Below are positions 1 through 64,000 of a stretch of 64,000 bases of DNA, piece by piece (the first letter of the stretch is position 1; every line of letters begins with the position of its first letter). The notes below the pieces were generated by a model, which ran no database searches, was not told the origin of the DNA, and was given only the letters and a program-made list of their open reading frames with translations. The stretch is from positions 124,001 to 188,000 of the forward strand of contig NZ_CABDUX010000002.1 in NCBI RefSeq assembly GCF_901411515.1, given 5' to 3'. This stretch comes from Raoultibacter phocaeensis. Lineage in GTDB: Bacteria; Actinomycetota; Coriobacteriia; Coriobacteriales; Eggerthellaceae. The position numbers and the translations under genes are program-made.

Positions 1-567
1 AACATCTTCGAAAACAACGTGCTGCTGCCCACCCAATCGGATCGCAACCGCATTCCGATCACCGACGCCGATACGCTCATCGACAACGGCGGGCTCGTTT
101 CGGCAGATTGGCTTTCCGAAGTGGAAGACGCCGTAGCGCGCGGTGCTGTTAAGAAGGCCGACACGCTTGAAGAGCTGGCCGAGATGCTCACGCTCGACCC
201 CGATGTACTTACAAAGGCAGTCAAGGAGTACAACGAGCTCTGCGCCAAAGGCGTCGACGAAGAGATGTCGACTCCGTACGACCCCACGTGGCTCAATCCC
301 GTGCAGGATCCGCCGTTCTACGGCGCGATCGTCGGCGGTCAGATGGCAAAGACCATGTGCGGTTTGCGTACCGACGAGAATCTGCAGGTCATGAAAGAAG
401 ACGGTACGCTCATCCCGGGCCTCTACGCCAACGCGACTACCGCTGGCGGACTTTCGGGCGAAGCGAACTACGGATGCTTCTGGAACTCGACGGTGTTCGG
501 GGGCGTGGGTACGAGCTGGATCACCGGCTGGATCGCCGCTCAGTGCTTGCTCGACAACCAGGGCTAG
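1..567 (+). CDS. FAD-dependent oxidoreductase, fumarate-reductase type (C-terminal part)
   Basis: The reading frame is open from the first base of the window, so only the last 188 residues are visible. They contain the C-terminal signature of FAD_binding_2 / fumarate-reductase-like flavoproteins: a loop ending in IPGLYANATTAGG and a glycine-rich GVGTSWITGW segment that closes over the FAD. The preceding residues match the capping domain, including the usual run in which a tyrosine-asparagine pair (KEYNEL) follows an aspartate-rich helix. Relatives in this group are usually exported by the Tat system and reduce an organic acceptor, but the N-terminus is outside the window. The substrate cannot be read from sequence. 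A hairpin with a T-rich tail follows the stop codon, so this is probably the last gene of its transcript. Confidence 0.85.
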   Translation, partial: NIFENNVLLPTQSDRNRIPITDADTLIDNGGLVSADWLSEVEDAVARGAVKKADTLEELAEMLTLDPDVLTKAVKEYNELCAKGVDEEMSTPYDPTWLNPVQDPPFYGAIVGGQMAKTMCGLRTDENLQVMKEDGTLIPGLYANATTAGGLSGEANYGCFWNSTVFGGVGTSWITGWIAAQCLLDNQG

Positions 568-591
568 ATAATCGCTTTGCGATCCTCCCTT

Positions 592-626
592 GCGGGGCCG
601 TCTTATCGGGCGGTCCCGCTTGCTTT
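592..626 (+). terminator. Intrinsic terminator after the flavoprotein
   Basis: A 9-bp stem (592-600 pairing with 611-619, one G-T pair) around a 10-base loop is followed by TTGCTTT. It begins 25 bases after the stop codon of the preceding gene. Confidence 0.6.
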
Positions 627-742
627 GCTGGACGAGCGCGTCGATTCAGGATGAGCAAACGGTTCGACGGTGCCTGTAGCCCGAGTCGGCGCATTGCCAT
701 GTCGCACCCGATGCATACTCAGCGCGAAAGCAGATGCAGGCG

Positions 743-1648
743 TCAACGCCGCACGCCGTTGCGGATGAACGCGGCGAGTCGTGCTACGGAAGGCTTCTCG
801 TTTCTTTCGCTGTAGGCGAGGCAGAGGGGCAGATCAATTCGATCCTCGGGGTGAAACGGCATGAATTCCGATTCGGGGTAGGCCGTTTCCATCGAGGGGT
901 CGAACGGCTGCAGGTGAACGCCTCCTTCGCGGCAGAACACGTCGATGGCGTCGTCGTTCAGCGGAACCTCGTGAAACAGCGGCTCGAATCCGCATGCGCA
1001 ACAGCGCGAGATGAACAGGTGCGTAAAGCAATCGAAATCGAACGGGCTTCGTATGGGGACACCCTTGAGGTCGGCGATCTTGAGGGGAGCGCGTTTGCAG
1101 AGGGGGTTTTCCTTGAGCGTGATGACCCTTGTTTCAACGGTTGATACGGGAATGAACTTTATGCCGGGACGCTCGTATTGGCCGTGGACGAACCCGATGT
1201 CGATCGAGCCGTCTTCCAGTGCGTTCAAGGCTGCGGTATCGGAGAGCTTGTAGGTTGCGATGGTGCAGCCGGCCGTCCGGTTTCGAAATTCGTGCAAGAG
1301 CCGTATCGGTTCGAGCGAATCGTTGAAGAACAAATAGTCGAGGGGAAACGATTTGAACGAGACCGAAATGGTCGTTCGCGTGCATGTTCCCGTCTTGCGC
1401 TCATCGAGGTACAGGTTGATTTCGTCGAGCTCTCTGAGCACGTTGTCGGCATGCTTGAGTATCTCCTTGCCCTCTTCGGTCGGGCTCATCTTCCCGTCGC
1501 GATCGAAAACATCGAAGCCGAGCTCCTGTTCGAGCGAGCGCACCGCCTTCGAGACGGCCTGCTTGGAAACGTAGAGCTCGTCGGCGGCTTTCGCTATGCT
1601 GCCGCAGCGCGCCACCGTAGCGATGTATTTCAGTTGGTGCAGCTCCAC
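743..1648 (-). CDS. LysR-family transcriptional regulator
   Basis: About 301 residues, the normal length for a LysR-type regulator. The N-terminal winged helix-turn-helix is clear (LKYIATVARCGSIAKAADEL, then VSKQAVSKAVRSLEQELG), followed by a linker helix and a substrate-binding domain. I place the start at the GTG at 1648 because AGGGAGG lies 4 bases before it and the HTH begins directly after it; an in-frame ATG at 1720 would overlap the neighbouring gene and add 24 residues with no family match. It lies between two flavoprotein genes and next to a membrane LuxR regulator, so control of one of the flavoproteins in response to its substrate is the likely role. The effector is unknown. Confidence 0.88.
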   Translation of the reverse strand: MELHQLKYIATVARCGSIAKAADELYVSKQAVSKAVRSLEQELGFDVFDRDGKMSPTEEGKEILKHADNVLRELDEINLYLDERKTGTCTRTTISVSFKSFPLDYLFFNDSLEPIRLLHEFRNRTAGCTIATYKLSDTAALNALEDGSIDIGFVHGQYERPGIKFIPVSTVETRVITLKENPLCKRAPLKIADLKGVPIRSPFDFDCFTHLFISRCCACGFEPLFHEVPLNDDAIDVFCREGGVHLQPFDPSMETAYPESEFMPFHPEDRIDLPLCLAYSERNEKPSVARLAAFIRNGVRR

Positions 1649-1685
1649 GTTTCCTCCCTTTCCTTTTGCTGGTTGTTGGCGCCCG

Positions 1686-3254
1686 TCAGCCCTGCTCCCT
1701 TGAAATGTCGCTGGATCCATGAGTTTTCAGCTTCACGAACAGTTCCTCGCGGGTGGCAACGTTTGTTTTGAGATATATCTTCGAGATGTGCGTCTTCACG
1801 GTGCTTTGCGAAATATGCAGTTCCTGGGAGATGAGCCGGATTGTGTAACCGTCCATCAGAAGCGCAAATACTTCGGCTTCCCGCGTCGAAAAACTCGCCC
1901 GTGCGATAACGTCGCCGTACTCCGTTTCGGTACGACGAGCTTGATCACCCGGACTTTGCGCGGGGAATTCTGCCGCACCGAGTGCGAACAGCAGCTCGAG
2001 ATCGCGCGGCGTGAACACCGTGAACAACAGAATCACTGCAACAAGGTCGATACCGAGCGTGAGATAGTACATCTGCTCGCCGCCTGCAAACAGCGCGTTA
2101 TTCGTGAGGGCGTGGCCGAGAAACCCGCCGAGGCACACAGGGAATCCGCAGATGAGACCATAGGTTTGCGCGGTCGAAGTATGAAGGCGCCGCACAAGGA
2201 GTGCGCTGATCGCGAAGACTACGGCATCGAGCATGTTTCTGAGCGATCCGCTGATCCACGAGAACGCAGGTGAGTGGTACGAACCCAGGGTGGTGGCGAT
2301 GAAAAGGATCACGATGACGGCCATCGCCGCATAGAACCCTTTGGTAAGAGCGGTGAGCTCTTGCTTCGGCGGTGCCACCACGATGAGCACCAAGAGAAAA
2401 CTCAGCAGCAGCGTGCCGAAGTTAATAAGCTGAAACGACATGGCGGAGGCGTCGAGATCCGATATCGCAAGACCCTCTTGTTTTGTGAGCACGGCGATGA
2501 AGAACACGACGAAGCACACCATTGAGAGCTTGAGGACGCTTTTCTTCGAGATGCCGAGCGTGCTGAACTCATCGGTAGTACGGGCGAAGAAGCTCTGGGC
2601 GACGGGCGAATCAGCCGTGGTGCCGTTGCGATGTGAGCTCCTTTCGCCGTGGGGGCAATTGATTCGGCTGAGCAGCAACGCGACAACGGCGGGCGTCAAT
2701 GCGAGCGAGACGAGCGTGAGTATGGCAGGAAGCGATACGGTTACGAAATAGAAGGCGATTCCGACGATTTTCGAAAGCCCCACCGATATGAAGATATCCT
2801 TTGCCTTGAGGCTTATATAAGCGTGTGCGCACGACATCATGAACCATGCAGAGCCAACGCCTGCAAACCCCGCTCCGATCCATACGAACGCGGCGGGAGC
2901 CCACCCCATTCCCACCGCTGCGCTGAAAACGATGCTGCCTGAGAGCAGGCACGCAGCAACAGCGAAGGCGGCAGATCGCTTGAACGAGGCATCGGTTCTA
3001 CGGTACAGCACGACGCCGATCAGGATGGCGACGGTCATGAACAGCGAGAACCAATACAGATAGGTTTCAAGGAGCGCAGGGTTTCCCGAGGCGTCGGGCG
3101 GGAAGAGCACGTACGAAGACGTCTGAACGTCAAGCCAGCCCCACATGAGACCGAGGGAGAGGTATCCCATAGTCGGCCAGCGCGTTTCGGCGCATGTGAG
3201 TGTTTTGTTCAGAATCAACGAATCCCCTCGGAGCAATCGAATGCTGTCCCGCAT
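1686..3254 (-). CDS. LuxR-family regulator with polytopic membrane N-terminal half
   Basis: About 522 residues. The first 400 or so form around 12 hydrophobic segments, like a transporter-type membrane domain. The last 70 form a LuxR/GerE helix-turn-helix (FSTREAEVFALLMDGYT, then HISQSTVKTHISKIYLKT). This architecture is common in Eggerthellaceae next to exported flavoproteins, and the usual inference is a one-component sensor of an extracellular or membrane-soluble substrate. It lies 129 bases downstream of the Tat flavoprotein at 3384-5012 on the same strand. The start is uncertain: the ATG at 3254 has no ribosome-binding site and sits 7 bases after a TATACT box, whereas a TTG at 3218 has GAGGGGA just before it. 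Use of the TTG would shorten the protein by 12 residues. Confidence 0.88.
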   Translation of the reverse strand: MRDSIRLLRGDSLILNKTLTCAETRWPTMGYLSLGLMWGWLDVQTSSYVLFPPDASGNPALLETYLYWFSLFMTVAILIGVVLYRRTDASFKRSAAFAVAACLLSGSIVFSAAVGMGWAPAAFVWIGAGFAGVGSAWFMMSCAHAYISLKAKDIFISVGLSKIVGIAFYFVTVSLPAILTLVSLALTPAVVALLLSRINCPHGERSSHRNGTTADSPVAQSFFARTTDEFSTLGISKKSVLKLSMVCFVVFFIAVLTKQEGLAISDLDASAMSFQLINFGTLLLSFLLVLIVVAPPKQELTALTKGFYAAMAVIVILFIATTLGSYHSPAFSWISGSLRNMLDAVVFAISALLVRRLHTSTAQTYGLICGFPVCLGGFLGHALTNNALFAGGEQMYYLTLGIDLVAVILLFTVFTPRDLELLFALGAAEFPAQSPGDQARRTETEYGDVIARASFSTREAEVFALLMDGYTIRLISQELHISQSTVKTHISKIYLKTNVATREELFVKLKTHGSSDISREQG

Positions 3255-3260
3255 TTGTAC

Positions 3261-3266
3261 AGTATA
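3261..3266 (-). promoter_or_regulatory. Candidate -10 box for the membrane LuxR gene
   Basis: TATACT on the minus strand, with the expected transcription start at about 3254. That is the first base of the annotated ATG, so the mRNA would be leaderless or the TTG at 3218 would be the real start. No good -35 box was seen. Confidence 0.35.
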
Positions 3267-3383
3267 GCGCCTTTACGCGTCGATCCCCCGAGCAGACAGC
3301 GGATCGGTATGCTGCGTACGGGGGATCGGTCGGTTAGGTATTACTTTTCTGGTTTGCTTCGGGGGTTCAAGGCGGATCGTGCT

Positions 3384-5012
3384 TTAGTCGGTGATGCCGC
3401 AGGCACGCCATGCGGCCACGCGCCCCGTCAGAAACGCCCTGCCGACGCTCATGCCCGGCGTGGTCATCTTCTGGTACACGCCTCCGAAGAAGTTGCCCGA
3501 GGAGTTGCCCGCGGCGTACAGGCCTTCGATCGGCTTGCGGTCTTCGCCGAGCACCTGCATGTCGGCGTTGACCTCCAAGCCGCTCAGCGTAGTGAGCACC
3601 GATGCGTGGCGGGGGATCGCGTAGAACGGCGCCTTCGCGATCGGCTTCACCTTGTAGCCGAGCTTGCCGAAATCGGGCTCGTAGTCGTAGTTGCCCGCGG
3701 CGAGTTCGTTGTAGCGATCGACGGTTGCGGCGAAAGCATCGGCCGGGACGCCCATCTGCTTTGCGAGGTCTTCGATCGTATCGGCTTTGTACACCCAGCC
3801 GTTCTCGACGCCGTCTGGCACGATCATGGTCCAATCGCCGTACTGGGTCATGCCGGTTCCCATGTTGGGCAGGTCCTCCCTGTAGTTGTCATCGAATATC
3901 TGGAAGTGCATCTGCTCGGGTTGGCGTACGTCCTGGGCCCATACCTCGTCGTAGCTCACATCTTCGTTCGAGAAGCGGTTGCCTTCGGCGTTGACGCGCA
4001 AGAAGGGGATGGTCGTGCCCTGCAGCGTGTGGAACCTCAAGCTCGGGTCGTAGTGGATGTTCGAACAGTGGGGCGAGCGCTGGATCTGACCTCCTGCCCA
4101 CATGCCCATGAGGATGCCATCGCCTGTGGTTGCGTCGGGGCGCGTGTAAGCCGAGTCGAGACCGTCTGCCTGCGGCAGGTACTCCGCACGCATCTCGGGG
4201 TTGCCCTCGTAGCCGCCCGCTGCCAGAATGACGCCCTTCTTCGCATTGCAGAGGATGTAGTCGCCTGATTCCGTCTGGGCGACGACGCCCGTGACGCGAC
4301 CGCTGTCGTCCTGGCGAAGCTGGACGGCGGGGGTGTTGTAGCGCACCTCGGTATTGCCACGCTCGACGGCGTCGTTCACGAGTTCGGTGGCGAGCGTCAT
4401 CATCGTGCCCGTTCCGATCATCTCGCCGACAGGGATGAACGTGGTTTTGAACGAACGGTTCCAATGCTCGGAGGGAGCGATCGGATCCTCGATGATGAAC
4501 GGGCCGTATTTCGTGTCGCTGAACCTGTCGACAATCCAATCGGCGAGGTTGCCGCTGTAGTTCACCCAGTTGCCGAGCACCTCCCATTTGCCGAGGTTGC
4601 ACCCGGTTTCGCGGTTCATATCGCCGACGATCTCCCAGCCGTTCACGTCGTAGCCCATCTCCTGCTGCATCTTTGATCCGATGGCGGTGAATACGAAACC
4701 GTGCGAGTACACGCTCTCGAGCTTCTGCAGGAGAATGACGCTCGCGCCCTCTTCCGAGGCGGTGGCGGTGGCGATAGCGCCTGCGTTGCCGCCGCCGACG
4801 ACAACGATATCCGCTTCGAGCGTTTCGATGATCTGATCGTCGCCGATGGGTTCGGGTTTCGCCTTGTAGTCCTTGGCGGCTTCGGGTTGCGCGCCTGTGT
4901 CTGCTTCAGGTGCGTTCTGTGCAGGCGACGAGCATCCCGCAAGTCCCGCCAACGCTGCGGTTCCCCCAAGTACGACGCCGCCTTTGATGAAGCTCCTGCG
5001 ATCGAGTTCCAT
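3384..5012 (-). CDS. Tat-exported lipoprotein FAD-dependent oxidoreductase
   Basis: 542 residues. The N-terminus has a twin-arginine motif (DRRSFIKGG), a hydrophobic stretch and a lipobox (LAGC, cysteine near residue 27), so the protein should be exported folded with its FAD and then anchored as a lipoprotein. After a linker comes a Rossmann FAD site (DIVVVGGGNAGA), a long FAD_binding_2 domain, a fumarate-reductase-type capping domain, and the closing motif GLYAAGNSSGNFFGG. Family members reduce fumarate, urocanate, cinnamates and other organic acceptors, usually with electrons from a small c-type cytochrome. No cytochrome gene is adjacent here. The downstream membrane LuxR regulator is a plausible controller. 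The substrate is not predictable by eye. Confidence 0.9.
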   Translation of the reverse strand: MELDRRSFIKGGVVLGGTAALAGLAGCSSPAQNAPEADTGAQPEAAKDYKAKPEPIGDDQIIETLEADIVVVGGGNAGAIATATASEEGASVILLQKLESVYSHGFVFTAIGSKMQQEMGYDVNGWEIVGDMNRETGCNLGKWEVLGNWVNYSGNLADWIVDRFSDTKYGPFIIEDPIAPSEHWNRSFKTTFIPVGEMIGTGTMMTLATELVNDAVERGNTEVRYNTPAVQLRQDDSGRVTGVVAQTESGDYILCNAKKGVILAAGGYEGNPEMRAEYLPQADGLDSAYTRPDATTGDGILMGMWAGGQIQRSPHCSNIHYDPSLRFHTLQGTTIPFLRVNAEGNRFSNEDVSYDEVWAQDVRQPEQMHFQIFDDNYREDLPNMGTGMTQYGDWTMIVPDGVENGWVYKADTIEDLAKQMGVPADAFAATVDRYNELAAGNYDYEPDFGKLGYKVKPIAKAPFYAIPRHASVLTTLSGLEVNADMQVLGEDRKPIEGLYAAGNSSGNFFGGVYQKMTTPGMSVGRAFLTGRVAAWRACGITD

Positions 5013-5694
5013 GATGTCCTCCCTTGTCCCTAGTTGTTGTTACGCCCTGCGCTCGAAGGGCGACGGGGCGATTCTCATGCTAGGGATCGTGCGGCGAAGG
5101 CGCATCGTGCAAAGCGTTCAAAATGCGCGATAGCCGCTCGACTATTCGGACTAGTCCGGGGTAGACAGGGAGAAAAGGAGTCGTACTATAGCGGAAGCCA
5201 GGGGTGCGAAATCGGTTACGAATCTGCAGCTAATAGAATTCCTGACAAGAACGATACAGCATTGCTATAGCGCACTCTCGAGGCAGCCGAAGCCGGCTTG
5301 ACAGCGAAACGGGCCGTTTCTGGCCAATTGTCTCGGCCGTCCCACGTTCTCCTGCCGCAACCGAAGTGCACAAAAGCACTGCACCTTCCTGAACTGGCTA
5401 TATGGATATCGGGGTAACGCCGCGGGCAGCGCATTGAAGCTTTGGCGGCCCTTTTTGTGGGACGGCCGAGACAATTGGCCAGAACAGGGCTCTCCCGCGT
5501 GCAAGGGCCTCTGCCGTCAAGCCAATGCCGACGCGGCCTGACAAGGCTCCCGATTGCTATTAGGCGTTAATGCTTTGAGCGGGCGTATGCTAGTTGTCTC
5601 ACAACGGCCTAGCGATCCGAAGTTGAATAGGCGCGCATGGGTCCATTTCGTTAGGGCAGTCTAGCGGGAATTTACTGTCGTGCTGGTGCGAGTG
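5013..5694. other. 682-bp intergenic region, non-coding
   Basis: No convincing gene on either strand. The region contains a long perfect inverted repeat (annotated separately) and, outside it, two similar segments around 5241-5270 and 5537-5562 that share CCTGACAAG followed by ATTGCTAT. The second resembles a repeat of the first with a shorter gap. Confidence 0.6.
5318..5484. repeat. Perfect 28-bp inverted repeat flanking a 111-bp centre
   Basis: The left arm at 5318-5345 begins TTCTGGCCAATTG and ends CGGCCGTCCCAC. The right arm at 5457-5484 is its exact reverse complement over all 28 bases. The 111-base centre holds a small hairpin (AGTGC, 6-base loop, GCACT near 5365). GGCTTGAC at 5295-5302 recurs inverted at 5516-5523, so the symmetry extends weakly beyond the arms. 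No transposase is present. It could be a small non-autonomous element, a structured RNA or a regulator binding array. Confidence 0.8.
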
Positions 5695-7032
5695 CTACTC
5701 GTGTTGCGGCAGCGACAGTTCGAAGACCGTTACGCCGTTTTCGCTCTGCGCCGTGAGCGATCCTCCGAGGCGTTCGGTCAAGGCGTATGCGATCGAGAGG
5801 CCGAGTCCGTAGCCTGACGAGCCATCGTCGGTGCGAGACCGATCGGCGCGCCAGAAGCGGTCGAACACGTGGGGCAGATCGTCTTCGGCGATAGTCGTGC
5901 CTGTATTGGTCACGCGGAGCACGGCTCGCTCGGTTTCAGACGTTACGGCTATTTCGACGGACTCGTTCGGATCGGTGTACTTCAGTGCATTGTCCATGAG
6001 GATGTCGATGATCTGCTCGACGGCTTTCCAATCGCCGCGCGCAGTAACGTCGGAGACGATCGCGGTGTTCAAGGCGATTCCCTTTTCCGTCGCCCGCGCT
6101 TCGTTCGCTTCGGTTGCTTCGTATGCGATTGTGCTCAGGTTGAACCGTTCGTCTGAGCAGTTACGTGCAGGTTCGCTTTCCTCGGCACGGGAAAGCGCAA
6201 GCAGGCTTTCAACCAGCGCTTCCATGCGATCGGTGCCGAAGCGGATCCCGTCCATCCAGCGTCGCTGGCTCGCGATGGTCTGTTCGGCGTTAGCGTCGAG
6301 CACGTCGTAGTTCGCGCAGACGATGGAGAGCGGCGTTTTGAGCTCGTGCGAGGCATCGGCCACGAACTGCCGCTCGCGCTCCCATGCCGCCTGTGCTGGG
6401 CGGATAGCGCGCGATGCAATCAGGCGGCTGACGAAAAAGGCGGCAAGCAGGGCGAGTGCGGCTACGATGACGAGGGCTGTGGCAAGCTTGTGCAGCTGGT
6501 TGGTGCTTGGTGAGGTGTCGAGGAAGGTGAGGACGTGTTCGTCATCGGATTCGTTCAAACTGCTTATCGAGCTGCTTTCGGGCGGAGTCGTAGCAGCGCT
6601 GTGCTCCGATACGACGTATTGCCACGAGCGGCCATCCGAGTAGATTACGCCGCCTGCTGCTTGAGGACTTGCTTCGGCGGCGAGGGCTAAACACACCGCA
6701 TCGTCGAGGCCAGAAACGTTTTCCAGCATTTCAACATCCCCGCCGTCACTTGCCTTCACTTTAAAGCGATAGCCGCCGAATGCGAAGAAGTCGTCATCGG
6801 GAGATGTAACCGTTATCGAATCGTCGGGCGGGTCGACCTTTCCGGCCGCTTCGCCGTTTTCCGCGACTTCATGGGTCAAAGGCGCAGAAACGTACTGATA
6901 GAGGTGCATCTCGCTCGTCTGCTGCATCAGTGTTTCACCCGTCATGTAGACGGCGATGAGGGCTGCGACGATGACGATCGAGGTGAGGCCCATGGCAAGT
7001 GCGAGCATCCGTCTGCGCAATGCTTCGAACAT
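5695..7032 (-). CDS. Two-component sensor histidine kinase
   Basis: 445 residues. Two transmembrane helices (about 9-31 and 183-203) bracket an extracytoplasmic sensor domain of about 150 residues. The kinase core follows: H-box with phospho-accepting His229 in ASHELKTPLS, N-box DNALKYTD, and the G-boxes VFDRFWRADRSR and GYGLGLSIAYAL. The start at 7032 has GGAAGGAG just upstream, inside the end of the response-regulator gene. The two genes are 2 bases apart, regulator first, so they form one operon. The sensed signal is unknown; the sensor domain is acidic and rich in serine. Confidence 0.93.
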   Translation of the reverse strand: MFEALRRRMLALAMGLTSIVIVAALIAVYMTGETLMQQTSEMHLYQYVSAPLTHEVAENGEAAGKVDPPDDSITVTSPDDDFFAFGGYRFKVKASDGGDVEMLENVSGLDDAVCLALAAEASPQAAGGVIYSDGRSWQYVVSEHSAATTPPESSSISSLNESDDEHVLTFLDTSPSTNQLHKLATALVIVAALALLAAFFVSRLIASRAIRPAQAAWERERQFVADASHELKTPLSIVCANYDVLDANAEQTIASQRRWMDGIRFGTDRMEALVESLLALSRAEESEPARNCSDERFNLSTIAYEATEANEARATEKGIALNTAIVSDVTARGDWKAVEQIIDILMDNALKYTDPNESVEIAVTSETERAVLRVTNTGTTIAEDDLPHVFDRFWRADRSRTDDGSSGYGLGLSIAYALTERLGGSLTAQSENGVTVFELSLPQHE

Positions 7033-7034
7033 AG

Positions 7035-7715
7035 TTACTCCTTCCGTTCATTAAGCGTATAGCCGACGCCGCGCACGGTGCGAATCTGAGCGCTCGTGCC
7101 GACGCGCGCAAGCGCCTTGCGGACTCGTGAGACGTGCACTTCGACGCGGTTTGCATCTGCGAACGAACCAGGGCCCCACAGCTTGGCTATGATCTGCTCT
7201 TTCGATACGATGATGCCTTGGTTGCGAGCGAGCAGCTCAAGCAAACGCGCATCGGTGGGCCGCAGGTTTTCCGTACGCATACCGCATGCGAGCTGCATCG
7301 TGTTCGGGTCGAGCTTTGCGTCGGCGAAGGAGATCGTGTCGTCCGCGTTCACGGTGGGAGGCCTTCGCGCGAGGGCACGCAGGCGGGCTTGCAGCTCGTC
7401 GGCGTGGAAGGGTTTAGAAAGATAATCATCGGCTCCGGCATCGAGGCCGCGAACCCTGTCTTCGATCTGGCTTTTTGCCGTAAGCAACAGCACGGGGGTC
7501 GCAATGCCTTTCGCGCGTAGCTCGCGCAGGACTGCGACGCCGTCTTTCTTCGGCAACATGATATCGAGCACGATAGCGTCGTAGACGCCCGAACACGCGA
7601 GCGCGAGCCCCTCATCTCCGTCGAGGGTCGTGTCGACAACATAGCGAGCTTGCCTGAGAATCTGGGCGACCGCATCGATCAGATGTCGGGAATCCTCGAT
7701 CAGAAGAACGCGCAT
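7035..7715 (-). CDS. OmpR-family response regulator
   Basis: 226 residues. Receiver domain with the acidic pocket near the N-terminus (LLIEDS), phospho-acceptor Asp51 in IVLDIMLPKKDG, and the switch lysine in LSKPFHADEL. A winged-helix DNA-binding domain follows, ending RTVRGVGYTLNE. I use the ATG at 7715, which has AAAGGGGG nine bases upstream and starts exactly at the receiver strand; a longer frame to 7814 has no support. It is co-transcribed with the kinase at 5695-7032 and probably phosphorylated by it. Confidence 0.93.
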   Translation of the reverse strand: MRVLLIEDSRHLIDAVAQILRQARYVVDTTLDGDEGLALACSGVYDAIVLDIMLPKKDGVAVLRELRAKGIATPVLLLTAKSQIEDRVRGLDAGADDYLSKPFHADELQARLRALARRPPTVNADDTISFADAKLDPNTMQLACGMRTENLRPTDARLLELLARNQGIIVSKEQIIAKLWGPGSFADANRVEVHVSRVRKALARVGTSAQIRTVRGVGYTLNERKE

Positions 7716-7883
7716 GGCTGCCCCCTTTCCCGTCGCGCAGGTGCGCGTTTGCTCCGGACTTTCGCAATCGTATGCCGCAACCGAAACATCGTCCGCTTTT
7801 GGCCATCGTAGCATGCTCTTCGAGACCCACGGCCGATTTGGCTTCCTTGTTGCCCATAATAGGTCTCGAACCTGTACGAAGCC

Positions 7884-7911
7884 TTGCAGGTTTCGAGTGC
7901 TATGCTAATAA
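7884..7911 (+). promoter_or_regulatory. Candidate promoter for the radical-SAM gene
   Basis: TTGCAG at 7884-7889, a 16-base spacer, and TAATAA at 7906-7911 with an extended -10 TGC. It lies about 90 bases upstream of the gene at 8005. Confidence 0.35.
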
Positions 7912-8004
7912 GCATTCCGCAAGAAGGTCGGAAGCATTGCAGGCTCATGATCCGGGATTCCCCGTTGCGGTATAGCTGCCTGCAAACCCCATGAAAGGGA
8001 GGGT

Positions 8005-8910
8005 ATGGAAACGCACGTTACGTTGATCGACGCCAAGAGCATCCTTTCTAAATCGAATCTGCCGGTGTGCGACTATTCGGCCAATCCCTATGTGGGTTGC
8101 CCTCATGCGTGCCGATACTGCTACGCCTCCTTCATGAAGCGATTCACGGGCCATGCGGAGCCATGGGGGAGCTTCGTCGATGTGAAGCACTGGCCGGAGA
8201 TCAAGAACCCGAAGAGGTACGCAGGAAAAGGCATCTTCATCGGCTCGGTGACAGACCCCTACAATCCTTACGAGGAACGCTACGGGCGTACGCGGGCTCT
8301 TCTGGAGCAGCTTTCGGGTAGCGGGGCAAGCATCAGCATCGCAACAAAATCAGATCTGGTGCTGAGGGACTTGGATTTGATACGGTCTTTTCCTAACGCC
8401 CGTGTATCGTGGTCGATCAACACGCTCGATGAAGGCTTCCGCGCCGCTATGGATGAGGCGGCAAGCATCGAGCGACGGCTTGCGGCCATGAAGGCTTTCC
8501 ACGATGCGGGGGTGCGTACCACGTGCTTCATCTCGCCCATCTTTCCCGGCATCACCGATGTTGCCGCCATCATCGAGCGTGCCAAGGCCAACTGCAACCT
8601 GATCTGGTTGGAGAACCTGAACCTGCGCGGGGGCTACAAGGCGGATATCCTCGGCTACATTCGAACCGCTTACCCAGAGCTTCAAGCGCTCTATCACGAC
8701 ATATACGCGCGCGGCGACCGGAGCTATTGGGAGGAGCTTGACGCACAGATGCGTGCGCTCGCGAACGAGCAAGGGCTTGCCTACCTGCGTGACGATGATG
8801 CCGTCGAGCGGCCGTTCGAGGCGCCGCCGACCATCGTCAACTATTTTTACCACGAGGAGATCAAGCGGTCGGCCAAGGTCAACGCGCGTCGACCGGATCG
8901 CTCGAAGTAG
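8005..8910 (+). CDS. Radical SAM protein of the SPL / Rv2578c type
   Basis: 301 residues. The [4Fe-4S]-binding motif is CPHACRYCYA (about residues 31-40, CX3CX2C), followed by the family's GSVTDPYNPYE segment and a TIM-barrel-like core that contains TKSDLVLRDLD. This is the group of radical SAM proteins related to spore photoproduct lyase; most members have no proven reaction. The lack of sporulation genes here argues against a true photoproduct lyase. GGGAGGG lies just before the ATG. It is monocistronic: the next gene starts 212 bases later. Confidence 0.85.
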   Translation: METHVTLIDAKSILSKSNLPVCDYSANPYVGCPHACRYCYASFMKRFTGHAEPWGSFVDVKHWPEIKNPKRYAGKGIFIGSVTDPYNPYEERYGRTRALLEQLSGSGASISIATKSDLVLRDLDLIRSFPNARVSWSINTLDEGFRAAMDEAASIERRLAAMKAFHDAGVRTTCFISPIFPGITDVAAIIERAKANCNLIWLENLNLRGGYKADILGYIRTAYPELQALYHDIYARGDRSYWEELDAQMRALANEQGLAYLRDDDAVERPFEAPPTIVNYFYHEEIKRSAKVNARRPDRSK

Positions 8911-9122
8911 GCCATCCGAAACGGAGCACTGTCGAACGGAGGCGTCGAGTGCGTTTCGGCGCTACAGCGAACACGGCGCAGCGGGAGAGTGGGGAAATTG
9001 GGGGAAACGACCACTGCCTGTACTACAATAAGGACAGGAACCATCGAGCAATTTGCTATCATAAAAACCTTAGTCGCAAACGGAGCGCTGCCGCAAAGTC
9101 GCCTTACATGCAAGGAGAAGCC

Positions 9123-10109
9123 ATGGCCGAGGGACGTCAGAAACTCAAACTGCTGTACCTGATGAAGATGCTCGACGAGGAAACCGATTCCGAGTCAGGG
9201 CTTTCCATGACGCAGATCATCGCAAAGCTCGAGGTGTTGGGCATTACAGCCGAGCGCAAATCGATCTACCGTGATATCGAGACGCTGCGTGATTTCGGGC
9301 TGGACGTGCGCACGTACCAGCGCAGGCCGGTTGAGTACGCCGTCGAGGACCGCGATTTCGCGTTTCCCGAGCTGTTGCTGCTCGTGGATGCGGTGCAAAG
9401 CTCGCGCTTCTTGACGCAAAGCAAAAGCGACGCGCTCGTGCGCAGCGTCAAGAAGCTCGCTTCGCAGCGCCAACGCAAGCTGCTCGACAAGCGGCTGCAC
9501 GTTGAGGGGCGCATCAAGACGCAGAACGAATCGGTGTTCAAAAACGTCGACCGCATCCAGGAAGCCCTTTCCAAGCGGAAGAAGATCTCGTTTCTCTACT
9601 TCAAGTACAATGCGGCCAAAGAGAAGATCATGCAGCACGACGGCGAGCGCTATGTCGAAACGCCCGTACAGCTCGTGTACTCCGACGGTTGCTACTACCT
9701 GGTCGTCTTCAATGAGAAGCACGATACGTTCGTCCATTACCGCGTCGATCGCATGGACGGCATCGAAGTTCTCGAAGAGTCTGCGCAGCGAAACGAGCAG
9801 ATTGCGAACTTCGATCCGCAAAAACTCGAGAGCCGCGCGTTCGGCATGTACTCAGGCGAACCCGTTTCGGCATCGTTCATCGTCGAGGAAGAAGCCATGT
9901 GTGCGGTGATCGATCGATTCGGCAAAGACGTGCAGTCGATTCCCCTCGACGACGGTACCGCTCGGGTGAGCGCCGTCGTGATGAAGAGCCCCGTGTTTTT
10001 CGGCTGGCTCGCCCAGTTCGGGGACCGTGTGCGTATCGAAAAGCCCCAAGCGCTAGCTCGCGAGTACCGGGACTACCTCGCTGGGATCGTGGAAGCGTAC
10101 GGGAGGTAG
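9123..10109 (+). CDS. WYL-domain transcriptional regulator
   Basis: 328 residues. The N-terminal winged HTH recognises DNA (MTQIIAKLEVLGI, then SIYRDIETLRDFGL). The rest is the WYL ligand-sensing region (RISFLYF-like strand at KKISFLYFKYN, then TPVQLVYSDGCYYLVVFNE) and a C-terminal WCX extension. WYL proteins often sense nucleic acid or nucleotide ligands. The ATG at 9123 has AAGGAG spaced 5-6 bases; a longer open frame upstream has no family match. It is convergent with the next gene and their ends overlap by 57 bases. A second WYL regulator is at 41713. Confidence 0.9.
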   Translation: MAEGRQKLKLLYLMKMLDEETDSESGLSMTQIIAKLEVLGITAERKSIYRDIETLRDFGLDVRTYQRRPVEYAVEDRDFAFPELLLLVDAVQSSRFLTQSKSDALVRSVKKLASQRQRKLLDKRLHVEGRIKTQNESVFKNVDRIQEALSKRKKISFLYFKYNAAKEKIMQHDGERYVETPVQLVYSDGCYYLVVFNEKHDTFVHYRVDRMDGIEVLEESAQRNEQIANFDPQKLESRAFGMYSGEPVSASFIVEEEAMCAVIDRFGKDVQSIPLDDGTARVSAVVMKSPVFFGWLAQFGDRVRIEKPQALAREYRDYLAGIVEAYGR

Positions 10110-10673
10110 CCAGGATCGGGCATGTTCTGGCCGAGCGGGGCTTGCCTTGCCCCCGACATGCGTCGTCGAAGCGGTATTGTATTCCGGTTTCTGGACGGTT
10201 TCGATCGTGCAAGCGTCTGCCTCTGAGATGATGCGTATGCATTCGCCCGATCCCGTATGGATATCGAGCGTAAGCGACGAAGCATGTTCGTGTAGGGCGA
10301 GCCGTTTGACCTGGCTTCCCATCACGGACGAAAGAGCCCGGTAGCTTTCCCACTGTGCGCCGAGCGCAAAATCGCTGCTGAGTTGGGAATCGTCTGGCTG
10401 CTCGGCGTGCGTATGCGCTTCCCTGTGAAATGCAACGGGGGCATCGGTGTCGAGGGTGCCGATGCGCAGCGATGGTTTGCAGTCGTTCGAGGGATCTACG
10501 ACGACATCGCACGTTTCAAGGCGCACGATAATCGGTGCGCTGCGCATCCATTCGCCGGAGGCTGCGTTTCGAACGCGAAGGATGTCGGCGATGTACGTGC
10601 CGGCAATGCCGTCGAGTCGGGCGTTCCATTCGTCGGTGTTGCGAGGGAGACGGTTCTTGCTGGGTTCTCTCAT
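10053..10673 (-). CDS. Conserved-looking hypothetical protein
   Basis: 206 residues, soluble, no signal peptide and no family I recognise. The frame has normal codon use, and AAAGG lies before the ATG at 10673. The central part has a histidine-rich stretch (FHREAHTHAEQ) and several alternating strands (RLALHEHASSLTLDIHTG), which suggest a beta-rich fold. Its last 57 bases overlap the end of the convergent WYL regulator. It could instead be a shadow frame, but the opposing frames in 10110-10673 are less protein-like. Confidence 0.55.
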   Translation of the reverse strand: MREPSKNRLPRNTDEWNARLDGIAGTYIADILRVRNAASGEWMRSAPIIVRLETCDVVVDPSNDCKPSLRIGTLDTDAPVAFHREAHTHAEQPDDSQLSSDFALGAQWESYRALSSVMGSQVKRLALHEHASSLTLDIHTGSGECIRIISEADACTIETVQKPEYNTASTTHVGGKASPARPEHARSWLPPVRFHDPSEVVPVLAS

Positions 10674-10839
10674 GGTCTGCCTTTCGATCGAGCGTTTCTT
10701 TGCCGCACAGGATATCGTTAAAAAGCGGAACAAATGTACGATTTTTGGGACAGTTCATGTATTGAGGGAAAAAGGTGAGGGTCGGTCTCTACCTCAAGAA
10801 GGCGCGATAGGGTCTTTCTGCGCTCAGCGAACTGCATAC

Positions 10840-10869
10840 TTGGCGCGCAGCGGGCGACTAGCGTATTAT
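10840..10869 (+). promoter_or_regulatory. Candidate promoter of the regulator-kinase-ABC operon
   Basis: TTGGCG at 10840-10845, 18-base spacer, TATTAT at 10864-10869. Transcription would begin near 10876, giving a leader of about 25 bases that carries the GGAGG ribosome-binding site. Confidence 0.4.
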
Positions 10870-10900
10870 GCGGGGGGACGAAACCTGTTGGAGGTAGCAT

Positions 10901-11572
10901 ATGCGCATACTGCTCGTGGAAGACGACGCGGCCATTGTGGCCGCGCTTTCGAACCTGCTTGCGAGCGAGGGCTACGAAGTCGAATCGGCTTCTCGTCAAG
11001 ATGTCGCCGTGAACCTGCTTGAATCGTCGTCGTACGATTTGGCCTTGCTCGACGTGTCGCTTGAGCAAGGAAGCGGGTTTGCCGTGTGCGCGGCGGCGCG
11101 CGAGAAGGCACCCGCCATGCCGGTTGTGTTCCTCACCGCTTCCGACGACGAGTACAGTACCGTCGCTGGTCTCGACATGGGAGCGGTCGACTATATCGCG
11201 AAGCCGTTTCGAGCCCGGGAGCTTTTGGCCCGCATCAATGCGGCCCTGCGTCGTACGCAAGGTGCGATGCAGGTGCTCGTACTCGGAGATGTGGAAATAG
11301 ATCCGGTATCGGCGACCGTGCGCAAAGGGGGCGACGAGGTTTTCCTTTCGGCGCTCGAATACCGGCTGGTGCTGTTGTTCGCGCAGAATGCGGGATCGCT
11401 CGTTACGCGGGAGCGTCTGCGCAATGCGCTTTGGGACAGCGCGGGCGAGTACGTAAGCGACAACGCCATCAACGTGTATATCAAACGGCTGCGCGAGCGC
11501 ATCGAGGACGATCCGTCCAACCCGAAGATCATCGTGACGGTGCGCGGCCTTGGATACAAGGTGGGCAGCTAA
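10901..11572 (+). CDS. OmpR-family response regulator
   Basis: 223 residues. Receiver domain with LLVEDDAA, Asp51 in LALLDVSLEQG, and IAKPFRARELL. The C-terminal winged helix ends TVRGLGYKVGS. TTGGAGG precedes the ATG. It is the first gene of a four-gene operon with a small kinase, an ABC ATPase and an FtsX-type permease, an arrangement like the Bce/Vnc-type modules that respond to cell-envelope-active peptides. The kinase start is 1 base after this stop codon. Confidence 0.93.
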   Translation: MRILLVEDDAAIVAALSNLLASEGYEVESASRQDVAVNLLESSSYDLALLDVSLEQGSGFAVCAAAREKAPAMPVVFLTASDDEYSTVAGLDMGAVDYIAKPFRARELLARINAALRRTQGAMQVLVLGDVEIDPVSATVRKGGDEVFLSALEYRLVLLFAQNAGSLVTRERLRNALWDSAGEYVSDNAINVYIKRLRERIEDDPSNPKIIVTVRGLGYKVGS

Positions 11573-11573
11573 C

Positions 11574-12626
11574 ATGGGCTCGCTTGTGCGCAACCCCGCG
11601 CTTCTGTGGCAGTCGATCGCTCTCGTGTGCGCCGAGCTTGCCGTGTGCGTTGGCGCCTTCGTTGTCGCAGGCTGGCAGGTTGCCGCGGCTGCCGGTGCAG
11701 CGGGCCTGGTCGCCTGCGTGCTGTTCTGCGTGTTCTCCGTCATGCGCCATCGCGAGATCGCTCGGCTCGCCGCAGAGATAGACGAAGTGCTCCACGCGGG
11801 ACGCAGGATCGATCTTACCGATTGCCGCGAGGGCGATGTCGCCGTGCTGCGCAACGAGGTTTCGAAGATGGTTGCGCGCCTTTCGCGCACTGCTGAGCAG
11901 CTCGAGCGGGAGAAAGGCGCGCTTGCCGATGCGCTTGCCGATGTATCGCATCAGATTCGCACGCCGCTCACGGCAATCGAACTCATGATTCCCCTTATCG
12001 AGCGATCCGAAAGCGACGAAGAGCGCTCGCGATGGCTCCACGAGCTCGAGCGCATGGTCGATCGGGTGTCGTGGCTCGTGACCGCGCTCTTGAAAATGGC
12101 GAAGCTCGATGCGGGTGCGGTGCGCTTCCAGCAAAGACCCGTCGATGTGCCGCGTGCAGTTGAGGCTGCCGTCGATCCGCTTGCGGTTGCGCTCGATATG
12201 CGCGAAGTTGCCTGTTTGATCGAGGCGGACGGAAGCGAGACGTTCGAAGGCGATAGCGCCTGGACTACCGAAGCGGTCGCAAACATCGTCAAGAACTGCA
12301 TGGAGCACACGCCGGCGGGAGGCCGGATCGCAATAGCCGTTGAAGATGACGCCGTGGCCTGCCGCATCCGCATTGCCGATACGGGTCCGGGTATCGCAGA
12401 AGATGACCTTCCGCATATTTTCGAACGGTTCTATCGCGGTCGAGCGCGGGTGCTGGGGGCGGAGGCCGACCCGCACGACGACGAGGTGCTTCGCCCGCAA
12501 GGGTTCGGCATCGGTCTTTCGCTTGCCCAATCGCTCGTGTCGGCGCAAGGCGGATCGCTGCGCGCGTTCAACTGCGAATCGGGCGGCGCCTGCTTCGAGA
12601 TGACGTTTCCGAAGCTGACGGTGTAG
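11574..12626 (+). CDS. Sensor histidine kinase with short extracellular loop
   Basis: 350 residues. Two transmembrane helices (about 10-32 and 36-56) are separated by only a few residues, so there is essentially no extracellular sensor domain. Kinase core: His126 in DVSHQIRTPLTA, N-box NIVKNCMEHTP, G-boxes DTGPGIAEDDLPHIFERFY and GFGIGLSLAQSL. I use the ATG at 11574, with AAGGTGG upstream. The lack of a sensor loop fits intramembrane-sensing kinases that detect the flux state of the partner ABC transporter, which is encoded downstream. Confidence 0.92.
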   Translation: MGSLVRNPALLWQSIALVCAELAVCVGAFVVAGWQVAAAAGAAGLVACVLFCVFSVMRHREIARLAAEIDEVLHAGRRIDLTDCREGDVAVLRNEVSKMVARLSRTAEQLEREKGALADALADVSHQIRTPLTAIELMIPLIERSESDEERSRWLHELERMVDRVSWLVTALLKMAKLDAGAVRFQQRPVDVPRAVEAAVDPLAVALDMREVACLIEADGSETFEGDSAWTTEAVANIVKNCMEHTPAGGRIAIAVEDDAVACRIRIADTGPGIAEDDLPHIFERFYRGRARVLGAEADPHDDEVLRPQGFGIGLSLAQSLVSAQGGSLRAFNCESGGACFEMTFPKLTV

Positions 12627-12802
12627 GCTTTCGGACTACGTTTGCGGGTTGGCGGGCTGGAACTCGGCGCCGGCGGGTTGGCCGCACTCCGCGCGTTCCG
12701 CGCGCGTTTCGGTGCGATTTGGGCCGTACGCGATTGCAGTCTGGGCTTCGCCGCTCATGCAGCTCGGTCGCGTTCGGCCGTCGCGGCGGCACGGCGGGAA
12801 GA

Positions 12803-12818
12803 ATTACAATTCCGTAAT
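12803..12818 (+). promoter_or_regulatory. Inverted repeat upstream of the ABC gene, candidate operator
   Basis: ATTAC, six bases, GTAAT. The symmetry extends one base pair further with one mismatch. It stands 75 bases before the ATPase start in the 266-base gap after the kinase gene, where a binding site for the operon's response regulator would be expected. Confidence 0.4.
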
Positions 12819-12892
12819 GCGAGCGTCATGTGCGGGCAAGACGATTCTGCGAAGCTGGAATCGGACTGCAATCGACGAGGAAAGCGGACGTT

Positions 12893-13576
12893 ATGGACAT
12901 CATCACCGTACAGCATCTCACGAAGGTTTACGGAACGGGGCCTGCGGCCACCCGCGCGCTCGATGACGTTTCGTTTTCTGTTGCGGAAGGCGAGTACGTT
13001 GCCATCGTGGGCTCGTCGGGGTCGGGCAAGTCGACGCTTCTGCATCTCATAGGCGGAGTCGACCGTCCGACGTCGGGGACCGTGCTTTTAAACGGGGCGG
13101 ACGTGTACGCGCGCTCCGACGAGGAGCTTGCGGTGTTTCGCCGCCGCGAGGTGGGATTGGTGTATCAGTTCTACAATCTCATTCCCGTGCTGAACGTAGT
13201 TGAGAACATGACGCTTCCCGTTTCGCTCGACGGGCGTCCCGTGAACGGCGCGCGGCTTGCTTCGCTGCTCGGATCGCTGGGCCTCGAGGGACGCGAGGGG
13301 CATCTGCCCAATCAGCTCTCGGGCGGACAGCAACAGCGCGTGGCTATCGGCAGGGCGCTCATGAACGCACCCGCCGTCGTGCTTGCCGACGAACCCACCG
13401 GCAACCTCGATTCGAAGAACAGCCGCGAAATCATGGCGCTTCTGCGCGCATCGAACAAGCAGATGGGCCAGACGCTTATCGTCATCACCCATGACGAGGA
13501 CATCGCGCTTTCGGCCGACCGCATCATCGCTATCGAAGACGGGCGAATCGCACGCGATGAGAGGATTCGGCGATGA
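12893..13576 (+). CDS. ABC transporter ATP-binding protein (MacB/BceA type)
   Basis: 227 residues, single nucleotide-binding domain. Walker A GSSGSGKST, Q-loop VYQFYNLIPVLNV, signature LSGGQQQRVAIGRAL, Walker B VVLADEPTGNLDS, and switch His in VITHDE. The YQFYNLIP segment is typical of the LolD/MacB/BceA family that works with FtsX-type permeases. Start at 12893 with GAGGAAAG upstream. It overlaps the permease gene by 4 bases (ATGA), so translation is coupled. Confidence 0.95.
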   Translation: MDIITVQHLTKVYGTGPAATRALDDVSFSVAEGEYVAIVGSSGSGKSTLLHLIGGVDRPTSGTVLLNGADVYARSDEELAVFRRREVGLVYQFYNLIPVLNVVENMTLPVSLDGRPVNGARLASLLGSLGLEGREGHLPNQLSGGQQQRVAIGRALMNAPAVVLADEPTGNLDSKNSREIMALLRASNKQMGQTLIVITHDEDIALSADRIIAIEDGRIARDERIRR

Positions 13577-16536
13577 GCGTGATGACCTCGTTCACGCTGC
13601 GTTCTCTCAAGAAGAACCGCGTGCGCACCGTCGTCTCCGTCGTCGGCATCGCGCTCTCGTGCGCTCTCATCACGGCGGTGTTTACGAGTGTGACGAGCCT
13701 TCAAGCAGGGCTTCTCGAGCGTACGCTGGCAACTGAGGGCTCGTGGCAGATCGCCTCGTCGCAGCTTTCCGAGAACGCTTACGAGGAATTCTTGACGAGC
13801 GATACCGTCGTCGATATGGCCGTCTCGCACGAACTCGGATCGGCGAAGCTGACACCCGAGGACAGCAGGTCCATGGGCGAGTTCGTGGCGGTGAAAACCT
13901 ATCCCGATACCGTTAAGGGCACGTTCGCCCCCGGCGGAACGCCGCTTACCTTGGTTCCTGAACTCGAAGAGGGCCGCCTTCCCGAATCGGACACCGAAGT
14001 GGTGCTGCCCGACTACTGCAAGGGCGTCGTGCTTGGCGAAGGCGTTGCGGATGCGGGGGCGGTATCGGACGGCGCGCTCGAAGTGGGAAGCGCGCTCACG
14101 CTTCATCTCGGCACGCGGATGGTCGAAGACGCCAACGGCGGGGGGCAGCGCGCGCTCGACAGCTTCCGCTACGGCTACCTCTCTCCGGAAACCGGGTACC
14201 CGAGCGAAGAGGAGCTGGTGGATGCGAGTACCCGAACCTATACGGTCGTGGGCTTCTACGAGCGCCAATCGAATTTCGGGGGAAGCGATTTCACGGCTTC
14301 AAATTCCTCGATTGTCGCGCTGACAAGCGCCGATGCGTCGAGCGGGGGAATAATCAGCGCGTATTTAACGGTGCAGGGGCTCTCGAGCACTGCCGAGATG
14401 CAGGCGTTCGTGAACGAACGGATAACGGAAGCCGATGCGATTCCGATGTACCATGTAAATCTGTTCCGCTACCAAGGTATTGCCGACGGCCGCCCCATCG
14501 AAGGCACGCTTTGGATGATCGCGATTGTGCTCACCGCTGTGATCGTGGTGGCGTCGGTTTCGCTCATTTACAACTCATTCGCCATCTCGGTGGCTGACCG
14601 CACGCGGCAGTTCGGGCTGCTCTCGTCCATCGGCGCTTCGAAAAAGCAGATCAGACGGTCGGTATTGTTCGAGGCGTTCTTCCTCGGGCTTATCGGCGTG
14701 CCTGTAGGCGTGCTTGTGGGCATCGGGGGCGTAGCGGCGGTGTTCGCGCTCACGCAGGAAGCGTTTACGGCGATGATCGGAACCGGGGGTTCGGTGTCGC
14801 TTCATGTCGAACCTGTGGTGCTTGCGGTGGTTGTACTGCTTTCCGCCGTGACGCTGCTTGCAAGCGCTTGGGTACCTGCGCAGCGGGCGGGTAAGGTGTC
14901 GGCCGTCGACGCCATTAGGCAAACGCAGGACGTGAAGGTCTCGAAGCGTGCGGCGCGCAGGGCCCGGGCGGCGGGTGCGAAGGCGGCGAAGCGCGGAACG
15001 GAAGTGCCTGCGGGCGTGTCGGGGCTTTCCGGAAAGCTGTTCGGCGCCCCGGGCTTCATCGCCCATCGCAACCTTTCGCGGGCGAGCGCCAGGGGGCGTA
15101 CCGTGGTGGCATCGCTTGCCGTGAGCGTGGCGCTCATCGTGGTTTCGGGAAGCGTGGCGCTGTACCTGACGCCCATAGCGGATCGCGCCGAGAGCAAGAA
15201 CGCGGCGGGGAGCGGGGCGGATATCATCGTTTCGGGATCCGCTCCCGAAATGGCCGAGTTAAGCGCTTTTTCAGCCGAGCTCGACGAGTTTAAGGCGCAA
15301 GCCGAGAAGATCGGCGGCATCGAGTTTCTCAGTTCGTACAAACAGGGACAGGCCGACGCAGCGCTACCCGCTGCGATGATATCGGAAGACGGCCGTATGG
15401 TGGGCGATGACATCGACGAGCAGCAAAACGCATCGTTCGTACCGTCGAGCTTCTCAAGCAATGGGGACTACCTCGGCGATCTGACCATCTTCTACCTCGA
15501 CGATAAGTCGTGGACCGACTTGGTGAAAGACCTCGGACTCGATGAGGCGGCGTTCACGGATCCCGCGAATCCGCAGGCGATCGGCCTCAATCGCTATCAG
15601 GGCATCATCGGAGGCGATTCGTATGCCGATGCGAAGCCGTTTGCGGCTACGGGCCCGATCGACCTGTATGCGATCGACTACAACCTCAAAGACGATGCGG
15701 GTTCATGGGGCAGTATGGGTGTGCGGGAGAATGCAAGCGGAAACCTCGTCGTGGGGTACGTGAACCAGTACAGCGAAGAGGAGCCCGAGATAATCGAGAA
15801 GCCGGTCGAAGAGGTCGCTTCGAAGACGACCATCGAGGTGGGGGCGCTCACCGACGAGGTGCCCGCTTCGGTCAACTCGGGAAGCGCGTCGATCCACTTC
15901 CCCGTGATCCTCTTGCCGGAAAGCGTTGCCGGTTCTGCCGCAGGTATCGTGAGCCCGAGCGGCGAGAGGGGCGTGTTCGATTACTACTGGACGAACCTTT
16001 CGTTCGGGGCCGAGAACCATGCCGAGGCGGCCGAAGCGCTCGAAGAACTGGCAAAACAGTCTGAGCTGTTGGATTTTAGAGTGTTCGACGTGACCGAATC
16101 GGCCCGTCAAAGCCGTCTCATCGCTCAGGCGGTGCAGCTTTTCATCGCGTGTTTTGCTGTGATCATGCTGCTCATATCGGTGGCAAACGTGTTCAATACG
16201 CTCACGAACAGCATCATCTTGCGTACGCGCGAATTCGCGATGCTGAAATCGGCGGGCATGGGAGATAGGGCGTTCGCCCGTATGCTCGTGTACGAATGCG
16301 CGAGCTACGCGGTGCGCGGTTTGGCGATCGGGCTTGCGGTGGCGTTGGGGGCGACGTATCTGCTCTATTGGGCGGTGAACCTGTCGTTCACGGGGCTTGT
16401 GTTCGCGTTACCATGGGGATACGTGGGCGTTGCGGTTGCCGTGGTGCTGGCCGTGCTGGCCCTGAGCGTTGCGTTTGCGCTGCGCAGGAGCCACGCATCG
16501 AGTGTCGTCGATGCGCTCAGGGCGGATGCGGTGTAG
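13573..16536 (+). CDS. FtsX-like ABC permease, large form
   Basis: 987 residues. A first transmembrane helix near residues 17-38 is followed by a large extracellular domain of about 270 residues. Then come an FtsX core with three helices (starting TLWMMIAIVLTAVIVV), a cytoplasmic basic stretch, a second extracellular domain of about 350 residues (about 535-860), and a second FtsX core starting AQAVQLFIACFAVIMLL. The motif RTREFAMLKSAGM before the last helices is characteristic. Such permeases move lipids, peptides or antibiotics out of the membrane or transmit mechanical signals. With the upstream two-component pair this looks like a self-regulated envelope-stress or peptide-resistance module. 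The substrate is not known. Confidence 0.93.
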   Translation: MSVMTSFTLRSLKKNRVRTVVSVVGIALSCALITAVFTSVTSLQAGLLERTLATEGSWQIASSQLSENAYEEFLTSDTVVDMAVSHELGSAKLTPEDSRSMGEFVAVKTYPDTVKGTFAPGGTPLTLVPELEEGRLPESDTEVVLPDYCKGVVLGEGVADAGAVSDGALEVGSALTLHLGTRMVEDANGGGQRALDSFRYGYLSPETGYPSEEELVDASTRTYTVVGFYERQSNFGGSDFTASNSSIVALTSADASSGGIISAYLTVQGLSSTAEMQAFVNERITEADAIPMYHVNLFRYQGIADGRPIEGTLWMIAIVLTAVIVVASVSLIYNSFAISVADRTRQFGLLSSIGASKKQIRRSVLFEAFFLGLIGVPVGVLVGIGGVAAVFALTQEAFTAMIGTGGSVSLHVEPVVLAVVVLLSAVTLLASAWVPAQRAGKVSAVDAIRQTQDVKVSKRAARRARAAGAKAAKRGTEVPAGVSGLSGKLFGAPGFIAHRNLSRASARGRTVVASLAVSVALIVVSGSVALYLTPIADRAESKNAAGSGADIIVSGSAPEMAELSAFSAELDEFKAQAEKIGGIEFLSSYKQGQADAALPAAMISEDGRMVGDDIDEQQNASFVPSSFSSNGDYLGDLTIFYLDDKSWTDLVKDLGLDEAAFTDPANPQAIGLNRYQGIIGGDSYADAKPFAATGPIDLYAIDYNLKDDAGSWGSMGVRENASGNLVVGYVNQYSEEEPEIIEKPVEEVASKTTIEVGALTDEVPASVNSGSASIHFPVILLPESVAGSAAGIVSPSGERGVFDYYWTNLSFGAENHAEAAEALEELAKQSELLDFRVFDVTESARQSRLIAQAVQLFIACFAVIMLLISVANVFNTLTNSIILRTREFAMLKSAGMGDRAFARMLVYECASYAVRGLAIGLAVALGATYLLYWAVNLSFTGLVFALPWGYVGVAVAVVLAVLALSVAFALRRSHASSVVDALRADAV

Positions 16537-16753
16537 AAGGGATGCGGCTTCCGCTAATCTGCACAAGGCGGAACCTTCGCACCAGCTGCACGGCGGATGC
16601 GTTTTGTTGGCGTCCCTCACGCGGTCGTTCTCGTGCGGTATCTTCGAGCGTAACGGTCGGCTGCGGGCGTTTCGCCGAATGTCCGCAGCGGGGCGCCCGT
16701 CATGCGCTACCCTGTAAACCAGCTGTGAAAACCGACGATCGAGGATGGCGCGC

Positions 16754-18133
16754 ATGGCCGATGTGGTTCCCTTTTTCTGTATCCGACCCCGCGAAGATTG
16801 TGCGAGCGAGGTGGCATCGCTTCCCTACGATGTGTTCAGCCTCGACGAAGCGCGCGCCGAAATAGAGCGGCATCCCCGTTCGTTTCTCCGGATCGATCTG
16901 CCCGAGGCGACGCTGCCCTATGCGGTCGAAACGCACGATGATGCCGTATACGCGCATGCTAGAGCCTTGCTCGACGAGGCAATCGAGGACGGCACGTATG
17001 TTGAGGATGGCGAGCCCTGCTACTATCTGTACCGCTTGCGTACATCCGACGGGCGTTCGCAGACGGGCGTTGTCGGATGCGCCTCGATCGACGACTACGA
17101 GAACGGTGTCGTAAAGAAACACGAGAAGACCCGCGCCGATAAAGAGAGAGACCGCATCCGTCACGTCGACACATGCAGCGCTCAGACGGGCCCTATTTTT
17201 CTGGCGTTTCGCTCCGACGGTGCAGTCGAAGGGGTGATCGACCGCGTTGGGGGCCAGCCGCCCCTGTACGATTTCGAGGCGGACGACGGCGTGCGTCATA
17301 CGGTGTGGCGCGTAGACGATCTCGCCGATAGCGAGGCGATTCGCTGCGCGTTTGAGCGTACGCCTGCGCTCTATATAGCCGACGGGCACCACCGTGCGGC
17401 TTCTGCCGTGAAGGCAGGGCTACTGCGCCGTGAGGCTGCGATCGCGGCTGCTGGGGAAGGCTGCGAGGTGTCTCGTGTTGCGCAGGAGGGCGGTTGCTGC
17501 GAAGGCGAGGACGATGCTCGTGGCGGCGCCAAGGTCGGGTTCTGCGCAGGCGAGGACGGTGCCCACGACAGCGCAGTGCGTGCGGCTGCCGCCCCCGCGC
17601 TCGAGTCCGACCACTTCCTCTCCGTCATCTTCCCGAGCGATCAGCTGACGATCCTCGATTACAACCGCGTGGTAGCCGATTTGAATGGGCTTGGACAGGA
17701 TGCGTTTCTCGACCGCGTGAAGGAGCGCTTCGAAGTGTCTGGGCCATACGCGGCACCCCGCAAGCCCGAGCGCAAGGGAACGTTCGGTATGTACCTGGGC
17801 GGCGCATGGTACGGGCTTGCAGTGAAAGATGCGTACCGCTCGGACGATCCCGTATCCGGCCTCGATGTTGCGCTTCTGCAGGACAACCTTCTGGGGCCCG
17901 TGCTCGGCATCGACGATCCTCGCACCGACAAGCGCATCGATTTTGTCGGCGGCATCCGCGGACTCGGCGAGCTCGCCCGCCGCGTCGATGAGGGCATGGC
18001 TGTGGCGTTTGCGCTGTATCCAACGTCCATTGACGAGCTGTTCGCTGTCGCCGATGCGGGTCTTCTCATGCCGCCGAAGTCGACCTGGTTCGAGCCGAAG
18101 CTTCGAAGCGGACTGTTCATCCATCGGATCTAG
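16754..18133 (+). CDS. DUF1015 family protein
   Basis: 459 residues. DUF1015 hallmarks: LPYDVFS near the N-terminus, a VKKHEKTRADKERDR segment, and YIADGHHRAASA. The fold is related to ParB/sulfiredoxin-type proteins, and function is unproven; relatives are often beside serine or phosphoglycerate metabolism genes, but not here. GAGG ends directly at an in-frame ATG at 16745 and is 9 bases before the ATG at 16754, so I use 16754. A low-complexity insert of about 50 residues (about 230-280, rich in Ala, Gly, Cys, Glu) follows the GHHR motif and is not part of the usual domain. Confidence 0.85.
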   Translation: MADVVPFFCIRPREDCASEVASLPYDVFSLDEARAEIERHPRSFLRIDLPEATLPYAVETHDDAVYAHARALLDEAIEDGTYVEDGEPCYYLYRLRTSDGRSQTGVVGCASIDDYENGVVKKHEKTRADKERDRIRHVDTCSAQTGPIFLAFRSDGAVEGVIDRVGGQPPLYDFEADDGVRHTVWRVDDLADSEAIRCAFERTPALYIADGHHRAASAVKAGLLRREAAIAAAGEGCEVSRVAQEGGCCEGEDDARGGAKVGFCAGEDGAHDSAVRAAAAPALESDHFLSVIFPSDQLTILDYNRVVADLNGLGQDAFLDRVKERFEVSGPYAAPRKPERKGTFGMYLGGAWYGLAVKDAYRSDDPVSGLDVALLQDNLLGPVLGIDDPRTDKRIDFVGGIRGLGELARRVDEGMAVAFALYPTSIDELFAVADAGLLMPPKSTWFEPKLRSGLFIHRI

Positions 18134-18310
18134 AAGGCTTGCTTGTGCGGCATGCTCCTGGTGCGCGGCTTGCAACCGTTCGGTAGAGATGACGGTGCTG
18201 CAAGCCGCCGCTCAGCGGACGGACTACCAAAGCCTTTTCGCTTGCTACGCGATTTGTGCGCCCGCATCCGCTCCGAGATGTACTTGCTTGCGTGTCGAGA
18301 TTTGTGTCGG

Positions 18311-20128
18311 TCAGGTGAGCGGAATCTGCTGGTAGAGGCCGTTGTCGGAAAAGCCGAGGGAGCGGTAGTATTCGCGCGTTCCCACCGAGCTGATCACGTT
18401 CATCTTCGCGTACCCGTTTTTCCGTGCAATGTCGAAGGCTGTTTCGATGAGCTGCCTGCCCAATCCGAGATGTTGTGCGCCCGAACCCGTCGTATGCAGT
18501 CCCGCAACTTTGCCGTACACATGGACCTCGCGGATCATGGCCTCACCGAGCCCCACGGGCAGCTCTGATTGCCTTTGTGATATGTACGCTTGGTCTGGAA
18601 GGGAAAGCCGCAGAAATCCCGCTATTTTCCCCTCGGGCGTGGTCCATTGGAGGAAATGTTCCTGTGCAACGGCGGTGGCGTATGAGATGTCTTCGAGCGA
18701 GAGGCCTTCAACATCGGCTGTCGCTGTGCTGATCTCCCGATAGCGGATCTCGGAAATCGGGGTGTCCGTTTGCTCAGCCGTGCGCTCGACGAGCTGTCGC
18801 AGGTTCACCTTCTTGTTTCCCGCCACGATGTCGTGGGCCGAGATATCGCGAATCATACGCGAAATGCGCACGAACGCAGGCGTTGCGGCCGTATCGGCCA
18901 CGAGCACGTCGAGCAGCTCGTCTTCGGTATAGGGCTTCCACGTGCCGTTTTCGAAGCGGTCGCAGAGTTCGGTTCCGTGCACGAGTACGCAGGGGTAGAG
19001 CTTCACCTCGTCTGGAAGGTAGTCCGGCTCGGTGACGAGCCGGAGGTAATCGCGCTTGTCGGCGTCGACTGTCGAGCCGTAGAGGTTCGCCATGAAATGC
19101 ACGTGGATTTTGAAGCCGAATACCCGCAAGAGGTTGAAGGCTTCACGGATCGTATCGGTACCGATTCCGCGCTTGTTCAGCGCAAGGATGCGCTCGTCGA
19201 GGCTCTGGATGCCCATCTGGATTTTGGTGCACCCGAGACGCCTTGCGAGCATGAGGCTTTTCGGTGTGATGGTGTCGGGTCGAGTCTCGATGACGAGCCC
19301 TACCACGCGATGGTGCGCCCGCTCGTTTTCAGCGTGTTCTGCAGCAAGCTCGTTTTGATCGGCGGACTGAAACGAGGCGGCGGTTTTCCAGCCGTCGTGC
19401 TCCTCGTAGAGCTGGCGCATGGCTTGGTTGTACGTGAGGGTTCCCGCTTCGACTGCCTGCTGTTGAGCGCTTACACGGGTTGCAAGGTCTTCCCGGCTGG
19501 TGCTCAATCCAGCCCGTTCGTATTGTGCGCGGCGTTTTTGTGCATGGTCTTGCGCATCGGGTCGGTCCGCTTCGTTGAGCGCTCTGAACAGTTCCTTCAC
19601 GAACCATATCTGGTACGCTTCAGGATAATCGGTCCAGGTACCGCCGAGTACGATGAGTTCGATCTTATCGGTAACGTGTCCCATGTGCGTGAGTGCGCGC
19701 AAACGCGATGCAACCTGCAGGTACGGATCGAAGTAGTTACGCTCGGCGCGCTGGCAGGCGGGTTCGTCGGCAAGGTAGCTTTTCGGCATGCGCAGATCGT
19801 TTGGGCAGTACAAACATGCACTCGAGCATTTCCAAGGCTTCGTGATGACGGTGATGGTGGCAACGCCCGATGCCGTGCGGCGGGGCTTTACCTGCAGGGT
19901 TCGGATCAGCTTCTTTTCGAGCTCGTTATCGACGCCCCATCGAGCCCAGCGTTCGGGATCCGACTCCTTCACCTTGAGGTAAAACGGCAGCAACCGCTTT
20001 TTTGCGAAGTGGCGCTTTTCGCCTGTGCGGTTCTGGTTATGCCTGCGAACCACGTTCTCGACAAACGCGCTGTCGAGTTGCTCGGCGCGCCGAAGTTCTT
20101 CGAATATTTCCAGGAGTATGTCTTCCAT
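18311..20128 (-). CDS. elp3: Elp3-like tRNA uridine-34 acetyltransferase (radical SAM + GNAT)
   Basis: 605 residues. Radical-SAM domain with the cluster motif CSSACLYCP (CX3CX2C, about residue 100), then the Elp3 segments FDPYLQV, GGTWTDYPEAYQIWF, and VIETRPDTITP. The C-terminal GNAT acetyltransferase domain includes VHVYGKVAGL, the acetyl-CoA loop GLGRQLIE and YYRSLGFS. Elp3 adds a carboxymethyl group to U34 of certain tRNAs; single-subunit forms occur in some bacteria. I use the ATG at 20128 because the one at 20140 falls too close to a TATAGA box on this strand. It is divergent from the methyltransferase gene across a gap of about 45 bases. Confidence 0.9.
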   Translation of the reverse strand: MEDILLEIFEELRRAEQLDSAFVENVVRRHNQNRTGEKRHFAKKRLLPFYLKVKESDPERWARWGVDNELEKKLIRTLQVKPRRTASGVATITVITKPWKCSSACLYCPNDLRMPKSYLADEPACQRAERNYFDPYLQVASRLRALTHMGHVTDKIELIVLGGTWTDYPEAYQIWFVKELFRALNEADRPDAQDHAQKRRAQYERAGLSTSREDLATRVSAQQQAVEAGTLTYNQAMRQLYEEHDGWKTAASFQSADQNELAAEHAENERAHHRVVGLVIETRPDTITPKSLMLARRLGCTKIQMGIQSLDERILALNKRGIGTDTIREAFNLLRVFGFKIHVHFMANLYGSTVDADKRDYLRLVTEPDYLPDEVKLYPCVLVHGTELCDRFENGTWKPYTEDELLDVLVADTAATPAFVRISRMIRDISAHDIVAGNKKVNLRQLVERTAEQTDTPISEIRYREISTATADVEGLSLEDISYATAVAQEHFLQWTTPEGKIAGFLRLSLPDQAYISQRQSELPVGLGEAMIREVHVYGKVAGLHTTGSGAQHLGLGRQLIETAFDIARKNGYAKMNVISSVGTREYYRSLGFSDNGLYQQIPLT

Positions 20129-20141
20129 GCTACAGGGCATT

Positions 20142-20147
20142 CTATAC
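20142..20147 (+). promoter_or_regulatory. -10 box in the elp3/methyltransferase divergent gap
   Basis: TATACT on the plus strand, giving a start near 20154 for the methyltransferase gene. The same bases read on the minus strand offer TAGTATAGA for elp3, so the two promoters overlap. Confidence 0.4.
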
Positions 20148-20173
20148 TATGAGCGAACCGTATTCTTTCGACG

Positions 20174-21055
20174 ATGGGACACGTGCACGCAATGGATAGC
20201 GAAACCGCCCGAAGGCTCTGCTGCATCACGAGCGAATTCTATCGCGAGCACAGCGATTCGTTTTCCGCAACTCGCCACGCGCCATGGGCGGGGTGGGAGC
20301 GCTGCCTTGAGGCGATAGGCACCGAGGCGTTCGAGCGCAAGGATGGCGAGGATCTCGACTCCAAGGGCAACTGGGTTTTTGATGACAAGGACGGCGGAGG
20401 TTTCGGCAGCACGGGCGGCGAGGCTTTCGGACGTTCAGGAGACGAAGCCGTTTCGGTGTTCGATCTTGCGTGCGGCAACTTACGGTTCGAGTCGTTTTTG
20501 GAATCCGCGTTTCCCGCTGTTGATTTCGAGTTCTATGCAGTGGACAAGTGCGATGCGCTTGCTTTCGGGGGCGCAGAAACGACGCTGCGCAGTTCGCTTC
20601 GCTATCGAAGCATCGACATCTTGAGTGCGCTTTCGGCTGGAAAGATCGACGTTCCCGTGTGCGACCTCGCCGTGGCATTCGGATTCATGCACCATGTTCC
20701 CGGTGCGCTCGATCGCGGGCGCGTGCTTGCCGAGCTCGTTTCCCATACGCGACCGGGGGGTTTTGCGGCCGTTTCGTTCTGGAGGTTTCTCAACGACGAG
20801 GGACTAGCCGAGAAGGCACGCGCGTCCCACGCGCGAGCTCGCGATGAGCTCGGCTTGCCCGAACTCGATGAGGGCGACTATCTGCTTGGGTGGAGAAACG
20901 AGCCAGGAGCCTACCGCTACTGCCACAGCTTCTCGGATGCGGAGATCGATGAGCTTGCAGGATCGGTTGCGGACAGGGCATCGGTCGTGGCCCGGTTTTC
21001 AGCCGACGGCAGAACGGGCGATCTCAACACGTACGTGGTGTTTCGAGCGCGGTAG
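20174..21055 (+). CDS. Class I SAM-dependent methyltransferase
   Basis: 293 residues. Motif I of class I methyltransferases is VFDLACGNLRF (about residue 95), followed by an acidic end of strand 2 (AVDKCDAL) and motif IV DLAVAFGFMHHVP. A glycine- and acid-rich linker (about residues 55-90) separates an N-terminal helical segment from the domain. It is the type that methylates small molecules or tRNA; the substrate is unknown. Its promoter region is shared with elp3, which might hint at a tRNA role but is only an association. The ribosome-binding site is poor; an ATG at 20192 is a possible alternative start. Confidence 0.82.
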   Translation: MGHVHAMDSETARRLCCITSEFYREHSDSFSATRHAPWAGWERCLEAIGTEAFERKDGEDLDSKGNWVFDDKDGGGFGSTGGEAFGRSGDEAVSVFDLACGNLRFESFLESAFPAVDFEFYAVDKCDALAFGGAETTLRSSLRYRSIDILSALSAGKIDVPVCDLAVAFGFMHHVPGALDRGRVLAELVSHTRPGGFAAVSFWRFLNDEGLAEKARASHARARDELGLPELDEGDYLLGWRNEPGAYRYCHSFSDAEIDELAGSVADRASVVARFSADGRTGDLNTYVVFRAR

Positions 21056-21154
21056 GTGCGTTGATATCGGCGCTTCCTTTGTAGAATCCTTTGGTAGCGT
21101 CAGCGCGGGCCGATCTCGCGCTGACGAAGCCGCACACTTCCTTTGGGTGCTCCT

Positions 21155-21347
21155 TGTTCCCGAGTTCTTGGATTTGGGCACAAAATTGGAGGTTTGACAA
21201 TTATGCAATTAGATACATTAAAAAATTCGAGTAAAAAGGGAACAAAACACCTGGTCGCGAAATTTCCAACCACTCAAAATTAAATACATGATATTCCCTA
21301 ATTGTCAAACCTCCAATTTTGTGCCAAATTCTCGGAACTCGGGAACA
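21155..21347. mobile_element. 193-bp MITE related to the IS3-family element at 31424
   Basis: The ends run TGTTCCCGAGTT and AACTCGGGAACA, with 48-base inverted arms (21156-21203 and 21299-21346) that match except for a few central bases. Both arms end at GGAGGTTTGACAATTA. The roughly 95-base centre is AT-rich and codes for nothing. The left end of the IS at 31424 has the same outer arm and a clearly similar AT-rich centre in the opposite orientation. It has no transposase of its own, so it would need the one at 31666. No target duplication is visible (CCT against TGA). Confidence 0.85.
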
Positions 21348-21494
21348 TGAACCGCGTTTTTCCAACAGGTTTTCCAATAGCGAATCGACAGTATGCTGTA
21401 AATACAACGGAAATGCCGAGGAAGCAACGATACGCTCTCTTCGGACAAATCGAACTGCATCGAACTGCGAGGTGCACAGCTTGGGGCGAGGCAT

Positions 21495-21962
21495 ATGGGT
21501 ATCAAAATGAAGATTCGGACGCTGCTTCCTTTGCTTGCGCTGTTCGTAATCGCAGGTGCTGCGGCAACAGGGCTCGTTTCCTGTGCCGAGGTTTCCTCTC
21601 AGCCAGAACCATCAAAACCCCAGACGTCTGAACAGGCGGGTGATAGCGCTTTGCCAGAACTCGACGGCGAATACGCCTACGTGCTTGCCAAGGTGCTTTC
21701 GAAAGACGCTGAGAGGGGAACCATCGAGATCGAAGTCGAAAAATGGCAGGACGGCCGCCCGTTCAGCAAAGGATCGCTTGCCGTAGGAAGTACGGGGACG
21801 GTGTCGTGCTCTGAACTCGTGTTCTTCCCAGCTGGTATCGGCGATGGCTCGACGGTGGTTGTGTGCGTGTCGGCAACCGATGGCGCGTTCCCCCTGACGG
21901 CTTACACGATCGAGAAACTCGCTCTGTTCGAAGAGCGGGTCGATCGATGGTTCACCGCATGA
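21495..21962 (+). CDS. Small secreted lipoprotein, unknown function
   Basis: 155 residues. A lysine-containing start, a hydrophobic stretch of about 18 residues and a lipobox (LVSC, cysteine near residue 30) mark a type II signal peptide. A serine/proline/glutamate-rich linker follows, then about 110 residues with alternating strands (YAYVLAKVLS, GTIEIEVEKW, GSTVVVCVSA) that suggest a small beta-barrel. I do not recognise a family. It lies 148 bases downstream of the MITE; promoters inside the AT-rich element could affect it. The next gene starts 62 bases after the stop. Confidence 0.75.
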   Translation: MGIKMKIRTLLPLLALFVIAGAAATGLVSCAEVSSQPEPSKPQTSEQAGDSALPELDGEYAYVLAKVLSKDAERGTIEIEVEKWQDGRPFSKGSLAVGSTGTVSCSELVFFPAGIGDGSTVVVCVSATDGAFPLTAYTIEKLALFEERVDRWFTA

Positions 21963-22023
21963 GGCCCATCGATATCCCGTCCGACCCGACCGACCCTCAC
22001 ACCCGTAAACGCAAGGAGAAGAT

Positions 22024-22914
22024 GTGCTTCCGTTCGTTCCGTCGTTCATTCCGAATCTCATGCAAGCAGCGCCGTTCGTCATCGCGTTTTCGATCCTGTG
22101 CGCAAAACCGCTCCGAAAGCACGCGGGCTGGTTCTATGCGTTCTGGACCGTTGCCGTGGTCTCGGTAACGTGGTTCGACCCCGTTATCTCGCTCATGGGA
22201 GAATCCGCCCCCGCCCTTGCATTAATGGCGGAGACCCAAGTAAATGCGCTTTCAGCGAATGCGCCGATACTGCATGCGATAGTCCAGTTAATCACCTCGT
22301 CGTTTACGGGGGTGTGCTTCTACTTCATCGTGATGTTCATAGGAGCCTTCGAACGGACGCCTATGGTCAAGCGTTTGCTTTCAGTGCGTTCGCAACTTTC
22401 TGTGATCGGCGGCATTGTGATCATGGGGCATCTCGTGCGCATTGTGGATTTCCCTTTTCTGTTCGCGAACCCGATGTGGGCGCAGATATGGGGGAGCCCT
22501 GCGGTCGATTACATGTTCATCGCTGCGGTGATCATCGGGCCGCTGCTCACGTTGACGTTCCTCGTGCCGTGGATCACCTCGTTCAAGGCCGTGCGTACGC
22601 GCATGTCGCCAGCCGCGTGGAAGAAAACGCAGCTTTTGGCGTATCCGTTCATGGCGCTCATGGTGGCGCAGGGCTTCTTCCTAGCGCTCGGGCATGCGGT
22701 ATACGGGTTCCCGTACGACGGCACGCAGTTCATGATGTCGTTCATGTCCGATCCGACGGGATGGCTCGGCACCTTCGCCCAGCAGGTGGCGACTGCGTGG
22801 ATGTACCTTGCGCTCGGCATCGGATACCTGGTGCTCAGGCTGCGCAAGTGTTCGCGCGACAAAGCACGGCGGGAAAGCGTGGTGGCAAGCGTCGAACAAG
22901 CGGGGGCGTTTTGA
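22024..22914 (+). CDS. Polytopic membrane protein, ferric-reductase/MsrQ-like
   Basis: 296 residues with six or more hydrophobic helices. Histidines sit within or beside helices (LHAIVQ, MGHLVRIVDF, LGHAVYG), as in the haem-b-binding ferric reductase-like transmembrane family. No FAD/NAD domain is fused, which resembles the MsrQ type. The family assignment is by general pattern only. The start is GTG at 22024 with AAGGAG upstream; the overlapping ATG at 22023 opens another frame. It follows the lipoprotein gene by 62 bases and may be co-transcribed with it. Confidence 0.65.
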   Translation: MLPFVPSFIPNLMQAAPFVIAFSILCAKPLRKHAGWFYAFWTVAVVSVTWFDPVISLMGESAPALALMAETQVNALSANAPILHAIVQLITSSFTGVCFYFIVMFIGAFERTPMVKRLLSVRSQLSVIGGIVIMGHLVRIVDFPFLFANPMWAQIWGSPAVDYMFIAAVIIGPLLTLTFLVPWITSFKAVRTRMSPAAWKKTQLLAYPFMALMVAQGFFLALGHAVYGFPYDGTQFMMSFMSDPTGWLGTFAQQVATAWMYLALGIGYLVLRLRKCSRDKARRESVVASVEQAGAF

Positions 22915-23089
22915 TGAGCTCGCTGAAAACAAGGTAATCGTCTTGTGTGATGAAGTGCGCATTCGGCATGTGCCGGTTTGCATGCGTCGCGCCCTTTTCA
23001 GCACGAGCGATCCTGCTACGGTCGAGCTTTTGTGGAGCATGGCGAAGTAAGCACGCGCCGAAGGCTTTCCCCGCTGTTTCATATGTTTC

Positions 23090-23130
23090 GGCCCGCTTGC
23101 ACTCTTTGAGTTGACAAGCGGGCCTTCTTC
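23090..23130 (+). terminator. Hairpin upstream of thrH
   Basis: A perfect 10-bp stem, GGCCCGCTTG at 23090-23099 and its complement at 23115-23124, around a 15-base loop. TTCTTC follows. It ends about 45 bases before thrH and would terminate the membrane-protein transcript. Confidence 0.5.
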
Positions 23131-23168
23131 GGGAAGAATCGCTGCAACGGCAAAAGGAGGGAACCCCC

Positions 23169-23771
23169 ATGCATGTAGTCTGCCTCGATTTGGAAGGCGT
23201 GCTCGTACCTGAAATCTGGATCGCGTTCGCTGAGGAGAGCGGCATCCCCGAGCTTAAGCGCACGACGCGCGATGAGCCCGACTACGACAAACTCATGGAA
23301 TACCGCCTTGGCATTTTGAGGAAGCACGGGCTCGGACTCGCGGAGATCCAGGCGACTATCGCGCGCATCGACCCCATTCCGGGTGCCAAAGCGTTCCTCG
23401 ACGAACTGCGCGCGTACACGCAGGTGCTCATCATCAGCGACACGTTCGAGCAGTTCGCGAAACCCTTGATGGAGAAGCTCGGATGGCCGACGATCTTCTG
23501 CAACACGCTCGAAGTTGCCGACAACGGCGCGATCACGGGTTTTCATATGCGCTGCCCGCAATCGAAGCTCACGACGGTCCGGGCGCTGCAATCCTGCGGC
23601 TTCGAGACCATTGCGGCGGGCGACAGCTTCAACGACCTCGCTATGATCAAGGCAAGCAAGGCGGGTTTTCTGTTCAAGAGCCCCGAATCGATCAAAGCGG
23701 ACAACCCCGACCTTCCCGCGTTCGAGGAGTACGACGAACTGCTTGATGCCATTAAGCAGGCGATCGGGTAG
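23169..23771 (+). CDS. thrH: Phosphoserine phosphatase / homoserine phosphotransferase ThrH
   Basis: 200 residues, the size of ThrH. HAD-superfamily motifs: nucleophile Asp7 in CLDLEGVL, motif II in LIISDTFEQF, and the C-terminal acidic motif AAGDSFNDLAM. The start CLDLEGVLVPEIW and the end of the protein closely match the ThrH pattern known from Pseudomonas aeruginosa. It removes phosphate from phosphoserine and can transfer it to homoserine, linking serine and threonine synthesis. AAAAGGAGG precedes the ATG. It stands alone between a terminator and a convergent gene. Confidence 0.9.
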   Translation: MHVVCLDLEGVLVPEIWIAFAEESGIPELKRTTRDEPDYDKLMEYRLGILRKHGLGLAEIQATIARIDPIPGAKAFLDELRAYTQVLIISDTFEQFAKPLMEKLGWPTIFCNTLEVADNGAITGFHMRCPQSKLTTVRALQSCGFETIAAGDSFNDLAMIKASKAGFLFKSPESIKADNPDLPAFEEYDELLDAIKQAIG

Positions 23772-23788
23772 GGTTTTGCGCGTGCGGC

Positions 23789-23826
23789 ATTCGAGAAAAA
23801 CGGGTCGTTAGTTCATATTCTCGAAT
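23789..23826. terminator. Hairpin between convergent thrH and the PurF-like gene
   Basis: ATTCGAGAA at 23789-23797 pairs with TTCTCGAAT at 23818-23826, with a 20-base loop. Its position between two converging genes suggests a bidirectional terminator, although the loop is long and no clear T-run follows. Confidence 0.35.
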
Positions 23827-23835
23827 GGAAAATTG

Positions 23836-25260
23836 TTACTCTTTCCCCGTCCAGCAGTACGTGCATACCTGCGTAGGGTCGATGCCGATGCCTTCGAGCA
23901 TGCCCTCAAGCGATTGGAAGCCGAGCGAATCGAAGCCCATCTCCTTGCAGATGGCGCTTAGCATGCATTGGCCGCGTTCGGTCGAACTGTCGGCGTACTC
24001 GTCGAGGTGCCGCCGCCCTTCGTCGCCTTCGAGCTCCTGGATCGTACGGCGTGCCAAAAGCTCCATTTCCGACTTGCTGCTCGAGAAGCTCAGGTACTTG
24101 CAGCTGAACATGATGGGCGGGCAGGCCGAGCGCATGTGAACTTCTGCCGCGCCCGCGCCGTAGAGGAAATCGATTGTCTCGCGCAGCTGGGTGCCGCGTA
24201 CGATGGAATCGTCCACGAACAAAAGCTTCTTGCCGTTGATGAGCTCGGGTACGGGAACCTGCTTCATCTTCGCCACGCGGTTGCGTACCTCTTGGTTGGA
24301 GGGCATGAACGAACGCGCCCAGGTGGGCGTGTATTTGATGAAGGGGCGGGAGAAGGGGATGCCGCTTTCGGTCGCGTACCCGATAGCGTGGGGGATGCCC
24401 GAATCGGGAACGCCGGCAACGTAGTCGACGTCCGGAATGCCGCCGCCGGCTGCTTCGTCGCGGGCCATGATTGCGCCGTTGCGGTAGCGAACCACCTCGA
24501 CGTTCTCGCCTTCGTAGTTCGAGTTCGGGTAGCCGTAGTACGTCCAGAGAAACGCGCATATCTTCATATCGCTGCCTGCTGGCGAGATGGTCTTGTACCC
24601 GTCGGCGGTTACGCACACGATCTCGCCGGGACCGAGTTCGTATTCGTCGTCGTAATCGAGCTTGTGGTAAGGAAATGATTCGAAGGATATGCAGTAGCCG
24701 TCGTCCTTCTTGCCGACAAGTACGGGTAGGCGACCGTATTTGTCACGAGCTGCGATGATGTGGCCCTCGTTTGTCATGATGAGCAGGGTGAGGGATCCGT
24801 CGACCGCATCTTGAGCGAATTTGATGCCCGAAACGAAATCATCTTTCTGGTTGATGAGCGCAGCAACGAGTTCGGTTGTGTTCACCGCACCCGAACTCAT
24901 GGCCATGAACTGCTTGCATCCATCGGCGAAGTAGCCTTCGACGAGTTCTTCGGCGTTGTTGATGGCGCCCACGGTGGTTATGCCGAACGTCCCCAAATGG
25001 GAACGCACAAGTAAAGGCTGCGGATCGGTGTCGCTGATGCAGCCGATGCCGCTCTTTCCGTGGAAGCCGGGAAGATCGTCTTCGAACCGCGTGCGGAACG
25101 GCGTGTTCTCGATGGAGTGGATCTCGCGCTGGAAGCTGCCCTTCCCGTCGTAGAAGATCATGCCCGCGCGTCGTGTTCCCAGATGCGAGTGGTAGTCGAC
25201 GCCGAAAAACACATCCAGCACCACATCGTTGTGGGATGCCGCCCCGAAGAATCCGCCCAT
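23836..25260 (-). CDS. Amidophosphoribosyltransferase-like protein lacking the N-terminal cysteine
   Basis: About 474 residues from the ATG at 25260 (GAAAGG upstream). The layout is that of PurF: an N-terminal class II glutamine amidotransferase domain, then a phosphoribosyltransferase domain with the PRPP loop LLFVDDSIVRGTQ. Cysteines in CAFLWTYYG, SACPPIMFSC and VCTYCWTG match the [4Fe-4S] ligands of Bacillus-type PurF. The true enzyme begins Met-Cys-Gly, and after Met removal that cysteine attacks glutamine. Here the start reads Met-Gly-Gly (MGGFFGAAS), so the nucleophile is missing. Glutaminase activity should be lost; ammonia-dependent synthesis, regulation or another ligase role is possible. 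It is not near other purine genes. Confidence 0.88.
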   Translation of the reverse strand: MGGFFGAASHNDVVLDVFFGVDYHSHLGTRRAGMIFYDGKGSFQREIHSIENTPFRTRFEDDLPGFHGKSGIGCISDTDPQPLLVRSHLGTFGITTVGAINNAEELVEGYFADGCKQFMAMSSGAVNTTELVAALINQKDDFVSGIKFAQDAVDGSLTLLIMTNEGHIIAARDKYGRLPVLVGKKDDGYCISFESFPYHKLDYDDEYELGPGEIVCVTADGYKTISPAGSDMKICAFLWTYYGYPNSNYEGENVEVVRYRNGAIMARDEAAGGGIPDVDYVAGVPDSGIPHAIGYATESGIPFSRPFIKYTPTWARSFMPSNQEVRNRVAKMKQVPVPELINGKKLLFVDDSIVRGTQLRETIDFLYGAGAAEVHMRSACPPIMFSCKYLSFSSSKSEMELLARRTIQELEGDEGRRHLDEYADSSTERGQCMLSAICKEMGFDSLGFQSLEGMLEGIGIDPTQVCTYCWTGKE

Positions 25261-25447
25261 TGCATACCTTTCGTCTTGCTTCATTGCTTGGTGCATCAAC
25301 AAAGACACCAGTATAAAGCTCCCAGCCGTAAGCGGGGCAAAACTCGGCGGAAGCTTCGCAAATTTCCGTCGAATGCGTCGACCTTACCTATTCGAGTTGC
25401 GCTTGGGTCTACCGATTCGAACGGTCATATGAGAAGATGATTCGACT

Positions 25448-26449
25448 ATGAAAAAGATACTTCTGATAGCAACAGGCGGTACGATTGCCTCGGTCGAAGA
25501 GGGCTCGGGCCTTGCACCCTCGCTGACCGGAGAAGAGCTGACGAGGTTCGTACCTCAGCTTGAGGGGCTCTGCGAGCTCGACTTCGTGCAGCCCTTGAAC
25601 ATCGATTCGACGAACATGCGCCCTGTGCACTGGCTGCGTATTGCCGATGAAATTGCGCGCGCCTATGACGCGTTCGACGGATTCGTCGTGCTGCACGGCA
25701 CCGATACGATGGCCTATACTGCGGCTGCGCTTTCCTACCTTATCCAGAAAAGCCCGAAACCCATCGTGCTCACGGGGTCGCAGCAACCCATGGCGAGCCC
25801 GTTTACCGATGCGAAGCTCAACCTGTACCAAAGCGTGCTGTTCGCATCCGACGACCGTTCGTGCGACGTGACGATCGTGTTCGGCGGCGCGGCGATAGCG
25901 GGTACGCGTGCACGCAAGCAGCGTACGATGAGTTTCAACGCATTCGCGAGCGTGAACTACCCCGAAGTAGCTCTGATCAGGTACGATCGCATCATTCGAG
26001 CAGGTTCGCCTGCGACATGCTCGTCGTGCATGGGGTCGCCCCGCTTCTACGACCGGCTCGACGAGCGCGTGTTCGTGCTCAAGCTTACGCCGGAGATGAG
26101 CCCGTGCATCTTCGAATTGCTCAAGCCTTATTGCGACGCTATCATTCTCGAGACGTTCGGCATCGGAGGCATCCCCGAATACGGCGACTACCAGCGTGCG
26201 ATATTCGATTGGGTCGACGCGGGCAAGACGCTTGTGATGACCACGCAGGTTCCCGAAGAGGGGTTCGACCTCGGCGTGTACGAGGTCGGCCGCCCGTACG
26301 CCGACCACGACGGCATCCTCAAGGGCGGCGATATGACCACCGAGGCCCTCGTCGCAAAAACCATGTGGGCCCTCGGGCAAACCTGCGACCCCGACGAGGT
26401 GCGCGATCTGTTCTACCGCGTGATCAACCACGACCGTTCGCCTGAATAG
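25448..26449 (+). CDS. ansA: L-asparaginase, type I-like
   Basis: 333 residues, no signal peptide, so probably cytoplasmic. The first active-site threonine is in LLIATGGTIASV near the N-terminus and the second in VVLHGTDTMAYTA, the two signatures of bacterial asparaginases. It hydrolyses asparagine to aspartate and ammonia; in anaerobes the aspartate can feed fumarate respiration. It stands alone, divergent from the PurF-like gene and upstream of the formate dehydrogenase operon. Confidence 0.92.
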   Translation: MKKILLIATGGTIASVEEGSGLAPSLTGEELTRFVPQLEGLCELDFVQPLNIDSTNMRPVHWLRIADEIARAYDAFDGFVVLHGTDTMAYTAAALSYLIQKSPKPIVLTGSQQPMASPFTDAKLNLYQSVLFASDDRSCDVTIVFGGAAIAGTRARKQRTMSFNAFASVNYPEVALIRYDRIIRAGSPATCSSCMGSPRFYDRLDERVFVLKLTPEMSPCIFELLKPYCDAIILETFGIGGIPEYGDYQRAIFDWVDAGKTLVMTTQVPEEGFDLGVYEVGRPYADHDGILKGGDMTTEALVAKTMWALGQTCDPDEVRDLFYRVINHDRSPE

Positions 26450-26661
26450 GCGCCTGTGGCGAGTTCGCGCCGAACGCCGGTGTGCTCGGATCGTCTGCGG
26501 ATCGCTTTCGGGCGTTTTCGTGAGGGCGGTGTTCCGTGAGCGGGATGCGCTAGAATTGGTACGGTATATACACGGTTTCTCGGGTGGCATTTCCGTACAA
26601 GTATGGCGCGGTGAACGACACTGCGGGAATCCGATCTCAATCCGATACGGAGGAGCTGGTG

Positions 26662-28497
26662 GTGAGACTATCGGTTGCGCCGAGGGCACGCGCCGACGAG
26701 CGCATCGCAGATTTCGTGGAGGCGTACGCACGCCGCATTGAGGCGACGGCGCCGGGCACGTGCCCGCTTGCCGTGCAGCTTTCGCTTCTCCAAGCGAGCG
26801 CAGCGCAAACCTGCGGCAAATGCGTGCCGTGCCGCGACGGCCTCAAGCGCCTCTCATCGATGCTCGAGCGCGTTGTTTCCTGCGAGGCCGAAGATGCCGA
26901 GCTGGAGTCCATGAGGGCGCTTGCCGAGATGATCCGCGACACGGCGGACTGTGCAATCGGCTACGAAGCGGCATCGGCGGTTCTCGACGGCCTCGAAACG
27001 TTCGAGGACGAATACCGAAGCCATATAGTCGCCCGGCGCTGCTTGCAAGGCGTCGGCCAGACCGTCCCCTGCGAAACGCTGTGTCCCGCCCATGTGGACG
27101 TTCCTGCCTACATCGCGCTTACCGGCGCGGCGAGGTACGCGGATGCGGTAAACATGATCCGCAAAGACAATCCGTTTCCCACCGCGTGCGCCTACGTGTG
27201 CGAGCATCCGTGCGAAACGCGGTGCCGCAGAACGCTCATCGATGCGCCGCTCAATATCCGCGGTATCAAGAAATTCGCCGTCGACCATGCGCCCGCAGAC
27301 ACCGTAGCGCCCCCGAAGCGCGGCGTGGATACCGGGTGTGCGATCGCGGTCGTGGGCGGCGGTCCGAGCGGGCTTACCTGTGCCTACTACCTCGCGCTCA
27401 TGGGGCATCGCGTTTCCGTGTTCGAGGCGCGGGCGCAGCTCGGCGGCATGCTTCGCTACGGCATTCCCGCATACCGCTTCCCGCGGGAGCGGCTCGACGA
27501 AGACATTGCCGGCATTCTTTCGATCGGCGGCATTGAAGTGCGCTGCGGGGAAGCGATCGGGTCGGGCGAGATGAGCGATCTCGTCGAATCGTTCGATGCC
27601 GTGTACGTTGCGATTGGTGCGCAAGGCGGCAAGACGCTCAGGATCGATAACGCGAAGGCCGAAGGCGTGGCTTCGGCGGTCGAGCTGCTCGGCGATATCG
27701 GCGACGGTGCATACCCTGATTTCACGGGCAAGAATGTTGTGGTGATCGGCGGCGGCAACGTGGCCATGGATTGCGCGCGCACGGCGGTGCGGGCGGGAGC
27801 CGACGAAGTGTCGGTGGTGTATCGCAGGCGCAAAGACGATATGACGGCGCTCGCCGCCGAAGTCGAAAGCGCGGTGGCCGAAGGTGTGGAAATGGTGGTG
27901 CTCGAATCGCCTGCGGGTATCGAGGTGGACGAGCAGGGCAGGTGCGCTGCGCTTGTGACCCAGCCCCAGATGATCGGGCCGGTGAAAGACGGAAGGCCCG
28001 CTCCGCTCGCAGCCAATAAACCTGCTGGGCGCGTTAAGGCCGATGCGGTGCTCATGGCCGTGGGCCAAGCCGTCGTGGCCGAGCCGTTCGAAGAGTTCGG
28101 CATGAAGACCACCTGGGGCTGCTTTGACGCGGACGAGCATTTGCGGGCCGAGGGCTTCGCCAACGTGTTCGTCGGGGGCGATTGCCAGACGGGGCCCGCC
28201 TCGGCGATTCGCGCGATCGGCGCGGGCAAAGTTGCCGCCCGAAACATCGATGAGTTCCTCGGCTTCCATCATACGCTTGCATGCGACGTCGAAGCGCCCG
28301 ATGCGGCCCCCAACGACCGAACGCCGACAGGACGCGTAGAGATAACGGAGCGCCCGGCCCGTATTCGCAAGCAGGATTTTCTCGAAGTCGAAGGCGGCAT
28401 GAGCCGCGAAGAGGTTGAACAGGAGTGCGCGCGGTGCCTCCGCTGCGATCATTTCGGCTGCGGCACGCTCGAGGGAGGAAGGCAGCACTATGCGTAA
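26662..28497 (+). CDS. NuoF-C / GltD-type fused iron-sulfur flavoprotein, FdhF partner
   Basis: 611 residues from the GTG at 26662, which has GGAGGAG six bases upstream. Three parts: the C-terminal [4Fe-4S] domain of NuoF-type NADH dehydrogenases (TCGKCVPCRDG), without the FMN domain; a Fer4_20 region with cysteines in CETLCPAHVDVPAYI and CEHPCETRCRR; and a GltD-type pyridine nucleotide-disulphide oxidoreductase with VVGGGPSGLTCAYY (FAD), VVIGGGNVAMDCAR (NAD(P)H) and FVGGDCQTGPA. A last cysteine motif CARCLRCDHFGCG ends it. It overlaps fdhF by 8 bases, so it most likely passes electrons between NAD(P)H and the formate dehydrogenase. A TATATA box at 26565-26570 is a weak promoter candidate. 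Confidence 0.88.
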   Translation: MRLSVAPRARADERIADFVEAYARRIEATAPGTCPLAVQLSLLQASAAQTCGKCVPCRDGLKRLSSMLERVVSCEAEDAELESMRALAEMIRDTADCAIGYEAASAVLDGLETFEDEYRSHIVARRCLQGVGQTVPCETLCPAHVDVPAYIALTGAARYADAVNMIRKDNPFPTACAYVCEHPCETRCRRTLIDAPLNIRGIKKFAVDHAPADTVAPPKRGVDTGCAIAVVGGGPSGLTCAYYLALMGHRVSVFEARAQLGGMLRYGIPAYRFPRERLDEDIAGILSIGGIEVRCGEAIGSGEMSDLVESFDAVYVAIGAQGGKTLRIDNAKAEGVASAVELLGDIGDGAYPDFTGKNVVVIGGGNVAMDCARTAVRAGADEVSVVYRRRKDDMTALAAEVESAVAEGVEMVVLESPAGIEVDEQGRCAALVTQPQMIGPVKDGRPAPLAANKPAGRVKADAVLMAVGQAVVAEPFEEFGMKTTWGCFDADEHLRAEGFANVFVGGDCQTGPASAIRAIGAGKVAARNIDEFLGFHHTLACDVEAPDAAPNDRTPTGRVEITERPARIRKQDFLEVEGGMSREEVEQECARCLRCDHFGCGTLEGGRQHYA

Positions 28498-31201
28498 TGT
28501 GACGGTAGACGGGGTGCGCGTTCAGGTGCCTGATGGCGCGACGATTCTCGATGCGGCCGAGGCTGCGGGTATTCGCATTCCGACGCTCTGCTATCTCAAG
28601 AACGTGAGCGCCATCGGATCGTGCAGGGTGTGCGTGGTGGACGTGATGGGCGTCGACCATCCGGTATGCGCGTGCTCGACAATCGCCGAAGACGGCATGG
28701 CGGTTGTCACGCAGTCGAGGAGGCTCACCGGATACCGGCGCATCGCGCTCGAGCTGATCGTGGCGGACCTCGAGGCCGAAGCGGCAGACGATCTGTTCGC
28801 GGCAGCCAAGGGAGACGAATCCGAGCTTAAGCTGCTCTGCGACGAGTACGAGGTGCTCAAGCCCGCGCTCGCATCTGAGCGCATGCGGGAGCCGATCGTG
28901 GACGGCAATCCGTTTCTCGCCTACGATCCGAACCTCTGCATCGCCTGCGAGCGCTGCGTGGGCGCCTGCAACAAAGCTGCCCGCAACCACACGCTGCAAG
29001 CGGGGAAGCGCGGTGTGCGCACCGTCATCGAGGTACCGTTCGGAAGCGATTGGCGCGAGACGTCGTGCGAGTCGTGCGGAACCTGCGCCCAAGCGTGCCC
29101 GACAGGCGCACTCAAGAGCAAACGGCGTGCCGCCTACTACGCAAGCGATGTGGGAAAGGTGCTCACCACCTGCCCTCATTGCGGCGTGGGCTGTCAGCTT
29201 AACCTCGTCGTCGAAGACGGACGCATTGTCGATTCGCAAGGAGCGCTCGGCCCCTCGAACAAATCGCTTCTGTGCGTGAAGGGTCGCTTTGCGAGCTACG
29301 ACTTCGTCGATGCGCCCGACCGCATCCGCACGCCGCTTATTAAGAACCCCGATTCAGGGAAATTCGAAGCGGCTACGTGGGACGAGGCGCTCGATCTCGT
29401 GGCAGCGCGCTTCACCGAGCTGCGGGATGGCTACGGCGGCGAATCGCTTGCTGCGTTCGCCTGCTCTCGTTCGACGAACGAGGATATTTACCTGTTCCAA
29501 AAAATGGCCCGCACGGCGCTTCGAACGAATACGATAGACAACTGCGCCCGCGTTTGACACGCCCCGAGCGTTGCCGGTCTGGCAACAACGTTAGGTTCAG
29601 GGGCAATGACGAATTCCATCGGCGACATCACGCAAGAGGCGGATGTCATCATGCTCGTGGGATCGAACCCCGAAGAGGCTCACCCGGTGCTCGGCATGCA
29701 GGTACGCGCCGCCGTCGAGCGGGGATGCAGGCTCATTGTGGTCGACCCGCGCGATATCGGCCTGGCGGGTTTGGCTGACGTCCATCTCAAGCTCAAGCCC
29801 GGCACGAACGTGGCGTTTGCGAACGGAATCGTGCACGTGCTCATTGAGGAAGGCCTTGTCGACGCGGCGTTTGTTGAAAGCCGCACAGAGGGCTTCGGCG
29901 AGCTGGCCCAGATGGTGAAGGAGTACACGCCCGAAAAGGTCGCGGACATCTGCGGCATCGATGCGCGCGATCTCGTGCAGGCGGCGCGTCTCTACGGCAG
30001 CGTCGAGCGGGCAGCGATTCTGTATTGCTTGGGAGTGACTGAACACGCGACGGGAACCGACGGCGTGATGGCGCTTTCGAACATCGCTGTGGTGTCGGGC
30101 AACGTGGGACGCACTGGATGCGGCGTGAACCCCGTGCGCGGACAGAACAACGTGCAGGGCGCATGCGACATGGGCGCGGCTCCCGCCGACTTCCCGGGCT
30201 ACCAGAAGGTTGCCGACCCGGCGGTTGTCGCGAAGTTCGAGCAGGCGTGGGGCGTGGAGCTTCCTCGCGCGGCCGGGCTCAAGGCAACGGAGTGCTTTCC
30301 CTCCGTTATCGACGGGCGCATCAAGGGCATGTTCATCTTCGGCGAAGACCCCGTGCGCACCGACCCCGATACGGCCCACGTCATCCGCGCGCTCGAGGCG
30401 CTCGAGTTTCTCGTGGTCGACGAGCTGTTCATGACCGAGACGGCGAAGTACGCTGACGTAATTCTGCCTGGTCGCAGCTTTGCGGAGAAGGAAGGTACGT
30501 TCACCAACACCGAGCGGCGCATCCAGCGCGTTCGCAAGGCGGTTGACATCGCAGGCGACACGCGGTTCGATACCGATATCTTCATCGATCTCATGAACCG
30601 CATGGGATACGCCCAGCCGCGCCTGTCCGCCGCCGAAATCATGGACGAGATCGCCTCGCTTACGCCGTCGTACGGAGGCGTAAGCCATGCACGGCTCGAC
30701 GGTGGGGAAGTCGCGGGCCGAGGCTTGCAGTGGCCGTGTCCCGATGCCGATCATCCGGGGACGCCGATTCTCCATGTGGACGCGTTTTCTCGCGGGATGG
30801 GGGCGTACTCGCTTTCCAGCTATCGGCAGCCGACCGAGATTCCCGATGAGGAATACCCGCTCGTTATGATGACGGGCCGCATTCTCTACCAGTACAACGC
30901 CTGCGCGATGACCGGCAGGTCTGAGGGCTTGAATGAGGCGGCTGGCAGCTCGTTCATTGAGATGAACGAGCGCGATGCCGAAGCGCTCGGCATTGCCGAC
31001 GGGGACAAGGTGAGGGTAGCTTCACGGCGCGGTGCGATCGAGACGGTTGCCCGCGTGTCGGAAAAGACGTCTCCCGGCCAGACGTGGATGCCGTTTCATT
31101 TCCAGGACGGAAACAGCAACTGGCTCACGATCGCCGCACTCGATTCGGTATCGAAGACTCCCGAGTACAAAGTGTGCGCGGTGCGGGTTGAAAGAGCGTA
31201 G
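28490..31201 (+). CDS. fdhF: Selenocysteine formate dehydrogenase alpha subunit
   Basis: 903 residues when the in-frame TGA at 29555-29557 is read as selenocysteine (residue 356). Order: N-terminal [2Fe-2S] domain (LCYLKNVSAIGSCRVC), His-Cys-type and two [4Fe-4S] ferredoxin motifs (CIACERCVGAC, CESCGTCAQACP), the Fe4S motif of molybdopterin oxidoreductases (CPHCGVGC), then the bis-MGD catalytic domain. The TGA lies in ARV-Sec-HAPSVAGL, the conserved Sec site of FdhF. After it the same frame continues without stops to 31201. A hairpin directly after the TGA acts as SECIS. The enzyme oxidises formate to CO2 (or the reverse) in the cytoplasm; there is no Tat signal. The start has GGGAGGAAGG upstream. 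selA, selB, selC and selD are not in the window. Confidence 0.93.
29555..29595 (+). promoter_or_regulatory. bSECIS element for Sec insertion in fdhF
   Basis: The UGA at 29555-29557 is followed after 12 bases by a perfect stem GTTGCC (29570-29575) / GGCAAC (29581-29586) closing a GGTCT loop (29576-29580). The GGUCU apical loop at this distance is the form seen in the Escherichia coli fdhF SECIS, where SelB binds. Confidence 0.85.
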
Positions 31202-31423
31202 ACGGGAAGTTGGGCGGAGCGAGGGAGCGTAGGGCGGGAAACGGAGCCGTCTGCGATGGTGCGTGCATGCGGCTTTCCCTCGCTTTGGGAATTTGCCGAT
31301 GGCGGACATGAGGGAACGTGCGCTTGAAGCAGGCGTTTCCCAGTGCATCGATCGCGTTTGAGATGATTTGGCATCTGTGCTTTCTGGAAACCGAATAACG
31401 ATATGCATGCGAGCTATCCGCTG
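31202..31423. other. Gap between fdhF and the IS element
   Basis: 222 bases without a convincing gene, promoter or terminator. An imperfect GC-rich run (31202-31255) follows the fdhF stop but forms no clear hairpin with a T tail. Confidence 0.4.
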
Positions 31424-31459
31424 TGTTCCCGAGTTACCGGATTTCGGCACAAAATTGGA

Positions 31460-31580
31460 GGTTTGACAATTAGAGAATATAGTATATTTTGGATTTGAAA
31501 TCACCAGAATTTGCGATCAGGCATTATGTAGGCTGACGAGTAGAATTTTATTATGTAGTAATTTACACAATTGTCAAACC
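31460..31580. repeat. AT-rich module shared with the MITE at 21155
   Basis: Ends GGTTTGACAATT (31460-31471) and AATTGTCAAACC (31569-31580). Read against the reverse complement of the MITE centre, it keeps GAATAT near the start, a GAATTTGCGATCAGG core (MITE: GAAATTTCGCGACCAGG) and a GAATTTTATTATGTA block (MITE: GAATTTTTTAATGTA). These are diverged copies of the same module. Confidence 0.75.
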
Positions 31581-31598
31581 GGAGGTGCGGCAGGAAGC

Positions 31599-31651
31599 TG
31601 GACCGCCGGCAGGCGGTCCACGACCGATCGAGCGGCCCCCGCGGGGGCCGC
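31599..31651 (+). promoter_or_regulatory. Two hairpins in front of the transposase start
   Basis: A 9-bp stem TGGACCGCC / GGCGGTCCA (31599-31607 and 31612-31620, 4-base loop) is followed by a perfect GC palindrome at 31632-31651. The GGAGGGA ribosome-binding site begins 4 bases after it. Such structures often keep readthrough transcripts from translating transposase. Confidence 0.65.
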
Positions 31652-31665
31652 GAGGAGGGAGCCGC

Positions 31666-33111
31666 ATGTACACGGAAAGGGAGAAGGTCCGCTACGTCGA
31701 GACGATGTGGGCCGAGGGGCTCACGCCCCGCGCCGCCGAGCGGAAATGGGGGACCCCGTCCAGGGAGTCGCTGAGGCGGTGGCTGGAGCAGGCCGAGGAG
31801 GGCTCCCTGCCGGCGGAGATGCCCAGGGTGAAGGGGCGCGCCGAGCACGCGCCCCACTCCCGCTACCCCGAGGCCACCAAGGCGGAGGCCGTCCGCCTCT
31901 ACGGCCTCGGGGAGAAGCCCGCGCACATCGCCCGCCGCCTCGGCATCGCCGAAGCGAGCATAATATCGGTCTGGAGCAGGAAGGCCCGCAAAAGCGCTAT
32001 CATGTCCGAGACCGGCGCGGAGGGCGCGCCGCGCGAGGACGAGGGGGCGAAGCCGGGCATGGGGCAGGCGGCGGGATCGGACGACAGGCGGATCGAGGCC
32101 CTCCGGGCCGAGCTCGAGGAGGCGCTCTTCGAGGTGAGCGTCTACAAGGAGCTGATGCGCGACCCAAAAGCCGCAAGCCCGGCGAGCCTGTCGAAGAGGC
32201 GGCTCGTCGGGTTAGGCGAGAGGCTGAGGCGGGACTGCGGGTGCTCCCTGGCCCGGATCTCGACGTTCTTGGGAATCTCGAAGAGCACCTACCTCTACCA
32301 CCGGGCGAGGCTCGATAGCCCGTCCGGCATGACGGACGGGGGCTTCGACGGGGCCGTGGCCGCGGCCTTCGCGGAGAACGGCGGGATCTACGGCTACCGC
32401 CGCCTCAGAGCGGCGCTGGAGGCCGGCGGCGTCCGCGCGCCCGAGCGCAGGGTGCGCGAGTCGATGGCGCGCCAGGGGCTCGTCGCCCGGTGCTCCAGGT
32501 CGGAGAAGAGATGGAGCTCGTACGCGGGCGAGGTGTCGGACGCGCCCGGGAACCTGCTGCTCGGCGAGCACGGGAGGCACGACTTCTCGGCGGACGCGCC
32601 CAACGAGCTGTGGCTCACCGACATCACCGAGATGCGGGGGCGCGACGGCAAGTGCTACCTGTCCGCCGTCGTCGACTGCTTCGACGGCAAGGTCGTCGCC
32701 TGGCGCGCCTCGGAGAGCCCCAACGCCGAGCTCGCGAACTCCACGCTCGCCGACGCGATAGCGACGCTTCGGGAGGGCCAGCGTCCCGTCATCCACTCCG
32801 ACCGCGGCGGGCACTACCGCTGGAAGGGGTGGATCGCGCTGTGCGAGGGGGCCGGCCTCGTGCGCTCGATGTCGCGCAAGGGGCACAGCCCCGACAACGC
32901 GGCGTGCGAGGGCTTCTTCGGCCGGGCGAAGGTCGAGGCGTTCCATTCGCTCGTGCGCGCGGGGGCGCCCGTCGCCGAGATATTCGAGGCCGTCGCGCGC
33001 TACATCACGTGGTACAATGACGGCCGCCTCAAGACGTTCAGGGAGAACGGGAAGAAGGCCACCTGCGAGACCATCGAGGGCCGCCGCAGGAGGCTCGGGC
33101 TGGCGGCCTGA
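31666..33111 (+). CDS. IS3-family transposase, OrfA and OrfB fused
   Basis: 481 residues from the ATG at 31666 (GAGGAGGGA upstream). The N-terminus has two helix-turn-helix units: TPRAAERKWGTPSRESLRRW and KPAHIARRLGIAEASIISVW. Then come a helical linker (IEALRAELEEALFEVSVYKE), an HTH_21-type region (GIYGYRRLRAAL) and an rve integrase core with the DDE triad in LTDITE, HSDRGGHY and GFFGRAKVE. Most IS3 members make OrfAB by frameshifting; here it is one continuous frame. It appears intact and could mobilise both this IS and the MITE. Codons are almost all GC-ending, in contrast to neighbouring genes. Confidence 0.92.
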   Translation: MYTEREKVRYVETMWAEGLTPRAAERKWGTPSRESLRRWLEQAEEGSLPAEMPRVKGRAEHAPHSRYPEATKAEAVRLYGLGEKPAHIARRLGIAEASIISVWSRKARKSAIMSETGAEGAPREDEGAKPGMGQAAGSDDRRIEALRAELEEALFEVSVYKELMRDPKAASPASLSKRRLVGLGERLRRDCGCSLARISTFLGISKSTYLYHRARLDSPSGMTDGGFDGAVAAAFAENGGIYGYRRLRAALEAGGVRAPERRVRESMARQGLVARCSRSEKRWSSYAGEVSDAPGNLLLGEHGRHDFSADAPNELWLTDITEMRGRDGKCYLSAVVDCFDGKVVAWRASESPNAELANSTLADAIATLREGQRPVIHSDRGGHYRWKGWIALCEGAGLVRSMSRKGHSPDNAACEGFFGRAKVEAFHSLVRAGAPVAEIFEAVARYITWYNDGRLKTFRENGKKATCETIEGRRRRLGLAA

Positions 33112-33204
33112 GCAGTCCAAGAATCCTGCCGCACCCCCAACCTCGGATTTTGTGCCAGAATTGACGAACTTCGGAACGTGAGGTGTAGGTATTACTCGGC
33201 AAAA

Positions 33205-33461
33205 TCAAAACCCTTGTGATTCTGAACATTGACAGCGATTCCTTTGCTTGCTCTGTGCCCGAACAAAAGCGTCCATGCCGAGCGTTTGGATTACCTGGAG
33301 CGTACCCCAAGCTCGGAGATCTCTTTGCTGTTCTCGAGGTTCGAGATGAAGGTGATGCCAGCCCCGGAATACCGTGCCAGCTTCGTTTGCGTGTATCCTT
33401 TTTGCTTTCGCTCATCGTGTATGATGCGTCCGAGCTCTTCTGGTGTTGCGTAGGGAATCAT
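33205..33461 (-). pseudogene. Frameshifted HipB-like XRE antitoxin gene
   Basis: From the ATG at 33461 (AAAGGAG upstream) the frame reads an HTH_3 domain (ELGRIIHDERKQKGYTQTKL, then GITFISNLENSKE). It meets a stop at 33291. Another frame of the same strand continues the family pattern with TLQVIQTLGMDAFV to a stop at 33205, so one or two bases were lost or gained near 33296-33308 (GGGGTACG). HipB usually precedes the HipA kinase; the IS element begins 28 bases further on, and no hipA is present. This is probably a relic of a toxin-antitoxin pair broken around the time of IS insertion. Confidence 0.75.
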
Positions 33462-33612
33462 GCAGCATACTCCTTTCATGCGTTGAAGTGAGTAAGACAT
33501 CTTTTAGGAAAACTACCGCGAACGCATGAAAATGCTACCGAGAAGCCATATTTCATGCGTTCGCGTGAACCGATGAGTTTGATTGCCCGGTTTTGCAGGA
33601 GGCCTAAAGCAA

Positions 33613-33648
33613 GAGCACCCCGCGTCCAAGGGGATTCGCGAGGTGCTC
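33613..33648 (-). terminator. Terminator of ettA
   Basis: GAGCACC / GGTGCTC with inner CGCG / CGCG pairs across a 12-base loop, ending in TTGCTTT on the minus strand. It begins 53 bases after the ettA stop codon. Confidence 0.6.
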
Positions 33649-33700
33649 GTTTCGGATGTCGGGAGCTGTTTCTTGGAGCTGATTGGTATGCCGTGCAAAC

Positions 33701-35380
<1,680 letters not shown>

Positions 35381-35553
35381 GGTGTACTTTCTTGCTCGGA
35401 GTTGCGGTGCGTGGGTATTGTCTCATGAGTGGGGTTGCGGCGCGCTGAGCATTTCGTGTGGATTATCCGTCTGTGCCTACAGGCGATTGAGAAGCGGATC
35501 GGCCGGGGCGGGTTGTTCCCGGCGAAACGGACGTGTCGGCTTTATCTGCGCCG

Positions 35554-36174
35554 CTAGTGGCAGCGCTCGCAATCGTAGATGTCGGCGTGATGGCAGCTCT
35601 GGCACGCTTCGGGGGCCATCTCGGATGCGTTGGCGGATCCGTGCATCGTATGGCAGGCGGTACAGTCGATCTTGGAATGGCTCTCGTTCTCCGGCAATGC
35701 ATGGGGGTTGATGGTTGCTCGGTAGCTGTCGGTAAGGGCGGTGCTGTCGATCGTTTTCTCGGCGAGGGAGCCGGTATCGTGGCAGCTCATGCAGGCTTCG
35801 CTTTCGACAATGGTACGCTCGGCCTTGGCGGGGGGCTTGGCGTTGCGCATGTCTTCGTGGGCCTCCGTCAGCTTCTGAGCATCATCATGGCAGGTCAAAC
35901 AACGCGATCGAGCGCTGGAAAAGCTCGTGCACGCAGAGTCGGCCGCCGATTGGGCTTCGGGGGTGTGGCAGGGCGCGCACTCCAGATCCTGGCTCCAGGT
36001 GAACTCTTCCTGCGAAGAGATGTCCTCGGCAGCGGAAATTCCGGGCATCAGCGTTTCGCCGGGGGACGGAGGTTGGCAGCCGAGCAAACCGGCCGCAACG
36101 AGCAGGCAGGAGGCGAACCCCGCCGCTACGAGAATCTTCGGTTTCCCCTTCGCATCCCCGCGCATGACGATCAT
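35554..36174 (-). CDS. Hexahaem c-type cytochrome lipoprotein
   Basis: 206 residues. Signal peptide with lipobox LLGC (cysteine near residue 33), then six CXXCH haem sites: CAPCH, CLTCH, CMSCH, CTACH, CQSCH and CERCH at the very C-terminus. Additional histidines (AHEDMRNAK, NPHALPE, SHSK) could be distal ligands. It should sit on the outer face of the membrane and carry electrons to or from periplasm-facing reductases. Its ATG at 36174 overlaps the slipin stop (ATGA); an ATG at 36165 is an alternative. It is the last gene of a GntR-slipin-cytochrome operon, an unusual partnership. Confidence 0.9.
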   Translation of the reverse strand: MIVMRGDAKGKPKILVAAGFASCLLVAAGLLGCQPPSPGETLMPGISAAEDISSQEEFTWSQDLECAPCHTPEAQSAADSACTSFSSARSRCLTCHDDAQKLTEAHEDMRNAKPPAKAERTIVESEACMSCHDTGSLAEKTIDSTALTDSYRATINPHALPENESHSKIDCTACHTMHGSANASEMAPEACQSCHHADIYDCERCH

Positions 36175-37112
36175 CCCTGTTTCGTGAAGAGATCCTTTAC
36201 GTCGTTCATGGTCCCGGCGTTGAAGCCTTCGCTGAAGGAGCTGGGAACCACGATGAGGTTGTTCCCACCGCTTTCTTTCACGCTCTCGTTCACCATGCTC
36301 GCCATGCGTATCTGGAATGCGATCTCGTCTTGGCGATACAGCTTTGCCGCCCCTACGTACAGCTCTGCGATCTGGTTTTCGATTTCCGCGAGGATCACGC
36401 GCGCATTGCTTTCCTGCTGGGCTTGCGCCTCGCGCGACATCGCATCCTGCAGGTCTTCGGGAATGAGGATGTTGCGGATTTCAACGGAGAGGATCGAAAT
36501 GCCCCAATCGCTTGTTTTCGCGTTGAGCGTTTCCCGCAGTTCGGAATCGAGCTGCGAGCGCCGCGTCGAGATATCGGCGAGGTTGATCCTTCCTATGGCA
36601 TCGCGCAGCGCCGTCTGCGCCGACCACGAAACGGCGTCAGGATAGTTGTCCACCTCGCACCAGGCCTTTTGGGGGTTCACCACCATCCAGAACAGAACGG
36701 CATCGATGTCGGTCGGCACGAGATCGGCGGTGAGCGCCTCTTCGGCGGAGAAGGGCGTCACGATGATGCGCTGATCGACCCGCAGCGCGGCCGATTCAAG
36801 GAAGGGGATGGTGAAGAAGATGCCGGGCCCTTCCACCCGGTTGAAGCGTCCGAGGCGCAGCACGACCACTTTCTCCCATTGCTGCGTGACGTGCACCGTC
36901 AAAAGCGCGGTGACCAGGTAGGCGAGGGCGATGAGCCCCAGCCAGAACGGCCAGCCATGATAGAGCACGAGGCCGAGGGGGAGAGCCGATACGACGAATG
37001 CAAAGGCCTCGAAAAGCCACACTCCCATGCGGGAGGAAAGAGGTTTCTTGGCGCGCGCGGTGGCGGGCAACCTGTTCCTCCGTTTTGCCTTCTTGCCTTT
37101 CTTACCCGACAC
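36171..37112 (-). CDS. Slipin / stomatin-like SPFH-domain membrane protein
   Basis: 313 residues from the GTG at 37112 (GGAGGAAGG upstream). A very basic N-terminal 30 residues is followed by a hydrophobic hairpin (about 31-78) and an SPFH/Band 7 domain: QQWEKVVVLRLGRFNRVEGPG, LRVDQRIIVTPFSAEEALTAD, and ALRDAIGRINLADISTRR. A C-terminal helix runs through EAQAQQESNARVILAEIENQ. Slipins scaffold membrane microdomains and often pair with an NfeD protease partner, which is absent here. It overlaps gntR by 11 bases and the cytochrome by 4, so it may organise or protect the cytochrome in the membrane. Confidence 0.88.
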   Translation of the reverse strand: MSGKKGKKAKRRNRLPATARAKKPLSSRMGVWLFEAFAFVVSALPLGLVLYHGWPFWLGLIALAYLVTALLTVHVTQQWEKVVVLRLGRFNRVEGPGIFFTIPFLESAALRVDQRIIVTPFSAEEALTADLVPTDIDAVLFWMVVNPQKAWCEVDNYPDAVSWSAQTALRDAIGRINLADISTRRSQLDSELRETLNAKTSDWGISILSVEIRNILIPEDLQDAMSREAQAQQESNARVILAEIENQIAELYVGAAKLYRQDEIAFQIRMASMVNESVKESGGNNLIVVPSSFSEGFNAGTMNDVKDLFTKQG

Positions 37113-37545
37113 GGCGCGCCCTTCCTCCTGCAGAAGCGTTGTCCGAAACCGCGTCGACGGTGATGCGAACGTCCAGATAATCTGCCACGATCCGAACGAT
37201 TTCTTCAGCGGTCATGCCCAGCTGGGAAAGCTGGGAGACGTATTCGGACGTTATCATATGGGGCTCGCCCTCGAATGCGATGAAGTGCGAGTCGCTCAGA
37301 TCGGCGACGTGTGACCCTCGGCCGGCCTGCACTTCGATAAGCCCGCTGCCTTCCAGCTCGTGATAGACTTTGTTCACGGTGTGGTAGTTGATGTCGAGGT
37401 GCACGGCCAGCTCTCGCACGGTCGGAAGCTGGTCGCCCGGCTGGTACGCGCCCGATATGATGAGGTAGGTAATGCGTTGCTTCAGCTGCACCCAGATCGG
37501 GATATCGCTCTTCTTGTCGATTTTATAGGAGTCGAACGGGTCCAT
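37102..37545 (-). CDS. GntR-family regulator, YtrA type
   Basis: 147 residues from the ATG at 37545 (AAAGGG upstream). The winged HTH is PIWVQLKQRITYLIISGAYQ, LPTVRELAVHLDINYHTVNKVYHELE, GLIEVQAGRGSHVA. The short C-terminal part (about 70 residues) is the size of YtrA-type regulators, which usually control a downstream transporter. Here it controls a slipin and a cytochrome. It is first in the operon, so autoregulation at the palindrome 37579-37588 is likely. Confidence 0.88.
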   Translation of the reverse strand: MDPFDSYKIDKKSDIPIWVQLKQRITYLIISGAYQPGDQLPTVRELAVHLDINYHTVNKVYHELEGSGLIEVQAGRGSHVADLSDSHFIAFEGEPHMITSEYVSQLSQLGMTAEEIVRIVADYLDVRITVDAVSDNASAGGRARRVG

Positions 37546-37578
37546 GGCAACCCTTTCCTTTGTCGGTGAATGATATAG

Positions 37579-37588
37579 TATTATAATA
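37579..37588 (-). promoter_or_regulatory. AT-rich palindrome and -10 region upstream of gntR
   Basis: TATTATAATA is a perfect 10-bp palindrome 34 bases before the gntR start and contains a TATAAT-like box on the minus strand. It is placed where an autoregulating GntR protein would bind. Confidence 0.45.
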
Positions 37589-37673
37589 GTTTCGAACAAT
37601 CAACAGCGAACTTCGGGCTGTCCTTCGGGGCGAAGCCGAAAGCTGTTTCTGGGAAGCGTAAGCGCGGCACTCG

Positions 37674-38342
37674 ATGGGAGTGGGTGTGGATCGTATGAAA
37701 CCAGCGCGTTCGGCAACGCGGCGCTGTGTGCTGGCGACGGCATGCGTCGCTCTGGCGTCGGTGGCAACGCTTGCCTCATGCGCCCCTTCCGATTCCGCCG
37801 TTTCTTCTGAGGTTTCCGGGAACAAGCGCGCCCGCTACGGGTTCTGGATGGATACGAGGACCTGCGTGGGATGCGCGTCGTGCGTGGCCGCCTGCAGGGA
37901 GGCGAGCGACACGCCCGACGATTGCGAAGCGCGCAGGAAACTCGTCTCGTATACCTTTGAGCAGGGGCAGTCGAGGTTCGTCTCGGTTTCGTGCATGCAT
38001 TGCGCGCACCCCGCCTGCGTGGCCGTCTGCCCGGCTGGAGCCGTAAGCAAACGCGAGGACGGCATCGTGGCGGTGGATCAGAGCCGCTGCATCGGCTGCA
38101 GGTATTGCCGCGAGGCGTGCCCTTTCGGAGTGCCGCACTATACCTCGCTCGGTATGGACAAGTGCGATTGCTGCCTCGGCGCCGGCGTGAAGCCCGACGA
38201 GGAACCGTACTGCGTGCAAGCTTGTCCGGCGAAGGCCCTGCACTTCGGAGAACTCGAAGACTTGCGCCGGCAGGTGGAAGAGGCGGCGGGAAAGGCCGAG
38301 CTGCTCGAAGCGCCCACCGAGCCGTCGTTCTATCTGACGTGA
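37674..38342 (+). CDS. Exported four-cluster ferredoxin, DmsB/NrfC type
   Basis: 222 residues. The N-terminus has RRCVLATACVALAS and a lipobox-like LASC, which suggests export (twin-arginine-like) and lipid anchoring. Four [4Fe-4S] cysteine groups follow: CVGCASCVAAC; CMHCAHPACVAVCP; CIGCRYCREACP; and CDCCLGAG...CVQACP. This is the electron-transfer subunit pattern of CISM enzymes. Its partner NrfD-type membrane subunit follows 47 bases later, so the pair should move electrons between the quinone pool and an external reductase. The catalytic subunit is likely the flavoprotein at 39483, since no molybdopterin subunit is present. The start could be 37695. Confidence 0.85.
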   Translation: MGVGVDRMKPARSATRRCVLATACVALASVATLASCAPSDSAVSSEVSGNKRARYGFWMDTRTCVGCASCVAACREASDTPDDCEARRKLVSYTFEQGQSRFVSVSCMHCAHPACVAVCPAGAVSKREDGIVAVDQSRCIGCRYCREACPFGVPHYTSLGMDKCDCCLGAGVKPDEEPYCVQACPAKALHFGELEDLRRQVEEAAGKAELLEAPTEPSFYLT

Positions 38343-38389
38343 ACCCTGTATGAAAGGCGTCTGATGGCTGAAACCGGCAAGGACCGCGC

Positions 38390-39361
38390 ATGATCGAACT
38401 CCAAACGGCATGGGGATGGCAGGTTGGGCTCTACCTCTTTCTCGGGGGGCTCGGTGCGGGCACGTTCGCCGCCGCAACCGTGCTGTCGCTTGTGCGGCGC
38501 AAGCGGCATCGACGGGCGCTCGCGGTTTCCTACTGGGTTGCCGTCGCGTGCATTGCGGTCGGGCTGCTTTCGCTGCTTGCCGAGGTTGTTCGCCCGGACA
38601 GGGCGTTGCTCGTGTGGCAGAGCTTCAGCCGTCCCGCCTCGTGGATGGCGTTGGGCGCGTGGGGAGCGCTTGCGGCTCTGGTCGTGTTTTCCATCACCGC
38701 TTTTCTCGCGACGGGGAAGACGTCGGAGGTGCTCTCCGAGGTATGGGAGGGGCATCCCGGTCTGCGCAAAAGGCTGCGGACGGCGTTTTCGCTCGTCGGT
38801 CTCGCGCCTGCGCTTTTCGTAGCGCTGTACACGGGCATGCTGCTCAAGGAGGCGCAGGGCGTCCCCTTCTGGGATTCGTGGCTTCTGCCGTGCCTGTTTC
38901 TCGCAAGTGCGCTTGGGGCGGGGGTGAACGCCGTGTCTGCGTTTGCGGTCATCACGGGAAGCGCCGAGAAGGGTTCGCGCAGGCGGCGTCGGCTTTTCGC
39001 GGGCATCGTCATCGGGGCGGTGACCGTCGAGGGTGCGCTGCTGTTCGTTTACGTGGCGACCATGCTGCAAGGCGGATCGGGTGCGCTGACCGCGCAGCAA
39101 TTCGCCGCCCGGGCTTCGGCCGAGCTGCTCCTGTTCGGCAGCTGCTCTGCGCCGTTCTGGGGGCTCGTGGTTGCGGGGGGCCTCGTTGCGCCGCTCGCAT
39201 TGTCGGTATCGAGCTTTTTCTTGAAAAGCAGCGCGGGGTGGAAGCTCCTCGCTCTCGGCGCCCTGCTTACGGTGGCGGGCGATTGCACCCTTCGCTTCCT
39301 TGTTCTTCACGTAGGCATGGGTGCGGACTACCTCGGTCAGGCGTTGCTCTCGATCATGTAA
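38390..39361 (+). CDS. NrfD/PsrC-type quinone-interacting membrane subunit
   Basis: 323 residues, eight or nine hydrophobic helices. It starts with TAWGWQVGLYLFLGGLGAGTFAAA, the family's first helix with its GGLGAG motif. Conserved acidic and basic residues sit at membrane edges (LAEVVRPDRALLVW, SRPASWMALGAW). NrfD subunits have no haem and pass electrons between quinol and a ferredoxin partner, here the gene just upstream. The start has no strong ribosome-binding site, so translational coupling with the upstream gene is possible. Confidence 0.85.
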   Translation: MIELQTAWGWQVGLYLFLGGLGAGTFAAATVLSLVRRKRHRRALAVSYWVAVACIAVGLLSLLAEVVRPDRALLVWQSFSRPASWMALGAWGALAALVVFSITAFLATGKTSEVLSEVWEGHPGLRKRLRTAFSLVGLAPALFVALYTGMLLKEAQGVPFWDSWLLPCLFLASALGAGVNAVSAFAVITGSAEKGSRRRRRLFAGIVIGAVTVEGALLFVYVATMLQGGSGALTAQQFAARASAELLLFGSCSAPFWGLVVAGGLVAPLALSVSSFFLKSSAGWKLLALGALLTVAGDCTLRFLVLHVGMGADYLGQALLSIM

Positions 39362-39368
39362 ATATATA

Positions 39369-39397
39369 TTGACATAGAATAATAGAACGATTATGAT
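39369..39397 (+). promoter_or_regulatory. Strong promoter of the flavoprotein gene
   Basis: TTGACA at 39369-39374, an exact 17-base spacer and TATGAT at 39392-39397. Transcription should start near 39404, giving an untranslated leader of about 79 bases. Confidence 0.8.
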
Positions 39398-39432
39398 GCA
39401 GCCATCGGGAAGATCTATATATATAGAACGAT
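39382..39432 (+). promoter_or_regulatory. Direct repeat ATAGAACGAT, candidate operator pair
   Basis: ATAGAACGAT at 39382-39391 lies in the spacer of the promoter and recurs at 39423-39432, about 20 bases into the transcript. The spacing of 41 bases is about four helical turns. TATATATATA sits between them. Confidence 0.5.
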
Positions 39433-39482
39433 AGATAATTGGGACCCGATAGCACTGCGTCGAGAAGGGGAAAGGGGCAGAG

Positions 39483-41387
39483 ATGGACGTTTCAAGAAGG
39501 GACTTGCTGAAGGGCGGAGCCGTTTTAGGAGCCGGTCTCGCCGTGAGCGCCGGGATAGCCGCAGGAGCTGCCGTCCTGCCGGGCTGCACGCCCGCGCCGG
39601 CAAAGCCGAGCGAGGCAGGCTCGGATAGCGCCGCTCCGGCAGACAGCGGCTCGGGAAACCCGAACGAGTATTATCAGACAGGCATCGACTGGCTGGGCAC
39701 GCCTCCCGAGATCGACGAAGCCGACGTCACCGAGACCTTTGACGGAGACATCGTCGTCTGCGGCGGAGGAAACGCGGGAATCCAGGCCGCCCTGGCAGCG
39801 TCGGAAGGGGGCGCAAAGGTCCACGTACTCGAATCCTCATCCGAAAAGTACCGGAAGGTCAAGGGCAGGGATGTGGGACATGTCAATTCGCAATGGCTCA
39901 TCGATCAGGGGTTCGGTCCCTACGATGAGGGCGAGATCGTCAACGAGTTCATGATGAGATGCGCGGGCAGGAACAATGCCGAGATAATCAAGCGCTTCGT
40001 GTACAATTCGGGAGAAACCTTCGACCACATGATAAGCTTGGTCAACTGGCCGGATGATCGGATCAAGCCGGTCAAGCGCTCGAATCCCGACGTCAGCCCT
40101 ACGGATCCCAGCTCGATGTACGTTCCGCAGGCAGCGGGAGTCTTGGACGGACCGGTGGAGTACCCGGTTGCTCAAGGCGGATTCAAAACGTGGGCGTCCA
40201 CGGCTTCTGTGGTGGGCGAGATCAGCCACGTTATCGGCGACGAGTCCGGCATCGAGTCGAACGACTACTCCCGATTCGACGAGGTGCAGCAGTTCTCCAT
40301 TCTCAAGAGCCAGGATCTCGGTGCCGAGTGGCATTACGAGCAGCGCGCCCGCAGCCTCATCACCGATGATTCCGGCGCCGTCGTCGGAGTGTACGCCGAG
40401 AATGCGGACGGAACGTACACCCGGTACAATGCAGCGAAGGGCGTCATACTCTGCACGGGGGACTTTGGCGGAAACGTCGAAATGGCGTGGGCGCTTCTCG
40501 CGGAGATATCCGAGTTCGCAGCGCGTGCGGGCAAGGGGCCGGAGGATATCCGCGCCGAAAGCTTCTGCGAAGGCGACGGGCAGAAGATGGCCTGCTGGAT
40601 AGGCGGGCAGATCGAGCCGCTTCCGCGCCCCATCCTCAACTACTACTGGACGGGTGCTCCTTGGGGTACGGTTCCCTACATCTGGCTCAACAGCGAGGGG
40701 AAGCGCTTCATGAACGAGGCTGCCGTGTCCAACGCATGGGCGAACAGCCTCAGGCAGCCGCTCGGTCCGATCTGCACTATCTCCGACAGCAAATGGTTCG
40801 ACGTCTTGAAGCGGGGCGGCATAGAGCTCGGTGCTCCCAACGCCGGCAGAACGGAGTACGTGACGGAGCTCAAAGAAGATGTCGACAACGTGCCGGTGGG
40901 AGACCCCAACGGAGGCCGGTGCCGCGACAGCGTCGAGTGCGAGCGTCAGCCGCATATCGTCTACAAGGCGGATACCATCGAAGAGCTTTGCGGTTTTATG
41001 GGCTTTTCCGACGAGGCGACAAAAGAAGCAGTAGCTTCCATCGAGAGGTACAACGAGCTCTGCAAGCAGGGTCACGACGCGGATTTCGACAAAGATGACA
41101 AGTTCATGTCCCCGATCGACGAACCTCCCTACATCGGCTCCTTCTTCGAGAACGAACGGTGGAGCGGCGTGGGCCTCGTGTGCTTTGCCGGGTTGCTCAC
41201 CGACGGCCATCTTCAAGTGGTGGACGGCGAAGGCAAGAAGATTCCGGGACTCTGGGCGGCGGGGAACTGCCTCGGCGGCCGCTTCGGCACCGGCTACGTT
41301 ACCCCGATAGCGGGCAACTCCATTGGCATGGCGATCACCCATGGCCGCGTTGCGGGTAAGGTTGCGACGGGGCAGGAAGTGCGTTAG
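39483..41387 (+). CDS. Tat-exported lipoprotein FAD-dependent oxidoreductase
   Basis: 634 residues. Twin-arginine start (DVSRRDLLKGG), hydrophobic stretch and lipobox LPGC (cysteine near residue 38). After a linker, the FAD site is DIVVCGGGNAGIQAALA, followed by FAD_binding_2 and capping domains and the closing motif GLWAAGNCLGGRFGTGY. A cysteine-containing stretch (GGRCRDSVECERQPH) near residue 475 is not general in the family. It probably receives electrons from the ferredoxin/NrfD pair upstream and reduces an organic acceptor; the substrate is unknown. It has its own strong promoter and a strong terminator, so it can be expressed separately from the upstream pair. Confidence 0.92.
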   Translation: MDVSRRDLLKGGAVLGAGLAVSAGIAAGAAVLPGCTPAPAKPSEAGSDSAAPADSGSGNPNEYYQTGIDWLGTPPEIDEADVTETFDGDIVVCGGGNAGIQAALAASEGGAKVHVLESSSEKYRKVKGRDVGHVNSQWLIDQGFGPYDEGEIVNEFMMRCAGRNNAEIIKRFVYNSGETFDHMISLVNWPDDRIKPVKRSNPDVSPTDPSSMYVPQAAGVLDGPVEYPVAQGGFKTWASTASVVGEISHVIGDESGIESNDYSRFDEVQQFSILKSQDLGAEWHYEQRARSLITDDSGAVVGVYAENADGTYTRYNAAKGVILCTGDFGGNVEMAWALLAEISEFAARAGKGPEDIRAESFCEGDGQKMACWIGGQIEPLPRPILNYYWTGAPWGTVPYIWLNSEGKRFMNEAAVSNAWANSLRQPLGPICTISDSKWFDVLKRGGIELGAPNAGRTEYVTELKEDVDNVPVGDPNGGRCRDSVECERQPHIVYKADTIEELCGFMGFSDEATKEAVASIERYNELCKQGHDADFDKDDKFMSPIDEPPYIGSFFENERWSGVGLVCFAGLLTDGHLQVVDGEGKKIPGLWAAGNCLGGRFGTGYVTPIAGNSIGMAITHGRVAGKVATGQEVR

Positions 41388-41712
41388 GCATTCGCCGTTC
41401 AGCTGCGTGTGACAACGCGGCAGACTCGCGCTTGACCATTGGAAGGGGCCGTATCAAAAGCCTCTACTGGAAAGAGCCGAAGCCTCTGACAGGTTTCGGC
41501 TCTTTTCGCGTGCGTGCGGCGAAAAGGGCGGACTCCCCGCGCCCGCGCTGTGCTTGCTCGGCCGCATGAGGCACAGCCTTTTTCTTTGAAAATCCGTGCG
41601 CAGGTAACGGCCGCTCCTGCTAAGCGCGCGACGGGTTACAATGGGATTCGTCCCGCGACTTGACGGCGGACGACGCCGTCTTGCCGAGCGGATATGCCGA
41701 AGGAGTCCTTCC
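41388..41712. other. 325-bp gap after the flavoprotein
   Basis: Holds the terminator at 41473-41507. The remainder (to the WYL regulator) shows no gene or clear promoter. Confidence 0.5.
41473..41507 (+). terminator. Strong intrinsic terminator of the flavoprotein gene
   Basis: A 13-position stem AGAGCCGAAGCCT (41473-41485) / AGGTTTCGGCTCT (41491-41503), one G-T wobble, 5-base loop, followed by TTTT. Confidence 0.88.
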
Positions 41713-42612
41713 ATGAAAATCGACCGCATGTTCAAGATCGTCTACCTGCTCATGAGCCGGGACAGGGTGACGGTTCGGGAGCTCGCCGAACGCTTCGAGG
41801 TGTCTGCTCGGACGATCCATCGCGACATCGACGCGCTCATGCAGGCGGGCATCCCCCTCTACACGAGCCGCGGATCGGATGGCGGCGTATCGCTTGTCGA
41901 CGGCTTCGTGCTCGACAAGGCACTCCTTTCCGAAGAGGAGCAGGAGCAGGTGCTCCTCGGGTTGCAGAGCCTTCCCCGAAACGGCTCGCTCGACAACGCG
42001 GCCCTCGAAAAGCTCAGCGTCCTGTTCGGCGAACCCCGCACCGATTGGATCGAGGTCGATTTCTCGCGCTGGGGTTACAAGCGCAAGGACGACAAGCGCT
42101 TCGACATCCTCCGTCGCGCCATCGTGCTCGAACAGGCGATCCGGTTCCGCTACGCCAATGCGGAAGGTGCCGTGAGCGAGCGGGAAGCGCACCCACTCAA
42201 GCTCGTGTTCAAGTCGAAGGCGTGGTATCTGCAGGCGTTCTGCTTGACTCGAAACGATTATCGCACGTTCAAGGTGAACCGGATGAGCGACATCGCGTTA
42301 TGCGGCAGGTCGTTCGAGCGCAGCGAATACCGGGTACCCGAACTCGAAGCCGAAGACGGCCCTCCGCCCTACGAGCTGATCGCGCTCGAGCTCGTGTTCG
42401 AGCCTCGCGTCGCCTCACGCGTGTACGACGAGTTCGACATCGACGCCATCGAAACCTCGGAAGAAGGCGGCCTTCACGTGTACACCTCCTATCCCGCGGG
42501 GCTCTATCTCTTCGACCTGCTGCACTCGTTCGGCGATGCCGTGACCGTGCTTCAGCCGCAGAGCATCCGCGAGCGCTTGGACGCGGGACGCCCGTCCGTG
42601 ATCGATATATGA
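41713..42612 (+). CDS. WYL-domain transcriptional regulator
   Basis: 299 residues. N-terminal HTH_11 type winged helix (FKIVYLLMSRDRVTVRELAE, then VSARTIHRDIDALMQAGIPL) with the common GGVSLVDGFVLDKALL wing. A WYL region (VFKSKAWYLQAFCLTRNDY, FKVNRM) and WCX extension follow. The ATG at 41713 has AAGGAG. It may form one transcript with the DUF3788 gene 60 bases later. The family often controls adjacent genes through small ligands. Confidence 0.9.
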   Translation: MKIDRMFKIVYLLMSRDRVTVRELAERFEVSARTIHRDIDALMQAGIPLYTSRGSDGGVSLVDGFVLDKALLSEEEQEQVLLGLQSLPRNGSLDNAALEKLSVLFGEPRTDWIEVDFSRWGYKRKDDKRFDILRRAIVLEQAIRFRYANAEGAVSEREAHPLKLVFKSKAWYLQAFCLTRNDYRTFKVNRMSDIALCGRSFERSEYRVPELEAEDGPPPYELIALELVFEPRVASRVYDEFDIDAIETSEEGGLHVYTSYPAGLYLFDLLHSFGDAVTVLQPQSIRERLDAGRPSVIDI

Positions 42613-42672
42613 CATACAGCTGTCATATACGGTGCGCGAGAATGGGCCTGCGAAACCGATAAGGAGGCACTT

Positions 42673-43101
42673 ATGAATTGGAACGAACGGTATGCGGCCG
42701 ACGATCAGCCGAGCTTGGACGATATAGACGAATTCGCGAAAACGCCCCTCTGGAACGACTTCAACGCGTTTCTGCAGGACGGCTACGGAGTCGAGCCCGA
42801 ACCATCGTATAGCTGCTGCTCGGAGCAACCGGGGTGGAACGTGAAGTACCGCAAAGGAGGCCGCTCGCTGTGCACGCTGTATCCGATGGACGGGTTCTTC
42901 ATCGCGCTCGTGGTCATCGGCAACAAGGAGTACGACGAGGCGCTCGAGGTAATCGCGGGGTGCACGCCGTACACGCAAACGCTCTTCGAGCAGACGCACC
43001 ACAGCGCAGGCGGCCGTTGGCTCATGATCAACGTGACCGATCAGGCGATCCTCGACGACGTGAAGCGCCTTGTGCAGGTGCGCCGGAGCATCAAGCGCTG
43101 A
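42673..43101 (+). CDS. DUF3788 family protein
   Basis: 142 residues, soluble. Typical DUF3788 features: a central CSEQPGWNVKYRKGGRSLCTLYP segment and the FFIALVVIG strand. Function unknown; it has the look of a YdhG/DUF1801-like small protein. AAGGAGG precedes the ATG. It follows the WYL regulator closely and could be its target. Confidence 0.85.
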   Translation: MNWNERYAADDQPSLDDIDEFAKTPLWNDFNAFLQDGYGVEPEPSYSCCSEQPGWNVKYRKGGRSLCTLYPMDGFFIALVVIGNKEYDEALEVIAGCTPYTQTLFEQTHHSAGGRWLMINVTDQAILDDVKRLVQVRRSIKR

Positions 43102-43304
43102 GAGTGCGGGTGCAGCGGGTGCCGAGCTTTGCGGAAACGACGCTTGCGTCCGGCGTGCAATCGCCCTATGAAGGTTCTGACGCCTCGCTTTCGGATGGCC
43201 GACGGTCTTACAACGGATACGCTCCGCGCGCATCGCCAAGGCGTAGTATGGTGGCCCCTAACGGCCGGGGCGCGCATGCGCCCTCGGGTAGAAACGAGGT
43301 TGCC

Positions 43305-44159
43305 ATGAACGTATTGATAACGGGAGTCACCCCCGGATCGGGAATCGGGTTCGAGACGGCGAAGATGCTTTCCGCCGAGGGTCATAGCGTCATCGCGGGC
43401 GTCCATACCGATGAGGAGCTCGAAGAGGCGCTCGGCATGCCCGAGGGCGCGGGCATCGCCTTCATCAAGCTCGATGTGGACGACCCCGAGGACCGCGCCC
43501 ATGCGGCCGAACTCGACATCGACGCGTATTTCGGCGTCGCCGGCATCGGCGTGAGCGGCAGCATCGCCGAGATCGATATGGAATTGGTAAAGCGGGCGTT
43601 TGAGACGAACGTGTTCTCGATGTTCGCCGTTGCCCAAAGCGTGCTTCCGGGCATGCTCAAGAAGGGAAGCGGCCGACTCGTGTTCACGTCGTCGCTTTCG
43701 TGCTACCAGCCCGTGCGGTTCTTGAGCGTGTACCAAGCCACGAAGGCGACCATCGCCATGTTAGCCTCGGCGCTTCGCCAGGAGCTCAAGATGATCGACT
43801 CCGGCATCGATGTGAGCGTGATTCTTCCCGGCGCCTACCATACGGGATTCAACCAGCGGCTCGTGAACTCCAAGGCGTGCTGGATGGGCCCCGACAGCCT
43901 GTTCGCCGACAAGCTCGACGACATCCTCGATCAGGAGCACGCCGCCTTCGACGTACTCGAACGCAGTACGCTCGACACGCTCATGCCCTCGATCAAGCGC
44001 GCGATCACGGGGAAGCGCCCGCGGCTTGCGTACGAGGCACCGCTGTCCCAGGCAGTCGGCGTCAAAGCGATGCGGGCGTGGCGCCCTCTCCTCATCGGAG
44101 CGGCTGCGGCCCTTGTTCCCGTCGCGGCGGTATGCGCGGTGAAGAAGCTTTTGCGCTAA
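43305..44159 (+). CDS. Short-chain dehydrogenase/reductase with C-terminal membrane anchor
   Basis: 284 residues. Rossmann start NVLITGVTPGSGIGFETAK (GXXXGXG nucleotide site), then the catalytic Ser in LVFTSSLSCYQP and YXXXK in YQATK (Tyr-Gln-Ala-Thr-Lys). Residues near the C-terminus (LLIGAAAALVPVAAVCAVKK) form one hydrophobic helix with a basic end, so it may be tail-anchored. It oxidises or reduces a small lipid- or sterol-like substrate; which one is unknown. GAGG precedes the ATG. The end lies 43 bases before the MGMT-like gene. Confidence 0.88.
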   Translation: MNVLITGVTPGSGIGFETAKMLSAEGHSVIAGVHTDEELEEALGMPEGAGIAFIKLDVDDPEDRAHAAELDIDAYFGVAGIGVSGSIAEIDMELVKRAFETNVFSMFAVAQSVLPGMLKKGSGRLVFTSSLSCYQPVRFLSVYQATKATIAMLASALRQELKMIDSGIDVSVILPGAYHTGFNQRLVNSKACWMGPDSLFADKLDDILDQEHAAFDVLERSTLDTLMPSIKRAITGKRPRLAYEAPLSQAVGVKAMRAWRPLLIGAAAALVPVAAVCAVKKLLR

Positions 44160-44202
44160 CGGTTCTGGCCCGAGTGCGGTCGGTCGTGCTAGCATACTCC
44201 CG

Positions 44203-44598
44203 ATGGGAGTGATTGCAGTGAGCGAAGCTAAAGGATCCGGCCTTATCGATATGGACGACGCGTTTTTCGGGCGCGTGTACGAGCAGGTGAAAAGCGTGCC
44301 GTCCGGAACGGTGTGCACCTACGGGACCATCGCCGAGCTTGCAGGCTATCCCAAGGCGTCGCGCGAAGTCGGTTTTGCCATGAGCCGCGTCTTGAGCGAA
44401 TGGAACCTGCCGTGCCACCGCATCGTCAACGCGAAGGGGACGCTCGCGCCCTCGTACGCGTTCGGCGGCAAGGACAAGCAGCGCGAGCTCTTGGAAGCCG
44501 AGGGCGTCACGTTCGTCGACGAAGAGACCATCGACATGCGGAAGCACCGCTGGCCTGCAAGCCCCGAGCCCGAGCAGTTGACGCTCGGCCTCGAGTGA
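44203..44598 (+). CDS. MGMT-family (O6-alkylguanine transferase-like) protein
   Basis: 131 residues. Contains the C-terminal DNA-repair alkyltransferase domain only: FFGRVYEQVKSVPSGTVCTYG, then the active-site motif LPCHRIV with Cys71. The cysteine is present, so it is not an ATL-type protein in which it is replaced by tryptophan. Could repair alkylated DNA or act as a damage-recognition protein. The start is uncertain: ATG at 44203 has no ribosome-binding site, GTG at 44218 has GGGAG nine bases before it. Confidence 0.85.
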   Translation: MGVIAVSEAKGSGLIDMDDAFFGRVYEQVKSVPSGTVCTYGTIAELAGYPKASREVGFAMSRVLSEWNLPCHRIVNAKGTLAPSYAFGGKDKQRELLEAEGVTFVDEETIDMRKHRWPASPEPEQLTLGLE

Positions 44599-44630
44599 GC
44601 GCGCGGCGCGGGTAGAGCGAACGGAGCAGC

Positions 44631-45569
44631 GTGAACGTACTTGTTTTGGGCGGCACCCAATTCGTCAGCCGGGCCTTGGCCATCCGGCTCATCGCCTGTG
44701 AGCACGAGGTGACCATTCTTACGCGCGGTATCGCGCCTGTCGACTACGAGGGCGCCATTCGGCACGTGCGGGCGGATCGCACCGATGCGGCGAGCTTGCG
44801 GCAGATGCGGGGGATGCGCTTCGATGCGGTGTTCGACGTGTCGGGATACTCCGTGCGCGATATAGCCCCCGTTCTCGAATCGCTTGCGCTCGACGAGCGG
44901 ACGAAGTACGTCTTTCTCAGCTCGGGCGCCGTCTACCGCACCTCCGACGAACCGATGGCCGAAGACGCGCCCAAGGGTGAAAACGAGATCTGGGGCGCCT
45001 ACGGCTCGGGCAAGCTTGCCGCGGAGGAGCTGCTTTGCGCGCAGCAATCCCGCAGAGGGTTTCCCTTGGCGATCATCCGTCCGGCCTACATCTACGGACC
45101 GGGAAACAACCTGTACCGCGAGGCGTATCTGTTCGACCGCCTCGAAAGGGGCGCGGCCATTCCGATTCCCAAAGGGGCGGCAAGAACGCAATTCGTGCAT
45201 ATCGATGATCTGGTGCGGATGCTCGAAGGGCTCCCGCGGCTCGATTGGCGCGGTGCCGAAGCGCTCAACTACACGCACCCCGTGACGATCGGGTGGGAGC
45301 ATCTTGTGGCTTCCGCTGCCGCAGCGGTGGGAGTCGAGCCGCGGAGTGCGGCCGTGGACTACCGCGGAAAGCTGGACGCCCGCGAATTCTTTCCGTTTCG
45401 CGATTGCACGTACCTGCTCGATACCGCGAAAGCCGAGAGGTTCGGGTTGGCTCTACCCGAAGTTGGGCTAGCCAAGGGGCTCGAGGAAGCGTACGCATGG
45501 TATCGCCGCGCTCGCCCGACGTTGCACGATGCGAAGATGACGGAGGTGGAAGCAGCTCTCTCGCTCTAG
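44631..45569 (+). CDS. NAD-dependent epimerase/dehydratase family protein
   Basis: 312 residues. Rossmann nucleotide site NVLVLGGTQFVSRALA at the N-terminus, a catalytic-region serine/tyrosine (YVFLSSGAVY, WGAYGSGKLAAEE with YXXXK), and the extended-SDR motif RPAYIYGPGNN. These act on nucleotide sugars or related sugars. It starts with GTG and follows the MGMT-like gene after 32 bases. It has no adjacent sugar genes, so the substrate is unclear. Confidence 0.85.
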   Translation: MNVLVLGGTQFVSRALAIRLIACEHEVTILTRGIAPVDYEGAIRHVRADRTDAASLRQMRGMRFDAVFDVSGYSVRDIAPVLESLALDERTKYVFLSSGAVYRTSDEPMAEDAPKGENEIWGAYGSGKLAAEELLCAQQSRRGFPLAIIRPAYIYGPGNNLYREAYLFDRLERGAAIPIPKGAARTQFVHIDDLVRMLEGLPRLDWRGAEALNYTHPVTIGWEHLVASAAAAVGVEPRSAAVDYRGKLDAREFFPFRDCTYLLDTAKAERFGLALPEVGLAKGLEEAYAWYRRARPTLHDAKMTEVEAALSL

Positions 45570-45695
45570 CGCACCGCTGTGCTCGCGGGCGACTTCTGAC
45601 GAGTGCGTGACGGCACCCGACCGCCACCTTCGCCTGTTCGCGGCCATGGTAGTATTGCTACCCGAACTATCGGCGGCTATCGGCGAGGAGCAGCG

Positions 45696-46481
45696 GTGCA
45701 AGAGACCAACGGGACCGGGGCGGGCCCTCAGAGAAACGTGATCGACGACGAGCAGCTGAAAAAGCTGCTTTCCTCGAACAAGCCGAGCTTCCTGCAGCAG
45801 AACAAGTACCGTATCGTCACGCTTGCGCTCATCGCGATCAACGTGGTCGTGTTCGCCATCGAAGCGATTCTCGCCGGGTTCAGGGTGAACATCCCCACCA
45901 TGGTGCTCGTCGACATGGGTGCTATGTACGCGCCTCTGATCCAATCGCCGCTCGACCTGTACCGCTTCGCGACGCCGATGTTTTTGCACGTCGACCTCAT
46001 GCACCTGGCATTCAACATGGTTGCGCTCTACAGCGTCGGAGAGGTGCTCGAACGGGTGCTCGGCCGCGGCAACTTTCTGCTTCTGTACTTCGTCGGCGGC
46101 ATTACGGGCAACGCGATATCGTACGCGTCCGACGTGTTCTCGGCAGGAGCCCCCGTGGTGAGCGCCGGCGCTTCGACGAGCGTGTTCGCGCTGTTCGTAG
46201 CCGTTGCGCTGCTGGGCCTACTGCACAAGGGCAACCGCCGCTACTTCTCGCAGTACAGCAAAAGCATGCTCAGCATCATCGCCGTCAACGTGGTGTACAC
46301 GTTCTTGGTCCCGAGCATCTCGATCAGCGGGCACTTGGGCGGCGCGCTCGGCGGCCTCATCGCCATGTTCATGATTCCGAGTAAGAACCTGCGGGTGAAC
46401 ACGGTTGTGCGGGTTGTCGTGGCCGTCGTGTGGGCGGGGGCGTTAGTCTGGCTGCTCGTGAGCCGGGGGTTGTTCGCGTAG
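45696..46481 (+). CDS. Rhomboid-family intramembrane serine protease
   Basis: 261 residues from the GTG at 45696 (GAGGAG five bases before). Six membrane helices after a soluble N-terminal 40 residues. Conserved elements: HVDLMHLAFNMVALY in helix 2, the catalytic serine Ser160 in SAGASTSVFALF (GASX), and catalytic His213 in SISGHLGGALGG. It cleaves membrane proteins within the bilayer. Target unknown. Confidence 0.92.
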   Translation: MQETNGTGAGPQRNVIDDEQLKKLLSSNKPSFLQQNKYRIVTLALIAINVVVFAIEAILAGFRVNIPTMVLVDMGAMYAPLIQSPLDLYRFATPMFLHVDLMHLAFNMVALYSVGEVLERVLGRGNFLLLYFVGGITGNAISYASDVFSAGAPVVSAGASTSVFALFVAVALLGLLHKGNRRYFSQYSKSMLSIIAVNVVYTFLVPSISISGHLGGALGGLIAMFMIPSKNLRVNTVVRVVVAVVWAGALVWLLVSRGLFA

Positions 46482-46564
46482 AAAGCTCAGCGATGCGGTT
46501 TGGTGCTTGTCGCTGCGTGGGAATCGCATGTGATGGGAGGCGCAGCTGCAGGCTATCGTGCAGG

Positions 46565-46972
46565 CTATCGCAGGACCTTCCTTGTCAACGCGTCGATCTT
46601 CTGCATGACCGGGTAGGCGACTACGGCTCCGACGATCGCGCCGATCGCGTTGGTGAGCCACAGGGAAACCTCGGCTTCCTGGCCGGTGACGATGAAAACG
46701 ACCGCCTCCCAGGGGACGCCGATGATCCCGGCGAGCACTGCCGCCGTGATGCAGGACGATTTGAGCGGCATATGCTGCCAAAGGGCGTTCACGAGGATGA
46801 AGCTCAGGCCCGCGAAACCGACCACGCTTACGATCGGTGCGGGGACGGACAGGTTCGGCGCGAGGAAAAACAGCGCAGGCACCCATGCGACAACGAGCAG
46901 CCAGCGCAGCATCGTAAGCGACGCGGGTCTCGCGTTTTTGTTCCCAGCGGTATCGTTCGGTGCGTTCTTCAT
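46565..46972 (-). CDS. Small polytopic membrane protein, unknown function
   Basis: 135 residues, four hydrophobic helices, with the start LTMLRWLLVVAWVPALFF. No signal peptide or catalytic motif. I do not recognise a family. The ATG at 46972 has only a weak AGGG. It is convergent with the rhomboid gene. Confidence 0.6.
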   Translation of the reverse strand: MKNAPNDTAGNKNARPASLTMLRWLLVVAWVPALFFLAPNLSVPAPIVSVVGFAGLSFILVNALWQHMPLKSSCITAAVLAGIIGVPWEAVVFIVTGQEAEVSLWLTNAIGAIVGAVVAYPVMQKIDALTRKVLR

Positions 46973-47171
46973 AGTGCACACCCTACCACTGCCGCCGCGC
47001 GTTCGGGCGCGGCTTTGCAACCTGTGCTCGTTTCGTAAGGTATTCTGAACGCTTACGTTTCGGCAGCGATGCCCGAACAACCGTTGTATTCGCTTTCCCG
47101 TTGCCGCACCCTTGTACGGCAAGCGGCATCGTCTGATGCCGAAACCCAGGTGCAACCGACGGAGGTTCGTT

Positions 47172-48497
47172 ATGAAGCACTACGACGTTGTGGTAATCGG
47201 ATCGGGCCCCGGCGGTTCGGCTGCGGCCTACGCGCTGAAAGACGGCGGCAAGAGCGTCGCCCTCGTTGAGGAGGACCTGTGGGGAGGCACCTGTCCCAAC
47301 AGGGGGTGCGATCCCAAGAAGATGCTCGTCAGCGGGTTGGAGGCGGTCGAGCGCACCAACCAGCTGGCAGGCAAGGGGTTCGATCCCATCGAGTCTATCG
47401 CATGGCCCGACCTCATGGCGTTCAAGCGCACGTTCACCGAACCGTTCCCGCGCTCGTTCAAGGAAGGCGCCGAAGAAGCGGGCATCGATGCGCTCGAGGG
47501 CTCGGCCCGCTTCGTCGACGAGGGACGGATCGAGGTTGCGGGGGAAACCATCGAAGCTGACGCGTTCGTCATCGCGACGGGGCAGCGACCGAGCATCCTC
47601 GACATCGAAGGCAAGGAGTACCTCGCTACGAGCACGGACTTCCTCGACATGGATACGCTGCCGGAGACGATGACCTTTCTCGGAGGCGGATACGTTTCGT
47701 TCGAGCTCGCTTCCATCGCGAACGCCGCAGGCAGCAAGGTGACGATCGTCCATCACAACGATCGGCCCCTCAAGGGCTTCGACGCCGATCTTGTGTCGGA
47801 TTTGGTGAAGGCGCTTGAGGATCGGGGAGTCGAGTTCGCGTTCGATGTCGACGTTAAGCGCATCGCGAAGACCGAAAACGGATTCGCGCTCGAAGCTGAC
47901 GGCTATTCTGCTCAAAGCGCGTGCGTTGTCGGTGCTACGGGAAGAATCCCCAACGTGGAGCACCTCGGCTTGGAAAACGCTCATATCGACTACGACAAGC
48001 ACGGTATCGTGGTCGACGACCATCTTCGAACGGCGAACGAGCGCGTGTTCGCGTGCGGCGACGTACTCTCGAAGCGCGAGCCGAAGCTTACGCCGGTGGC
48101 GTCGTTCGAGGGCCGCTACGTTGCGCAGCAGATCCTCGGAAATTCGACCGACTCTCTCTCGTATCCCCCCATGGTTTCGGTGGTGTATGCGAGCCCCAAG
48201 GTGGCGCAAGCGGGGGTGAGCACGAAAGAGGCTGAACAGAATCCCGATCGGTACAAGGTCAAATCCGTAGACGTTACCGGCTGGTTCACGTACCGCAGGC
48301 TCAATGATCCGGTTGCATACGTGAAGCTCGTGTTCGAAGGCGATCGTCTCGTCGGGGCTGCCGCGCTGAATTCCCAGGCCGACGAGTTGATCAACCTGTT
48401 TGCGCTTTTGATCGACAGGGGTATCGGCCACGACGATCTCGACCGCATGATATTCGGCTACCCCACCATTGCAAGCGATTTATCCTCGTTTGTCTAA
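47172..48497 (+). CDS. Pyridine nucleotide-disulphide oxidoreductase
   Basis: 441 residues. FAD site VVVIGSGPGGSAAAYAL, redox-active disulphide in GGTCPNRGCDPKKM (CX4C, normal spacing for this family), second nucleotide-binding site FLGGGYVSFELASIANAAG, and VFACGDVLS for the second FAD contact. The C-terminal dimerisation domain is present but the usual active-site HPT motif of dihydrolipoamide dehydrogenase and glutathione reductase is not clear. It could be a mercuric-, coenzyme A disulphide- or glutathione-type reductase. GGAGG precedes the ATG. The ends of this gene and the next overlap by 4 bases, convergent. Confidence 0.88.
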   Translation: MKHYDVVVIGSGPGGSAAAYALKDGGKSVALVEEDLWGGTCPNRGCDPKKMLVSGLEAVERTNQLAGKGFDPIESIAWPDLMAFKRTFTEPFPRSFKEGAEEAGIDALEGSARFVDEGRIEVAGETIEADAFVIATGQRPSILDIEGKEYLATSTDFLDMDTLPETMTFLGGGYVSFELASIANAAGSKVTIVHHNDRPLKGFDADLVSDLVKALEDRGVEFAFDVDVKRIAKTENGFALEADGYSAQSACVVGATGRIPNVEHLGLENAHIDYDKHGIVVDDHLRTANERVFACGDVLSKREPKLTPVASFEGRYVAQQILGNSTDSLSYPPMVSVVYASPKVAQAGVSTKEAEQNPDRYKVKSVDVTGWFTYRRLNDPVAYVKLVFEGDRLVGAAALNSQADELINLFALLIDRGIGHDDLDRMIFGYPTIASDLSSFV

Positions 48498-49387
48498 ACC
48501 AGAAGCGGCTCGGTGTACCAATCTTTCTGCTCCCAACCGCCTCGCTGGATAAGCGTGTGAAATGCTTCTTCGAAGAAACCGCGCACCTCGGCTTCAGGAT
48601 CATTTCGCTCAAGAGCTTTCTCGAGGGGAAGGAAGTATTCGGCCTTCTCTAGACTGTAGAATCCGGCCGATGATGCGCTGAGCGTTCCCGAAAGGTCTTC
48701 TTCGACGAACGGATAGGGAAGCACGAAGAAGCTCGGGTTGTCCTCGGCGCTGTCACCTGGCCAGAACCCGAACTCGATGAGCTCCTCATCGAACGCAACC
48801 TGTTCGATGATACCGTTTCCAGGATACGGCGCGGGCTTTCCGCTGTACAGCACGCCCGTCACGTCGAACGTGCCCCAGAACAAGCTCGGAAGGGCCGATT
48901 TGCAGCGGTAGCCCGACATGAAACCGAGGATAGCCCGATACGCGAACGCGAACATGTCGAACCCTTCGCGCGCGGCGCGCGCATCGTAGCGGCGCGTTTC
49001 GGTGTTCTCGTCGAAGGGGGTCGTTATATCCATTTCCTGAGGTGCGGGGTTGATGGCCGTATCGATGCCGATCTCGTCGAGCATGCGCTTGAACTCGTCG
49101 TAGTACTGGGCGATCGAGCGCTGGTCGCGAAGCTCAAACGAGCTGTGCGATCCGTCGGTGCTCGTTGCGGTTACGGTCGAGGCGAACAGGTCGATCGATA
49201 TGCTGCACGCGTTTTTCTCGCAGGGGACGAGGCCGGTGGTGAAACCCGTGGCAGTAAGCGGAAGCGTGACCTGCTGCCATTCGGGTTGCGCGGGCATTTT
49301 GTCGAGTTTGAATTTGCCGAGCATCTGAGAGACGAGATGCACGGTTTCCGCAGTGCTGCTCCAGGAAGAATACGGGAGGGCTTTCAT
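48494..49387 (-). CDS. DUF5996 family protein
   Basis: 297 residues, soluble. Contains the DUF5996 pattern: an LPYSSWSSTAETVHLVSQ start, SALPSLFWGTFDVTGVLYSG and a C-terminal FLPLEKAL segment. Function unknown. AAGGAG precedes the ATG. It is convergent with the oxidoreductase gene and upstream of nothing on the same strand except the ABC importer, which precedes it by 10 bases. Confidence 0.8.
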   Translation of the reverse strand: MKALPYSSWSSTAETVHLVSQMLGKFKLDKMPAQPEWQQVTLPLTATGFTTGLVPCEKNACSISIDLFASTVTATSTDGSHSSFELRDQRSIAQYYDEFKRMLDEIGIDTAINPAPQEMDITTPFDENTETRRYDARAAREGFDMFAFAYRAILGFMSGYRCKSALPSLFWGTFDVTGVLYSGKPAPYPGNGIIEQVAFDEELIEFGFWPGDSAEDNPSFFVLPYPFVEEDLSGTLSASSAGFYSLEKAEYFLPLEKALERNDPEAEVRGFFEEAFHTLIQRGGWEQKDWYTEPLLV

Positions 49388-49397
49388 GGCGTTCTCC

Positions 49398-50033
49398 TTA
49401 CGCGTTGTGGTTGTCGATGTGTCGGTTGAGCCGTCGTTCGACGAGCCTCAGCGTCGCATCGGCGATGACGGCGAGGCCTCCGGCAAGGATCGCTCCCCAG
49501 AGGATCTTCACCATGTTCTCGGTGCGGAGGCCGTCGAACAAGAGCGTGCCGATGCCGCCCGCGTTGATGAGTGCGGCGATGGTGATGATGCCGATCGTCG
49601 AAACGGTGGCGAGCCGAATGCCCGTGAAGAGCACGCTTTTCGCAAGCGGGAGGCGTATCTTGACGAGTATCTGAAACGTGCTCATCCCCATGCCCGTAGC
49701 GGCTTCGACGATGGCCGGATCAACGCTTTCGAGTCCGGCGAGGAAGTTTCTCAGCAAGAGGTACTGGTTGTACGTTACGAGCACGATGAGCGCGGTTGTG
49801 GTGCCGAGCCCGGTTAGCGGGATAAGGAGGACGAACAGCGCGATGCTCGGGATCGAGTAGATGACCGAGAAGACGTACGTCAAGCTTCTTGCGAGCGTTT
49901 TCGAATACATGGAAGCGATCGTGAGCAACGCGGCGATCACCAGGGATACGGCAAGCGTGATCACGAGCAGCTCAAGGTGTTGGAGCAGGGGAGTGACGAG
50001 TTTGTCGGGATAGGCGACGAGGTAATCGATCAT
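49398..50033 (-). CDS. Osmoprotectant-type ABC transporter permease
   Basis: 211 residues, five or six membrane helices. BPD_transp_1 pattern with the EAA loop (VDPAIVEAATGMGMSTFQILVKIRLPLAKS). Same family as OpuCB/OpuCD and ProW. It overlaps the ATPase gene by 4 bases. Works with the ATPase (50030) and the fused permease/binding protein (50940). Confidence 0.9.
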   Translation of the reverse strand: MIDYLVAYPDKLVTPLLQHLELLVITLAVSLVIAALLTIASMYSKTLARSLTYVFSVIYSIPSIALFVLLIPLTGLGTTTALIVLVTYNQYLLLRNFLAGLESVDPAIVEAATGMGMSTFQILVKIRLPLAKSVLFTGIRLATVSTIGIITIAALINAGGIGTLLFDGLRTENMVKILWGAILAGGLAVIADATLRLVERRLNRHIDNHNA

Positions 50034-50794
50034 GCAAGCTCCTCCCAGAACCGCTCTTGCTCGCGTGCCGAGGCGATAAGCGAAGCGGTGAACTCGTCGG
50101 CGGGGTGCAGCGCGATGTTTCGGGGGGTGTCGAACTGGCGGAGCGTTCCGTTATCCATGACGATAACGCGATCGCCCAGCTTGAACGCCTCGTTGATATC
50201 GTGCGTGACGAACAGAAACGTTTTGCAGAGAGTGCGATGCAGGCGCAAGAGCTCTTCTTGCAGGTTCGTGCGGGTGATGGCGTCAATGGCGCCGAACGGC
50301 TCGTCGAGCAGCATGATCTTCGGGTCGACGGCGAGCGCCCGTGCAAGGCCGACGCGTTGCTGTTGGCCGCCTGAGAGTTGCGAGGGATAGCGGTTCTTGT
50401 ACTCGCGCGGATTAAGGCCCACAACCTCGAGCAATTCATCCGTGCGCTGCTCGATGGCCGTTTTGTCCCACTTGAGCAGCTTCGGTACCGTTGCGATGTT
50501 ATCGGCGATCGTCATATGGGGGAACAGGCCCACCTGCTGGATCACGTAGCCGATGCGCCTTCTCACGGTTATCTTGTCGATGGTGGAAATATCCTCGCCG
50601 AACAGCGTGATCGTGCCTGATGTCGGCTCGTACAGCCTGTTGACCATCTTGAGAAGCGTCGTTTTGCCGCAGCCCGACGTGCCGAGGATAGTGATGAACT
50701 CGCCCTCTTCGATGCACAGGGAGACCCCGTTCACGGCAGGCATGCTCGCATCGCGGAACTGCTTGGTCACGTCCTTCATCTCGATGGCTTTCAT
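50030..50794 (-). CDS. Osmoprotectant-type ABC transporter ATP-binding protein
   Basis: 254 residues. Walker A GTSGCGKTT, Q-loop YVIQQVGLFPHM, signature LSGGQQQRVGLARAL, Walker B IMLLDEPFGAID, switch His in FVTHDINEA. The short RRIGYVIQQVGLFPHMT stretch is typical of OpuCA/ProV. No CBS domains follow, so osmotic gating by CBS pairs is absent. It lies between the fused gene and the second permease. Confidence 0.92.
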   Translation of the reverse strand: MKAIEMKDVTKQFRDASMPAVNGVSLCIEEGEFITILGTSGCGKTTLLKMVNRLYEPTSGTITLFGEDISTIDKITVRRRIGYVIQQVGLFPHMTIADNIATVPKLLKWDKTAIEQRTDELLEVVGLNPREYKNRYPSQLSGGQQQRVGLARALAVDPKIMLLDEPFGAIDAITRTNLQEELLRLHRTLCKTFLFVTHDINEAFKLGDRVIVMDNGTLRQFDTPRNIALHPADEFTASLIASAREQERFWEELA

Positions 50795-50834
50795 CTCTGT
50801 CCAATCTTATCGTGTGTCTCATGCGGGTTCGATC

Positions 50835-50870
50835 GGTGCGCCGCCTGAATTTCTGAAAAGGCGGCGCACC
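50835..50870 (-). promoter_or_regulatory. Perfect 12-bp intercistronic hairpin
   Basis: GGTGCGCCGCCT at 50835-50846 and its exact complement at 50859-50870 around a 12-base loop. There is no T-run, so it is more likely to stabilise or partly stop the mRNA than to terminate it. It separates the fused permease/binding gene from the ATPase gene of the same operon. Confidence 0.65.
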
Positions 50871-50939
50871 GCTGGCGTTCGTGAGTTGGTCTCCCTGCGT
50901 ACGTGCGCTCGATGCGCAATGGCGGGCGGTACGGTTCGG

Positions 50940-52505
50940 TTACTTGATCGAGTCGTAGTATTCGCGGGCGACTTCGTCGTACTCGCGCTTGTCGACATCG
51001 ACGGCAGCGTTCAGGGCCGTGACGGTTTCGGTGTCGAGCGTTGCGCTCACCTTGTTGAGTATGTCGGCGATGTCGGGGTTCGCGTTCAGCACTTCGTTGC
51101 GGACAATGGGGGCGAGGTTGTAGGGAGGCCATACCTGCTTATCGTCTACCAAGAGCGTGTACTCGTCGGTGTTCGTGAGCTGTCCTTCGGTGGTATAGGC
51201 GGGCGACACGTCGCCTTCGCCGTTCGAGAGCACGCTGTACTTGAGACCGTTGTCGTAGACCTTCGAAGATTTCCAATCGAACGGCCCGTACGTTGCGATG
51301 AGGGCGGGAAGACCGTCTTCGCGCTGGTCGAATTCACCCTGTGAGGCGAAGTTCAAATCGCTCGCGTGCTTTTGCAGATCGGATATGGTTTTGATGCCGT
51401 ACTCGTTGGCGACCGACGTGCGGATGACGAGGCCCTGCCCGTCGTTTGCCTGCGCGTACTCGAGCCAGGTGATATCGAATTGCTTGTCGTATTCGTCCTT
51501 GACGATGCGGTACACCTCGTCGGGATCGGTGACCATATCCATGCCGAGAACCGAAAGCAAGCCGGTTCCCGTGTACTCGGGGTACAGGTCGATTTCGTTG
51601 CTCGTGATGGTGGTGTGGATGACTGAGCTCGCCACGGCGGGCACGCGCTCGACGGTGTAGCCAGCGTCTTCGAGTGCGAGTGCGTACACTTCGCTCACGA
51701 CGATGTTCTCCGTGAAGTCTTTGGAGCCGACGCGGATGGTATCCTTGCCGTTTTCGTTGCTGCCAGCGGTTGCGTTGCCGCAGGCGACCAGCGTGACCGC
51801 CAACCCTACGGCTGCAAGGCAGGCCGCGATCGTTTTTATCGGTTTCATTTTCGTACCTTCTTTCGCTCTGGCATGTCTATGCGCTACGAGCACGTATTCC
51901 AACAAGTCAAAGAGCAGACTGACTGCCAAGGATATGAGGGCGACCGATAAGCCGCCCACGAGGACGAGGCCCATTCTGTTGAGCCCGAGTCCCGTGAAGA
52001 TAAGTTCGCCCAGGCCGCCTGCGCCGATTTTCGCGGCGAGGGTTGCGCTTGCGATGATTTCGATCGCAGCGGTTTTCATGCCTGCGAGGATGAGGGGAAG
52101 TGCTAACGGGAAGCGTACTTTGAAAAGAACTTGCCGGTCGGTCATGCCGAGTCCGTAGCCGGTTTCGACGACGGCTGGATCGACCTCGCCGAGCCCTGCC
52201 GTGGTGTTCATGAGGATGGCGGGTACGGCGAGCAGCACAAGCGCGATCGAGGCGGGAATGACGCCCGTGCCCATGATGGGTATGAACAAAAGCAGGATTG
52301 CGATGCTCGGTATGACGCGCAGAACCTGGAAGAAGGCGAGCAGCGGCTTTCCCGCGGACTTGAACCTCCAGCAAAGATAGCCCGAGGGGACGCCGATGAT
52401 GACGGCGATAAGAAACGCGAGCGCGCTGATTTCTACATGCTGCAGAAAAGCCTGTTGCAGCTCGGCTCCGTTCGTGCTGAGGTATTGTGCTATCTGTTCG
52501 CCCAT
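50940..52505 (-). CDS. Osmoprotectant ABC permease fused to substrate-binding protein
   Basis: 521 residues in two parts. Residues 1-210 are an OpuC-type permease with five helices and an EAA loop (VDPAVVETGYGLGMTDRQVLFKVRFP). Then a short basic link ARAKEGTK, Met and KPIKTIAACLAAVGLAVTLV-A-C: a hydrophobic stretch with a lipobox. The rest is an OpuAC-type binding domain (DTIRVGSKDFTENIVVSEVY, DLYPEYTGTGL). Fusions like this occur in choline/betaine or ergothioneine importers. An in-frame ATG at about 51850 has AAGAAGG seven bases before it, so a separate lipoprotein may also be made. Substrate: glycine betaine, choline, carnitine or a relative. Confidence 0.9.
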   Translation of the reverse strand: MGEQIAQYLSTNGAELQQAFLQHVEISALAFLIAVIIGVPSGYLCWRFKSAGKPLLAFFQVLRVIPSIAILLLFIPIMGTGVIPASIALVLLAVPAILMNTTAGLGEVDPAVVETGYGLGMTDRQVLFKVRFPLALPLILAGMKTAAIEIIASATLAAKIGAGGLGELIFTGLGLNRMGLVLVGGLSVALISLAVSLLFDLLEYVLVAHRHARAKEGTKMKPIKTIAACLAAVGLAVTLVACGNATAGSNENGKDTIRVGSKDFTENIVVSEVYALALEDAGYTVERVPAVASSVIHTTITSNEIDLYPEYTGTGLLSVLGMDMVTDPDEVYRIVKDEYDKQFDITWLEYAQANDGQGLVIRTSVANEYGIKTISDLQKHASDLNFASQGEFDQREDGLPALIATYGPFDWKSSKVYDNGLKYSVLSNGEGDVSPAYTTEGQLTNTDEYTLLVDDKQVWPPYNLAPIVRNEVLNANPDIADILNKVSATLDTETVTALNAAVDVDKREYDEVAREYYDSIK

Positions 52506-52708
52506 GTGCCTTCGTGACGTTCCTTACGCGGGGATGCCAAGGTAAGAGCTTAGTATACTGGTGCCTATAGGCGTGTTGATCTGCACCGTCAGGCTGTTGA
52601 CAAGGTGAAGGGCTTTTGTAATATGGTCTTTTTGTAAGGGATTATCTAATAGGAAATTAGGATGCGGGTTCGCGCCCTGCATTATCCAGGCGATGCTTAG
52701 AGCGCCCT

Positions 52709-52754
52709 GCGTTACTAATGACGATTGACGTTATTAACGTGAGGCGTTATTATT
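52709..52754 (+). promoter_or_regulatory. higBA promoter and repeated operator sites
   Basis: TTGACG at 52725-52730, 17-base spacer, TATTAT at 52748-52753. Three related sites overlap it: GCGTTACTAATGACG (52709-52723), ACGTTATTAACGT (52728-52740, near-perfect palindrome) and GCGTTATTATT (52744-52754). Start would be near 52760, on the higB ATG itself. Confidence 0.6.
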
Positions 52755-52759
52755 CATGC

Positions 52760-53038
52760 ATGATAGTTTCGTACAAAGACGGTGAAACGGAAAAGCTTGC
52801 ACGAGGTGTCCGGGTAAAGAAGTTTGTGCCGTTTGAACGCACGGCTCGTCGAAAGCTGAGGCAGTTGGAAATTGCCAAGGTGCTTGAAGATCTTCGCATA
52901 CCTCCAGGCAACAGACTTGAAGCCCTCAAAGGTGACCGTTGCGGGCAGCATAGCATTCGCATAAGCAACCGGTATCGCGTTTGCTTTCGTTGGACCGATG
53001 CAGGTGCGGAAGATGTCGAAATAGTTGACTACCATTGA
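52760..53038 (+). CDS. higB: HigB-type toxin, RelE superfamily
   Basis: 92 residues from the ATG at 52760. It matches the HigB pattern end to end: VSYKDGETEKLARG, KLRQLEIAKVLEDLRIPPGNRLEALKGD, GQHSIRISNRYRVCFRWTDA and the C-terminal VEIVDYH. HigB cleaves mRNA at the ribosome. Toxin first, antitoxin second is the HigBA order. The antitoxin follows after 14 bases. A predicted promoter puts the transcript start on the ATG, so translation may be leaderless; no ribosome-binding site is present. Confidence 0.93.
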   Translation: MIVSYKDGETEKLARGVRVKKFVPFERTARRKLRQLEIAKVLEDLRIPPGNRLEALKGDRCGQHSIRISNRYRVCFRWTDAGAEDVEIVDYH

Positions 53039-53052
53039 AAGAGGCGATCGAT

Positions 53053-53364
53053 ATGGGCGAGATAGAATATGCAGTTGTTCCCATTACACCGGGGGAGCTT
53101 CTCAGGGAAGAATTTCTTGATCCAATGGGCATTTCCCAGTATCGACTTGCGAAAGAAATCGGTGTACCTGCTGGGCGTATAGGCCAAATCGTTTCAGGAA
53201 AGCGATCGATAACCGCAGATACCGATCTACGGCTGTGCAAGTTCTTCGGGCTGTCGGACGGATACTGGTTACGTGCCCAAGCAGCATACGATACAGAAAT
53301 CGCGTCGCAGAAAATTGCCGACGAGCTTGCTGCCATCAAGCCGTGGAACGGGTCGGCGGCCTAG
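53053..53364 (+). CDS. higA: HigA-type antitoxin, XRE family
   Basis: 103 residues. HTH_3 domain (TPGELLREEFLDPMGISQYR, LAKEIGVPAGRIGQIVSGKR) in the HigA pattern, which binds and blocks HigB and represses the operon at the promoter palindromes. The ATG at 53053 has AAAGAGG upstream. The pair is followed by the convergent DUF2130 gene. Confidence 0.93.
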   Translation: MGEIEYAVVPITPGELLREEFLDPMGISQYRLAKEIGVPAGRIGQIVSGKRSITADTDLRLCKFFGLSDGYWLRAQAAYDTEIASQKIADELAAIKPWNGSAA

Positions 53365-53387
53365 GGCGTCGATGGACAAGGTTCTGA

Positions 53388-54854
53388 TCAGGCTGTATCT
53401 TTGCTTCCCTCGCTCAGGCGTTTTCCTGCATCGAGTTCGTCGAACTTCGCCTTCATGGTGGGGTTGTTGCGCGTGAGCTTCTTGATGGTGAGGCCCTCGG
53501 CCTTGTCGTTTGCGAGCCGGAGGTTCCTATCGGAGGACAGAAGCGCGTCTTTCGTCTTCTGCAGATGGTCGATGGTCTTGTCGATCTCGTCGATCGCAGT
53601 TTGGAACTTGCGGCTCGCGAGGTCGTAGTTGCGCGCGAAGCTCGATTTGAACGTGTTTATCTGTTCTTCGAAGTTCGTGATGTCGATGTTCTGGTTCCTG
53701 AGCGTTTGCAGCTGCGCTTTGTACTCGAGCGAGTTCAAGGCGGCATCGCGCAGAAGCGTGATCATGGGAATGAAGAACTGGGGGCGGATGACGTACATCT
53801 TGGGGTAGCGGTAGCTTACGTCGACGATGCCGGCGTTGTACAGTTCGCTTTCGGGTTCGAGCAGCGAGACCAAGATGGCGTATTCGCAGCCTTTGTCGGT
53901 GCGGTCTTTGTCGAGCTTCTTGAAGAAATCCTCGTTCTTGTGCTTCGTGGCGGTTTGGTCGCACTCGTTTTTCATCTCGAACATGATAGAGACGATCTCG
54001 TTGCCGTGCTCGTCGCACTCGCGGAAGATGTAATCGCCCTTGCTGCCTTGGCTCGCATCGTTGTCTTTATCGAACTGGGCGCTTCGAAACGCCGTTGCGC
54101 GCAGCTTGTTGAATTCGGTCTCGCAATGCTGCTCGAGCGTTTCGCCGACCATCTTGGTCGAAAGCTTCGCCTTCATGTCGCGCAAGCGCTCGATCTCTTG
54201 ATCCTTGTACCGGATGATCTCCTGCTTCGATTGCAGCTCGCTGTGCATCTGCTCTTTGAACGAGGCTTCGAGTTGGGCTTTCTCACTCTCTTTAAGCTTC
54301 ACTTCGTTGGCGAGCCTATCGCGCTCGCGCTCTGCTGCGGTGACGGCTTCCTGCACCGCAAGCTGCTTCTGCGTCTCGAATGCCGCCACCTGCGCCTTCA
54401 GGGCATCGCGTTCCTTTTCGACCGCCGCGAGCGCCTCTTGTACGGCGAGCTGCTTTTGCGTGCCGAACGCGGCTACTTTCGCCTGAAGCTCGTCACGCTC
54501 CTTTTCGAGTTTGGCGGCGACCTCTTGGACGGCGAGCGTCTTTTCGTTGTCGAACGCTTTGAGCTGGGACCTCAGGCTTTCGATTTCCGAATCCTTGGTG
54601 TTGAGGGCCTGTTGCACCTGGGCCTTCAGCTCGGATATCTCGACGTCTTTCTGCCCGAGTTCTTTCTGCTGCTCGGCTGCGAGCGTTTGCCGAGCGAGTT
54701 CGACGGCCTGCTCCCGTTCACGGCGCATCACCTGCTCGCGCTCGCGGATGGCCTCATCGAACTCGTGATTGCGCACCTGCTGCACGATGGCCGCGTAGTC
54801 TGATTCGTCGACGGTGAAAACCTGTCCGCAGCTCGGGCATTTGATTTCGTTCAT
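53388..54854 (-). CDS. DUF2130 protein: zinc ribbon, coiled coil, nuclease-like core
   Basis: 488 residues. An N-terminal zinc-binding pair ([10 protein letters not shown]) leads a charged coiled coil of about 170 residues with internal repeats ([20 protein letters not shown] and [20 protein letters not shown]). The DUF2130 domain follows, with GDYIFRE and MFEMKNE: an acidic residue and an E-X-K resembling the PD-(D/E)XK nuclease core. Members occur singly or beside RmuC-type and defence genes; activity is not established. AAAGAGG precedes the ATG. It lies between HigBA and a small ORF. Confidence 0.85.
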
Positions 54855-55073
54855 GGGAACCTCTTTCGCGGCGTGTATGCAAAAAACGTATTGGTAGGTA
54901 TTGTAGACGATATGCGGAAGGTAGGTGTCCCGAGTGGGGGACGAGTCGGATTCGTTGTTGACTCATGCCGTGCGCGCAAGGCATCGGTTCATTCGTATAG
55001 TGTCCTATTTATGGTACACATATTGCATGGTAGAGCGGTATGGTGATGCCTAACGGTTGATAGGAAGCGAACG

Positions 55074-55250
55074 GTGAACAGCATGGAGCATACGAACAAC
55101 GCGCTCGTTGAGGCATTGCATGAAGAGCGTGCATTGCTCATCCAATTCGAAGAGATCGAACGCGAGCGCAGCGCAAAGGCGCTTGCAAGCATCGAAGGCA
55201 AGGGCGACGCGGTCGTCGCACGGCTGGCTGCGTATCGCCGACCGGCATAG
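55074..55250 (+). CDS. 58-residue hypothetical protein
   Basis: Short frame opening with GTG at 55074, with TAGGAAG seven bases before it. The product is glutamate- and alanine-rich and predicted helical (EALHEERALLIQFEEIERER, SAKALASIEGKGD), with the codon use of its neighbours. An ATG three codons later is a possible start. No family known. It sits between DUF2130 and thpR, divergent from the first. Confidence 0.5.
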   Translation: MNSMEHTNNALVEALHEERALLIQFEEIERERSAKALASIEGKGDAVVARLAAYRRPA

Positions 55251-55308
55251 AGGTTCGGAATCCTGGGCTCTGAGAGCGTTCGGCCTCCCGTCAAATTCTC
55301 GTGCGTCT

Positions 55309-55848
55309 TTACGGCCGACCTGCGGCGAGCTCGACGGAATGCAGGGGCTTGTACGCTGCGCCGTCCCGCCCGAGCGTGCTTCTGAAGAGCGTGACTGCGG
55401 TTGCTTCGTCGTCTTGGGGGAAGGCGAGCGGCGGCAGATCGGCTTTCGGTATGCGTGCGCGGCGGGCGAAGGTGATGTGCGGCTTGAACGGCTTGCCGTC
55501 GAAGGGTACGGCTCGGGCGGCAAGCTCTTCTCGTATGTTCGCAGAAAGCTGCATGAGCTCAGGTGCGGGTGCGATGCCGAGCCAGAGCGTCGCATCGTTT
55601 GCGCGCCCGAACTTTCCGAGGCCGTCGCTGCGCAGGGGGATAGCTGCGATGTTCGTGCAGGATACGTCTATCGCATCGATGGCGCAAGCGAGGTCCGTCT
55701 CGGATGTGTCGCCCAAGAACGCGAGCGTAAGGTGATAGCTTTCCGGGAAAAGGAAACGCCCCTCGATCGAGGGCTTAAGCCGCCGCGAAATCGCAGCGAT
55801 ATCCGAGGCGAAGTCGGGCGGCAGCTCGAGTGCGATGAAGGTTCTCAT
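55309..55848 (-). CDS. thpR: RNA 2',3'-cyclic phosphodiesterase / 2'-5' RNA ligase ThpR
   Basis: 179 residues. Two HXTX motifs, YHLTLAFLGD and PHITFARRAR, mark the 2H phosphoesterase family; the start MRTFIALELPPDF matches ThpR. It hydrolyses 2',3'-cyclic phosphates, and can join 2'-5' bonds in vitro. AGGAGG precedes the ATG at 55848; a longer frame to 55896 is not supported. It is convergent with the small ORF and divergent from the NERD gene. Confidence 0.9.
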   Translation of the reverse strand: MRTFIALELPPDFASDIAAISRRLKPSIEGRFLFPESYHLTLAFLGDTSETDLACAIDAIDVSCTNIAAIPLRSDGLGKFGRANDATLWLGIAPAPELMQLSANIREELAARAVPFDGKPFKPHITFARRARIPKADLPPLAFPQDDEATAVTLFRSTLGRDGAAYKPLHSVELAAGRP

Positions 55849-55965
55849 CGGATGCCTCCTAAATGGCGAACATTTCGGTCGGTTATGATGAGACATTGTA
55901 CCTCAAACATCATATGCGGGTTTTTGTTGTACCACGTATGGGACACCAGCGGCAAATGTAATGGG

Positions 55966-55971
55966 TATACT
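55966..55971 (+). promoter_or_regulatory. Candidate -10 box for the NERD gene
   Basis: TATACT 53 bases before the ATG at 56019. No good -35 box. Transcription would start near 55978. Confidence 0.35.
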
Positions 55972-56018
55972 CTCGATATAGAGTGGTGCAAGTTTTTCGA
56001 GATGATTGGTTGGCCAAA

Positions 56019-57188
56019 ATGGAGAATGCCAAAAAATGCATCTGCTGGAACTGTGGGGAGGACGTGTCGCTAGAGTATGCGGGTAAAACGTGTCCCGAAT
56101 GCGGAGCGAGTCTCACCGTTTTCGATTACGACGAGGTGGCCAAAGAGGTTTTAGAACTGAAAGAAGCTCTAAAAAACGAAACAGATGTGCTACGGGTTCG
56201 GGTTGAGAAGGCTGCCGGCAGAAATCGCTGTTTTGGTTTTTTGGGAAGATGCCGCTTTTTCCCTACCCTTGTTTTGCTTAAAAAGAAGGTTTCTGCGTTG
56301 GGGCGCAGAGAAAAGGAGATCGCTGAAACCGAAAAACGGCTTGCCGAACTTGCTGCAGCGAGATGGTATTGCGGTTTATGGTTCAGGGAGACGGCGATGC
56401 TGCCTCGTTCGCTTGGTGGCAATAGCTCGGCGATCGACAGCGTGTTCTATAACGGCGAAGGAAAGTACGAAGTAGAAAGCAGCGCGTCTAACCTATCTCG
56501 CGAGGCGGGCGAATACGGTGAGTATAGGGTGTTCGATCTTCTGTCTCAAAGCGTTGAGGCGGGAGAGTTTGGCTATGCTCATTTGATTCCGAGGGTTTTC
56601 GTTCCCGTTTTGCGCAATCCCTATTCTCGCCGATGCCAAAACTCCTATGCTGAAATCGATGCCGTGCTCATCACTGAACGGGTAGTTGTCGCCATAGAGG
56701 TGAAAAACGTTAGCTGCGAAATTGACATCCGGTATGTTCAGGGTAAGGGTCACCGTGTGGAATTTCGCTATCATGATGATATGGGGCGGGTCTTACGTCG
56801 GGAAAAAAGCAATGTAATCAAGCAAAACGCCTATCATTGCAAGGCCCTCGAACACGCTTTGGAAAACTGCGGTGTAAAGAAGGCGGTCAATCTCGTTGTC
56901 TTCTGCGAAAGCGACCCCCGCGTCAATGTTTCCACGCAAGGACGCGACGGCGTTTTCGTTGCAACCAACTGGCGCGGTGGCCGCTATCTTCCGAAGGTTA
57001 TTCACCGGGTAATTCGTAAAAGCGCGCGTATGCGTACCCGAGAGCAGGTTGATGCTCTCTATGAGCACATCAAGCTGAATTACTCCGATCCACATGGTTC
57101 GAAAGCGAAGAGCCATGTAAAAGAAGTAAGGGAAGGAAAGCGTCTCGACGAGATGATCAAAGCCATGCGTTTCTTCGAGGCTTCTTGA
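56019..57188 (+). CDS. NERD (nuclease-related) protein with zinc ribbon
   Basis: 389 residues from the ATG at 56019 (a GTG at 55983 would add 12). The N-terminus is a zinc ribbon (CICWNC ... CPECG), then a helical region. The NERD domain follows: GEYGEYRVFDLL, then SYAEIDAVLITERVVVAIEVKN with the D and E-X-K of the PD-(D/E)XK fold. NERD proteins are associated with DNA processing and defence. It is more AT-rich than neighbours and lacks a good ribosome-binding site, so possibly acquired. The unknown gene follows 81 bases later on the same strand. Confidence 0.85.
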   Translation: MENAKKCICWNCGEDVSLEYAGKTCPECGASLTVFDYDEVAKEVLELKEALKNETDVLRVRVEKAAGRNRCFGFLGRCRFFPTLVLLKKKVSALGRREKEIAETEKRLAELAAARWYCGLWFRETAMLPRSLGGNSSAIDSVFYNGEGKYEVESSASNLSREAGEYGEYRVFDLLSQSVEAGEFGYAHLIPRVFVPVLRNPYSRRCQNSYAEIDAVLITERVVVAIEVKNVSCEIDIRYVQGKGHRVEFRYHDDMGRVLRREKSNVIKQNAYHCKALEHALENCGVKKAVNLVVFCESDPRVNVSTQGRDGVFVATNWRGGRYLPKVIHRVIRKSARMRTREQVDALYEHIKLNYSDPHGSKAKSHVKEVREGKRLDEMIKAMRFFEAS

Positions 57189-57269
57189 GTTCTGAGCGTT
57201 CAGCGGGTGTGCAGCGGAATCTTCGGGCGGTACGGGAGCGGATACGGTTGGGAACAGGGGTGGACGGAT

Positions 57270-58469
57270 ATGGGTTCTCGGGCAAATGTGGTTTTGATAC
57301 GCAATGGTACAAGGCGCGTTTTCTATAGCCATTCTGCTGGTCAGCATATGGATGAAATAATGATGTGGGGTCCGGAAATCGCCGAATTGGAGCTCTCTGG
57401 ATGGCAAGATGTCACAGGAGCCGATTCGAATTGCCAAGACGTGCGCTGGCTCGATAACGCATGGGCCGAAGGAGGTGCGTGCATCGATTTTGATACGAGG
57501 CACCTCGTTCTATGCGGGGGAGAAGACATCGAGTGCGACGTCCTTTGGATAGAAACGTATCTACGCCTTTTACGATTCACCTGGCGAAACTGGACTATGG
57601 AATGGTCGTGGGGAAAGCTCGGTCAAATTGCTCGGTATGCCGGCGTAGATGGGAAGGCGCTTGCTGAAATCGAATGCGACACGAATTGGAGCGTAGGAAT
57701 AGATCATCTGAGCGACGAATGGATTGCTGAAAATGTATTTACTGGTGAGCCTACTTCGACGTTATCGATTAAGGATTCCGGGTCGTGCGCTATAGCGTTT
57801 GTTGATAGTGTGGTTCCGGAATCTTTGCTTTCCCTCGGCGACAGGCTGTTGAGCTTTTCGCCCTTGCTCACACCCGACCCGTTGGACTTCAAGGATTTCA
57901 GGTGCTTTCTTATGGGGGGACTGCATATCGATGAAGACTCCAAAGACATCTTCTGCTGGAGAACGTGGAATGCCGATCGACGTATTGTGGATCATGACAA
58001 ATGGTCTGGATATGCCATCCATGATCTTGGACATGATTATCGTGCGTTTTATCAGGTGATCAGGGGGATGATTCGCATCGAGCAAGTATCGGAAGGGGTT
58101 TATATCGACCAGATCCGAAAACGAGTGACCGATAATCTGAGTTCGACTCGGTTGAGCAGAGATGATCGGACGAAGCGTTTTGACGCTCTCGAGCAAGATT
58201 ACTTTGACGAAAGCCCTTTCGATCGATATGTGCCTTGCGATCTTGACGCAGAAGAGTGCGAACCCGAAATAACAATGGGGGACGTTCTTATGGATGGCGA
58301 GCGAGAGTGGATCGAAAACTATCGTTGCCCAATGTGCGGCAGGCCCATACACTATCGTTACTCAGCGTGCATTGGCTTTTCGTACGGGTGCAAGTGTTTT
58401 GAGTGCAGAAGTCTGCCTCCGTCCTACATGCCCAATTGCGTTGTCTACTTTGGCGATGAAATGAATTGA
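57270..58469 (+). CDS. Unknown protein with C-terminal zinc ribbon
   Basis: 399 residues from the ATG at 57270 (GGGGTGG upstream). The start GSRANVVLIRNGTRRVFYSH resembles a widespread group of uncharacterised proteins that begin 'GSRAN.V..'. The middle is rich in tryptophan, aspartate and glutamate (RFTWRNWTMEWSWGKLGQ). A C-terminal zinc-binding pair is CPMCGRP ... CKCFEC. Function unknown; no catalytic motif recognised. It is relatively AT-rich like the NERD gene and may belong to the same unit. Confidence 0.7.
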   Translation: MGSRANVVLIRNGTRRVFYSHSAGQHMDEIMMWGPEIAELELSGWQDVTGADSNCQDVRWLDNAWAEGGACIDFDTRHLVLCGGEDIECDVLWIETYLRLLRFTWRNWTMEWSWGKLGQIARYAGVDGKALAEIECDTNWSVGIDHLSDEWIAENVFTGEPTSTLSIKDSGSCAIAFVDSVVPESLLSLGDRLLSFSPLLTPDPLDFKDFRCFLMGGLHIDEDSKDIFCWRTWNADRRIVDHDKWSGYAIHDLGHDYRAFYQVIRGMIRIEQVSEGVYIDQIRKRVTDNLSSTRLSRDDRTKRFDALEQDYFDESPFDRYVPCDLDAEECEPEITMGDVLMDGEREWIENYRCPMCGRPIHYRYSACIGFSYGCKCFECRSLPPSYMPNCVVYFGDEMN

Positions 58470-58535
58470 GGGGAGCGACGCGTTGAGAGGTTGGCCAACG
58501 TGTCTCGGTGAAGACGTTTAGCTGGGTATGGGGTT

Positions 58536-58946
58536 TTAGATGATGATCCCGTTTATGTGATCTATCTCGTGCTGGATGATCTGCGCGGTCCATCCGGTGT
58601 ACGATTTCGTTTTTTCGCGAAATTCGACATCTTCATAGCGTATCCTGATGGTGCGGTAGCGCGTGGTCGGACGACGGCCGGCAAGCGAAAGGCATCCCTC
58701 TTCCGTACCGTATGTGCCGGCCTTGCTGATGATTTCGGGGTTGTACATGATGCGGTATGTGCCCTCGTCGTCGAATGCGATGATGCGCTTGGCCACGCCG
58801 ATCATGTTCGCCGCCATGCCGACGCACTCGTGTTTGTGGGCGGCAAGCGTGTCGAGGAGATCCTGGGCCGTCTGCGCATCTTCGACGGTTGCCTGCGCCG
58901 AAGGCTGAGCGAGGAACATCTCGTTGGTCATGATGGGCTTGATCAT
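58536..58946 (-). CDS. def: Peptide deformylase-like protein, motif I variant
   Basis: 136 residues, short for the family. Motif II EGCLS (83-87, metal-binding Cys) and motif III HEIDH (126-130, metal His and catalytic Glu) are intact. Motif I, normally G-X-G-X-A-A-X-Q, reads CVGMAANMIG, with Met48 where glutamine stabilises the oxyanion. It should bind metal; activity may be altered. CGGAG precedes the ATG. It is a paralogue of the gene at 62439, with the same N-terminal IK-X(4)-NE/KDE pattern. Confidence 0.85.
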   Translation of the reverse strand: MIKPIMTNEMFLAQPSAQATVEDAQTAQDLLDTLAAHKHECVGMAANMIGVAKRIIAFDDEGTYRIMYNPEIISKAGTYGTEEGCLSLAGRRPTTRYRTIRIRYEDVEFREKTKSYTGWTAQIIQHEIDHINGIII

Positions 58947-59116
58947 GGTGACTCCGGTTTTTCGCGGGATACATGCTGTACGTACTTAGTGTAGCCGAGC
59001 CTGTGCGGTTGCGGAACCTCTTGTGCGCGCACCCGACGACCGCGCACCGTGCCATTTGACTTAGAGTGCACTCCAGGTTTTACAATCGTGTGAACGAAAC
59101 CGAACAGGAGGCATCA

Positions 59117-59599
59117 ATGAGTAAAAAAGCACTGGTTGCGTACTTTTCATGCAGCGGCGTGACGAAGGGCGTCGCCGAATCGCTGGCCGAGGTTGCGGGA
59201 GCCGACCTCTTCGAGATCGAGCCCGAAAAACCCTACACCGCTGCCGATCTCGATTGGACGAACAAGAAAAGCCGCAGCACCGTCGAGATGAACAACCCCT
59301 CGTCAAGACCCGCGATCAGGCGCACCGTTTCTAACATGGACGACTACGACGTTGTGTTCGTCGGGTTCCCGATCTGGTGGTATGTCGCTCCGACCATCGT
59401 CAACACGTTTTTGGAGTCATACGATTTCGCGGGTAAAACGGTCGTGCCGTTCTGCACATCGGGGGGAAGTGGCGTCGGCCGCACGGGCGAGGTGCTCCGG
59501 GCGCTGTGTCCCGATACCGTCATCTGGCGTCCAGCCAAGCTGCTGAACGACGTTTCGAAGGCGAGCTTGCGGGCGTGGGTCGACGGGCTTGATTTGTAA
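59117..59599 (+). CDS. Flavodoxin-like FMN protein
   Basis: 160 residues. FMN phosphate site near the N-terminus ([16 protein letters not shown]), the W-loop [16 protein letters not shown], and [16 protein letters not shown] for the FMN ring. This is the Flavodoxin_4 / YwqN-like group, which passes electrons between redox proteins or reduces small molecules. AGGAGG precedes the ATG at 59117. It stands alone, divergent from the deformylase gene. Confidence 0.9.
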
Positions 59600-59699
59600 G
59601 AGTCGGATACGCGGCATAGTCGAGCGGACGCCGAGCCGTCAGCGCTCTAGGCGATGATCGGATGGGCTGGACTGCTTGCGCGGATGACCTCCGATGCCG

Positions 59700-61265
59700 C
59701 TAAATCTTTCTCGGTTTCGCGGCAAGCAGGCGAAGGAACGTGCCGAGCCCGTCGGGCAGGGGTTTGTAGCGTTTGCCGTGGAGCCACATACCTTGCGCAT
59801 GCATGCTTTCGAGACCCGCCGGTTCGATGTCGAGCAGGTTTTCCGTGCAGGTGAAGAAATTCGCCTCGTAGCCTTCGCGCAGAAGCCCCTTATTCTCGCC
59901 GAGCATCGCGCCGCCGTTTACGGTGTAGGTTTTGAGCGCCTCGTAGGCCGAAAGCGACTGGTCCTCGACATAGAACTCGCGCATGCCACGCATCTGCAGA
60001 AACGGATCGACCGATTGCACGGGCGCGTCGGTCGATCCGCAAAGCGGCACGCCCGCTTCGGCCAGGCGCGCAAGGGGGATCTGGCTTGCTATCTGGGTCT
60101 CGCTCAGGAAGCGCTCGTAGCCGTGCAGGTAGCGTTTGTCGATCCAGGCGTAGCCCGGCTGCACCGTGACGAAGGGCTTCAGCGTGCAGACGCGTTCGAC
60201 GGCGTCTTTCGAGGGAAATTCGCAGTGGTCGATGCGATGCCGTCCGCCCACCCGCTCGAAGATGCCCACCAGCTGATCGATGGCCGCATCGCCGATGGCA
60301 TGCGCCGAAACCATGAACCCGCGGTCCGCAAAGCCTTCGACGGTGTGCGCGAGCTCATCGGTATCGAAGTAGAGCGAGCCTGCGGAGCCGTCGGCGTAGG
60401 GCTCGAAGAACGCCGCCGTGCGCGATCCCACCGATCCGTCGAGTTCCCATTTCATGCAGCCGCCCACGCGGCTCGCTCCCATGCGGGGGAGCACCTTCTG
60501 AAGCTTCTCTTCGTCCATGTACTGGGGGAATAGGCGGACATCGAGGGGGAAGCGCTGTGCGAGGAACGCGGTAAGCTCCGCCATACGGTCGCGCTCGCTG
60601 TCGTCGGTTCCCTCGAGGGCGCACACGGTGCCGATGCCGTAGGCGGCGCACTGGTTGCAGAAGTGCGCGATGCCGCGGGCGAGTGCGGCGGGCGTGATGC
60701 TCGAGGCCAGATGGTCGGTGAACTTTCCGAGGTTCGCGTCGTGGGCGGGGCCGACGAAGATGCCGTCGGGCGCGATATCCTCAAGCCCGAGTGCTTCGAG
60801 GAGGGCCGAAGAGCACGCTCCCGAATGCCCGTCTATGTTGAGCACCCACACCCGCGCTCCGTTCGCCCACGCGTCGAGCTCATGGCGGTTGGGAAGGCGG
60901 CCTTCGTCCATGGCGGCGGACACGTAGTTGCTGAAGATGAAGAGCGAATTCGGCTTCGCTTGCGCGGTATGCGAGCGGATTTTTGCTTCGATGCCCGCGA
61001 GGTTGTGGGGCTTCACGCCGCCGTGCACGATATCGCAGATCTGCTCTCCCATGCTTGCGAGCGCGATGCTTTCGAGCATGTGCAGATGCGCATCGATGAG
61101 CGCGGGAAACACGTGCGCACCCCCGAGGTCGACCGTTTGCGCGCCGTTCGCTTCCGCAGTTTCATCGAATCCTGTGATGATGCCGTTCTCGACCGTCATC
61201 GTGGCGTGCGTGTCGGTTTCGCTTTCCATCGTGTGGAAGGTTGCGTTTACGAAGACAGTGCGCAT
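59700..61265 (-). CDS. Amidohydrolase_3 family metal-dependent hydrolase (YtcJ-like)
   Basis: 521 residues. Metal-binding start of the barrel LIDAHLHMLES (HXH), then a long Amidohydrolase_3 core with the metal/active-site residues in SAHAIGDAAID, RIDHCEF and GSTDAPV. No signal peptide. Members hydrolyse amide bonds of small molecules, and some act on N-formyl or N-acyl amino acids. It is co-directional with an APC transporter 9 bases upstream, so a transporter-hydrolase pair is likely. A deformylase paralogue lies just beyond the transporter, which makes a formyl- or acyl-amide substrate tempting but unproven. Confidence 0.87.
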   Translation of the reverse strand: MRTVFVNATFHTMESETDTHATMTVENGIITGFDETAEANGAQTVDLGGAHVFPALIDAHLHMLESIALASMGEQICDIVHGGVKPHNLAGIEAKIRSHTAQAKPNSLFIFSNYVSAAMDEGRLPNRHELDAWANGARVWVLNIDGHSGACSSALLEALGLEDIAPDGIFVGPAHDANLGKFTDHLASSITPAALARGIAHFCNQCAAYGIGTVCALEGTDDSERDRMAELTAFLAQRFPLDVRLFPQYMDEEKLQKVLPRMGASRVGGCMKWELDGSVGSRTAAFFEPYADGSAGSLYFDTDELAHTVEGFADRGFMVSAHAIGDAAIDQLVGIFERVGGRHRIDHCEFPSKDAVERVCTLKPFVTVQPGYAWIDKRYLHGYERFLSETQIASQIPLARLAEAGVPLCGSTDAPVQSVDPFLQMRGMREFYVEDQSLSAYEALKTYTVNGGAMLGENKGLLREGYEANFFTCTENLLDIEPAGLESMHAQGMWLHGKRYKPLPDGLGTFLRLLAAKPRKI

Positions 61266-61274
61266 GACGCTTGC

Positions 61275-62414
61275 CTAGATTCCAACCGCACTGCCGATGG
61301 CCATGAGCAGAAACGCCAGCAGCACGACAACCTGCAGGGGCGTGCTTGCAAGGGGGTTCGGCAGCAAAAGCTTGCCGTTTTCCCGACGGCAACGTCTGAA
61401 CGCGGGCACGACGAGGAAAGCCATGAGGATGGCGATGAGGCCGCCCGCCGTGCGCATGATGTCGAGGAATCCCCCGAGGTTCAGCAGCACGAGGATGAGC
61501 GAGGGAAGCGTGGCGATGACCCAGCAGATGCGGCGGTTCCACTTCGTCTGTTCCTCGACGATATCTGAGAGCGCGAGCGAGATCGACCAGTATGTGGTGA
61601 GCATCGCGAGTACGGTGAACGCCGATCCGAGCACCTGGGCCCAAAGCCCTATGCCCTCAGACCAGCCAATCATTGCAAGCTCGGTGATGCGCGCGGAGCT
61701 TGCGAGCGAACACGTGACGATGACGAGGATGAACATGAGGTTGAGCCCGAGTCCGATGAGGATTGCCTTGCGCACCTTGGCGGGATCGCGATCGAGCCCT
61801 TCGACGGCTTGCGGCACGCTGAAGAACGCGACGAACGAGAACATGGCCATGCCGAAGAAAGCGAGGAGCTCGTTGGGCGTGCCAACGGTACTAAGCGGCA
61901 ACGGATTATGCCAGTTGAAAAGCGAAGCAACGGCGAGTACCGCAACGATGGCGATGATGATGCTGACCGAGATGGATTCGCTTATGCCGAGCACTTTCAA
62001 ACCGAAGAACACGACAGCAGCGGCGATCACGTAGAACAAGAGCTGAGCTGCCAAGGGAGGCAATCCGGCTGCCGCGAATATCTCGGCACCGCCTGCGATG
62101 TAGGCAGCGAGGTTCGTGATGAGCACGAGTGTGGTGAGCACGAACAGTGCGATCACGAACACATTGCCGTGTTTGCCGCGGAAAAGGTAGGTGCGAAATA
62201 CCGAGATGACCTGCGTGCCCTTGCCGCTTCCGATCGTCAGCTCGGCGAGCATCATGTGCATGCAGTAGCTGAAGAAAAACGCGGCTAGCATGATGGCGAG
62301 GCTTGGTACGAGTCCGGCACGGTCGACGAGGTAGGGAAGCGTCATGACGCCGCTGCCCACGCCGTATCCGGTGATGATGCAGGCTGCCTGCCAGACGGTG
62401 AGTTTTCGTTCCAT
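61275..62414 (-). CDS. APC-superfamily amino-acid transporter
   Basis: 379 residues, about eleven membrane helices. The first helix region TVWQAACIITGYGVGSGVMTLPYLV has the unwound glycine-rich motif of the APC superfamily; the size and spacing point to the HAAAP/Aa_trans or spore-germination-like group. It should exchange or symport amino acids. It is 9 bases upstream of the amidohydrolase and 24 bases downstream of the second deformylase paralogue, so all three may be one transcript starting at 62858. Confidence 0.87.
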   Translation of the reverse strand: MERKLTVWQAACIITGYGVGSGVMTLPYLVDRAGLVPSLAIMLAAFFFSYCMHMMLAELTIGSGKGTQVISVFRTYLFRGKHGNVFVIALFVLTTLVLITNLAAYIAGGAEIFAAAGLPPLAAQLLFYVIAAAVVFFGLKVLGISESISVSIIIAIVAVLAVASLFNWHNPLPLSTVGTPNELLAFFGMAMFSFVAFFSVPQAVEGLDRDPAKVRKAILIGLGLNLMFILVIVTCSLASSARITELAMIGWSEGIGLWAQVLGSAFTVLAMLTTYWSISLALSDIVEEQTKWNRRICWVIATLPSLILVLLNLGGFLDIMRTAGGLIAILMAFLVVPAFRRCRRENGKLLLPNPLASTPLQVVVLLAFLLMAIGSAVGI

Positions 62415-62438
62415 GGGGATCCGTTCTTGCGATGCGGC

Positions 62439-62858
62439 CTAGACCAGCTTGCCCTTGCAGTGGTCGATCATATGCTGGATGATCTGGGCCGTCCATCCCG
62501 TGAAATCCTTCTTGCGGGACACGAGCGCGCCATCGACAAGCTCGTCGTAGGCAACTTTGATGCGATCGTAGCGCGTCACCTTGGATTCGTCTTCGAGCGA
62601 AAGGCAGCCCTCGACGGCCTTGAACGCGCCGAGCGCCTGCTTGAGCACGGGATTGTACATGACGTGCGGCTGGTCGTTGTCATCGAGGTAGACGACAACG
62701 CGCTTGGCGAAGCCGATCTGGTTTGCGGCCAGGCACGCAGCGCCCTCGAGCGACGCGATGGTATCGAGCAAGTCCTGCGCCACCGCTTCGTCTTCGACCG
62801 TAGCTGCCTCGCAGGGCTGCGAGAGGATCGCTTCGTCTTTGGTGAGTTCCTTGATCAT
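62439..62858 (-). CDS. Peptide deformylase-like protein, motif III variant
   Basis: 139 residues from the ATG at 62858 (AGGAG upstream). Motif I is complete (CLAANQIG) and motif II is EGCLS (84-88). Motif III, normally HEXXH, reads HMIDH (129-133): both metal histidines remain but the catalytic glutamate is methionine at residue 130. As the glutamate is the general base, deformylase activity is doubtful. It is the first gene of a likely operon with a transporter and an amidohydrolase. It shares the start and overall length with the paralogue at 58536. Confidence 0.85.
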   Translation of the reverse strand: MIKELTKDEAILSQPCEAATVEDEAVAQDLLDTIASLEGAACLAANQIGFAKRVVVYLDDNDQPHVMYNPVLKQALGAFKAVEGCLSLEDESKVTRYDRIKVAYDELVDGALVSRKKDFTGWTAQIIQHMIDHCKGKLV

Positions 62859-63018
62859 GGTGCTCCTGTCTTGGTGGGCCGTGCTCACGCGTTCTTCCGG
62901 CAATACCGCTCCCTCTCGGAGGCGGATTTCTCTTCCGATGAATTCTATCACGAGGGGATGTTGGTTGAGCACCTTGGATAAGCAGGGGCTAGTTACATTC
63001 TTGGGTCGAAATTTGCGT

Positions 63019-63276
63019 TTACCCGAAGTCGAGCAGATCCCGAATGTCCATGTCGAATACGTCCGCGAGGGCGAGCAGCGTAAACAAGCGCGGATTCATG
63101 GGGGTGCCTGGTTTTGATTCACCCTTTTCGAATTTCTGATACGTGTAGGTCGATATGCCCGCAGCGTGGGCGACGCTCTCTTGGCTTAAGCCCCGTTCGT
63201 CGCGAAGGGTGCGGAGACGTTGTGCGAGCTTTGCCGAATATGCCTCGAAAGGGGCTTGTTGTTTGCGAGTATCCAT
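63019..63276 (-). CDS. XRE-family HTH transcriptional regulator
   Basis: 85 residues from the ATG at 63276. HTH_3 domain (KLAQRLRTLRDERGLSQESV, AHAAGISTYTYQKFEKGESK) with a C-terminal helix LLALADVFDMDIRDLLDFG. No ligand domain. It may control the neighbouring deformylase/transporter operon or the cytochrome gene. The ribosome-binding site is only moderate, and TTG codons upstream in frame are alternatives. Confidence 0.85.
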   Translation of the reverse strand: MDTRKQQAPFEAYSAKLAQRLRTLRDERGLSQESVAHAAGISTYTYQKFEKGESKPGTPMNPRLFTLLALADVFDMDIRDLLDFG

Positions 63277-63311
63277 GTACTCATAATTCCTCAAATTCCC
63301 TCTAGACACTA

Positions 63312-63325
63312 CCATATATGTATGG
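63312..63325 (-). promoter_or_regulatory. Palindrome upstream of the XRE gene
   Basis: CCATA, TATG, TATGG: a 5-bp inverted repeat with a 4-base centre, 36 bases before the start. AT-rich context; a plausible autoregulatory operator. Confidence 0.4.
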
Positions 63326-63480
63326 GAATATATTTATGGAGCTTTTTAGTAAGGGGTAGGGATGCACTAAGGTTCGGCGATGGGGTTTCTCGTCAATTCC
63401 GTCGCAAACCGTACGAGGGCTTGAGGATTATCTGACAAAGCAAAGGTTCGCTCAAAACTGAAAAGGCACTTAAAAGGCTT

Positions 63481-63515
63481 CGCAGCAGAGGCTATCCTCT
63501 CGCGGTCTTGCTGCG
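63481..63515 (+). other. Hairpin in the leader of the cytochrome gene
   Basis: CGCAGCA (63481-63487) pairs with TGCTGCG (63509-63515), with an inner GAGG / CCTC stem. It lies 26 bases before the start of the cytochrome gene. Confidence 0.4.
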
Positions 63516-63540
63516 TATTCCCAGATTGAAAGGGGATTCG

Positions 63541-64000
63541 ATGGGGCTTGCTCGAAATTCAATACGTCGTATAACATGGCTCTGCGTCTCGATATGCGCT
63601 GCGGGTGCGGTAGTGGGGTGTGCGCCGCATGCGCCCAACGCGGTCAAAACAGAGAACGTCAGCGAGAACCCCGTTTCAGCAGTCGCCTTTACTTGGTCGC
63701 CCGATTCCGATTGTGCGATGTGCCACGCTATCGAATCGGAATCGATGCAGGACTCCGCGTATCCAGCCGCTCTTCACGAGCAGGAAGCGGCTGATTGCCC
63801 AACGTGCCATGCGGATGATTCGAAGCTGTCCGTGGCACACGAAGGGGTTCTGCCCGATTCCGAAATGCCGCAACGGTTGAAAAGCACGGCAGTGCCCGAG
63901 CAGCTGTGCCTCGATTGTCACGATGACGTGGCGGTTCTCGCGCAGGCAACCGAGGACCGTGCGGCGCTTATCGATTCCGAGGGAACCGTCGTCAACCCCC
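63541..64000 (+). CDS. Multihaem c-type cytochrome lipoprotein (N-terminal part)
   Basis: The frame starts at the ATG at 63541 (AAAGGGG upstream) and stays open to the last base, so the C-terminus is outside the window. The first 153 residues show a signal peptide with lipobox VVGC (cysteine near residue 27) and three CXXCH haem sites so far: CAMCH, CPTCH and CLDCH. Spacing resembles the tetrahaem c3-like partners of exported flavin reductases. By analogy with known cytochrome-flavoprotein pairs such as Cgr1/Cgr2, the next gene may be a Tat flavoprotein; this cannot be checked here. Confidence 0.9.
   Translation, partial: MGLARNSIRRITWLCVSICAAGAVVGCAPHAPNAVKTENVSENPVSAVAFTWSPDSDCAMCHAIESESMQDSAYPAALHEQEAADCPTCHADDSKLSVAHEGVLPDSEMPQRLKSTAVPEQLCLDCHDDVAVLAQATEDRAALIDSEGTVVNP

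Follow-up and report, generated by a model that had tools for sequence, protein, structure and literature searches.

Intergenic palindromes of Raoultibacter phocaeensis, candidate protein-bound DNA sites, are the insertion target of an IS3-family element

The window analysed here, a stretch of 64,000 nucleotides of the Raoultibacter phocaeensis genome, contains an IS-free palindromic repeat of 193 bp at 21155-21347, delimited by the outer boxes TGTTCC...GGAACA. The two halves of the inverted repeat, 21155-21222 and 21280-21347, are 68 nt each and 81% complementary, and as single-stranded DNA the whole element folds with a z-score of -9.2 against dinucleotide shuffles. The conserved left arm GGGCACAAAATTGGAGGTTTGACAATT (21176-21202, plus strand) contains the IS landing site GA-GGTT-TG, and the conserved right arm lies at 21300-21326 on the minus strand (reverse complement, TGGCACAAAATTGGAGGTTTGACAATT). 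Between them, the core motif GACCAGG occupies 21250-21256 on the minus strand (CCTGGTC on the plus strand), its distances to the two arm edges being 73 and 77 bp. A second copy of the palindrome is interrupted by an insertion sequence. Its left 157 bp are found at 31424-31580, ending with the target duplication AACC (31577-31580), whereas the second AACC (33139-33142) together with the last 36 bp of the palindrome forms 33139-33178, with the box TTTTGTGC located 9 nt from the right end of the IS. A third palindrome, noticed at 5297-5505 and spanning 5321-5481, has the same architecture as that at 21155-21347, with a GAACTGG core at 73 and 87 bp from the arm edges. Its arms TGGCCAATTGTCTCGGCCGTCCCAC are unrelated and belong to a different subfamily; therefore, more than one arm subfamily exists within a single genome.

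The IS3-family insertion sequence proper extends from 31581 to 33138 on the plus strand (1558 bp) and is bounded by the terminal inverted repeats GGAGGTGCGGCAGGA and TCCTGCCGCACCCCC of 15 nt with one mismatch, the tips being GG...CC and not TG...CA. Its transposase, a single 481-aa ORF at 31666-33111 on the plus strand, carries the HTH_Tnp_1, HTH_21 and rve domains (PF01527, PF13276 and PF00665) and scores 272.6 bits against the IS3 model NF033516 (cut-off 160). Direct reading of the translation revealed D and E at the D(35)E spacing. In place of the usual IS3 pair of overlapping ORFs joined by frameshifting, a single uninterrupted ORF of 481-508 aa is present in every listed copy. Alignment of the copies identified 13 in the 3.86-Mb genome, the body being exactly 1558 bp, and the 12 copies compared differ by 0-4 of 1558 nt (at least 99.7% identity). 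The target duplication is AACC in 12 copies and GTAA in one, which agrees, together with the terminal inverted repeats, with the 3-4-bp duplications of the IS3 family. The third-position G+C content of the transposase gene is about 0.94, compared to roughly 0.7 in the neighbouring genes, which suggests that the IS came recently from a more G+C-rich genome.

Twelve of the 13 IS copies are flanked on both sides by AACC at one fixed point within an arm of the ~193-bp palindrome. All 12 face the same way with respect to the arm, the longer portion of the palindrome lying upstream of the transposase, and each occupied copy becomes a 193-bp palindrome again once the IS and one AACC are taken out. 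The sequence-only reading had called the 157 bp preceding the IS body the IS left end and noticed that its AT-rich module matches the centre of the element at 21155-21347 in the opposite orientation. The likeness holds: 31424-31580 aligns colinearly and in reverse orientation with 21155-21347 (72% over 157 bp, E = 3.4e-17 against the genome), and the outermost left 49 nt of the latter share 92% identity with 31424-31472, so that the arms are indeed common to the DNA around the IS. Membership in the IS does not hold, as the element includes neither the 121-bp block nor the outer 36 bp. The other occupied copies match 21155-21347 at 72-79% over 141-157 bp, and among all twelve, five are in reverse and seven in forward orientation. 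The opposite orientation arises because the IS finds two equivalent landing sites in a near-palindrome, one in either arm. The proposal that the module moves with the IS ends also fails, since IS bodies at least 99.7% identical are inserted in modules averaging 71%, and the 13th IS copy has no module. With no more than 4 of 1558 nt differing between IS bodies, against only about 71% likeness between the palindromes, the sites are old and the IS is recent; the outer arm, like the AT-rich module, is host DNA predating the IS. The IS has thus entered 12 of 24 sites recently, in one orientation, at a fixed point of the arm and with a 4-bp duplication. The 13th copy (L037), flanked by GTAA, is outside any such palindrome. 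Even there, TTTTGTGC is found exactly 9 nt past the right end, as in the palindrome; we therefore infer that this outer arm box, about 9 nt from the cut, is the feature recognised by the IS transposase. No doubly occupied palindrome was found among the genome copies, which permits no inference because this would be expected by chance with P = 0.16.

The genome has 24 palindromes, 12 empty and 12 IS-occupied, by BLAST, by the arm pattern and by a sequence-only covariance model alike. The module is conserved within a repeat family and is not a random insertion, as had been claimed from the window. The 19 palindromes of constant length have a mean pairwise identity of 71% (range 63-87%), and on alignment the modules resemble one another more closely than random AT-rich DNA would. 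Within the genome, conservation along the 193-bp repeat reaches 94% at positions 23-50 and 144-171 and about 70% in the central block. The most variable stretches of the spacers show 42-49% identity, near random, yet their length is kept. Arm positions 32-36 carry one of two alleles, ATTGGAGG or ATCCGAGG, each side of a copy varying independently of the other. All 24 copies are intergenic, their distance to the nearest larger ORF being mostly 100-400 bp, and their contexts are tandem, convergent and divergent. They lie nearer to dnaA (929.6 kb on contig C1) than expected (P = 0.008, a post hoc test with the two contigs assumed to form one circle). The orientation of the core relative to replication shows no bias (10 of 16 on the origin contig, counted by eye from the placements).

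Among the named genomes, the exact arm pattern was found only in Raoultibacter timonensis. More diverged relatives were detected by the covariance model in 14 of 138 genomes, covering 9 of the 48 genera of the family, and the total is at least 9 genera. The site is thus carried by a number of related gut bacteria. Relatives that were read directly have in common the TGGCA[C/G]A... outer boxes and a central GACCWGG, with lineage-specific inner arms. In general, two arms of ~27 bp flank a core GACCWGGnaTTtTGc, with a core consensus of about gAAAt.gtGACCwGG.aTTtTgc. With one representative per lineage, arm positions 11-27 match at 0.89 within an element and 0.58 between elements, and none of 5000 shuffles was as good. 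A 14-mer core pattern occurs 18 times in G008 and 11 times in its sister species G104, compared to none for the mirror control.

Relatives of the IS in other genera, with transposases 46-78% identical, are inserted inside a palindrome arm in all seven readable cases (L097-L102 and L105), among which L099 and L100 have weak palindrome scores. At nine IS-relative sites found without using the core, GAYCWGG occurs within 16 nt of the dyad centre as an exact match in three (0.14 in shuffles) and with at most one mismatch in six (2.0 in shuffles, P = 0.003). In addition, two relatives of 45-48% transposase identity, L104 and L118, are inside long repetitive inverted repeats, with an off-centre GACCAGG in L104 and no core in L118. 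These internally repeated inverted repeats of L104 (G284) and L118 (G198) (GCAGAAGTGGCCTTCG..., ATTTGCAAA...GGTACGTCC...) may represent other target families. Relatives at about 39% identity (L110, L116 and L123) have no palindrome at their insertion sites; therefore, the habit of landing in palindromes is limited to part of this IS3 lineage.

Three copies are orthologous between G008 and G104. In these three pairs, in which gene conversion between copies could mimic constraint, changes were found at 3 of 156 arm and 4 of 72 core positions, compared to 26 of 225 spacer positions (arms and core versus spacers, Fisher P = 0.0005). A fourth G104 copy has no counterpart at the orthologous place in G008, where another arm subfamily is found with the same core. 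In L146 (G008:C45:1-2200), a palindrome TGGCGGTTTTTGACGG... stands where the G104 member has the arms TGGCAGAGATT..., with the same TGCCTGGTC core and a further GGACCAGGG core nearby, and its arm type is that of the IS target in L098. In L074 (1427-1467 and 1703-1857, in G008 and G104), the palindrome is enclosed by another inverted repeat family, so palindromes of different families are nested; the 150-bp arm of this surrounding repeat recurs at ~70% in many places of both genomes. In Raoultibacter timonensis, a copy is lacking where the orthologue of the 21155 element would be expected. This absence and the one-site difference between the sister species indicate that the sites have no fixed chromosomal positions and also come and go like mobile elements. 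Judged from these alignments, the palindromes appear to be constrained in place over the short term and turned over in the long term.

The distances between the core centre and the arm edges fall into discrete groups, 52, 62-65, 72-74 and 83-84 bp on one side and 66-67, 76-78, 87-89 and 98 bp on the other. This set comprises separately evolved arm subfamilies, including 5321-5481, and IS target sites taken without a length or core criterion, such as L097 (64/77), L099 (64/89) and L105 (64/88). A period of 10.5 bp fits them best, and the observed concentration was not reached in any of 100,000 random sets, with one value per genus or subfamily picked after the fact and three of the cores carrying one mismatch. 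Spacing by whole helical turns usually points to a protein complex assembled on double-stranded DNA. A protein-bound double-stranded site fits the palindromes, whereas a hairpin RNA, a promoter and a MITE of this IS do not.

Based on this anatomy, we propose that the arms are bound by one putative host protein and the core by the same or a second one, with both arms and the core on the same face of the helix. The need to share a face would explain why the spacers vary only by whole turns, and a change in the specificity of the arm-binding protein between lineages would explain why both arms changed together. Copies would be kept by selection where they are located, and the IS transposase would read the outer arm box, using the sites as safe intergenic landing pads. 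In our judgement it is highly probable that these are old intergenic arm-core-arm sites, presumably occupied by protein as double-stranded DNA, and that an IS3-family element has recently settled in 12 of the 24.

Several other explanations were weighed against this proposal. In the sequence-only reading, the palindrome was a MITE that had arisen from the ends of the adjacent IS3 element and was moved by its transposase, on the grounds of the sequence common to the DNA directly outside the IS. The IS ends GGAGGTGCGGCAGGA...TCCTGCCGCACCCCC and the AACC duplication place the module outside the IS, the inverted repeat GGAGGTGCGGCAGGA is absent from the palindrome, and the module, far more diverged than the IS, is also present where no close relative of this IS is found, e.g. 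in R. timonensis. On these boundaries and this divergence the derivation was rejected as extremely improbable. The same reading had offered three roles for the module. The best supported of these is binding by transposase or host factors, whereas the promoter and the small RNA found no support. The promoter was discarded because a scan detected none in the palindrome and because conservation of the TTGACA box does not extend to other genera. The very stable fold and the complementary arms could be accounted for by a structured RNA or by an mRNA hairpin that is processed in the manner of Correia/NEMIS transcripts. This reading is nevertheless most unlikely and was also rejected: no Rfam family matches the palindrome at gathering score, and no covariation between the two arms of one copy was seen within the genome. 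Arm mismatches that could wobble-pair on one strand or the other (G-U versus A-C) are equally frequent, 62:64, and therefore no transcribed strand is favoured. A conserved promoter is absent, and helical phasing of the spacers is unexpected for an RNA loop. A phage origin was dismissed on the lack of matches in phages and viral contigs.

A stronger competitor holds that the palindromes are non-autonomous mobile elements (MITE-, Correia- or REPIN-like) mobilised by another transposase or recombinase, the boxes and their phasing belonging to its synaptic complex and not to a host function. The palindromes are multicopy and intergenic, have the terminal inverted repeats general to MITEs and Correia elements, and are non-syntenic between Raoultibacter species; several arm subfamilies coexist per genome, and one genus shows a recent-looking amplification at ~90% identity. 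Transpososomes are likewise phase-sensitive. Against mobility, no target duplication was found at the ends of the 24 copies, the orthologous intergenic DNA being too diverged or replaced for a clean view of an empty site. A parent transposon was also sought and rejected, as the genome has no longer element with the same arms and all 36 GAGGTTTGACAA arms fall within the 24 sites. Degenerate copies are absent from the genome, and arms and core are conserved in the unmoved orthologous copies. We regard such an element as a real if rather doubtful possibility. A host-functional site is given better odds than a mobile element with a phased-box transpososome, because the copies are conserved in place and none are decaying. 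As for the benefit to the host, we lean towards a chromosome-organising or bridging site, with looping regulation or a recombination site as alternatives. No described repeat family was found to match the palindromes. We suggest, tentatively and at somewhat less than even chances, that they represent an undescribed class of Coriobacteriia nucleoprotein sites, with lineage-specific inverted arms, a GACCWGG core at whole helical turns, selection at tens of loci, a mild origin bias, a co-evolving host protein of centromere-like, DNA-bridging or recombination function, and use as a landing pad by an IS3 lineage.

REPs, Correia elements and similar intergenic palindromes were recognised decades ago, yet there is still little consensus on their purpose. 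The present family unites three signatures rarely found together, namely three-box helical phasing, coordinated replacement of both arms from genus to genus, and in-place conservation despite spacer drift. A host function would therefore be directly testable, and the site could serve as bait for finding the protein. The arm-reading IS would add to this another DNA-recognition protein, evolved separately, that reads the same site.

BIMEs of REPs include REP pairs around an IHF site (RIP/RIB). The palindromes resemble them in being intergenic, in having inverted arms and possibly a protein-bound centre, and in numbering tens of copies. Alignments revealed differences from the 20-40-bp REP hairpin unit with its GTAG- or CGTC-type tag, in that the arms are neither self-complementary nor tagged, the core is another one, the spacing follows helical turns and the arms are lineage-specific. 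IHF binding to REPs has been noted (cited in PMC1525189). IS1397 and ISKpn1 of the IS3 family insert into the REP or palindromic units of BIMEs in E. coli and Klebsiella, the transposase reportedly setting the target (PMC1525189). The IS at 31581-33138 behaves like these elements, with an IS3-family transposase, an abundant intergenic palindromic repeat as the target, and the same position and orientation in 12 of 13 copies, its relatives likewise being in arms. It differs from them in its single-ORF transposase, in a target of ~150-193 bp organised as arm-core-arm instead of a 20-40-bp REP hairpin, and in a cut within a long arm. Correia repeat enclosed elements/NEMIS of Neisseria (PMC10969869) are similar in size range, terminal inverted repeats, many intergenic copies and the lack of an encoded transposase. 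Unlike them, the palindromes have neither a visible target duplication nor a conserved promoter, and their arms are swapped between lineages while architecture and core persist. Compared to REPIN/RAYT systems (PMC2817692, PMC3116915), the REP hairpin and GTAG tag are missing here, whereas inverted repeat pairs, species-specific sequence and apparent co-evolution with a trans-acting protein are shared.
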